Shown: positions 1 through 33,084 of the stretch, piece by piece | Numbering within the stretch: position 1 is the stretch's first letter | Layout: the number at the start of each line of letters is the position of its first letter | From: Henriciella sp. | GTDB taxonomy: Bacteria; Pseudomonadota; Alphaproteobacteria; Caulobacterales; Hyphomonadaceae | Direction of reading: 5' to 3' | DNA: 33,084 nt | Assembly (NCBI GenBank): GCA_013213825.1 | Contig: JABSQA010000013.1 | Span: forward strand, 1-33,084 | Notes under the pieces: model-generated | The model's database searches: none | The model's input: only the letters and a program-made list of their open reading frames with translations | Told to the model about the DNA's origin: nothing | Program-made: the position numbers and the translations under genes

Positions 1-565
1 TCCACAAGCGCTGCAAATGCCAATCATAGGTATCGACTGTGACATAGCCACTGATCAAACCGCGCTCGGCCAAGGCGGCGCGATAAGCATCACGCTTCTC
101 GCCTGACTTATTCTCTTCACCGATGCCGCCTTCGTCTAAGAAGGGAAAGCGAAACCAGGGGCGTCGATTGTCAAACTGGGCCAGCCGTTGCTCAGCGTAA
201 TCCATGTCTGCGATAAAATCCGCCGCGGGCATCCGGCTGGCACCTGCATGCCGATCGCTGTGATTGGCAATCAAGTGACCCGCCGCGGCATAGGCTTCAA
301 TGCGTGGAATTCCGTCGTCTCGATCTAAGCCCTGGGTGGTAACGAAGATCGCGACGGGGCCAGATTGTGCGGCGTCGAGTTCAGCGATAAAGGCGTCGGT
401 TCGCTCCGGCCCGGTAAAACGCGGACCATCGCCAAGCGGTGCATCATCATAAGTGAGCGCGATTTGCTTCAGAGCGCTTGCGTCTGTGGGCGGGGCCGGT
501 TCTCCTGTCGTTTCGCTGCATCCGCCGAGCAACGCAGCGGCGAGAAGGTTGGATCGGGGGGGCAT
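1..565 (-). CDS. Polysaccharide deacetylase-family lipoprotein (partial, 3' end off window)
   Basis: The first 188 codons are visible; the gene runs off the left edge. The ATG at 565 is preceded by AGGA about 8 bases upstream, and an in-frame TGA lies a little further up, so the start is firm. The N-terminus is a short hydrophobic stretch ending in an LGGC lipobox (Cys16), so an exported lipoprotein is predicted. NodB-type motifs are readable: TYDDAP (residues 38-43, with the catalytic/metal Asp pair), NHSDRH (101-106, metal histidines H102 and H106) and RFPF (139-142). The family removes N- or O-acetyl groups from cell-wall or other polysaccharides; the substrate cannot be told here. It lies 30 bases downstream of the unknown membrane protein at 596-1426 and may be cotranscribed with it. 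Family assignment is confident; the C-terminal half is unseen. Confidence 0.85.
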   Translation of the reverse strand, partial: MPPRSNLLAAALLGGCSETTGEPAPPTDASALKQIALTYDDAPLGDGPRFTGPERTDAFIAELDAAQSGPVAIFVTTQGLDRDDGIPRIEAYAAAGHLIANHSDRHAGASRMPAADFIADMDYAEQRLAQFDNRRPWFRFPFLDEGGIGEENKSGEKRDAYRAALAERGLISGYVTVDTYDWHLQRLW

Positions 566-595
566 GTGACAAATCCTATCGAATGCGCGGTCGCG

Positions 596-1426
596 TCAAC
601 AAGGAGAGAATTCAATCCCGCCAAATAGTTTACCAATGCCATTGAATACGAAACTGCAAACCCGGGCCCGGTTGGCGGCGATATCTAGCATTAAGACCGA
701 GACGAGCCCGAGGAAGATGACATAAGTCCAACCCCAATAGTCGCTATAAAGGATGGTAGTTACCCAGTCTTGGCCGAAGCCGTACCAAATCACCATAATC
801 AGCGTTGCGACAGACAGGGTGATCGATATGGGAAGAAGGTGGCGCGCGGCTGGGCCTCTGAACAGTGCCAATAGGAAAGCGAATCCAAGCGCTAAACCGC
901 TGCTGCCTGAAAAGATCTTTAGATCAGCGCGGAGCTCATCCATCACCTCTTCAAATTGTCCTTCAATGAAAGACTGTATCCGCTCCAGCGCCATGCTGTG
1001 CCGCAAGATTGAGGACTCGTAATATCGTTGAACTGCTGCCGCGGCCTCGTCCCGGCGTTCGCAGTCCAATTTACAAGCCGCAGCGAGCACGTCGGCGACA
1101 AACGTATCTATCCCAGCATCTAGGCTATCGCGGGCGCGATCAATTTCGGACTGAAGGCGACCTGACACGCGTCCTGCGAGATCCGAGATTCGATCAGCCG
1201 TATCTGAGTTGGCAATGTCTGACAGTTTTTCATCAACGCTCCTCTCGACTTGCGACAGCGCGAAGGCTTGTGCGCGTCGATCAAAATCCTCTGGCGCCAG
1301 CGTGATGTAGAGAAAGGACACCAAAAATAGCAGCGCCCCAATGCCCGATAGACAGAGATTGATTTTTCGCGCGAGGGATAAGTTCAAATTCCGCTCCGAC
1401 GAGATCAATTGCGTACGGTCGACCAA
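596..1426 (-). CDS. Unknown membrane protein with large extracytoplasmic helical region
   Basis: The product is 276 residues. I do not recognise the family. The architecture is one membrane segment (about 22-44), a roughly 125-residue charged helical region (45-171) containing a C-x3-C pair (C118, C122), then three more membrane segments (about 172-189, 196-215, 232-250). The middle region is rich in Glu, Arg, Ala and Asp and is likely a coiled coil. The start is a TTG at 1426 with AGG seven bases upstream. No ATG or GTG gives a comparable length, so the non-canonical start is inferred. It has its own promoter region after the rpsP terminator and is followed by the deacetylase. The layout resembles a sensor or envelope-stress module, but no signalling domain is visible. 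Confidence 0.65.
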   Translation of the reverse strand: MVDRTQLISSERNLNLSLARKINLCLSGIGALLFLVSFLYITLAPEDFDRRAQAFALSQVERSVDEKLSDIANSDTADRISDLAGRVSGRLQSEIDRARDSLDAGIDTFVADVLAAACKLDCERRDEAAAAVQRYYESSILRHSMALERIQSFIEGQFEEVMDELRADLKIFSGSSGLALGFAFLLALFRGPAARHLLPISITLSVATLIMVIWYGFGQDWVTTILYSDYWGWTYVIFLGLVSVLMLDIAANRARVCSFVFNGIGKLFGGIEFSPC

Positions 1427-1436
1427 GCTTACCTAA

Positions 1437-1471
1437 CATAAAAAACCCCAGACCAAACAGCCTGGGGTTTT
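1437..1471 (-). terminator. Intrinsic terminator of the ffh-rpsP operon
   Basis: A perfect 10-bp stem (1442-1451 with 1462-1471, core CCCCAG/CTGGGG) has a 10-base loop and is followed on the minus strand by a run of T. It begins 24 bases after the rpsP stop. The A-run on the other side makes it potentially bidirectional, but nothing on the plus strand needs it. Confidence 0.85.
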
Positions 1472-1494
1472 CGATATTGCTTAGAGCCTGAAGC

Positions 1495-1995
1495 TTATTC
1501 AGACTTCTCTTCTTCAGCAGCGGCCTCTTCTGCAGGCGCTTCTTCGGCAGCAGCCTCGGCTTCAGCCGCAGCGGCTTTGGCAGCTTCTTTCTCAGCTTTT
1601 GCGGCAGCTTTCGCTTCTTTTTCAGCTTCCTTACGGGCGGCTTCTTTTTCAGCTTTCTCTTCGATCCGCTCTTTGGCTTTCGCGCCTGGCTCACCCTTTT
1701 GTGGGTTATTGCCAGCGGCCCAAGCATAGACTGGGGCTTTCTCGCCTTCCAGCGTGATATTGCTTAGGAAGCGGGCAACACGATCGGTTGGCTTGGCGCC
1801 TTTCTTGATCCAGTCGGCAGCTTTCTGGCCGTCGATTTTGACGCGGTTTTCGCTGTCTTTCGGCTGGCGTGGGTCATAGGTGCCGATCTTCTCAATGAAG
1901 CGGCCATCGCGTGGCATACGGCTATCGGCAACGACAACGCTATAGAAAGGGCGTTTTTTGGACCCGCCGCGGGCGAGTCGGATTTTGAGGGCCAT
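1495..1995 (-). CDS. rpsP: 30S ribosomal protein S16 with long Ala/Glu/Lys tail
   Basis: Residues 1-90 are a standard bS16 body, starting [11 protein letters not shown] and containing [20 protein letters not shown]. It binds 16S rRNA and helps assemble the 30S subunit. The protein is 166 residues, against roughly 80-90 in many bacteria. The extra 65 or so residues (about 103-166) are almost only Ala, Glu and Lys, first mixed-charge and then acidic, as in a single long helix or disordered tail. GGAGAAC sits just before the ATG. It is the last gene of the ffh-orf70-chorismate mutase-rpsP run and is closed by the terminator at 1437-1471. The usual rimM-trmD-rplS partners do not follow. Extended S16 tails are known in Alphaproteobacteria, so this is a lineage trait rather than an error. 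Confidence 0.97.
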
Positions 1996-2049
1996 GGTGT
2001 TCTCCTAGTATCTCGGCGTCTCGGTAAAACTCAGCGGGGCTTCAAACGC

Positions 2050-2140
2050 CCTCATCCTGAGCGAAGTCGAAGGACGAGGGCGCTTGTCCCGGACCGTCCT
2101 GTGTAACCCGCCTCGTCCTTCGACTTCGCTCAGGATGAGG
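2050..2140. repeat. Perfect 30-bp inverted repeat (REP-like element)
   Basis: Two arms, 2050-2079 and 2111-2140, are exact reverse complements over 30 bases and are separated by 31 bases. The core reads CCTGAGCGAAGTCGAAGGA. The sequence resembles a dispersed palindromic repeat common in proteobacterial intergenic regions (from memory, not searched). It lies between the stop of chorismate mutase (2163) and the start of rpsP (1995). On the minus-strand transcript it would form a very stable hairpin that could shield or attenuate the operon mRNA. I saw no second copy in this window. Confidence 0.9.
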
Positions 2141-2162
2141 CTGATCTTTTGGGCGCGTGAGG

Positions 2163-2453
2163 TCATTTCTCCCCTCGCAATTTTTCGTGGTGACGGATGA
2201 CTTCCGCCACGATGAAATTCAGAAATTTTTCAGCAAAAACCGGATCGAGATTGCTCTCTTCGGCGAGCGTGCGCAGGCGCTCAATCTGCCGCGCTTCTCG
2301 GGCTTTATCGGCCGGAGGCATATCATTCTCGGCTTTCAGCTTGCCCACCGCTTGGGTGACTTTGAACCGCTCGGCCAGTGTATGCAGCAGAATGGCATCT
2401 AGATTGTCGATGCTGGCGCGGTACTGTGCGAGTTGATCGATTGGGGAGGTCAT
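2163..2453 (-). CDS. Chorismate mutase, AroQ class
   Basis: This 96-residue all-helical protein converts chorismate to prephenate, the entry step to phenylalanine and tyrosine. The AroQ pattern is visible: helix 1 with R12 and IDNLDAILL, R29 in the ERF segment, K38/K40, and the EARQIERLR helix around 53-61. The C-terminal helix ends in AEVIRHHEKL, as in alphaproteobacterial monofunctional chorismate mutases. Its ATG overlaps the stop of the 70-residue membrane protein (ATGA), so translation is probably coupled. A large inverted repeat follows before rpsP. Length fits a free-standing domain with no attached prephenate dehydratase. Confidence 0.92.
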   Translation of the reverse strand: MTSPIDQLAQYRASIDNLDAILLHTLAERFKVTQAVGKLKAENDMPPADKAREARQIERLRTLAEESNLDPVFAEKFLNFIVAEVIRHHEKLRGEK

Positions 2454-2662
2454 TCGCTACCCCCACTTTTTACTATCTTCGTAAGGCCGTAAAGCATGAG
2501 TAGCGCAGCGATTGTGAGTGAGATCGTACGAGCGTAACTCAGCCAACTCAGGCCTGTTTCGGTGACTAAAAAGTTGAGCCAAATGCCGCCAAAGAAGAAG
2601 ACGACAATCCCGACGAAGAGCGCGACTGGTCCGAACCAGAGAGGTTCCGATTCTTTCATCAT
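2450..2662 (-). CDS. Small two-TM membrane protein of unknown function
   Basis: The product is 70 residues with two hydrophobic segments (about 10-32 and 42-60) and short charged ends. I do not recognise a family. The gene is probably real because it overlaps both neighbours by ATGA junctions: its start overlaps the ffh stop and its stop overlaps the chorismate mutase start. Those are the only sensible spacings for a translationally coupled operon. Position after ffh (membrane targeting) is suggestive but not evidence of function. Confidence 0.7.
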   Translation of the reverse strand: MMKESEPLWFGPVALFVGIVVFFFGGIWLNFLVTETGLSWLSYARTISLTIAALLMLYGLTKIVKSGGSE

Positions 2663-4104
2663 TTCTTACCCCCGGTCAGCCCAGGAATATTCGGCAGGCC
2701 GCCAGCCCCAGGCATCGCTGCGCCGCCGCCCATTTTGGCCAGGTCTGCCGGAGAGACCCCCGCTTGGCCCATCATATTCATCATGCCCTTCATGCCGCCT
2801 TTGGACATTTTCTTCATCATGCCGGCCATTTGCTTATGCATTTTCAGGACGCGATTGACGTCTTGCACCGTGACCCCTGCGCCCGCGGCGATACGCTTGC
2901 GGCGAGAGGCATTGAGAAGGGCGGGTTTGGCGCGCTCTTTCTTGGTCATGGAGGAGATGATCGCGGCCTGACGGGCGATCACTTTGTCATCCATGCCAGA
3001 GGCGTCGAGCGCTTGTTTGGCTTTCTTGGCGCCAGGCAAGAGACCCATAATGCCGCCAAGGCCACCCATTTTCTGCATTTGCTGAAGCTGCTGCGCCAGA
3101 TCGTCCAGATCGAACTGACCCTTGGCCATTTTCTTGGCCATCTTCTCAGCTTTTTCGGCGTCCATCTGGTCGCCGGCCTTTTCCACCAGCGAGACAATGT
3201 CGCCTTGGCCGAGAATACGACCCGCCAGGCGTTTGGCGTCAAAGGCATCGAGCCCATCCAGCTTTTCGCCGGTGCCAAGGAATTTGATCGGCAGGCCTGT
3301 GACGGCGCGCATGGACAGTGCGGCACCGCCGCGGCCATCACCATCCATCCGCGTCAGGATCAGACCGGTGAGCGGCAGGCGCTCATGGAAGCGTTTTGCC
3401 GTTTCCACGGCGTCTTGACCGGTCAGAGAGTCGGCGACGAGTAGAGTCTCATTCGGATTGGCAATCTTGGCGATCTCACTCGCCTCAGCCATCATCTGCT
3501 CATCGATAGAGGTTCGGCCCGCCGTATCGAGGAAGACCACGTCATGGCCGCCAAGCTTTGCCGCTTGCAAGGCGCGCCGGGCGATCTCAGCCGGGCTTTG
3601 GCCATCAATGATTGGCAGGGAGGAAACGTTGTCGCCGCATTGGTCGGCCAAGATGGCAAGCTGTTCCATCGCCGCCGGACGGCGCGTGTCGAGCGAGGCG
3701 AGGAGAACTTTCTTCTTATCACGCTCCGCCAGCCGCTTGGCGAGCTTACCGGTCGTTGTCGTCTTACCTGAGCCTTGCAGACCCGCCATCATCACCACGG
3801 CAGGTGGATTGTCGACGCGTAGACCGGTTTCAGCCGTTTCGCCGCCGAGCAATTCGACCAAGCCATCATGAACGATTTTGACAACTTGCTGGCCGGGCTT
3901 AACCGAGCGGATGACGTCTTCGCCAACCGCTTTGTCTTTGATCGAAGAGATGAAGTCTTTGACGACAGGCAAAGCAACGTCGGCTTCTAACAGAGCCACG
4001 CGGATCTCCCGGAGCGCAGCCGTAACGTCTTTGTCGGTCAGCGCGCCGCGCCCGAGCAATCCGTCAAATACACCGCCTAAGCGGTCTGTTAGCGCGTCAA
4101 ACAT
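2659..4104 (-). CDS. ffh: Signal recognition particle protein Ffh (SRP54)
   Basis: The protein has 481 residues. It is the GTPase that, with the SRP RNA, recognises signal sequences of nascent membrane proteins and docks with FtsY. An N-terminal four-helix region (1-85) is followed by the G domain: P-loop GLQGSGKT at 108-115, DTAGR at 193-197 and TRMD at 251-254. A methionine-rich M domain (about 320-460) carries repeated MxxMxKM-type segments and ends in a Gly/Met-rich tail. AGGAG stands at normal spacing before the ATG. It heads the minus-strand operon with a small membrane protein, chorismate mutase and rpsP. I did not find the partner 4.5S RNA in this window. Confidence 0.98.
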   Translation of the reverse strand: MFDALTDRLGGVFDGLLGRGALTDKDVTAALREIRVALLEADVALPVVKDFISSIKDKAVGEDVIRSVKPGQQVVKIVHDGLVELLGGETAETGLRVDNPPAVVMMAGLQGSGKTTTTGKLAKRLAERDKKKVLLASLDTRRPAAMEQLAILADQCGDNVSSLPIIDGQSPAEIARRALQAAKLGGHDVVFLDTAGRTSIDEQMMAEASEIAKIANPNETLLVADSLTGQDAVETAKRFHERLPLTGLILTRMDGDGRGGAALSMRAVTGLPIKFLGTGEKLDGLDAFDAKRLAGRILGQGDIVSLVEKAGDQMDAEKAEKMAKKMAKGQFDLDDLAQQLQQMQKMGGLGGIMGLLPGAKKAKQALDASGMDDKVIARQAAIISSMTKKERAKPALLNASRRKRIAAGAGVTVQDVNRVLKMHKQMAGMMKKMSKGGMKGMMNMMGQAGVSPADLAKMGGGAAMPGAGGLPNIPGLTGGKK

Positions 4105-4309
4105 CGCGTCTCTCCTCTTGCCGATCTGTCCATAGGGTACAGATAAGCGCTCTTTTCACCGAGACAAAGCAGTAGCGCCCCACTGAGCGAGCCTTCGCCG
4201 AGTGAGGGACATCGCCGGGCTCCCGCTCTTGAGAGCATGTCCCGGTCAACGCGCACGTACTGTCAGTGCGGTGAATGTTGCGCGCGTAAAGCACGGTTGT
4301 GGATAAGAA
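4105..4309. other. Intergenic region upstream of ffh
   Basis: About 205 bases separate the ffh start from the stop of the GNAT gene. It should hold the ffh operon promoter. I looked for the conserved SRP RNA core (GGTCAGG followed by GGAAGGAAGCAGCC) on both strands and did not find it. No convincing ORF or terminator is visible. Confidence 0.5.
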
Positions 4310-4900
4310 TCAAGCCTCGGAGTCGGCCATGATGGCGGTCAGACGACGGATCGCCTCTTTGGCTTCGTCGCGCAGCATGGATAGGACCGCGACATCCACC
4401 CATTCGCCATCCGCGAACTTCTCATATTCGCGCAACACCCCTTCTTTCAGGGCGCCGAGCGATTCAATCGCGCGAATGGCCCGGGTATTGCGCTCTTCGA
4501 CATACCATTCGACACGCTTTGCGCCCCAATCGAGGGCCCGCTGAATCAGCAGTTTCTGGATTGCCGCATAGACGCCCCGACCGCGCAGATGGGGTTCGAT
4601 CCAAGTATAGCCCAAGCGCACGCGGCGATGCATTTTGTTCGGGGAAAGCAGGGCGGTGACGCCGACGAAGCGATCATTATCGTTCGGGTCGAGCACGGCG
4701 AAGCTATAAATCTCGCCCTGTTCTCTTTGTTTGAGGACATGATCATAATAGGCGTCAAAGCCTGCGCCACGTTGGATTGCGGGCAGGGATAGCCAAATGG
4801 AATTCACCGCATCGCTGGCGCGCAATTGTTCCCGAAACCGCTCATCTAGCGGCTCGAGATGAACGAGCTCATTTTGCAGTCCAGGGGCGTGTAAATCCAT
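4310..4900 (-). CDS. GNAT-family N-acetyltransferase (RimJ/RimL-like)
   Basis: It is predicted to transfer an acetyl group from acetyl-CoA to an amine, possibly a protein N-terminus or small molecule. The fold is clear: a HLEPL beta start, a central GVTALL strand, the RLGYTWIEPHLRGRGVYAAIQKLL region (acetyl-CoA loop with RGRGVY), and NTRAIRAIESLGA in motif B, followed by REYEKFADGEW. The open frame extends to 4978, but I prefer the ATG at 4900. It begins MDLHAPGL, sits next to an AGG, and matches the usual distance to the first strand. That gives 196 residues. Substrate is unknown. It is followed by a 205-base gap before ffh and is probably monocistronic. Confidence 0.85.
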   Translation of the reverse strand: MDLHAPGLQNELVHLEPLDERFREQLRASDAVNSIWLSLPAIQRGAGFDAYYDHVLKQREQGEIYSFAVLDPNDNDRFVGVTALLSPNKMHRRVRLGYTWIEPHLRGRGVYAAIQKLLIQRALDWGAKRVEWYVEERNTRAIRAIESLGALKEGVLREYEKFADGEWVDVAVLSMLRDEAKEAIRRLTAIMADSEA

Positions 4901-4979
4901 GAACCTAAAATGCGCTTCTATTGGAGCGAAGCAAGACAATTCTCGCTCACAAAGAATTTTATCTCCGGACACGCGCAAT

Positions 4980-5105
4980 GGTCCTGCCGGATGACCTTGT
5001 TAGGGGGGGAGGAAAGGGCCCGGCAGGACCGCGCGAAACGATGGCAGGAGGGATTGGGGATCGGTTGCCACCGTAGCGTTGTTTCGAGGCGAGAGGTGTG
5101 CCTCT
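4980..5105. ncRNA. Possible structured RNA upstream of oxyR (unassigned)
   Basis: Several exact stems follow one another: GGTCCTGCCGG (4980-4990) with its complement at 5020-5030; CGAAAC (5034-5039) with GTTTCG (5081-5086), enclosing TGGCA/TGCCA (5042-5046, 5066-5070); and AGAGG-TGTG-CCTCT (5092-5105). Together they could fold into a compact RNA of about 125 bases or act as operator DNA. It matches no RNA family I know. Strand and transcription are unproven. Confidence 0.3.
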
Positions 5106-5202
5106 GATGTTATCGAGATGGGTCGTGTGCGCTGCGTTTCAAGGCGTACCGATTGGTCATCTCAATCAACTAAGTGTGAACATAGAGACTTTGCGCCAGT
5201 TG

Positions 5203-5227
5203 TATAATTGATAATTTATCTCAATTG
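5203..5227 (+). promoter_or_regulatory. Candidate oxyR promoter and palindromic operator
   Basis: A TATAAT -10-like hexamer (5203-5208) lies 33 bases before the oxyR ATG. Overlapping it is a perfect 11-base palindrome GATAATTTATC (5210-5220). It extends to a near-palindrome of AATTGATAA and TTATC-tc-AATT (5206-5226). The AT-rich dyad suits autoregulation by a LysR-type protein, but it does not closely match the E. coli OxyR ATAG consensus. No good -35 box is visible. Confidence 0.35.
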
Positions 5228-5241
5228 GATAGACTAAGCCT

Positions 5242-6135
5242 ATGCATCTTCCAACGCTCCGTCAGCTTGAGTTTCTTTGTGCCGTTGCCGACCATGGATC
5301 CTTCTCCAAGGCCGCTGAGGCATGTTTTGTGACGCAGCCGACTTTGTCTGCTGCGATCAAAGAAATTGAAGGGCATTTGGGGGTGCAATTGATCGAACGC
5401 GAAGCCCGCGGCGCGTCTCTAACGCAAGCAGGGGAGGCCGCGGTGGAGCGGGCGCGAACGATCCTTTCGGATACAGCGGACCTGGTGTCAGCTGCGCGGC
5501 AGGCGGGGGCGCCGCTGACTGGACCCTTTCGACTCGGCGCGATCCCGACCATTGCGCCCTTCCTACTGCCCCGGACGCTAAAAGCGTTGCGCAAGGCGCA
5601 CCCAAATTTGAAACTCTATTTGCGCGAAGACCAGACCGAACGCCTATTAGACGGCCTGAAAAACCGCACTTTGGATGCGGCCCTGATTGCGTTGCCTTGG
5701 GAAGCGAATGGGATCGAAACCATGGATCTCGGCGATGATGAGTTTCTGCTCGTTGCGCCGACCGGTCATGACCTGATTTCGCAGCATGCAATCCGGTCGA
5801 CAGACTTGGTCGATGAGGACGTCTTATTGCTCGAAGATGGGCATTGTCTGCGCGATCATGCACTCTCGGTTTGCCGCCTCCCGTCGAAGCGGGGCGGGGC
5901 GGATGTCACCGCGACCAGTTTGCCGACTTTGGTGCATATGGTTGCTGGTGGGCTCGGGGTATCGCTCCTGCCTAAGCTCGCAATCGATGCGGGCGTGGCC
6001 TCTGGCGCGGATGTCGAGCTCAAGCCATTTGAGACGCCGATGATCGGGCGTCGTATCGGAATTGCCTGGCGTACAGGCTCGCCGCGCGCCAGCGAGGCGC
6101 AGATGATCGGTGAAATTGTTCGCCGCGCCTTATAG
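5242..6135 (+). CDS. oxyR: Hydrogen peroxide-sensing LysR-type regulator OxyR
   Basis: This 297-residue LysR-type factor carries an N-terminal winged helix-turn-helix (LRQLEFLCAVADHGSFSKAAEAC, then TQPTLSAAIKEIE) and a two-lobed sensor domain. The sensor contains EDGHCLRDHALSVC. C202 and C211 are nine residues apart, exactly as the redox pair C199/C208 of E. coli OxyR, so disulfide-based peroxide sensing is expected. OxyR usually activates catalase, peroxiredoxin and iron-handling genes; none of those lies next to it here. The gene is divergent from the GNAT gene, with a palindromic AT-rich site upstream. It converges with the symporter gene, the two stops being only five bases apart. No Shine-Dalgarno is obvious. 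Confidence 0.95.
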   Translation: MHLPTLRQLEFLCAVADHGSFSKAAEACFVTQPTLSAAIKEIEGHLGVQLIEREARGASLTQAGEAAVERARTILSDTADLVSAARQAGAPLTGPFRLGAIPTIAPFLLPRTLKALRKAHPNLKLYLREDQTERLLDGLKNRTLDAALIALPWEANGIETMDLGDDEFLLVAPTGHDLISQHAIRSTDLVDEDVLLLEDGHCLRDHALSVCRLPSKRGGADVTATSLPTLVHMVAGGLGVSLLPKLAIDAGVASGADVELKPFETPMIGRRIGIAWRTGSPRASEAQMIGEIVRRAL

Positions 6136-6140
6136 GCGGT

Positions 6141-7484
6141 TTACGAAGGCACCGGTTTCTCGCGATCATCGACATGCGCAGACAGATTGTCGTCGGCCCG
6201 GAACACGCCCTCGTCGAGTTCGCCTTCCCATTTGGCCACAGCTGTGGCCACTGCGGCATCGCCCGTCACATTGGTCATGGTTCGCATCATATCGAGCAGG
6301 CGGTCAAACGGCAGAATAAAGCCGATAATCAGCGCGGCTTGCGCTTCGGGAATGCCGACTTGGGTCAGCGCAGCGCCAGAAAGAAGCAATCCGGCGCTCG
6401 GAATGCCCGCGGCGCCAATCGAAACCAGCGTGGCCATTACGGCGACCAAAACATATTGCGACAGGGTGACTTCGATGCCCATGGCCTGCGCACCAAACAG
6501 CGCGACCATGCCAATATAAATGGCGGTGCCATCCATGTTGATCGTGGCGCCAAGGGGCAACACTGAGCCTGCAACCGCTTTATCAACCCCTAGGTTTTCC
6601 TCTGCGCAGGTAATGGTCACAGGAAGCGTGGCAGAGGAACTCGCCGTCGAATATGCGACGGCTTGAGCGTCTGTGATGCCTCGGAAAAAGGCCAGTACGG
6701 GCAGGCCAAGCACGCCTTTAATGATGCCAAACCCATAGGTGAAGATCATGTGCAAGACGCAAGCGAGGTAGAGCGCAATGGCGAGTGTCCCGAGGCTCTG
6801 AAGCACGCCTAAGCCCTTCGTGGCCATAACGGTGGCCATCAAGCCGAACACGCCGATCGGCGCGGTCTCCATAACGATAATGGTCACTTTCATCATCGCT
6901 TCAGATGCGCCGTCAAACCATTTCGCAACGGGTTCAGCGATTTTCCCGGCCATCAGGATTCCAACGCCCAACATGATGGCGAAGAAGATGATCTGAAGGA
7001 TGTTTCCGCTCGCCAGGGCTTCGATCGGATTGGTTGGCACGATGTTCAGCAAACGATCCACCAATCCGCCTGCGGCGTCCGCCCTAGCCCTCGCATCCTC
7101 TAATCCTGAGCCATCCGCATTTGCGAATGTATCAGGCGTTAGGCTGGCACCGGGCTGAAAAATGGTTGCCATGATGAGGCCGAGCGTGACGGCAATGGCG
7201 GTCGTGCCCAGATACGTGCCTAAGGTGCGGGCCCCTAAGCTGCCCAGCCGCTTTGGATCGCCCATCGCAATGATGCCGGACACAAGCGTGAAAAAGACCA
7301 ATGGTACTATTAGCATTCGGATCAGCCGCAGGAACAGATCGCCGATCCATTTGATCCAAGTTTCAGCAAAGGCCCCACCCGCTTCAGCGCCCATACCATA
7401 GCGCAGGCCGAGCCCGACCGCTAAGCCAACCACCAATGCGGCAATCACCCGTTTCCATAAATCAATCTTGAACCAGCCAGCCAT
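6141..7484 (-). CDS. Dicarboxylate/amino acid:cation symporter (DAACS family)
   Basis: The protein has 447 residues and belongs to the GltP/DctA/GltPh fold. It couples uptake of dicarboxylates or acidic/neutral amino acids to Na+ or H+. Diagnostic parts are the serine-rich re-entrant hairpin STASSSATLPVT near residue 280 and the ATINMDGTAIY segment near 315 that shapes the substrate and cation sites. About eight membrane segments plus the two hairpins can be traced. The residue that would separate glutamate from C4-dicarboxylate specificity is not safely readable by eye. Starts at an ATG after GAGG-type sequence. It is convergent with oxyR and divergent from the glycosyltransferase gene, and is likely monocistronic. 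Confidence 0.93.
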   Translation of the reverse strand: MAGWFKIDLWKRVIAALVVGLAVGLGLRYGMGAEAGGAFAETWIKWIGDLFLRLIRMLIVPLVFFTLVSGIIAMGDPKRLGSLGARTLGTYLGTTAIAVTLGLIMATIFQPGASLTPDTFANADGSGLEDARARADAAGGLVDRLLNIVPTNPIEALASGNILQIIFFAIMLGVGILMAGKIAEPVAKWFDGASEAMMKVTIIVMETAPIGVFGLMATVMATKGLGVLQSLGTLAIALYLACVLHMIFTYGFGIIKGVLGLPVLAFFRGITDAQAVAYSTASSSATLPVTITCAEENLGVDKAVAGSVLPLGATINMDGTAIYIGMVALFGAQAMGIEVTLSQYVLVAVMATLVSIGAAGIPSAGLLLSGAALTQVGIPEAQAALIIGFILPFDRLLDMMRTMTNVTGDAAVATAVAKWEGELDEGVFRADDNLSAHVDDREKPVPS

Positions 7485-7560
7485 GCCTCAGCCTCTCAAA
7501 TCTGCGTTTCAGCGACGCTAGTCCGCATTGCACAGCTATTCAACGCTGCAGGCTCAGGAT

Positions 7561-9618
7561 ATGAGCAGACTTATGGATATGCTCGATCGGTTATCAACTG
7601 GCTGGAAAGCCTGGATCATCTTATTTGCGCTCACTTTGACCGCAGCCGCGCCAGGCGTGTTCAACATGCCCGCCTTGGATCGCGACGAGAGTCGATTCGC
7701 CCAAGCTTCCAAACAATATATCGAAACCGGCGATTATCTGATCATTCGCTACCAAGATGAATATCGGAACAAAAAACCCGCGGGTATTCACTGGCTACAA
7801 GCCGGCGCGACCCAATTATTTGGGGATGAGGATCGGCTAGAGATCTGGACCTATCGCGTGCCGAGTTGGATTGGTGCAGCTTTGGCGACGCTGGCGACCT
7901 TTTGGTGTGGCATTGCCTTAATCGGGCGTCGGGCGGCGTTTCTCGGCGCGGCGCTTTTTGGCACCACGCTATTGCTGACCAGTGAAGCGCATATTTCCAA
8001 AACAGATGGAATGCTGGTTTTCCTCACCACATGGGGCATTGGCGCGCTCGCGCGATTGTATATGGGCGTGGCCCAGAATCCGAAACGGATGGCGCTCGTC
8101 TTCTGGTTTGCCATGGGCTGTGGTTTGCTCATCAAAGGGCCCGTGACCCCTATGGTTGCAGCCTATGCGGGCTTTGGAGCTTGGGTCTGGGCCAAAGCTG
8201 GAGAAGGCAAAGGTGGTGACTGGTGGCGCCCGCTGGTTTGGTGGCCTGGCCCTCTGCTTGCTGCCGCGATGTTCTTGCCGTGGTTGATCGCCATTCAATT
8301 CGCAACCGACGGTACGTTTCTGCAAGGCGCGGTTGGCAAAGATCTGAAAGACAAATTCGCGGGGGCCTCGGAAGGTCATGCCGGTTGGCCGCTTTACCAT
8401 TTGAGCCACATCCCGGTCTGGTTCTACCCGGCCGTTTTACTACTCATTCCAGGCATGACTTTGGCCTGGAAATTTCTGCGTGGGAGCAGTGAGAATGCAC
8501 GTCGGCGCGGCACCGATGCTTTATTCGTTTTCGTCGCGCTCGGCGCCTTTACCGCTCTCGCAACTTGGATCTTGCCCGGCGAAATCGGCAATGGTGCACC
8601 GTCGGCTTTTGCTGGATTGATCATTTTGGGCTTTTGGTGGCTGAGCACGCGACCGGAATGGCGATCTCGATGGGCGATCGCAGACGCGGCGCCTGTGACG
8701 GATGAGATGAAAGCGATACGCTTCCTGGCGGCGTGGGCGGTTCTGACAACTGTCTTTTTCGAACTCATGCCCACGCGTCTCAGCCATTACATCCTCCCCG
8801 CCTATCCCGCCTTCGGCCTTTTATGTGGCTGGGCGGGTGTGAAGATGATGGAAGGGACGAAACTGCCGGTCTCAAAATGGCTGAGCTTTGCAGTGTTCGC
8901 GATTGGCGGCGCGGCCTTGTTATTCATCAGCTCACCGCTTGCAGCGCGCCTCGTAAAGACCGAAGCCGCCGGTGATTTTAAAACGGTTGAGTCCAGCGTG
9001 GTGATCGACCAATGGGCGGCTTATGTGAATTTTCCGCTCTGGCTCTGGATTATCGGCGCGGTGGCGTTTGCCGCGTCGATCGCGACGTTTCTCGCGCGCA
9101 AAATAGGTCTAACGGCTTTGATGGGCGTGTTGGTTAGTTTGTTCCTAGGGTGGCACGCGCGAACCTTTGTTTTGCCAACCCAGCTCTGGGCGCAGCCAAC
9201 TGAGAGCGCGCGCTTAGCCCTGCAGGGCGTCTGCGGCGTGCCGAGTGAAACATGCGATGATGGCCGAACTAGCCCTGAGCGAATCCTTGCGGTTGGCTAT
9301 GCCGAACCATCCTATGTGATGACGTTCGGGACGCAGAACTTGCATTCACCCGAAACACCACTTTCGCTGCCAACCGATCAAATGGCTTATCCTGTGGTCT
9401 ATTTGATTAACCTGGAAGGCCGTGGCAGTCCGCCAAGTCGATGCGCGGCGCTCGGTGAAGAGTGTATCCCGCCCGCGCCTGAAATTCGCGACGATCTTCT
9501 CGAACAGGCCCGCGAGGCTGGCGTTTGTGGGGCGCAATCTGATCGGGTCTATGCATTGAACTATTCCAATGGGGATCCGGCGCATTTCGTGGCCTATCGG
9601 TTCGATACCGGCTGCTAG
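7561..9618 (+). CDS. GT39-type (ArnT/PMT-like) membrane glycosyltransferase
   Basis: A GT-C glycosyltransferase that would use a polyprenyl-phosphate sugar and act on the periplasmic face. Early in the protein the catalytic loop reads ALDRDESRFAQAS, followed by NKKPAGIHWLQA, typical of the ArnT/GT39 group. About ten or more membrane segments follow, and TRLSHYILPAYPAFG marks the second conserved loop. The acceptor (lipid A, O-antigen or protein) is unknown. The frame opens with a TTG at 7528, but the ATG at 7561 has GCAGG about eight bases upstream and is preferred (685 residues). Oddity: the final 130 or so residues form a soluble, probably periplasmic domain with six cysteines, including the last residue, suggesting disulfides. 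Confidence 0.85.
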   Translation: MSRLMDMLDRLSTGWKAWIILFALTLTAAAPGVFNMPALDRDESRFAQASKQYIETGDYLIIRYQDEYRNKKPAGIHWLQAGATQLFGDEDRLEIWTYRVPSWIGAALATLATFWCGIALIGRRAAFLGAALFGTTLLLTSEAHISKTDGMLVFLTTWGIGALARLYMGVAQNPKRMALVFWFAMGCGLLIKGPVTPMVAAYAGFGAWVWAKAGEGKGGDWWRPLVWWPGPLLAAAMFLPWLIAIQFATDGTFLQGAVGKDLKDKFAGASEGHAGWPLYHLSHIPVWFYPAVLLLIPGMTLAWKFLRGSSENARRRGTDALFVFVALGAFTALATWILPGEIGNGAPSAFAGLIILGFWWLSTRPEWRSRWAIADAAPVTDEMKAIRFLAAWAVLTTVFFELMPTRLSHYILPAYPAFGLLCGWAGVKMMEGTKLPVSKWLSFAVFAIGGAALLFISSPLAARLVKTEAAGDFKTVESSVVIDQWAAYVNFPLWLWIIGAVAFAASIATFLARKIGLTALMGVLVSLFLGWHARTFVLPTQLWAQPTESARLALQGVCGVPSETCDDGRTSPERILAVGYAEPSYVMTFGTQNLHSPETPLSLPTDQMAYPVVYLINLEGRGSPPSRCAALGEECIPPAPEIRDDLLEQAREAGVCGAQSDRVYALNYSNGDPAHFVAYRFDTGC

Positions 9619-9676
9619 CCGTTGGCACATTCTGTCGCGCGTCAATCCTGCCTATCCGCTCACACCTATGGATGGT

Positions 9677-9689
9677 TACCTATCAGGTA
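9677..9689. promoter_or_regulatory. Small palindrome upstream of alternative oxidase
   Basis: TACCT-ATC-AGGTA is an exact 5-3-5 dyad ending 19 bases before the oxidase ATG and just before its AAGGAG ribosome site. It could be an operator or an mRNA hairpin near the ribosome site. No regulator consensus is recognised. Confidence 0.3.
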
Positions 9690-9708
9690 GCAGCCAAGGA
9701 GAGCAGAA

Positions 9709-10365
9709 ATGGACTTTGATGAACCGCACCGGAAACCGGAAGGGTTACGGGATCGAATTGCGTTCACATTCGTGAAATTCCTGCGCTTTTTCGCCGATCT
9801 TTTCTTTCGCAAACGCTATGGCCATCGCGCCGTCGTATTGGAGACTGTGGCCGCTGTTCCAGGCATGGTCGCAGGCTTGCTCCAGCATTTGCGCGCCGTC
9901 CGAAGAATGCGAGACGATCAAGGCTGGATCAAGGAGCTCTTAGACGAAGCTGAAAATGAGCGCATGCACTTGATGACCTTTATTCAGGTGGCTCAACCGA
10001 CATTGTTTGAACGCGGGCTAATTATGGTCGCGCAAGCGATCTTCTACAATTTCTACTTCTTCCTCTACCTGTTCGCCCCGAAAACCGCACACCGAGTTAT
10101 CGGCTATTTCGAGGAAGAGGCGGTCACCAGCTATACGCATTATCTGAAAGAGATTGATGCCGGGCGGCTTGAGAACGGACCCGCCCCGCAAATTGCGATC
10201 GATTATTGGGATTTACCCGCCAATGCTCGGCTCCGTGACGTCGTGATCGCGGTCCGCGAGGATGAAGCAGGCCACCGCGACCGCAACCACTATTTCGCTG
10301 ATACGTTGATTGCAGGCGATCAACCCGAAGCGAAAATCGCTGACTATGCGCTGCGCAACACGTAG
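9709..10365 (+). CDS. aox: Alternative oxidase (diiron ubiquinol oxidase)
   Basis: This 218-residue protein oxidises ubiquinol and reduces oxygen to water without pumping protons, bypassing cytochrome oxidases; the family resists cyanide and NO. All four signature boxes are present: LETVA (E45), NERMHL (E84, H87), FEEEAVTSY (a ligand Glu within 135-137) and REDEAGHRDRNH (E186, H189). The 39-residue spacing E45-E84 and the E-x-x-H pairs match the diiron ligands of trypanosomal AOX. A hydrophobic membrane-facing stretch lies at about 103-123. The start is fixed by AAGGAG at good spacing. It follows the glycosyltransferase after 90 bases, with its own palindrome. The 3' end overlaps the convergent GST gene by 22 bases. 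AOX is patchy in bacteria. Confidence 0.96.
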   Translation: MDFDEPHRKPEGLRDRIAFTFVKFLRFFADLFFRKRYGHRAVVLETVAAVPGMVAGLLQHLRAVRRMRDDQGWIKELLDEAENERMHLMTFIQVAQPTLFERGLIMVAQAIFYNFYFFLYLFAPKTAHRVIGYFEEEAVTSYTHYLKEIDAGRLENGPAPQIAIDYWDLPANARLRDVVIAVREDEAGHRDRNHYFADTLIAGDQPEAKIADYALRNT

Positions 10366-11291
10366 CCGACCCGTGGGAAGTGAATGTGCAGATTGTCTGC
10401 ACGTTCATCCTGGCGGGCGATGATGACACGCTCTGAATTGGCGATGACGAGATCACCCTCGACCCAGTCTTTGGCGTAATCGTCCGGGGCGATCGCGACC
10501 CTGGCGCCTGGCTCAAAGTCGCGCAGGTCGCCTGCGGTCGAGGCGGGTTTCAAGCGGGGTGCAGCGGCATGCGCGATTTGTATGGCGTCCTCGCCACTAA
10601 TTTCCTCGGGGTCTTGGCCCTTGAACTCTTTGAGACGGTGATACCAGTCCTTGGTCAGCGGCGTTTTTTCGAAACAGGTCTCGAGAAAGTCTGGAATATT
10701 CTTCTCCACAAACCATGGATTCATGAAGGCATGGACATCGACCATGCCGGGTTTGGTCCCGACCAGCCAATCGCCCGTACCTGCGAGACGTCCGCCGGAG
10801 AGCCGTTCCTCAATCCATAGCAATTGAGCGAGCCACTGGTCCCTCATGATCGGGGCGGCGGCCTTCATCGCTTCCGTATCAAAGGGACGACCGGACATCT
10901 TCGTCCGATCGTCGATAAACTCTTTTGGCATATGCTCGCCAATCGCCCCGAAAATGACGGCCACACTGGTCTGGAACCATTTGCCGTCCGTCCAAGCGGC
11001 CACCATTTTTGCCAAGCCTTCGTGGCCGGGAAGGTTCAATGCTGGGATCTGAAACCGTTTCTCGAGTTCAGTCAGCATGATTGAGGTATCGCAGAAAATA
11101 TCGGCGCCGATTTGCATGACCGGTGTACGGCGATAACCGCCCGTCAAAGGCGTCAGATCGGGTTTCGGCATAATTGATGGAATTTCGACCGACGCCCAGC
11201 CCAAATTCTTCATCCTCAGCGCCAATCGGATCTTCTCCGAATAGGGCGAACGATCGAATTGATGAAGAATAATGCTTTGCGCGTTTGCCAT
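10344..11291 (-). CDS. Glutathione S-transferase-like protein with extra C-terminal domain
   Basis: The protein has 315 residues. Residues 1-80 form a thioredoxin-fold GST N-domain with the active-site region RSPYSEKIRLAL (S15-P16) and the TPVMQIG cis-proline segment that binds the gamma-glutamyl moiety. Residues about 90-225 are a helical GST C-domain. The last 80 or so residues (from about 235), with FEPGARVAIAPDDY and ERVIIARQDERADNLHIHFPRVGY, are an additional beta-rich module not found in ordinary GSTs of about 210 residues. Substrate is unknown. GGGAGG precedes the ATG. It is divergent from the acyl-CoA synthetase operon and convergent, with a 22-base overlap, with the alternative oxidase. 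Confidence 0.85.
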   Translation of the reverse strand: MANAQSIILHQFDRSPYSEKIRLALRMKNLGWASVEIPSIMPKPDLTPLTGGYRRTPVMQIGADIFCDTSIMLTELEKRFQIPALNLPGHEGLAKMVAAWTDGKWFQTSVAVIFGAIGEHMPKEFIDDRTKMSGRPFDTEAMKAAAPIMRDQWLAQLLWIEERLSGGRLAGTGDWLVGTKPGMVDVHAFMNPWFVEKNIPDFLETCFEKTPLTKDWYHRLKEFKGQDPEEISGEDAIQIAHAAAPRLKPASTAGDLRDFEPGARVAIAPDDYAKDWVEGDLVIANSERVIIARQDERADNLHIHFPRVGYVLRSA

Positions 11292-11406
11292 CTTATTTGC
11301 CTCCCCAGACGAATTTCTCAGCCTAACCGTGTTCGTTTGGGCTTTCCAAGTGCCGATTGTCCCCTAAAACCAAAAGAAACACAAAACTTACCGAGGAGCG
11401 CCACAA

Positions 11407-12978
11407 ATGTTGGACACCAATTCGATGCCGCACGTCGCGGACATTCCCCGCGTACAAAGCGAATTGCGCCCGGATGAAGTGGCGTTTTGGTTTCAAGGCG
11501 AAGAGACCACATTTGCGCAGCTTAATTCGCGTGCAAATCAAGTTGCAAACGGACTTGCCGCGCTCGGAGTCACGGCAGACCAACGGGTCGGCTATTTGGC
11601 AAAGAATACAGCTGTCTACTATGAGATGATGTATGGCTGCGCCAAAATTCGCGCCGTGATGAACGGCGTGAATACGCGGCTCGCGGCGCCTGAGGTTCAG
11701 TTCATTTTATCGGACGCACAAGTTCGGGTCCTTTTTGTCGGTCCCGAATGGATCGAGATGATTGAACAAATCAAAGATGAGTGTCCGCATCTTGAACATG
11801 TCATCACGATTGGTGGCGACCACGCGAATTTACCAGATTATACCGCCTGGCGAGATACCCAGGATGACCGTGCGCCAGGTATCGAAACGCAAGACGATGA
11901 TGATGTTATTCAGCTCTACACATCTGGCACGACGGGTCTGCCAAAGGGTGTGATGCTGACCAATGCCAATTATCGTTCTTTTCTAGAACAGGCTGGGCGC
12001 CTGGATTGGGCGAGCTACGAAGCTGGTGATACGGTGATGAACGCGATGCCGCTCTTCCATGTGGCGGGCGTGAATGCTGGCATGGTCGCGACGGCTCAAG
12101 GGTCGCGATCGGTGGTTCTGCCAGAGATCAATCCAGCGGAAATCCTTGACCTGATCGAAACGCAGAAAATCAACCATGCGTTCTGGGTGCCAGCGGTGAT
12201 ATTGATGTTGTCACAAATGCCGGATTTCCGCGACCGCGATTATTCGTCCCTGCAGCAAGTTTTCTATGGCGCATCACCGATCACCGAAGACCTGCTGACC
12301 CTGGCGGTCGAGGTTATGGGCGCCAAGTTCACCCAGCTCTATGGCCTGACCGAAACGGTGGGTGGCGGGACTTATTTGCCGCCGGAAGCGCATGATCCAA
12401 GCTGGGGTAAGCTCCGTTCGTGCGGGGTGCCATATCCGGCGACGATAGTCCGCTGTGTCGACGCCAAAGGTGACCCCGTGCCAACCGGCGAAGTGGGCGA
12501 AATCGTCATCCAATCGGGTTTTGTTATGAAAGGCTATTGGAACCGTCCTGAAGCCACTGAAGACGCTATTCGGAATGACTTCTTCCATACCGGAGATGCT
12601 GGCTACTTTGACGAAGACGGTTTCTTATTCATCCATGACCGCGTCAAAGACATGATCGTTTCGGGTGGTGAAAACGTATATCCGGCCGAAGTTGAGAATG
12701 CGATTTTCGGGCACCCTGATGTCGCGGACGTGGCCGTGATCGGCATTCCGGATGAGAAATGGGGCGAGGCGGTGAAAGCGATCATTGTGCCGAAAGAAGG
12801 CACCAATCCAACCGCTGAAAGTATCATTGCTTGGGCACGTGAACGGATTGCAGGCTATAAATGTCCGAAATCTGTTGACCAGATTGATGCTTTGCCACGC
12901 AATCCATCCGGGAAGATCCTCCGCAAGGATTTGCGGGAACCCTATTGGGAAGGTCAAGAGCGGCGCGTTGGAGGCTAA
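11407..12978 (+). CDS. Acyl-CoA synthetase (AMP-forming, ANL superfamily)
   Basis: The 523-residue enzyme activates a carboxylic acid as an acyl-adenylate and then forms the acyl-CoA. The phosphate-binding loop YTSGTTGLPKG lies at about 170-181. The A5 region reads QLYGLTETVG, the hinge region is HTGDAGYFDEDGFLFIHDRVKDMIVSGGENVYP, and the catalytic lysine lies in PSGKILRK near 501-507. The overall pattern resembles FadD3/FadD13-like or medium/long-chain ligases, but chain length cannot be read from sequence. GAGGAG is well placed before the ATG. It is the first gene of a tight operon: only two bases separate it from the aminotransferase gene, which in turn overlaps the sulfotransferase gene. 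It is divergent from the GST gene. Confidence 0.95.
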   Translation: MLDTNSMPHVADIPRVQSELRPDEVAFWFQGEETTFAQLNSRANQVANGLAALGVTADQRVGYLAKNTAVYYEMMYGCAKIRAVMNGVNTRLAAPEVQFILSDAQVRVLFVGPEWIEMIEQIKDECPHLEHVITIGGDHANLPDYTAWRDTQDDRAPGIETQDDDDVIQLYTSGTTGLPKGVMLTNANYRSFLEQAGRLDWASYEAGDTVMNAMPLFHVAGVNAGMVATAQGSRSVVLPEINPAEILDLIETQKINHAFWVPAVILMLSQMPDFRDRDYSSLQQVFYGASPITEDLLTLAVEVMGAKFTQLYGLTETVGGGTYLPPEAHDPSWGKLRSCGVPYPATIVRCVDAKGDPVPTGEVGEIVIQSGFVMKGYWNRPEATEDAIRNDFFHTGDAGYFDEDGFLFIHDRVKDMIVSGGENVYPAEVENAIFGHPDVADVAVIGIPDEKWGEAVKAIIVPKEGTNPTAESIIAWARERIAGYKCPKSVDQIDALPRNPSGKILRKDLREPYWEGQERRVGG

Positions 12979-12980
12979 AT

Positions 12981-13907
12981 ATGATCGATGATGCGCATGG
13001 CGTGCATGATTTTGTCTATGATGCGCGCAATGCTGACATCCAAGTCTCCGTCAATGGCGTCCTAAAACACAGAGATGAGGCCACGGTCTCCGTCTTCGAG
13101 AGCGGTTATTTGCTCGGCGACGGTGTGTGGGAAGGCCTGCGCGTGTATAATGGCGGCGTGGCCTTCTTAGATGCGCACATGAAGCGGCTCTATGCGGGCG
13201 CTAAGACGATCGATATGGACATTGGCCTCACGCCGACAGAGCTGAGCCAACAATTGTTTGATTGTTTAAAAGCGCAGGGCATGACGGATGGCGTGCACAT
13301 CCGCTTAATGGTGACGCGCGGGATTAAGAAAACGCCCTATCAAGGCCCACGCTTTACCATCACGCCGCCGACCGTCGTGATCATCCCAGAATATAAGGCT
13401 CCTGTGCCCGAAATCCGTGCCAAGGGCGTGTCATTGTTCACCGCCCATATCCGTCGCACCGGACCGGCGGAGCAGGATCAAAAGCTCAACTCGCACTCCA
13501 AGCTGAATTGTATTCTGGCTTGTATACAAGCTGACAAAGCCGGGGCGGACGAAGCTCTAATGTTGGATCCTGATGGCTTTGTGGCGACCTGTAACTCAAC
13601 GCATTTCTTCATCGTCCGAGACGGTGAAGTTTGGACGTCGCCGCCTGATTATTGTTTGGGTGGAATTACGCGCGGCAATATTATTCAGGTCTGTCGGGAG
13701 AATGGCATTCCAGTATATGAAAAGCGCTTCTCCTTATTCGATGTTTATTCAGCAGACGAAGCCTTTATCACGGGCACGTTCGCAGGCACGACGCCGGTGC
13801 GCGAAGTCGATGGACGGGTCTTGTCGAGCCTAGACGGCCCCATCACTCAGCGATTGTCAGACCTCTATCAAAAGCTGATCGAAACAAAGCTGACGCCGAT
13901 CACATGA
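12981..13907 (+). CDS. Class IV PLP-dependent aminotransferase (BCAT/D-AAT-like)
   Basis: The protein has 308 residues of fold-type IV. Branched-chain aminotransferases, D-amino acid aminotransferases and aminodeoxychorismate lyase share this fold. Conserved points: ESGYLLGDGVWEGLRVYNG near the start (about 40-58), a Schiff-base lysine in QKLNSHSKLN (K169 fits IlvE spacing best), DPDGFVATCNSTHFF (196-210) and GTFAGTTPVREVDGR near the end. The frame is open from 12945, but the ATG at 12981 has GGAGG just upstream and begins at the usual place, so it is chosen. It lies two bases after the acyl-CoA synthetase stop and overlaps the sulfotransferase by ATGA. Whether it acts on branched-chain or other amino acids is open. 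Confidence 0.92.
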   Translation: MIDDAHGVHDFVYDARNADIQVSVNGVLKHRDEATVSVFESGYLLGDGVWEGLRVYNGGVAFLDAHMKRLYAGAKTIDMDIGLTPTELSQQLFDCLKAQGMTDGVHIRLMVTRGIKKTPYQGPRFTITPPTVVIIPEYKAPVPEIRAKGVSLFTAHIRRTGPAEQDQKLNSHSKLNCILACIQADKAGADEALMLDPDGFVATCNSTHFFIVRDGEVWTSPPDYCLGGITRGNIIQVCRENGIPVYEKRFSLFDVYSADEAFITGTFAGTTPVREVDGRVLSSLDGPITQRLSDLYQKLIETKLTPIT

Positions 13908-14644
13908 CCGACCCGTGTTTGAGGATCGCGATGTGGTCGGGCCCGCGCAACATGTCGACGACCATGATGCGCAGTTTCGGCGCGCGCTCAGACACAGAAT
14001 GCGTGGATGAACCCTTCTACGCTGCCTATCTTAAGAATACGGGCTTGCGACATCCCATGTCGGACCAGATCTTTGACGCTCAGAGCACGAATCCAATCGA
14101 GATTGTCGCTGATTTGACATGTCCGTCCGAGAGCGACCCGCCCATATTCTTCCAAAAGCACATGACGCACCACATGGTTCCAGCGCTTCCACGATCTTGG
14201 ATGCAGGATTGCCGAAACCTGTTTTTGATCCGGCATCCGGCCAGGGTGATGGCATCCTATGCACGGAAAATGGAGAGGGTCAGCTTATCCGCGATTGGTT
14301 TCCCACAGCAGCTAAGCCTGTTCGAATCCGCAATGGAAATGGAGGATCAAACACCTCTGGTGATCGATAGTGATGACATATTGCACAATCCCGAACAGAT
14401 GCTTCGATCCTTATGTGATGCGCTTGGGATTGAATGGGATGATGCAATGCTGTCCTGGTCGTCCGGACCGAAACCCGAAGATGGCGTCTGGGCGCCGCAT
14501 TGGTATGATGCGGTCTGGCGTTCAAAAGGGTTCGGCCCGCCGCCAGGGGATCTTCCAGAGGTGCCAGCCTCGCTTGCGGACGACTATGCGCGGGCATTGG
14601 AGATTTACGAGCTTCTCGCGGACGATCGCCTTCTTAGCCACTGA
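13904..14644 (+). CDS. P-loop sulfotransferase-family protein
   Basis: The product is 246 residues. A 5'-phosphosulfate-binding-like loop (residues 11-22, WSGPRNMSTTMM) follows the first strand. A 3'-phosphate-binding-like segment LFLIRHPARVMASY (105-118, with R109 and S117) matches the PAPS-binding pattern of sulfotransferases. DEPFYAAYL and the C-terminal tail are typical of a bacterial group seen next to class IV aminotransferases. It would transfer sulfate from PAPS, though members of this group have no well-known substrate. Its ATG overlaps the aminotransferase stop (ATGA), implying coupled translation. From memory, plant proteins called branched-chain aminotransferase-like fuse the same two domains, which supports a functional link. 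A hairpin-rich non-coding stretch follows. Confidence 0.85.
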   Translation: MTDPCLRIAMWSGPRNMSTTMMRSFGARSDTECVDEPFYAAYLKNTGLRHPMSDQIFDAQSTNPIEIVADLTCPSESDPPIFFQKHMTHHMVPALPRSWMQDCRNLFLIRHPARVMASYARKMERVSLSAIGFPQQLSLFESAMEMEDQTPLVIDSDDILHNPEQMLRSLCDALGIEWDDAMLSWSSGPKPEDGVWAPHWYDAVWRSKGFGPPPGDLPEVPASLADDYARALEIYELLADDRLLSH

Positions 14645-14656
14645 TCGGGTCTCGCT

Positions 14657-14824
14657 CGGTGCCGTGGAAACATGTCGATCCTATAGGCGCACAGGACCGA
14701 AAGCGCCGTCTCGGGTACTCGTATCCCGTCGACCTAGAGACTAGGTGGGCACCGGTTAGATAGGACCACGGTCCAGTCCAGAGCCAGTTCCCTGACGGAA
14801 CTTAAGGTCGGCGGATAGCTGACC
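14657..14824. ncRNA. Hairpin-rich non-coding region, possible structured RNA
   Basis: The gap from 14645 to 14869 holds no gene but many exact stems. CGGTGCC (14657-14663) pairs with GGCACCG (14748-14754) and encloses three hairpins: GGCGC/GCGCC (14686-14707), CGGGTA/TA-CCCG with one bulge (14712-14728) and ACCTAG-AGA-CTAGGT (14732-14746). Outside it are AGTTCC/GGAACT (14786-14802) and GGTCGGC/GCTGACC with one G-T pair (14806-14824). It lies between the 3' ends of two convergent operons. I checked by eye for tmRNA, RNase P, 6S and SRP RNA signatures and found none. Strand and transcription are unknown. Confidence 0.4.
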
Positions 14825-14869
14825 GTCCTCGAACGCTCCAGCCTCTGTGCTGAAGCCATATAGGCATGA

Positions 14870-15184
14870 TTAGGCTGCGGCGCTAGCTTCGCCGAGCTGT
14901 CGCAAATAAGCCCAGGTGTATAAACCGCTAGAATGCCCATCGCTGAAGTGGATCCGCACCGCATAGCGGCCAACCTCATCGGCTTTCTCAACATCCAAAT
15001 CAGGGCTGATAATGGGCGGCGGAGGCTTGGGGCCATTGCCATGACCTTGCACTTCAGCCGATGGGCTCTCCAAGCGCAGCGTTTTGTACGGGAGCGTGAA
15101 GCGCTTCCCATCATCATAAGCGATGGTCAAAGCCTTAGCGCTCTTGGAAAAGCGCAGCTCCGTCGGCCAAACGCGCTGAGTCAT
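14870..15184 (-). CDS. DUF971-family protein (GBBH-like N-terminal domain)
   Basis: This 104-residue protein has the DUF971 pattern [21 protein letters not shown], then [19 protein letters not shown] and a C-terminal [26 protein letters not shown]. The fold is the small N-terminal domain of gamma-butyrobetaine hydroxylase and also occurs fused to or near Fe-S assembly proteins (ApbC/Mrp). Its exact role is unproven. The gene starts inside the Trm112-like stop (ATGA overlap), as the last gene of a four-gene minus-strand block of CnoX, Lon-N, Trm112-like and DUF971, an arrangement I recognise from other Alphaproteobacteria. The metal ligands of the family's optional zinc site are not obvious. 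Confidence 0.85.
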
Positions 15185-15399
15185 GCGGTCGGCGCCTCTA
15201 AGTCACGCGCTTCGGATTCTAGCAAAATCGGCAATCCATCGCGGATCGGAAAGGCGAGTTTCGCTTTCTTAGAGACCAGCTCACAAGCCTCCTTATCGAA
15301 CATGAGCGGGCCACCGGTGACGGGGCAGATCAGCACTTCGAGCAGGCGGGGATTGACGCCGCAGGGGCTGGTTGTTGGGGCTTGTGTATCTTCGGTCAT
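15181..15399 (-). CDS. Trm112-like small protein (UPF0434/YcaR type)
   Basis: The protein has 72 residues. The conserved pattern [14 protein letters not shown], then [26 protein letters not shown], is that of the Trm112/YcaR family. In eukaryotes and archaea Trm112 activates methyltransferases for tRNA, rRNA and release factors; the bacterial role is less clear. The second Cys pair of zinc-binding members is absent here, since only C27 and outlying C13 and C39 occur. A zinc site is therefore doubtful. It overlaps Lon-N upstream and DUF971 downstream by four bases each, so the three are very likely cotranslated. Confidence 0.88.
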
Positions 15400-16058
15400 T
15401 GCAAGGTCGAGCTGTCATCGCCCGGCACGTCCATGTCAAGCAAAGTGATTAGGGTCTGCGCCCGTTCGGCAACGCTTGAGGCTTCAAGGAGCGCTTGTTT
15501 TTCCTGGGTGCCGAACGGACAGCCAGCGCATAGCGCGTTGATCAGGGTCTCCATCGGCGCGTGCTCTACCGCTTCCCAATCGACTTCCATTGAATTGATC
15601 TGGGTGTAGCGTTTCAACGAGTTCACCAATTTCAAGCGCTCCGGGAGGCTGCTCTCTGGCGGTGAGACCAAATCATGCACGAAGGCCTGCCAATCTGGTT
15701 TCACGCGTCGATAAGGCGTCTCGACTTGAAGCTCCGCCTCTATGCCAAACCGGCAAATGCCGGTGAGGGAGATCAGATAGCGGCCATCGTCTGTTTCAGA
15801 ATAAGATGTGATACGTCCGGCGCAGCCCGTATTGGCCAGGCTTGGGTGGACGCGATCATCGCCTTGTGACTGGATCATACCTATCAGCCGACTGCCCGAC
15901 ATGGCATCATCAATCATATTCAAATAGCGCGGCTCAAAAATATTCAGCGGCAAAGACCAACGCGGAAACAGAAGAACGCCCGAAAGGGGGAAAATCGGAA
16001 TGGTCTCTGGTAAATCCGAGGGTTTTCGATAGGTCTCGTGTGGCACGCTGACTCCCAT
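15396..16058 (-). CDS. LON peptidase substrate-binding (N-terminal) domain protein
   Basis: This is a stand-alone Lon N-domain protein of about 220 residues lacking the ATPase and protease domains. Diagnostic sequence is [29 protein letters not shown] near the start, followed by IGMIQS and GCAGRI. In Lon this domain binds unfolded substrates; the free-standing form is common in Alphaproteobacteria and its role is unproven. The frame is open to an ATG at 16076, but that has no ribosome site. The ATG at 16058 follows GGGAAA and lies at a more usual distance from the domain, so I chose it with moderate confidence. It is downstream of CnoX, whose chaperone role fits a protein-quality theme. Confidence 0.88.
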
Positions 16059-16121
16059 TTTCCCGTGTCTTACCATAAAATGGAGTGAAACGGCGAACAG
16101 GCGAGTCTCGTCTGGTCAAAT

Positions 16122-17012
16122 TTATGCAAACATGAGTGAGCCCAGTCGCCGTCGACCTTCGACCGTAACCGGATCTTTGGGACCTGCCGCTTCGAAGATT
16201 TCGAGCAATTTGGCTTTGGCTTTGCCGTCTTCCCACTCCAAATCGTCGCTAAGAATGCCCAATAAATGCTCCGCCGCATCCTTGTTCTTACCTTGTCCAA
16301 TCAGCTTTTCGGCCAGCTCAAATCGGGCCTCGTGATTTTCAGGATTGGCGGCGACGGTTTCCTTGGCTGTGGCTAAGTCTTCGTCGAGCGGCGCCTCTGC
16401 CATCAGGTCCAGCGCCGTGCGTACAGAGCGAACGGCTGAGTCATTGATTTTCGACTCCGGTACCGTGTCGAGGATCTGTTTTGCTTGTTCATGATCACCA
16501 TTGGCGAGATAACAGCGCGCGAGGCCGGCAATGGCTGCGGCATTCTCGGGATCGGCATTCATCACCGCGCCATATAGCTGTGCGGCGGTTGCGATATCGC
16601 CTGCTTGCGCCGCCGCTTCAGCCTGTTCCAGCGCTTCTTGCAGCTGTTTAGCGTCATCCGTACCGCCGAGGATCGATTCGATGAATTGGCGCACTTGGCT
16701 TTCCGGCAGCGCGCCTTGGAAGCCATTTACAGGGCGGCCTTTGTCAAACGCAAACACTGACGGAATCGAGCGTACGCCCATTTGCCCGGCAACACCTGGA
16801 TGCTCTTCGGTATTGATTTTGACGAGTTTAACTTTGCCATTCTTCTCGCCGACCACTTTCTCAAGCGTCGGCGTTAGCGTGCGGCAAGGTCCGCACCATG
16901 GCGCCCAGAAATCCACCAGTACCGGTTGCTCGTTCGAGGCTTCGATGACGTCCGTCATAAAGGCCTGATCAGACCCATCCATAATGTGAGGCGATGTTGT
17001 ACCTTCGCTCAT
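16122..17012 (-). CDS. cnoX: Thioredoxin-TPR chaperedoxin CnoX (YbbN)
   Basis: An N-terminal thioredoxin domain with intact WCGPC (W39, C40, C43) and a cis-proline region RSIPSVFAF is followed by a TPR-like helical C-terminal half (about 125-296). CnoX/YbbN proteins hold unfolded proteins under oxidative (HOCl) stress and hand them to GroEL or DnaK. E. coli CnoX has lost the active cysteine pair, whereas the Caulobacter type keeps it, as here, so thiol redox activity is expected. The ATG at 17021 abuts its AAGGA, while the ATG at 17012 has that AAGGA nine bases upstream, so 17012 is preferred (296 residues). It is the first gene of the CnoX, Lon-N, Trm112, DUF971 block and lies just downstream of msrA. 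Confidence 0.93.
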   Translation of the reverse strand: MSEGTTSPHIMDGSDQAFMTDVIEASNEQPVLVDFWAPWCGPCRTLTPTLEKVVGEKNGKVKLVKINTEEHPGVAGQMGVRSIPSVFAFDKGRPVNGFQGALPESQVRQFIESILGGTDDAKQLQEALEQAEAAAQAGDIATAAQLYGAVMNADPENAAAIAGLARCYLANGDHEQAKQILDTVPESKINDSAVRSVRTALDLMAEAPLDEDLATAKETVAANPENHEARFELAEKLIGQGKNKDAAEHLLGILSDDLEWEDGKAKAKLLEIFEAAGPKDPVTVEGRRRLGSLMFA

Positions 17013-17116
17013 ATCGTGCATTCCTTATTGCGCTCGCGGCCTATTTGGGCCTTACGACCCGGCTCTGCAAGCTCTGAGTTCATCAGTTTATGGGGCGAGG
17101 GCCCGATCAGCGAGGC

Positions 17117-17761
17117 TTAACTGCTACCGGCATTTTCCCAGACTTTGGCCACGCGCTTATCGCGGCCGCAGCCAACCCGGTACAATTTATAGCGTGCTGG
17201 GTTCTTCTGGTAATAGTTTTGGTGATAGCCTTCGGCTTCGTAGAATTCGGTCTCGTCTAGGACACGCGTAACGATTGGGGCCGCAAGAATGCCCGCTTGA
17301 TTGATCGCTTCAAATTGCGCTTCGACTTCGGCACGTTCGTCGGCATTATCAACAAACACGGCTGTACGATAGGAGTTACCACGATCACAGAATTGGCCGC
17401 CATCATCAGTGGGATCAATGTGGCGCATGAAATAGTGGACCAGTTCGCCATACTCAACTTTCGACGAGTCATAGACCACGCGCACGGCTTCTAGATGGCC
17501 TTGCTTGGTGTGGGTCTTATAAGTTGGATTCGTGCTATTCCCGGCGGTGTAGCCCGATACGGTTTCGAGCACGCCATCCACCTTATCGAAATCACTCTCA
17601 ACGCACCAAAAGCAACCGCCTGCAAAAATAGCGGTTTCAATGTTCGCATTGCTGGTGGCAACGTCCGGTCCATTTTCGGCGCCAGCGCTCATCACAAAAG
17701 AGGCCATCGTGGCCAAGCCGCCTGCGATCATAGCGATAGAGAAAGGATGATTCAGTTTCAT
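17117..17761 (-). CDS. msrA: Peptide methionine sulfoxide reductase MsrA, exported form
   Basis: It reduces methionine-S-sulfoxide in proteins. The catalytic motif GCFWCVE has nucleophile C50; C128 (QFCDRG) and C203 (VGCGRD) could serve as resolving cysteines. EGYHQNYYQKNP is the conserved C-terminal motif. The protein has 214 residues. The first 28 or so form a signal peptide (basic KLNH start, hydrophobic core, cleavage near SAGA), so periplasmic action is predicted, unlike the cytosolic E. coli MsrA. The next gene downstream is cnoX, another oxidative-damage function, after 104 bases. The 121 bases upstream should carry its promoter. Confidence 0.95.
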   Translation of the reverse strand: MKLNHPFSIAMIAGGLATMASFVMSAGAENGPDVATSNANIETAIFAGGCFWCVESDFDKVDGVLETVSGYTAGNSTNPTYKTHTKQGHLEAVRVVYDSSKVEYGELVHYFMRHIDPTDDGGQFCDRGNSYRTAVFVDNADERAEVEAQFEAINQAGILAAPIVTRVLDETEFYEAEGYHQNYYQKNPARYKLYRVGCGRDKRVAKVWENAGSS

Positions 17762-17882
17762 CTGCGCGGTCCCAAAAATTCGTATCGTGCGATGACAGGC
17801 ATATGACGACTCAAAAGGTTAATTGCGAGCCCTGATTTCAGTTCTCACAGTTTTTTGTTCCGGCGTGATCAGAATACGTCAC

Positions 17883-18635
17883 CTATCCGGCGAGACGTTC
17901 TATTTCTTCAGCAGACAGTTCTGAATTGTCATAAATATTGGCGACATCATCGAGGTCGTCGAGAACGTCCAGCAAACGCATAAGTTTGTCGGCATCGTCA
18001 CCCTCGATCGGCACATTGTTTTGCGCTTTCCAGATCAGCTTGGTCGACTTTGCTTCGACCTCCCCAAACTTACCCTCAAGCGCTTTCGCGACTTCTGACA
18101 GGTCTTCGCGTTCGGTATAGATGAAGTGTCCATCTTCGTCGCTTTCGACATCGCTGGCGCCTGCCTCAAGTGCAGCCTCCATGATCGTGTCTTCGTCGCC
18201 CGCTTCGATCGGGAATTGGATTTCGCCGACATTTTCGAAACCGAATGAAACTGAGCCCGTTTCACCCAGATTGCCGCCATTCTTTGAAAACGCTGTGCGG
18301 ATCTCGCTTGCCGCGCGGTTTTTATTGTCCGTTGAGGCTTCGACAATAATGCCGACGCCGCCAGGCCCGAAGCCTTCATAGCGAATGTCGACATAGTCTT
18401 CGCCGCCGCCACCTTGTCCTTTATCGACCGCGCGCTTGATATTGTCCTTCGGCATGGATTGACCGCGCGCATTGGCAATGGCCAAGCGCAAGCGTGGATT
18501 GCCATCTGGATCCGGGCCACCCATTTTTGACGCAATGGTGATCTCTTTCGAGAGGCGCGAGAACAAGGCCGCGCGCTTTTTATCTTGAGCACCTTTTCGG
18601 TGCTGAATATTTGCCCATTTACTATGGCCAGCCAT
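17883..18635 (-). CDS. YebC/PmpR (TACO1) family protein
   Basis: The 250-residue protein starts [18 protein letters not shown], the family hallmark. It continues [37 protein letters not shown] and [14 protein letters not shown], then three mixed alpha/beta domains with an acidic C-terminus. Homologues have been described as transcriptional regulators and, more recently, as translation factors acting at ribosomes stalled on poly-proline-type sequences (mitochondrial TACO1 is related). GGAG precedes the ATG. It lies downstream of the DUF4328 gene and the YmdB-type gene in the same direction, an association seen in other Alphaproteobacteria. No terminator is visible before msrA. Confidence 0.96.
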
Positions 18636-18710
18636 GGGGGCTCCTGCAGTGAATACTTCGTGACGGCTGCTTACCGCAGCTTGCCACAGAGATCAAAGGG
18701 CACAGTGCGA

Positions 18711-19448
18711 TCAGTCGAAGACTCGCGCGACCCCGCCATGTTTCAGAAGTTCTTGTTTCTCCGCGATCGGACGGATCAATCTGATCAGCGCCCATGCGCT
18801 GAGCGCACCAAAGACTGAAGACGCGATGTCGAATGAGAAACTCGGAATGCCAGCGCCCATATTATCAAATCCGGATATGCGAATAGCGACGTTTGCGATG
18901 ATGTTGCCCAGGAGCCAGCAAGTCCACCAAATCGCGATGCGGGATTCTCCGGGAACCGTTTCACCCACGGCAGCGAACGTCCCGTTATAAATCTGGCTCA
19001 TCCCCTTTGCAGGCTGCCATAAATTGGCGATCGGAATGAAATACCAACCGACCGCCCAGGCCGGAGACATTTCAGGAAATTTGCTGCCGATCGTATGTAG
19101 GTTCCTCATCGCTCGGTATGTGACCCGCGCCACAAACACAACTGTCATCCAAAACAGCGCTGTGTGGATCAGGCCCATCGCAATGATGAAATAATCAATC
19201 ATCACCAATTGCTCTTGAGAGAACGGGATGATGGTCGAAGGCATGTAAAGCCAAATCAATAATGCTGAGATTAAGATCCAAATGAACTCCGCAATCATGA
19301 ATGCGAAGAGGCCATATACGGCCCATCGGCTTAAACCTGTAACGGATCGAGGGCCTTCTAGGTAAGCGTGTTTATTCGCGCCGGGCGCAGCTTCGACGGT
19401 GGATTGCGAAAGGTTAGAGGCAACGCTTTCGTCTGTTTTGACGTCCAT
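18711..19448 (-). CDS. DUF4328-domain membrane protein
   Basis: The protein has 245 residues. A polar N-terminus (1-38) is followed by about five hydrophobic segments (near 42-66, 84-106, 131-147, 172-190 and 203-222). The conserved DUF4328 pattern MSPAWAVGWYFIPIANLWQP lies in the middle. The function of the family is unknown; it is an inner-membrane protein without enzyme motifs. GGGGAT precedes the ATG. It lies 62 bases after the YmdB-type gene and 75 bases before yebC, all on the minus strand, so cotranscription is possible. Confidence 0.8.
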   Translation of the reverse strand: MDVKTDESVASNLSQSTVEAAPGANKHAYLEGPRSVTGLSRWAVYGLFAFMIAEFIWILISALLIWLYMPSTIIPFSQEQLVMIDYFIIAMGLIHTALFWMTVVFVARVTYRAMRNLHTIGSKFPEMSPAWAVGWYFIPIANLWQPAKGMSQIYNGTFAAVGETVPGESRIAIWWTCWLLGNIIANVAIRISGFDNMGAGIPSFSFDIASSVFGALSAWALIRLIRPIAEKQELLKHGGVARVFD

Positions 19449-19510
19449 AATATCCCCAATTCTCCCGAAATCAGGGAATACAGATCGTCATTGTATTGGC
19501 AAGTTGAAGT

Positions 19511-20335
19511 TTAGACGGTCGGCAACATTTCAGACAGCTGTCCACCAACTCTGATCGGCTCACATCGTACTGACAAACCGGTCGTGTCATCTGTCTCGAC
19601 GAATAGACCGCACAATGTCCCCTCACCAAGTGCGGGTTCATAGCGTTGGCCAGGCAATTGTGTGGCGAACCGGCGGAGAGAATTGTCCTTCTTCATGCCG
19701 ATGACGCTGTCATAGTCACCGCACATGCCCGCATCGCTTTGATACGCGGTGCCGCCGGAAAGGATCATATGATCGGCGGTTGGCACATGCGTATGACTGC
19801 CCACCACCACGCTGGCGCGACCGTCACAATGATGCCCCATCGCCATCTTCTCTGATGTTGCTTCGCAATGCATATCCACAATCACCGCGTCCGCGACCAC
19901 ACCGAGCGGCATGTCGTCGAGCGCGTGGTCGACTGCACCAAATGGATTGTCGAGCAATTGTTTCATAAACACGGTGCCTTGCGCCTGGATGACCCCGACT
20001 CTGCGTCCGTCTGGCAGGACGAATAGATGCGCGCCTTTGCCGGGTGCGTTTGCTGCTTCAGGATAGTTGAGGGGGCGGAGCAAGCGCGGTTCTCGCTGAA
20101 TATAGGTCAGGGCCTCGCGTTGGTCCCAAGCGTGATCACCAAGGGTCAGACAATCGGCGCCAGCATTGAAGAACTCATTGGCAATATTTTCAGTCAATCC
20201 AAAACCGCCCGCCGCGTTTTCGGCATTGACGACGGCAAAGTCTAAGTTCAGCGCATTGCGCACGTCCGGCAAATGATCTCTCACCGCTTGTCGGCCGGGC
20301 TTACCGACCACATCACCAAAAAATGCCAATCTCAT
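19511..20335 (-). CDS. YmdB-type metallophosphoesterase (TIGR00282)
   Basis: The 274-residue dinuclear metal phosphodiesterase is related to B. subtilis YmdB, which hydrolyses 2',3'-cyclic AMP and affects RNA turnover and biofilm choice. Metal ligands line up with the known set: D8 (FFGDVVG), E39 and N40 (NAENAAGG), H68 (LGDHAWD), H156 (DMHCEA), H181 and H183 (SHTHVPTAD). Position 67 is Asp where the B. subtilis enzyme has Asn (GNH becomes GDH), a change that could still bind metal. No Shine-Dalgarno is visible. A terminator-like hairpin ends 25 bases before the ATG, leaving little room for a promoter (see findings). Confidence 0.93.
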   Translation of the reverse strand: MRLAFFGDVVGKPGRQAVRDHLPDVRNALNLDFAVVNAENAAGGFGLTENIANEFFNAGADCLTLGDHAWDQREALTYIQREPRLLRPLNYPEAANAPGKGAHLFVLPDGRRVGVIQAQGTVFMKQLLDNPFGAVDHALDDMPLGVVADAVIVDMHCEATSEKMAMGHHCDGRASVVVGSHTHVPTADHMILSGGTAYQSDAGMCGDYDSVIGMKKDNSLRRFATQLPGQRYEPALGEGTLCGLFVETDDTTGLSVRCEPIRVGGQLSEMLPTV

Positions 20336-20360
20336 TTTGAGAGTATGCGTGCTTTAAGTT

Positions 20361-20397
20361 GTAAAGAAAAGCGCGCGATGCTTTCGCACCGCGCGCT
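20361..20397 (-). terminator. Intrinsic terminator after the large lipoprotein gene
   Basis: An 8-bp GC-rich stem, AGCGCGCG/CGCGCGCT (20370-20377 with 20390-20397), has a 12-base loop and is followed on the minus strand by TTTCTTT. It lies 28 bases after the lipoprotein stop and 25 bases before the YmdB-type start. Confidence 0.8.
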
Positions 20398-20425
20398 CTT
20401 ATCGATTTTGAAGCTTGTATTCGGC

Positions 20426-22009
20426 TTATTTTTGCGTTGCCGAGAAGCCAAGCGCGTCCTTGGTGTACGCGGCTGGGTCTGGGTTTTCCATGATCGACGC
20501 GACTGACAATGGGGTGGCTGGATCAAGCTTAAGCGTGAGCGTGCCACCATCATTGATGAAGCTGGACAGCGCTGTGGTCGCTTCGGTGACCAGGGCCATG
20601 TCGACGCCCGAGCCTTGCGCCATCATTGGCGCCATTGCCAAGCCCATGCCGATTTGAGACTTCAACTCAGTTGGGTCCGCACCCTGTGCCGTCGCCGCAG
20701 CATTGAAGGCGCGATCGAGGAGAGAGTCGTCAGCAATTGAAAACTCAAAATTGTGGAAGGTCAGCTTACCCATCGCATTGGTCATTGCCATTGGATCTGG
20801 TTCGCCACCTGCGGCCAGGTCTTCAAAGTCGAACGCCGTGGCGACTTCTTGAGCGTAAGAGCTATAGCCCTCGATTTTGCCGCCCATGCTGAATTTGGCG
20901 CCATCGACGAGCTCAAGATAGTTGGCTCCGGCGTCAAACTCGACAATGTCCGTGTCTGGGTCATAAGTGGCCACGCTTGCGCCTTTCAGCTCAAGTTCTT
21001 CATATCCGACCACGCTGAGACCTTGCAGCAATTGCTTGCCAACAACACCGCCAGCGGCATCCGCTTTCAGCGTCATAGAGTAAGGTTCAGTTATAAATTT
21101 CACCGGTTGGCCGGCTGCATTGCGCTCGACCCCCGCGACGACGCTTGGGATGGCGAATGAGGCGCCCGCAACATCGATCGCAAGATCGTCGAGCGTGAAG
21201 GCATCATAGCCAGGTTCCATTGGGTTGTCGTAAGCAAGGTTCATGATGGCAGACATCATGGCTTCCTCATCATCCGCGTTCTCTTGAATGGCTTGGACGA
21301 ATTTCGCGTCGACATTGGTCGCTGTGACGCTGCCGAGACGCATGTCGAAGTCGATACCTTCTTCATTGTCGCTGCCATTCAATGTCAGACCGCTAATCAC
21401 GGCTTTTGCCGCTTTCAGGTCAACCATGTCTCGGATTTCAATTTTCTCGATGCCGAACGTTCCTTCGGCGTCCGTGTCAGCAAAATCTCCGGTCAGGCCG
21501 TTCATTGACCAGCTGTCGAAGACGATTTTGTCCGCTGCTGGGAATGGCACTTCTTGGCCGTTCAGGCTGCCCGCAAGCCAAGCGGCCAGTTCCGGAGAAG
21601 GATTGATCAACTCAATCGAGCCGAGCTTCACATCGACGTCTTCTTCATCATCGCCAATGGAAATGTCATTTAGGCTCATCTTACCGAAATTCGCCTGGCC
21701 GTTTTCCATATCCAGACCTTCAAAGACGAGCGAACCGACTTTCACAGCGTCTTCGCCCGTGATGGTCAGGTCCGTAAACGTCGCTGTTGCGCCGTCAGTG
21801 GTGCTGCCCGCAAAAGAGAGCACGCCGCTACCGCTGTCGGTTAGTGACATGGCGGCGAGCGCATCCGCGGCTTCCGCTGGATCACCAGCGCGGACGCTGA
21901 GTTCTTTCAGGACGGGTTCGGCAATTGTAACTTCACTAGAGGCGGTATTGTCGCCGCCGCAAGCAGCGAGCAACGCGATCCCAGCCGCACCAAACATTAA
22001 TTTCTTCAT
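20426..22009 (-). CDS. Large lipoprotein of unknown function
   Basis: The 527-residue protein starts MKKLMFGAAGIALLAAC with a clear LAAC lipobox (C17), so it is exported and lipid-anchored. I do not recognise the family. The mature part is acidic, rich in Ala, Asp, Gly and Ser, and has repeated beta-like units of the type LxLxGxxV, ISGLTLNG and LGSVTATNV. These recall the extended beta repeats of AsmA-like or other envelope proteins, but this is only a visual impression. The frame stays open to 22480 across the divergent peptidase gene. The ATG at 22009 is chosen because AAAAGGGG stands about eight bases upstream and the signal sequence begins there. A terminator follows. Composition does not look foreign. 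Confidence 0.85.
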   Translation of the reverse strand: MKKLMFGAAGIALLAACGGDNTASSEVTIAEPVLKELSVRAGDPAEAADALAAMSLTDSGSGVLSFAGSTTDGATATFTDLTITGEDAVKVGSLVFEGLDMENGQANFGKMSLNDISIGDDEEDVDVKLGSIELINPSPELAAWLAGSLNGQEVPFPAADKIVFDSWSMNGLTGDFADTDAEGTFGIEKIEIRDMVDLKAAKAVISGLTLNGSDNEEGIDFDMRLGSVTATNVDAKFVQAIQENADDEEAMMSAIMNLAYDNPMEPGYDAFTLDDLAIDVAGASFAIPSVVAGVERNAAGQPVKFITEPYSMTLKADAAGGVVGKQLLQGLSVVGYEELELKGASVATYDPDTDIVEFDAGANYLELVDGAKFSMGGKIEGYSSYAQEVATAFDFEDLAAGGEPDPMAMTNAMGKLTFHNFEFSIADDSLLDRAFNAAATAQGADPTELKSQIGMGLAMAPMMAQGSGVDMALVTEATTALSSFINDGGTLTLKLDPATPLSVASIMENPDPAAYTKDALGFSATQK

Positions 22010-22097
22010 GGTCGATTCCCCTTTTAGGCGGTTTCCGATAGGCTTATGGCACATAGATGTCGAGACGTATTTAATGATTATCGATAAAGGCGACAAG

Positions 22098-22796
22098 ATG
22101 GCACTGGTAACAAAATCCGGTGAATCGATTAATGTTCGCTTGGAAGTGAACCCAAAAGCGCGCCGTTTGATCCTGCGTTTGGATGAACGTAATCGCGAGG
22201 CAGTCGCGGTCGCACCGAGTAAGAAAAAAATCGGCGAAGCTGCTGCCTTTGCAAGGGATCGCATCGACTGGATCGCCCAGCACTTACAGGCGCTTCCGAC
22301 GCAATTAGTGCTGCAGCCAGACGCAGAATTCATGCTTCGGGGCGAGGCCTGCCTTATCTCTCTCGATGGGCCTGGACGGACGGCAATATTGGAAGCCGGT
22401 GCACCACAAACACTTCGTGTGCCAGGCGAAATTGAGACAACGGGAAAACGCGTAGAAAGGTTTTTGCGCAAAACCGCCAAACAAGACCTGTCGGACGCCG
22501 TGATTCGCTATTGCGAGCAGTTGGGCGTCGAAGCGCGGCGGGTCACGGTCAAAGATACGCGGTCGCGTTGGGGGTCGTGTACTTCGGACGGTCGATTGGC
22601 GTTTTCCTGGCGACTAATTATGGCCCCTCCAGAGGTGCTCGAATACGTCGCCGCACATGAATGCGCTCATTTATTGGAAATGAATCATAGTCCGGCTTTT
22701 TGGGGCCATGTTTCAAAGTGCCGTCCAGAATGGAAAAAAGAGCGTGCTTGGTTACGCAAAAATGGTCGCGATTTACACGCGGTGGTGACCGCTTAA
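22098..22796 (+). CDS. YgjP-type zinc metallopeptidase (DUF45/M48-like)
   Basis: The 232-residue protein is mostly a YgjP-like peptidase domain. The N-terminal half is beta-rich (VRLEVNPKARRLILRL). The catalytic site is AAHECAHLLEMNHSPAFW, with zinc ligands H187 and H191, catalytic E188 and a probable third ligand at H197. DTRSRWGSCTSDGRLAFSWRL just upstream is the other family hallmark. Substrates are unknown. The frame is open far upstream (from 21288) only because it mirrors the lipoprotein gene. The ATG at 22098 has AAAGGCG at good spacing; 22074 is an alternative. It is divergent from the lipoprotein gene across 88 bases and its stop overlaps the antiporter stop by four bases. Confidence 0.9.
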   Translation: MALVTKSGESINVRLEVNPKARRLILRLDERNREAVAVAPSKKKIGEAAAFARDRIDWIAQHLQALPTQLVLQPDAEFMLRGEACLISLDGPGRTAILEAGAPQTLRVPGEIETTGKRVERFLRKTAKQDLSDAVIRYCEQLGVEARRVTVKDTRSRWGSCTSDGRLAFSWRLIMAPPEVLEYVAAHECAHLLEMNHSPAFWGHVSKCRPEWKKERAWLRKNGRDLHAVVTA

Positions 22797-24685
22797 GCCG
22801 GGGCCATCTCGGCTTGGGGTTTTGGCTCGTCCCGCTTCTCCGGAGAGAAACTGATCAGACTCGTCCCTTCGCCGCCGCGCGGTTCGCGATTGGGACCGAT
22901 CAGAACCAGCGTTCCATCCGCGCGGATCTCTGCGACAATATCAGCGCCAGGCCGATCAGCTCGGAATTGTTCGAGCGAGTATTTATCGGTGAGCCGTGTT
23001 CGAGCGAATTCCCAGCCGCGATATTGATCGCGTATCAAGCTGTCATATGTCCGCCCTCGGCGTATGAGCGTCCGGCCACGAGCGTTGGAGCTTAGGCCGC
23101 GATCGTCATTTTCTTCATCGTCATTGATCGACAATTGATAGACCATATGCCGGCCGACTTCCGGCGCAAAATGGCTACATACGAGCGCATTATAGGAATC
23201 ATTGGTTGAAAGCGCGATGACCGTTGAGAACCGTGCGTGGTCGAGTTTAATCTCAGCGTCTTCTGAGAGGACCTCACCCATAAATATATCGAGACCCGCA
23301 TCGCGTGATGATTTCAATCGTCGATAATTGCTGTCAGCTACGATGACTTCTATGCCGCTTTGCTCGAGCGCTTGGGCAAATTGGACGCTCCACGCATTGG
23401 CTCCAACGATCAATACGCCAGGTTTCTCTTTGCGGGCCAGGCCAAGCGCGCGCGAGAGCGGGCCGATGGTAAAGCCATGCATGACAACCGTGGTGAAGAC
23501 CATTGCAAAGGCGAGCGGCGTAATTTGATCTGCGCCTGAGAAAAAGAACCGACCTTCACGAGACAGATCAACCAATAAAGACCCAAACAGTCCGGACACA
23601 GCGACAGCAACAATCCCGCGTGGAGCAATCCAGCCCAGGAGAATGGCCTCCTTGCGGGAGAGCGTTCCATAGGTTGCGATCCACACAGAGAGCGGCCGCA
23701 CGACGAATAGCATACATAGTAAGAAGGCCAGTGTGTTGAGATTGATCGCTTGTGAGATGATGGCTGGCGTCAAGTCGGCGGTGAGCATCACGAAAACACC
23801 CGAAACAAGCAGAATGGCGATGTCTTCTTTGAACTTTTGCAACTCGGTCAAGCCTGCCAGTTTGGAGTTGCCGAGTGTCATGCCATAAGCCGTCACCGCG
23901 ACCAGGCCGATCTCCTTCTGAAACATCTCAGCCAGGGTGTAGCAGAGGATGATAGAGGCCAGAATAAGCGGCGCTTTGAGATATTCGGGTGCCCATCCTT
24001 CACGAAACGCTTTGGCAATCAGCCAGCCAAAAACGAGTCCCAGGATGATCCCGTAACAGGCCGCCATAATGATCCAAAGACCTGCGCCAAATAGGCTTTG
24101 GCCTTGAGAAGCCACGCGAATGAACTCAAACGCGGCGACCGCAAACAAGGCGCCAATCGGATCGTTGACAATGCCTTCCCATTTGAGGAATTGCGCGGGC
24201 CGACCACCAAGCTTTGACTGGCGGAGAAGTGGAATGATCACGGTCGGTCCTGTGACCACCATAACGCCTGCGAAAACCACAGCACTCGCCGACTGGAGGC
24301 CCGCGGCATAGCGCGCTGCGAACGTGCCCAATAGCCAAGCCAGGGGGCCACCGACGAAAATCATTCTTCGAACGGATGCGCCGGCCTCCCGCAAATTTTC
24401 AAATTTGAGAACCAAGCCGCCTTCAAACAGGATCACCGCAACGGCGAGTGAAACAATGGGCCGGAAGACATCGCCAAAGGTTGCTTGCGGGCTGAGCAAG
24501 GGTTCGCCGAATGCGACGGACCAAAGTGGTCCCACCGCCAAACCGGCAAGCGACATCAATACAATGGCTGGGGCCTGTAAACGCCAGGCCAGCCATTGCG
24601 CGCCAACTCCCAATGCCCCGATCAGGGCGCAAGCGAAGATCACGCCTTGTCCGGCGCCGCCTGCGAGGAGAAGTCCAACGTCCAT
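22793..24685 (-). CDS. Cation:proton antiporter (CPA family) with C-terminal Rossmann/TrkA-N domain
   Basis: About 630 residues. The N-terminal 400 residues or so hold roughly 12 membrane segments with antiporter motifs: VVTGPTVIIPLLR, KWEGIVNDPIGALFAV (the ND motif of Na+/H+ exchangers) and GWIAPRGIVAVAV. From about residue 410, GVLIVGANAWSVQFAQALEQ begins a nucleotide-binding Rossmann (RCK/TrkA-N) domain, continuing with VIALSTNDSYNALVC. Such soluble domains gate K+ or Na+ antiport by ligand binding. The role is pH/Na+ or K+ homeostasis at the inner membrane. The frame opens with a TTG at 24688, but the adjacent ATG at 24685 has AAGGG nine bases upstream. It lies 22 bases after the gene at 24708-25247, possibly cotranscribed. 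Confidence 0.93.
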   Translation of the reverse strand: MDVGLLLAGGAGQGVIFACALIGALGVGAQWLAWRLQAPAIVLMSLAGLAVGPLWSVAFGEPLLSPQATFGDVFRPIVSLAVAVILFEGGLVLKFENLREAGASVRRMIFVGGPLAWLLGTFAARYAAGLQSASAVVFAGVMVVTGPTVIIPLLRQSKLGGRPAQFLKWEGIVNDPIGALFAVAAFEFIRVASQGQSLFGAGLWIIMAACYGIILGLVFGWLIAKAFREGWAPEYLKAPLILASIILCYTLAEMFQKEIGLVAVTAYGMTLGNSKLAGLTELQKFKEDIAILLVSGVFVMLTADLTPAIISQAINLNTLAFLLCMLFVVRPLSVWIATYGTLSRKEAILLGWIAPRGIVAVAVSGLFGSLLVDLSREGRFFFSGADQITPLAFAMVFTTVVMHGFTIGPLSRALGLARKEKPGVLIVGANAWSVQFAQALEQSGIEVIVADSNYRRLKSSRDAGLDIFMGEVLSEDAEIKLDHARFSTVIALSTNDSYNALVCSHFAPEVGRHMVYQLSINDDEENDDRGLSSNARGRTLIRRGRTYDSLIRDQYRGWEFARTRLTDKYSLEQFRADRPGADIVAEIRADGTLVLIGPNREPRGGEGTSLISFSPEKRDEPKPQAEMAPA

Positions 24686-24707
24686 CAATCAGCCCTTCAC
24701 GCCTGGC

Positions 24708-25247
24708 CTAGGCCAAGGTCTCGTCTTGATTGCGTGAGAAATCAAAGCCGATCTCGCGACCACCATATTCGCCCGCCTCATAGCGTTCGATCTGAGTTTT
24801 GAACCAGTCTAGGACATGATCATAAATGTGGTCATAAAAGGGTTCAGGGTCATTGTCTTTGAGCGGAATCGACAGACGATATTCTTCGCCACCGACTATC
24901 CGTGCGATGAAATCGTCGCCGATTTTGTGGCATTCAATCGTCACCCGCATCCAATCGGTTCCCATTGAAACCCGCACCGCTAACCCGAACAGGATCGCGC
25001 CTAACGGGCGGAAACCCTTTGGCGGAACGGAGAACGCTTGATCGCCATAGTCTTTGGCTTCGAACGCACCGGCTGGAGGTACTAAACGTACGTAGACGCC
25101 ATCCGTGGATCCGATATGCGCACACAAACCCGCGCGTAATTCTTCCGCCAATGTTCGCACACGCGAATAGTTTTCCGCTGCTAAGGCTTGGTAATGCGCT
25201 ACAGTGGAAACGAGATCTTCAAATCGCGACAAGCCCAAACTCCCCAT
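24708..25247 (-). CDS. Hypothetical cytoplasmic protein
   Basis: The product is 179 residues and I do not recognise a family. An N-terminal helical part (residues 1-45, SRFEDLVSTVAHYQALAAENYSRV split by polar residues) is followed by a predicted alpha/beta part and an acidic C-terminal helix (DHIYDHVLDWFKTQIERYEAG). No signal peptide, membrane segment or enzyme motif is visible. It is supported by codon composition and by same-strand spacing of 22 bases to the antiporter gene, with which it may form an operon. The start has no strong ribosome site. Confidence 0.65.
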   Translation of the reverse strand: MGSLGLSRFEDLVSTVAHYQALAAENYSRVRTLAEELRAGLCAHIGSTDGVYVRLVPPAGAFEAKDYGDQAFSVPPKGFRPLGAILFGLAVRVSMGTDWMRVTIECHKIGDDFIARIVGGEEYRLSIPLKDNDPEPFYDHIYDHVLDWFKTQIERYEAGEYGGREIGFDFSRNQDETLA

Positions 25248-25315
25248 TGAACTGCGTAAACAGAGTAGGGTGGTCTGGACCTGATTACTAGTGGTTTGAT
25301 CGCAACGAATGCAGT

Positions 25316-25738
25316 TTAGCTTTGCGGGGCCTCGTCTTGAGACACACAGTATAGTTGCAACGCCGACCAGGCGAGAACGATGCCAAGATTGGCGGCAATT
25401 ATGCTGGGCACGCCTGCGTCACGGGCTGGAATGAGAAACAATTCCACAAAAACGGCGAAGCTGAGCGTGATCATTGCAGCCGCACCACGGCGCTGATGCC
25501 CAATGGCGAGGGCCGTCCATATGGTTAACGCTGCGAAGGCAAGGACTCGAAAAAAGTGTTCTTGATGCAGAAATACTTGCGGCTCATCCGGTGTATAGCC
25601 TGCCGCTTTGATCGCAACGATAATTGCAATGATTCCGCAAAGACCTTTGACCAAACTTGTCGGCAATTGGGCCTGCCAGGACTGGCCTTCGCCAGACGGC
25701 GCGTCAGATTTCATCAACAAGATCACGACATTCTCCAC
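25316..25738 (-). CDS. Small multi-pass membrane protein of unknown function
   Basis: This 140-residue protein has about four hydrophobic segments (near 28-46, 62-81, 85-103 and 110-130). No family is recognised. The frame begins with a GTG at 25738 that has AGGTGAA about eight bases upstream; an ATG at 25714 is possible but has no ribosome site. The gene is flanked by short non-coding gaps and lies downstream of motA on the same strand. Confidence 0.6.
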   Translation of the reverse strand: MENVVILLMKSDAPSGEGQSWQAQLPTSLVKGLCGIIAIIVAIKAAGYTPDEPQVFLHQEHFFRVLAFAALTIWTALAIGHQRRGAAAMITLSFAVFVELFLIPARDAGVPSIIAANLGIVLAWSALQLYCVSQDEAPQS

Positions 25739-25822
25739 CGAGTTTCACCTGTCACTATAGGCTCAGTGGCTTTTTTTGCTTTTAAGTTGATCGATAAAAT
25801 TTTCGGGCCGGATTAAGTCAAA

Positions 25823-26701
25823 TTAGGCCGCCAGCTGACCTTGCTGAAGGCGCACCACTTTCAAACGTGCGTCCAGATCTTTGATCTCAGGCCGAATATG
25901 CGCGGGCAGGGCCGCACGGGCCATTTCGATTGCGGTCCGCGGGGCAAGATCTTGCGTATAGGAGGATATGATCCGAGCAATCGTGTCGAGATAGACGGCG
26001 TCTTCTTCAATGATCTGGCCAAATCGATTGGCCATTGGACCGACCAGGCCATAGGCGAGGAAGACGCCTAGAAACGTGCCGAGTAGCGCCGCTGCAATCA
26101 TCTCGCCTAAGACCGCAGTCGATTGGTCGATCATGGCCATGGTTTTGATGATGCCAAGCACCGCGGCCACAATGCCTAAAGCTGGAAGCGCGTCCGCCAA
26201 CGTTTGGAGGGCTCCAACAGCACGTTGTTTGTCTTCCACAATCTCGCCAACCGTATCTTGCAGGTAGGTCACGGATTGATTGCGCATAGCTGGATCCAGC
26301 GCGATTAAGCGGAAACTATCGCAAATGAGGCCCAGGGCCTGCTTATCTTGTTGTAAGCGCGGCAGAGTCGCGAACAGCTCGGATTGTTCTGGGGCTTCAA
26401 TATCGCGTTCAATCGCGACAATGCCACCGCGATGGGCCCGGCGTGTCAGTTCATGCATCAATGTTAGCAATCCGGCATAATCGGTTTTCGACCATTTCGG
26501 TCCGCGCAAAGCACGACCAAAACCAAGAAAAGCGGCTTTGGCGACAGGGGTCGAATTGCCAATCATCACAGTGCCGATGGCGGCGCCGCCGATGAGCGCG
26601 AGCTCGAAGGGTAGAGCCGCAAACACAGCCGGACCGCCGCTGATCAGCAGTGCCCCCGAGACGATGCACAGGACAAGGATGAACCCGATCAATTGAAGCA
26701 T
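25823..26701 (-). CDS. motA: Flagellar motor stator protein MotA
   Basis: It is the proton-channel stator subunit that presses on the rotor protein FliG. With the ATG at 26701, residue numbers coincide with E. coli MotA: E98 of the rotor-facing pair (in IERDIEAP), P173 (ALPALGIVAAV) and P222 (GPMANRF). Basic residues R87, R88 and R91 stand where R90 acts. Four membrane segments are visible. The open frame extends six codons to 26719, but the family normally begins ML-x-x-IG, so 26701 is preferred; AGGGCTCAGG lies just upstream. The total is 292 residues. No motB follows, as in Caulobacter, where motA and motB are at separate loci. It implies the organism is motile at some stage. Confidence 0.95.
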   Translation of the reverse strand: MLQLIGFILVLCIVSGALLISGGPAVFAALPFELALIGGAAIGTVMIGNSTPVAKAAFLGFGRALRGPKWSKTDYAGLLTLMHELTRRAHRGGIVAIERDIEAPEQSELFATLPRLQQDKQALGLICDSFRLIALDPAMRNQSVTYLQDTVGEIVEDKQRAVGALQTLADALPALGIVAAVLGIIKTMAMIDQSTAVLGEMIAAALLGTFLGVFLAYGLVGPMANRFGQIIEEDAVYLDTIARIISSYTQDLAPRTAIEMARAALPAHIRPEIKDLDARLKVVRLQQGQLAA

Positions 26702-26823
26702 TTTGGCCTGAGCCCTCATAAATCTGATCGCACCGTGTCAGAATTTCCTTTCGAACCGGTTGCAAACGGTGTCGGCGCGACGAGAAGTCTTGATTTTGTC
26801 AGCCATGCGCTCAAAGAGGGCGA

Positions 26824-28113
26824 ATGGCTGCGGACTCTCCCTCTCCAGATATAGAAGACCAACCCAATCGGCGCGGGGCATTCTTCCTGCTATTCTTTTC
26901 GCTGATGGCGATTGGCGCTGGCAATACGATGCTCATCGCCGCTGTGATCCCGCCGCTCACGCGAACTTTAGAGCTACCCGACTGGATGGCGGGGGCGATC
27001 TTCTCATTATCGGCGCTGTGTTGGTCTTTGTCCTCACCGTTCTGGGGAAAACGTTCGAATCGCTATGGCCGCCGCCGGATCGCATCGTTCGGCTTGGCCG
27101 GATATTCGCTTTCAATGTTTTTGCTTCTGCTCTCCTCATGGGCAGCACTCTCGGCTTGGATCACGGCGCCATTTGCGATTTTTGCCTGCTTAGCGCTGTC
27201 GCGATCTGTATTCGGATTGATCGGCTCGGGCTCGAGCCCATCCGCCCAAGCTTATGTCGCGGACCGCACCCATCCAAACGAACGGCAAAGCGAAATCGCT
27301 TTTGTGACATCCGGCTTTAGTTTCGGCACCGTTGTGGGGCCTGCCTTCGCCGCTGTTCTGGTGGCTAATTTCGGCCTGCTAAGCCCGATGCTTATCACCT
27401 GCGTGATGGCGGGCGTGATGTCGATCTTGCTTTGGAATTTTCTACCCGAGAACCGCCAACCGGTTCAGGATGCGACCAAGATTGAAGCTATACCCGGCGC
27501 CATTGGCCTTTGGCGCTCACGCAATGTTTTGCCATTTCTGGCCTATGCGGTGACGCTGTCTCTCGTCACGGGGATCCTGACTCAAGTCTTTGTCTTTGCC
27601 GTGATGGATAAGCTTGACGTGACCGGCGCAGACGCGGCGAAATATACCGGTCCGGCCTTTATGGTTGGTGCCATGGCCGTGATGACAGCTCAGCTGGTTC
27701 TGATTCCGCGGCTACAGCTTAAAAATAAAACGCTGATGATTACGGGCTGCTTTCCGCTTTTGATCGGGGCATTGCTGCTCATTCCAGCGCAGGATTTCGC
27801 GACCCTAATTTTTGCGCAATTCTTCCTCGGCATTGGTCAAGGCCTAACCCGGCCTGGCTTTTCCAGTGGCGCCTCACTCGCCGTCTCGCCGCAGCTTCAA
27901 GGCAATGTCGCCGGCCTGGTCATTTCCGCAAACGGTATGGGCTACATTATCACGCCGCTTTTTGGCTTGTTCCTATATGAGTTTGTCGATCCGTCATTGC
28001 CGTTTTGGATTTGTGTCGGCCTGCTCATCGCCATGGCGCTTTTCGCCTGGAAAGCGATTGCACCTGGCGTGGGTGAAGCCGACGATGAAGAGCCCGACGC
28101 AGACCTCGCTTAG
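26824..28113 (+). CDS. Major facilitator superfamily transporter
   Basis: The 429-residue protein has 12 predicted membrane segments. Motif A of MFS drug:H+ antiporters appears between segments 2 and 3 as GKRSNRYGRRR. VFGLIGSGSSPSAQAYVADRTHPNERQ follows segment 4-5, split by charged residues. The N-terminal 16 residues are soluble and polar. Substrate is unknown; the motif pattern fits an efflux pump of the 12-TM DHA1 type or a metabolite exporter. AGAGGG sits before the ATG. It is divergent from motA across about 120 bases and overlaps the transglycosylase gene by four bases at the stops. Confidence 0.9.
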   Translation: MAADSPSPDIEDQPNRRGAFFLLFFSLMAIGAGNTMLIAAVIPPLTRTLELPDWMAGAIFSLSALCWSLSSPFWGKRSNRYGRRRIASFGLAGYSLSMFLLLLSSWAALSAWITAPFAIFACLALSRSVFGLIGSGSSPSAQAYVADRTHPNERQSEIAFVTSGFSFGTVVGPAFAAVLVANFGLLSPMLITCVMAGVMSILLWNFLPENRQPVQDATKIEAIPGAIGLWRSRNVLPFLAYAVTLSLVTGILTQVFVFAVMDKLDVTGADAAKYTGPAFMVGAMAVMTAQLVLIPRLQLKNKTLMITGCFPLLIGALLLIPAQDFATLIFAQFFLGIGQGLTRPGFSSGASLAVSPQLQGNVAGLVISANGMGYIITPLFGLFLYEFVDPSLPFWICVGLLIAMALFAWKAIAPGVGEADDEEPDADLA

Positions 28114-29441
28114 CTCGCGTCCAAAACTTGTTCCAAGGCAATCGAGGTCGGATAGCCATCGGCGGGCGAGATGTCATTGGCTTTCTGGAAACGCCGAAGC
28201 GCGCCTTTGGTGCCACGTCCAGCAATCCCATCGACGGCGCCCGCGTCAAAACCAAGTCGATTGAGATTAGACTGCAAGACCATAACGTCCCGTCGTGTCA
28301 GTTGCTCCAGCTCTTTGGGCCAGACGGCAATGGGACCGGTTTGACCTAAAACGCCGTCTGTCAGCAGGCCCACGGAGAATGCATAGCTGTCGGATCGATT
28401 ATAAGTTTTGAACACGTCAAAATTCTTGAACAAGAGATATTTCGGACCGGTGGCACCTGTCGGTAGCCACAGTTCCGCATAAGCCGTTTCCGGCGCCGTG
28501 AACGGACCACCCGCAATCGGGGAGATGCCATAGCTCATCCAAGTCGCTAAGCGACGATCTTCGCCATCCGCGAGCGACCAATCAAACTCATTCGGCGCCA
28601 AAACCTCAACGCCCCAGGGTTGATCTTTTTGGTAACCGGACGCGCGCAAATAATTGGCTGCTGAAGCGAGTGCATCCGGAGCACTGTTCCAGAGATCCTT
28701 TTTGCCATCACCGTCAAAATCGACCGCATAGGTGAGAAATGTTGACGGCATAAATTGCGTCTGCCCCATCGCGCCGGCCCAACCAGAGATCAAGTCTTCG
28801 CGTGAGACATCGCCGCGTTCTTGGAGCTTCATCAAAGCTGTCAGCTCATTCTCAGCCAATCTCTGACGTCGGCCCTCAACGGCCATATTCGCCAACGTGT
28901 TGGCCGCGTCGAAATTGCCGATATAGGAGCCGAGATTGGTTTCCATGGCCCAAATCGCAGTGATCGCCTCACGGTCGACCCCATAAGCCGCTTCGATCCG
29001 ATCGAATGTGGCGACCAATTCGCTCAGTCGGTCTGCGCCGCGTGTTTTTCGCCCCTCCGTCACGGCCGATGCGACATAGTCCCAAATCGGTTTGGCAAAC
29101 TCGGCTTGGTCGGCAATATCAGTCTTGGCCACGCTTGCATCTTCGCCGAGATAGAGGTCGAGCGGGGAAATATTGCGTAGCGTTGCATGAACAATGGCTG
29201 GATCCCGTCCTGCCGCCATCGCGCGGGCGGCAAAATCGTCCCGCCAAGTGTCCATGCTGGCATTGCCAGAGGATTCAAAAGGCGGAATGGAGGGGATGGT
29301 GATCGGAACATTACCCGCGCTGGAACCGGTCGAATCACCGCTATTTGGCGCATCTTGCGGGGTTGAAGCGCAAGCTGTCATTAGGGCTGCACCAGCCAAA
29401 AGCCCATATAATGGACGTTTCAGCAGAAAATCGCTCATCAT
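28110..29441 (-). CDS. MltB-type lytic murein transglycosylase lipoprotein
   Basis: It cleaves the glycan backbone of peptidoglycan between MurNAc and GlcNAc, forming 1,6-anhydro ends. The start is the ATG at 29441 with AGGGGG upstream. The protein (443 residues) opens with a signal peptide and lipobox LMTAC (C24), so it is anchored in a membrane; a Ser/Gly/Pro-rich linker follows. The SLT domain carries IWAMETNLG with catalytic E167, then the family signature SGWAGAMGQTQFMPSTF and a DFDGDGKKDLW loop. A C-terminal peptidoglycan-binding domain (about 375-440, LGFDAGAVDGIAGRGTKGAL) completes it. The frame stays open further upstream, but that part lacks any start support. It is divergent from rpmJ. 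Confidence 0.95.
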   Translation of the reverse strand: MMSDFLLKRPLYGLLAGAALMTACASTPQDAPNSGDSTGSSAGNVPITIPSIPPFESSGNASMDTWRDDFAARAMAAGRDPAIVHATLRNISPLDLYLGEDASVAKTDIADQAEFAKPIWDYVASAVTEGRKTRGADRLSELVATFDRIEAAYGVDREAITAIWAMETNLGSYIGNFDAANTLANMAVEGRRQRLAENELTALMKLQERGDVSREDLISGWAGAMGQTQFMPSTFLTYAVDFDGDGKKDLWNSAPDALASAANYLRASGYQKDQPWGVEVLAPNEFDWSLADGEDRRLATWMSYGISPIAGGPFTAPETAYAELWLPTGATGPKYLLFKNFDVFKTYNRSDSYAFSVGLLTDGVLGQTGPIAVWPKELEQLTRRDVMVLQSNLNRLGFDAGAVDGIAGRGTKGALRRFQKANDISPADGYPTSIALEQVLDAS

Positions 29442-29547
29442 TTGTCCCCCTTTGCGGAACAGCCTGTAAGCCGTGATTGACTCATACGGGCCCGATGTGT
29501 ATGTCCCGCGCTTTCGTGAAAACAGTTCTAACGTTTGGGCAAAAGCC

Positions 29548-29673
29548 ATGAAAGTGAAATCCTCGATCAAAGCACTCAAGTCGCGCCATCGTGACTGCAA
29601 GGTCGTTCGCCGCCGTGGCCGGACCTATGTCATCAACAAGACTGACCCTCGTTTCAAAGCAAAGCAGGGCTGA
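29548..29673 (+). CDS. rpmJ: 50S ribosomal protein L36 (C-minus type)
   Basis: It is a small 41-residue ribosomal protein that binds 23S rRNA. The sequence [19 protein letters not shown], then [11 protein letters not shown] and PRFKAKQG, is the alphaproteobacterial L36. Only one cysteine (C17) is present, so it is the zinc-free paralogue type. The longer frame starting at 29473 adds residues foreign to the family, so the ATG at 29548 is correct. It is divergent from the transglycosylase gene and followed after 31 bases by the HAD phosphatase gene. Confidence 0.97.
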
Positions 29674-29704
29674 GTCTGAGATGAACAGCTGAGCCTCATT
29701 GTCT

Positions 29705-30313
29705 ATGGGCGCTCGCATCGTTCTCTTCGACCTTGGACATGTGGTTGTCGATTGGCAGCCCCTCAAGCTGTACCGCACGCTTTTCGAAAGCGAAGCGGAG
29801 GCTGAAACCTTTGTGCGTGATGTTTGCAACATGGATTGGCATGTTGAGCATGATCGCGGCGTTTCTATGGCTGATAATGCGAAGCCATTGATTGCTAAAT
29901 ATCCGCATTACGAATCCCAAATTCTCGCATGGCGGAGCCAGTGGCTGGATATGTTTGAAGGCTATGTGCCCGGCATGCCGCAGCTCATGGCGCGCTTGGA
30001 AGAAGCGCGGGTTCCGCTTTATGGTCTGTCCAATCTTCCGGCCGAAGTGGCGGAAGAGACGTTTGACGCATTTCCGATGATTAAATTGCTGCGTGACGTC
30101 ATTGTCTCTGGAGAAGAAAAAGTCGTCAAACCAGATCAGAGAATTTATGAAATCGCTCTAGAGCGCATGGGCCATCCTGACCCGAGCCATGTCATATTCA
30201 CAGATGACCGAGAACGGAATTGCGAGGCGGCAAAGGCGCTCGGGTTTAAAGCACACCATTTTGAAGGAGCGGAAGGATTTGAAAAGCGGTTGAAGGCGGA
30301 GGGTCTGCTTTAG
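29705..30313 (+). CDS. HAD-superfamily phosphatase (YihX-like)
   Basis: The 202-residue protein is a haloacid dehalogenase-fold hydrolase of the group that includes E. coli YihX (glucose-1-phosphate phosphatase) and epoxide-hydrolase N-terminal domains. Motif I is FDLGHVVVDW (D9; the second Asp of DxD is replaced by Gly, normal in this subgroup). Motif II is GLSNLPAEV, motif III the lysine of VVKPDQRIYE, and motif IV IFTDDRERN. Residues about 18-80 form the helical cap. The frame opens with a TTG at 29699; the ATG at 29705 two codons later is the better start. It follows rpmJ closely, so cotranscription is possible. The physiological substrate is unknown. Confidence 0.92.
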   Translation: MGARIVLFDLGHVVVDWQPLKLYRTLFESEAEAETFVRDVCNMDWHVEHDRGVSMADNAKPLIAKYPHYESQILAWRSQWLDMFEGYVPGMPQLMARLEEARVPLYGLSNLPAEVAEETFDAFPMIKLLRDVIVSGEEKVVKPDQRIYEIALERMGHPDPSHVIFTDDRERNCEAAKALGFKAHHFEGAEGFEKRLKAEGLL

Positions 30314-30354
30314 GGCGTCTGGCATTGGCTCCATTCTCCTGGATCCAAGCTTCC

Positions 30355-30891
30355 TTATGATCGACAAGCCTTTGTGCGTTCCGGCAAATTGCCCATACTC
30401 ACATCCCAGCATTCATCATAGACGGAGCAATAACACCCCGCGGCGGAAATCGATCCACCAACTCCTTCAATAAACGCGCGCGTGTCGGGGGTCCAAGGCA
30501 CGCCAAATAAGACGACTTCTTCGCCGGGCGCGAGGACATCATTGGAAACATCGCGCACACGGTAAGTGTCGTATGAAAATGCCCGCTCGGCACCGACCGT
30601 CTGTTCGATCAAAGCGTCGAGCTGGTCGGAATCGCGTAGTCTTTGACCATTATGAAGAAAGCCAACATCGCCGAGCAAGGCTGGCCCAATCCCTTTGTTG
30701 GATACGGTGACCTCAAAGCCTTGGCCTGAATAGCTTTGCGAGAGTTCCAAATATGGCCAGACGCTCGCTTTTTGCTGATCCTTGATTGACGTCACTTCAA
30801 ACACAGAAACTCCAAGCGCCGATAAAGAGATCACAATGGCGACCAGTGACAATATGTTTCCGCGCCCCATCAAAGGGTCATTCTGGCTCAT
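30355..30891 (-). CDS. Membrane-anchored protein of unknown function
   Basis: The 178-residue product has a short cytoplasmic start, one membrane segment (about 12-31) and a mainly beta extracytoplasmic part beginning VWPYLELSQSYSG. Four cysteines cluster near the end (GCYCSVYDECWD and KACRS), suggesting disulfides in the periplasm. I do not recognise a named family. GGAG lies nine bases before the ATG. It converges with the HAD gene (41-base gap) and is divergent from the DJ-1/PfpI gene over about 218 bases. Confidence 0.75.
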   Translation of the reverse strand: MSQNDPLMGRGNILSLVAIVISLSALGVSVFEVTSIKDQQKASVWPYLELSQSYSGQGFEVTVSNKGIGPALLGDVGFLHNGQRLRDSDQLDALIEQTVGAERAFSYDTYRVRDVSNDVLAPGEEVVLFGVPWTPDTRAFIEGVGGSISAAGCYCSVYDECWDVSMGNLPERTKACRS

Positions 30892-31109
30892 CCTGATGGT
30901 CTCCCCGATTGATCATTAAAACCAGATAGATGACCCAAGCCAACAAACCAGGCTGATTTTTGCGTTGCTGGTGTGTACCCAGCGGGCAACCTGCTCTAAA
31001 CAGGGCTCGCGACATAACTGGCGAAATCAAGATGGAGCACCATCGGGGAGTGTCGCAGGACTTAAACCGTGCCGATCGCCTGGGCCATTCACCCTTAATG
31101 GAGATGCCC
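30892..31109. other. Divergent intergenic region, no gene seen
   Basis: These 218 bases should hold promoters for the membrane-anchored protein (minus) and the DJ-1/PfpI protein (plus). A minus-strand frame ending at 30878 reads GLLAWVIYLVLMINRG near its end, but it lacks a plausible start and I do not call it. No clear terminator or operator is visible. Confidence 0.4.
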
Positions 31110-31805
31110 ATGGCTGAACTTTCCCCAATATCCGTTGCCTTTCTTGTTTTTCCGAATGTCACTCAGCTGGATCTCACCGGGCCCGCTCAAGTCTTGTCGC
31201 GGCTTGGAAACACGACGCTCAACCTGGTCTGGAAAGACAAATCGCCAGTGCCAACCGATGCCGGATTTCCGCTCCTGCCCACGGCGACATTCGAGGAAAT
31301 CGATCAAGTTGATATTTTGTGTGTTCCCGGCGGATTGGGAACGATGGAAATGATGCAAGACGAGACGGTTCTAGCCTGGTTGCGAAAGGTGGCGGCCAAA
31401 GCAGAATGGGTCACCAGCGTTTGTACCGGTTCGCTCCTACTCGCGGCGGCGGGATTATTGAAAGGCTACAAATCTGGGTGTCATTGGGCCTCGATCGATC
31501 AATTGGCCTTTTTCGGCGCGACCCCGGTTCGGGCGCGAATCGTTGAAGACCGTAACCGGTTCAGCGGTGGCGGCGTGACCTCCGGAATCGATTTTGCACT
31601 CGCCCTCGCGGCTCGAATTCGCGGTGAGGACTTTGCCAAATTCATCCAATTATCGATTGAATATGATCCCAACCCGCCTTTCAATGCGGGATCGCCGGAT
31701 AAAGTCGAACCCGAGATTCTTGAGCGCTATTACAAGATGATCGATGCGGCGGTACCAGATCGCGAGGCGAAGGTGAAAGCGATCGCGAAATCGCTCGGAT
31801 TTTAG
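31110..31805 (+). CDS. DJ-1/PfpI family protein, isonitrile hydratase-like
   Basis: The 231-residue protein has the class I glutamine-amidotransferase-like fold. The nucleophile elbow is SVCTGSLLLAAAGLL with C105, DLTGPAQVL lies near the start, and CVPGG (71-75) sits in the oxyanion region. SGCHWASIDQL and SGGGVTSGIDFAL complete the pattern of Pseudomonas isonitrile hydratase InhA (about 228 residues) and of the non-DNA-binding part of GlxA-type regulators. No helix-turn-helix domain follows, so it is an enzyme-like member. It may hydrate isonitriles or act on other small molecules; the substrate is not proven. The frame is open from 30960, but the ATG at 31110 has GGAG about six bases upstream. 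Confidence 0.9.
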   Translation: MAELSPISVAFLVFPNVTQLDLTGPAQVLSRLGNTTLNLVWKDKSPVPTDAGFPLLPTATFEEIDQVDILCVPGGLGTMEMMQDETVLAWLRKVAAKAEWVTSVCTGSLLLAAAGLLKGYKSGCHWASIDQLAFFGATPVRARIVEDRNRFSGGGVTSGIDFALALAARIRGEDFAKFIQLSIEYDPNPPFNAGSPDKVEPEILERYYKMIDAAVPDREAKVKAIAKSLGF

Positions 31806-31880
31806 CCCCATTTGAACGATAGGCAGTGGCTGACGCTTATTTTTCTTGGCACGTCGAACTTGAAAGACCATAATTAGCCC

Positions 31881-32411
31881 ATGTTCAAAGCTCTTGCCTT
31901 TGCTGGACTTATCCTTGTCAGCAGTCCTGATTTCGGACCGTCGGACGAGATGTTTGCGGAGTTGAAAACCGCGCCAAGCGAAGAAGAAGCCAATGATATT
32001 GCTTTAGACATTTGGGCCTCTTGGATGGAAAGTGGCTCAGACGCGGCCGATCTGGTCATGGAACGCGCCGTACGCGCCCAGGCCTTTGGCGACCTTGAAC
32101 ATGCTCGGGCGCTTTATGACCGTGTGATCGCGATCCAACCGGATTATGCCGAAGCTTGGAACCGCCGTGCGACGGTATTTCTGACCCAGGAAAACTATAC
32201 CGAAGCGCTGCGCGATGTGAATGAGGCGCTGCGCTTAGAGCCCCGCCATTTCGGCGCTTGGGGCGGACTGGGCGCGGTCCTAGAAGGGCTTGGCTCCAAA
32301 GACGAAGCGGTCAGCGCGTATGAGAAAGCGCTGGAAATTTATCCTCTCTTTCCTTCGGCCAGACGCGGCATAGATCGTATCCGGCGCGAACAGGAAGGCC
32401 GCCCCGTTTGA
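31881..32411 (+). CDS. Exported TPR-repeat protein
   Basis: The 176-residue protein has a short hydrophobic N-terminus (FKALAFAGLILVSS), probably a signal peptide or weak anchor. It then carries about three tetratricopeptide repeats: AFGDLEHARALYDRVIAIQP, QENYTEALRDVNEALRLEP and GLGSKDEAVSAYEKALEIYP. TPRs mediate protein contacts; no enzyme domain is present. No strong ribosome site is seen. It overlaps or abuts the alpha/beta hydrolase gene (stop at 32411, next ATG at 32414, or a TTG at 32408 inside the stop), so the two are probably cotranslated. Confidence 0.85.
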   Translation: MFKALAFAGLILVSSPDFGPSDEMFAELKTAPSEEEANDIALDIWASWMESGSDAADLVMERAVRAQAFGDLEHARALYDRVIAIQPDYAEAWNRRATVFLTQENYTEALRDVNEALRLEPRHFGAWGGLGAVLEGLGSKDEAVSAYEKALEIYPLFPSARRGIDRIRREQEGRPV

Positions 32412-32413
32412 GA

Positions 32414-33084
32414 ATGCTGTTCATTTTAGTTTCCATCGTGCTGATTGGCGGCGTTGGCGCATGTGTACATAGCGCGGTCTATGCGACGCGGATCAACAAG
32501 ACGCATCCGGCCAGCGGATCCATGGTGACCGTGAACCAAGCGGATGTGCATGTTCTGCAGCAAGGCGAGGCAGGTCCCGTCGTTTTGATGATCCACGGGG
32601 CCTCCGCCAATGCGCGCGAATTCGAATGGACTCTAGCACCCAAGCTCGCGGATACACATCGTGTTCTGATGATGGATCGGCCGGGTCACGGCCATTCAGA
32701 CCGTCTCTCCAATGCCCAGACTTTGGCTGTTCAAGCCGAGCAAGCCGCGGGTGTTTTGCGCGCGCTCGCGCCCGGCGAAAAAGCGATCGTGGTGGGCCAC
32801 AGTTTCGGCGGCGCGGTGTCCTTGCGATTGGCCTTGGATCATCCCGATCTGGTCGATGGCTTGGTCTTACTGGCCCCGGTGAGCCATGATTGGGGCGGTG
32901 GCGGCGAGGCCTGGTACAACAAGCATGCGAGCCATCCTCTCTTTGGGCCATTGTTCACGCGCCTCGTGCCGATTGTCGGACCTGGGCAAGTGAAAAGCGG
33001 GGTCAGGAACGTGTTCTCGCCAAAACCGGCGCCGGAAAGTTATTTCGAGAAATCTGGGATCGGATTGCTGTTTCGGCCCGCCAA
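32414..33084 (+). CDS. Alpha/beta hydrolase, membrane-anchored (partial, 3' end off window)
   Basis: The frame is open to the window end (223 codons visible). A hydrophobic N-terminal segment (LFILVSIVLIGGVGA) suggests an anchor or signal peptide. The fold follows: oxyanion-loop HGASANAREF, MDRPGHGHSD, nucleophile elbow VGHSFGGAV and HPDLVDGLVLLAPVSH. The catalytic serine is in GHSFGG; the Asp and His of the triad would lie partly beyond the edge. Substrate is unknown. The ATG at 32414 is listed, but an in-frame TTG at 32408 overlaps the TPR stop (TTGA). It would add Met-Arg in front, giving the positive charge expected before a signal segment. Confidence 0.88.
   Translation, partial: MLFILVSIVLIGGVGACVHSAVYATRINKTHPASGSMVTVNQADVHVLQQGEAGPVVLMIHGASANAREFEWTLAPKLADTHRVLMMDRPGHGHSDRLSNAQTLAVQAEQAAGVLRALAPGEKAIVVGHSFGGAVSLRLALDHPDLVDGLVLLAPVSHDWGGGGEAWYNKHASHPLFGPLFTRLVPIVGPGQVKSGVRNVFSPKPAPESYFEKSGIGLLFRPA

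Follow-up and report, generated by a model that had tools for sequence, protein, structure and literature searches.

A lysine-less class IV aminotransferase-fold protein and a predicted PAPS-type sulfotransferase form a conserved two-gene unit in Henriciella and other bacteria

The locus described here, from Henriciella sp. (contig JABSQA010000013.1), raises the question of whether three tightly coupled genes encode one pathway or whether a smaller functional unit lies among them. The window is the whole 33,084-nucleotide stretch of DNA that was analysed. The first gene (11407..12978, + strand) encodes a 523-residue acyl-CoA synthetase (ACS) with AMP-binding and AMP-binding_C Pfam domains, and its ORF was placed by NCBIfam in the PRK06187 subfamily (E 6.1e-169; 562.7 bits, above the subfamily cut-off of 476). 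The second (12981..13907, + strand) encodes a 308-residue class IV aminotransferase-fold protein (AT; Aminotran_4, PF01063, E 2.4e-44) that was classed as lysine-less from the ORF, Pfam, phmmer and a model. The third (13904..14644, + strand) encodes a 246-residue protein (ST; Sulfotransfer_5, PF19798, E 3.5e-69, 233.1 bits against a cut-off of 23.2) that looks like a PAPS-type sulfotransferase based on the ORF, Pfam, alignment and a model. ACS and AT are separated by 2 bases, and AT and ST are two separate ORFs joined by an ATGA start-stop overlap (13904..13907, + strand). The three ORFs and the tight coupling described in an earlier, sequence-only reading are present. The AT ORF as listed opens at TTG 12945, however, the start was placed at ATG 12981, from which the 308 residues are counted, because a ribosome-binding-like GGAGG assigned by inspection (12970..12974, + strand) stops 6 bases upstream of this ATG. 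Promoter and terminator scans gave scores no different from the range of shuffles. A recent foreign origin of the AT-ST cassette was considered and rejected, as the GC contents of the two genes (0.535 and 0.552) fall inside the range of nine other window genes (0.519-0.595).

The sequence-only reading proposed a possible pathway of three enzymes from one operon, which would activate an acyl group, transaminate in the ordinary PLP-dependent way and transfer sulfate. The spacing of the genes favours this proposal, as does the finding that ACS adjoins AT-ST in 17 of the 20 ST-positive genomes of the genus. The distribution of ACS argues against it: the gene was found in 29/29 genomes of the genus, including 8 that do not have AT-ST, and the ACS-AT gap is as wide as ~490 bases at one locus (L221). 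Additionally, four of the 8 genomes without AT-ST (G003, G007, G013, and G022) feature an empty site, in which the LON-GBBH-ACS order is kept with no AT-ST between; the other four (G002, G019, G021, and G025) have no GBBH-like gene in the 1.5 kb beside ACS. The same order is uninterrupted in G023 and G027, where AT-ST sits elsewhere. G026, which is 84% complete, counts as negative in each of the two tables of relatives, yet the gene is not truly missing there, because a truncated AT lies at the end of its contig next to ACS (L193). No close ACS was found beside AT in 87 AT-bearing loci from outside the genus, and at L140 a distant ACS paralog (28% identical) sits on the opposite strand, 181 bases away from AT. 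Since ACS also occurs where AT and ST are missing, and the empty sites reveal a two-gene AT-ST cassette beside ACS, the three-gene pathway was set aside and, with an AT that does not have the catalytic Lys, is considered very improbable. ACS is probably a mere neighbour that has no part in the function of AT-ST.

The other half of the sequence-only reading, in which the AT-ST pairing is probably functional, fits a strict co-occurrence of the two genes. In phylum samples of 398 genomes, a strong ST (PF19798 E <= 1e-50) was found in 37 and AT (A1 profile E <= 1e-80) in all 37 of these; 4 genomes had AT only and 357 had no AT. AT and ST would be expected together in 3.8 of the 398 genomes by chance, a statistic that ignores kinship, and matches may be missed in these samples because the best 7 or best 5 first-look candidates per genome were scored. 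In one genome without AT (G394) the PF19798 match is weak (1.5e-16), and Caulobacter vibrioides, one of the control genomes, gave no PF19798 match. The same pattern was seen among 61 relatives, where a strong ST occurs in 29 and AT in the same 29. ST lies downstream of AT on the same strand at 52 of the 80 named AT loci, and at 44 of the 52 the spacing is <=50 bases, an approximate figure in that ST starts are BLAST alignment starts. The gene order is reversed with the genes still touching at L040 (G389) and L048 (G091), and the two genes are unlinked yet both present in nine of the 37 genomes. No AT-ST fusion was found among the surveyed AT loci. Pair loci span Alpha- and Gammaproteobacteria, Bacteroidota, Balneolota, Marinimicrobia, and Actinomycetota; several of those outside Pseudomonadota are metagenome bins, and L106 and L111 are isolates. 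A gene-neighbourhood survey, which by the sequence-only reading's own criterion would refute it if the three genes were rarely together, gave a divided answer: the trio is rare outside the genus, but the AT-ST pair is widely kept together. AT and ST are a conserved two-gene unit, co-inherited and adjacent beyond chance, and they very likely share one job.

Clustering of the neighbours, done with a crude longest-ORF gene caller and with antisense shadow ORFs included, gave no third partner that recurs beside AT-ST at most loci. Genes judged by inspection to be MsrA-like and ArgG-like lie near Rhodobacteraceae-type ST loci, and these neighbours look like a reflection of shared chromosome order.

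ST is missing from the sequence at hand at 25 named AT loci, 6 of which have <1.7 kb left downstream. For 19 of the 25 (L107 was left out), ST elsewhere was strong for 14, weak only for 3, and none for 2. The AT genomes with a weak ST match only are L086, L115, and L122, and those with no PF19798 match are G303, G334, G278, G384, L117, and L142, of which G278 and G384 belong to the same genus and are not independent. AT can therefore work in these genomes without this ST. In five of the six genomes with no PF19798 match, AT is the last gene of an amino-acid importer set. The importer survey covered 101 loci, ten of which had only ~1.5 kb flanks. A GntR gene heads the importer set in L239 and L117 only and lies downstream in L122, an opposite-strand gene separates the binding protein from the permeases in L241 and L242, and the importer locus of L142 is interrupted by a contig end. 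Beside an ST-adjacent AT, an importer set was found at one of the 52 loci (L137), where it is partial and on the opposite strand. The importer and ST contexts thus stay apart, and a tie to amino acids may not extend to the ST-paired AT.

The assignment of AT as a PLP transaminase does not agree with its active site. A phmmer alignment to 7z79/9j32 and archaeal branched-chain aminotransferases (BCATs) pairs Asn170 of the window AT with the catalytic Lys, Lys174 with the Tyr, and Thr203 with the Glu. The Schiff-base lysine is absent from every relative examined, with Asn at position 170 in 123/123 rows, a set that counts the window AT itself and some near-duplicates (L047 and L077 share one contig, judged by length and sequence), and in 110/110 rows of an overlapping set. 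Position 203, where a Glu would face the cofactor N1, is Thr in 114 and Ser in 9 of the 123 rows and Glu in none. The phosphate cup is kept (R54, T230, T264, and G265 in 123/123 rows; T266 in 122/123), and His66 and Arg69 are invariant with Arg54 in all 123. Asn170, Ser173, Asn205, His106, Arg108, and Gln121 are invariant in 110/110 rows. The roles of the phosphate-cup and active-site residues are taken by us to be those of E. coli IlvE, and His106 and Arg108 presumably belong to the pocket. All 22 canonical paralogs that were aligned retain the Glu as well as a Lys; in the distant ones the lysine region is displaced by alignment gaps, so the Lys assignment rests on the phmmer alignment. The loop 169-171 has a pLDDT <50 in the AlphaFold model, and the placement of Asn170 is therefore based on sequence alignment and 7z79/9j32.

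Because the lysine is lost in every relative examined and the altered site is invariant and tied to the sulfotransferase, AT appears to be no ordinary transaminase and the textbook reaction of the family is unlikely. That AT is an active transaminase in which Lys174 or some other lysine takes the catalytic role is highly improbable. Position 174 is close to Asn170, four residues away, and holds Lys in 98/110 rows, but the remaining 12 have Arg there, in each case paired with Ser203, and Lys174 was dropped as a stand-in on this account. The Arg174 rows include the clade nearest 7z79 in a quick AT tree with open forks, from which row L240 was excluded. Additionally, the depositors of 9j32 engineered N174K, at the equivalent of the Asn170 position.

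The sulfate transfer from PAPS in the sequence-only reading is borne out so far as motifs and a structure model can indicate. ST features a W11-SGPRNMST19 loop, Glu36, Lys85, and an R110-P112..S118 motif, and W11, P14, R15, S18, T19, E36, K85, R110, P112, and S118 are invariant in 78/78 aligned ST proteins. Both the loop (P14, R15, S18, and T19), which we take to bind the 5' phosphosulfate, and the Arg...Ser motif (R110, P112, and S118), which we take to bind the 3' phosphate, are thus present. The ST model (pLDDT 95.5) matches tyrosylprotein sulfotransferase (TPST)-PAP complexes with Z 14.0-14.6 and an rmsd of 4.3-4.6 over 207-211 residues. With TM-scores of 0.42-0.60 for the top-ranked sulfotransferases, the Foldseek matches are modest, and P-loop kinases also appear in the fold list, ranked under the sulfotransferases. 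By motifs and fold, ST looks like a PAPS-dependent sulfotransferase. An APS kinase is encoded in its own genome and in 58/61 relatives (56 strong; weak only in G039 and G046); it is strong in 29/29 ST-positive relatives and in 27/32 others, and PAPS supply is no discriminating test because the kinase is near universal among the relatives. Taken together, the earlier interpretation is partly supported.

The preferred reading, held tentatively and at somewhat less than an even chance, is that a PAPS sulfotransferase and a lysine-less class IV fold partner that handles an amino-acid-like molecule work as one two-gene unit. ST would bind PAPS and pass the sulfuryl group to a small acceptor, as its motifs and fold suggest. 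AT would have lost transamination and, because the Schiff-base lysine is missing, would most likely be a binder of an amino-acid-like molecule, held either by itself or together with a B6-type or other phosphate ligand that sits non-covalently in the retained phosphate cup. As a partner, it would select, present or process the molecule for ST to sulfate. We infer that AT and ST have one target molecule in common, and its amino-acid-like nature is suggested by the kept His106/Arg108 pocket and by the importer genes that sit beside AT in ST-less relatives.

AT might instead be catalytically dead, a subunit that stabilises ST or senses a ligand for it, for instance vitamin B6 phosphate or an amino acid. 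That Lys and Glu are both gone in 123/123 rows and that no strong ST was found without AT would suit such a regulator, but the six residues of the altered site that are invariant in 110/110 rows are more in keeping with an active site that is preserved than with one that has relaxed, and AT persists without ST beside importer genes; this reading is rather unlikely. The nine genomes with unlinked AT and ST, together with the AT that stands alone next to importer genes, are also consistent with separate consecutive steps, in which AT performs a lysine-independent reaction on an amino-acid-like compound, using non-covalent PLP/PMP or another phosphate ligand, and ST sulfates the product with no physical partnership. 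The close spacing at 44 of the 52 linked loci suggests more than loose pathway membership but is not decisive, and consecutive steps of this kind are likewise judged doubtful. Also improbable is a new B6-fold enzyme system. In it, AT would hold an amino acid, or its imine or enamine with PLP/PMP and Thr203 facing N1, and ST would sulfonate or sulfate it from PAPS. The resulting sulfo-amino acid would serve as an osmolyte or as a precursor of sulfonates, and the system may be the PAPS:2-aminoacrylate sulfotransferase that leads to cysteate, or something similar. Thr at the pyridine N1 is found in fold type II enzymes. To our knowledge, no gene has been linked to PAPS:2-aminoacrylate sulfotransferase. 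2-aminoacrylate sulfotransferase appears as a model reaction in PMC7990286.

Because the pair loci span several phyla, the lysine-less AT family is probably mislabelled in many genomes, and a sulfated or sulfonated metabolite may be widespread. The crystal structure available for a relative (7z79) makes the question of AT directly testable.

According to the sequence-only reading, plant branched-chain-aminotransferase-like proteins (BCAL) fuse an aminotransferase and a sulfotransferase domain. BCAL2 is termed an 'uncharacterized aminotransferase-like sequence' in PMC11477356, and PF19798 is listed with no function given in the passages covered of PMC11625862. Term searches found no 'sulfotransferase' in PMC9309667 and no 'aminotransferase' in PMC4199319. 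In PMC10040529, 'Aminotransferase class IV' (Cluster_1089) and 'Sulfotransferase' (Cluster_1090) are among 113 ORF clusters that track salt tolerance in six strains (0.81); that these clusters are an AT-ST pair is a lead only. Among the matches listed in a literature search at the title and abstract level, with few subscription journals, nothing was found on 7z79, the lysine-less family or the AT-ST pair.

ST resembles the sulfotransferase domains of CurM (profile match 1.7e-9, fold Z 13.9) and the Synechococcus olefin synthase OLS (4.7e-7, Z 14.6), however, these domains and the TPSTs are only ~15% identical to ST, which is free-standing with 246 residues. No polyketide synthase was found among 27 window proteins scanned, and the window ST is not of the PKS-embedded type. 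AT shares the fold of class IV branched-chain and D-amino-acid aminotransferases (Z 33.4-33.9 for archaeal BCATs) and their phosphate-binding Arg, GIT and TGT motifs, but the catalytic Lys, N1 Glu, and O3' Tyr of those enzymes are Asn, Thr/Ser, and Lys/Arg in the AT family. The closest likeness is to the Variovorax paradoxus aminotransferase-like protein (PDB 7z79), to which the AT model is 52% identical over 297 residues (Z 38.8, 1.8 A). The 7z79 protein, of which 9j32 is the N174K mutant, shares with the window AT the Asn at the catalytic Lys position, whereas it has Arg in place of Lys174 and is nearer to the branch of importer-linked ATs without ST (426 bits to L117 vs 343 to L001).

The window features three adjacent plus-strand genes, an acyl-CoA synthetase (ACS, 11407-12978, PRK06187 acyl-CoA ligase subfamily), a class IV aminotransferase-fold gene (AT, 12981-13907, Aminotran_4), and a sulfotransferase (ST, 13904-14644, Sulfotransfer_5, PF19798), and the window sequence confirms these positions as the sequence-only reading gave them. 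ACS is separated from AT by 2 bases, a GGAGG upstream of AT ends 6 bases before its start, and AT overlaps ST by ATGA. AT and ST are one unit. Across 398 genomes of the phylum, a strong ST (PF19798 E ≤ 1e-50) is found in 37 and AT (A1 profile E ≤ 1e-80) in 41; AT is present in 37/37 strong-ST genomes, 4 genomes have AT only, and 357 have no AT. The number of shared genomes expected by chance is 3.8 versus 37 observed (Fisher p 5e-48, a value that ignores relatedness), and among 61 relatives the AT and ST sets are identical (29 and 29), which supports the functional pairing of the two genes proposed earlier. By coordinates they lie within 300 bases of each other in 28 of the 37 genomes and are unlinked in 9; at loci L040 (genome G389) and L048 (G091) the order is reversed and the genes still touch. 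Going by their record titles, the 80 named AT loci come from Pseudomonadota, Bacteroidota, Balneolota, Fidelibacterota, and Actinomycetota. ST is downstream on the same strand in 52 of them (44 within 50 bases), on the opposite strand in 3, and absent from the fetched DNA at 25, of which the 19 with searchable genomes have a strong ST elsewhere (14), a weak one (3), or none (2). At L091 a YjbR-family gene (10927-11319) lies between AT and ST.

ACS is a neighbour of AT-ST. A close homolog (68-85% identity) occurs as a single copy in each of 28 other genus genomes, 8 of which have neither AT nor ST. ACS adjoins AT-ST in 17 of the 20 ST-positive genus genomes, window included, and lies elsewhere in G010, G023, and G027. 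Compared with window 9709-16076, locus L191 of G003 is a clean empty site: it has the window's gene order LON - GBBH-like - ACS - GST - AOX, with 77-85% identity but no AT-ST, and ~240 bases lead from the GBBH-like gene to ACS. The LON - GBBH - ACS junction, 240 to 780 bases, is also found in G007, G013, and G022, and it is present in G023 and G027, where AT-ST is located elsewhere. No GBBH-like gene was found within the 1.5 kb fetched beside ACS in G002, G019, G021, and G025, all without AT-ST. The ACS distribution and these junctions indicate that AT-ST has come or gone as a two-gene cassette beside ACS, and the three-gene pathway of the sequence-only reading was not borne out. In a set of 100 loci, 87 of them AT-bearing and apparently all from outside the genus, only 4 have an ACS-like gene above 150 bits: L087 (9 kb away, 42% identical), L088 (5.7 kb, 29%), L103 (1.3 kb, 31%), and L140 (181 bases, other strand, 28%).

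Elsewhere in the window, 9709-10365 encodes an alternative oxidase (AOX, 3.6e-85) and overlaps, at its end, a GST-like gene on the opposite strand, and 7528-9618 encodes a 696 aa protein without a Pfam match, a possible membrane glycosyltransferase with a distant match to ArnT (PRK13279, 2.7e-11). An MsrA-like gene (17117-17761), a type marked by the GCFWC motif, lies 2.5 kb from ST. Such a gene occurs in 14 of 100 clustered loci and adjoins ST in L057; its nearness to ST may reflect chance or common chromosome order.

Judged from its active-site residues, whose roles are assumed from E. coli IlvE, AT is not an ordinary transaminase. Among solved structures the nearest is 7z79, deposited as 'aminotransferase-like protein from Variovorax paradoxus': the sequence match has E 5.3e-101, and the AT model superposes on it over 297 residues with rmsd 1.8 A, Z 38.8, and 52% identity. 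The phmmer alignment to 5mqz, an archaeal branched-chain aminotransferase, is free of gaps in this stretch and places Asn170 and Lys174 of AT opposite the lysine and tyrosine of IKSLNYLNN, and Thr203 opposite the glutamate of VSEGSGDN. 7z79 likewise has Asn at the catalytic-lysine position, and 9j32 is the N174K mutant of that protein made by the depositors. Asn occupies the Schiff-base lysine column in 123/123 aligned AT rows, against the PLP transamination first proposed for AT, and the column of the cofactor-nitrogen Glu holds Thr in 114 and Ser in 9; no row departs from Arg54, His66, Arg69, Thr230, Thr264, or Gly265. Positions 174 and 203 vary together in an overlapping set of 110 rows: 98 combine Lys174 and Thr203, 12 combine Arg174 and Ser203, and none is mixed. 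The 12 rows form a single supported clade in the AT tree, so the switch happened once rather than repeatedly. In contrast, all 22 canonical paralogs (2 from the same genome and 20 from other searched genomes) retain both the Glu and, around the catalytic position, a lysine. The pLDDT of the AlphaFold model of AT falls under 50 exactly at residues 169-171.

ST looks functional. Its invariants over 78 sequences include W11, P14, R15, S18, T19, E36, K85, R110, P112, S118, W185, and W196, and its model is confident (pLDDT 95.5). Its best relatives of solved structure are two sulfotransferase domains, one from the Synechococcus olefin synthase (Z 14.6; 3.5 A over 214 residues) and one from CurM (Z 13.9; also found with a profile at 1.7e-9), together with PAP-bound human tyrosylprotein sulfotransferases (Z 14.0-14.6). 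Motifs and predicted fold make PAPS use by ST likely, although identity to solved relatives is only ~15%, the TM-scores given by Foldseek are modest, and its list continues with P-loop kinases after the sulfotransferases. This genome encodes an APS kinase and can therefore probably make PAPS, but most relatives encode one too. Within the genus, ST is less conserved (53-78% identity with the window protein) than AT (70-90%). PF19798 also matches, weakly, a second group (L053-L056 and other genomes, E 1e-14 to 1e-21, 24-31% identity to ST), apparently a different sulfotransferase-like family; by inspection, its L055 member adjoins an SDR-like gene.

Six AT-bearing genomes gave zero PF19798 matches when searched (G303, G334, G278, G384, and those of L117 and L142). 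In all except G334, AT closes a gene set for a polar amino-acid ABC importer, ordered SBP_bac_3 binding protein, two permeases, ATPase, and AT. A GntR-FCD regulator heads the set in L239 and L117, and a ProC-like reductase is also present in L239. The binding protein and permeases of L241 and L242 are separated by a gene on the opposite strand, and in L142 one permease and the ATPase are visible before the contig ends. Compared with L239, the common importer genes of L117, L142, L241, and L242 show 43-70% identity. In L112 and L122 a similar set (39-60%) is arranged differently, again with AT last; the L112 genome has a strong ST elsewhere and that of L122 only weak ones. Importer matches in the rest of the 101 loci examined are partial or distant at most. 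The five-member importer clade is nested inside ST-linked ones in the AT tree, so the ST association is probably the older. 7z79 is nearer the importer branch (426 bits versus L117, 343 versus L001). The importer context thus connects AT, without recourse to ST, with an amino-acid-like molecule that is imported, a link that may extend to ST-linked AT.

Tentatively, and with slightly less than even confidence, ST would move a sulfuryl group from PAPS onto a small molecule, probably amino-acid-like, that AT binds or processes. Co-inheritance, linkage, the AT residue changes, and the ST motifs and fold are observed; that both proteins act on a common molecule, its amino-acid-like nature, and PAPS use are what we infer. 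Most of the remaining probability is shared by two alternatives, that AT is a regulatory pseudoenzyme and that AT and ST catalyze two separate consecutive steps. A bold and less probable version of sulfuryl transfer to the AT-bound molecule, resting on background chemistry, would be that AT-ST uses PAPS to sulfonate an amino acid bound to B6. A possible tie to salt tolerance comes from a single six-strain table of PMC10040529 and is no more than a lead.

Among the matches listed in the open-access literature there is no report of the strict AT-ST pairing or of the family-wide lysine loss in AT; the fold of AT, seen in 7z79, and PF19798, the family of ST, are already known.
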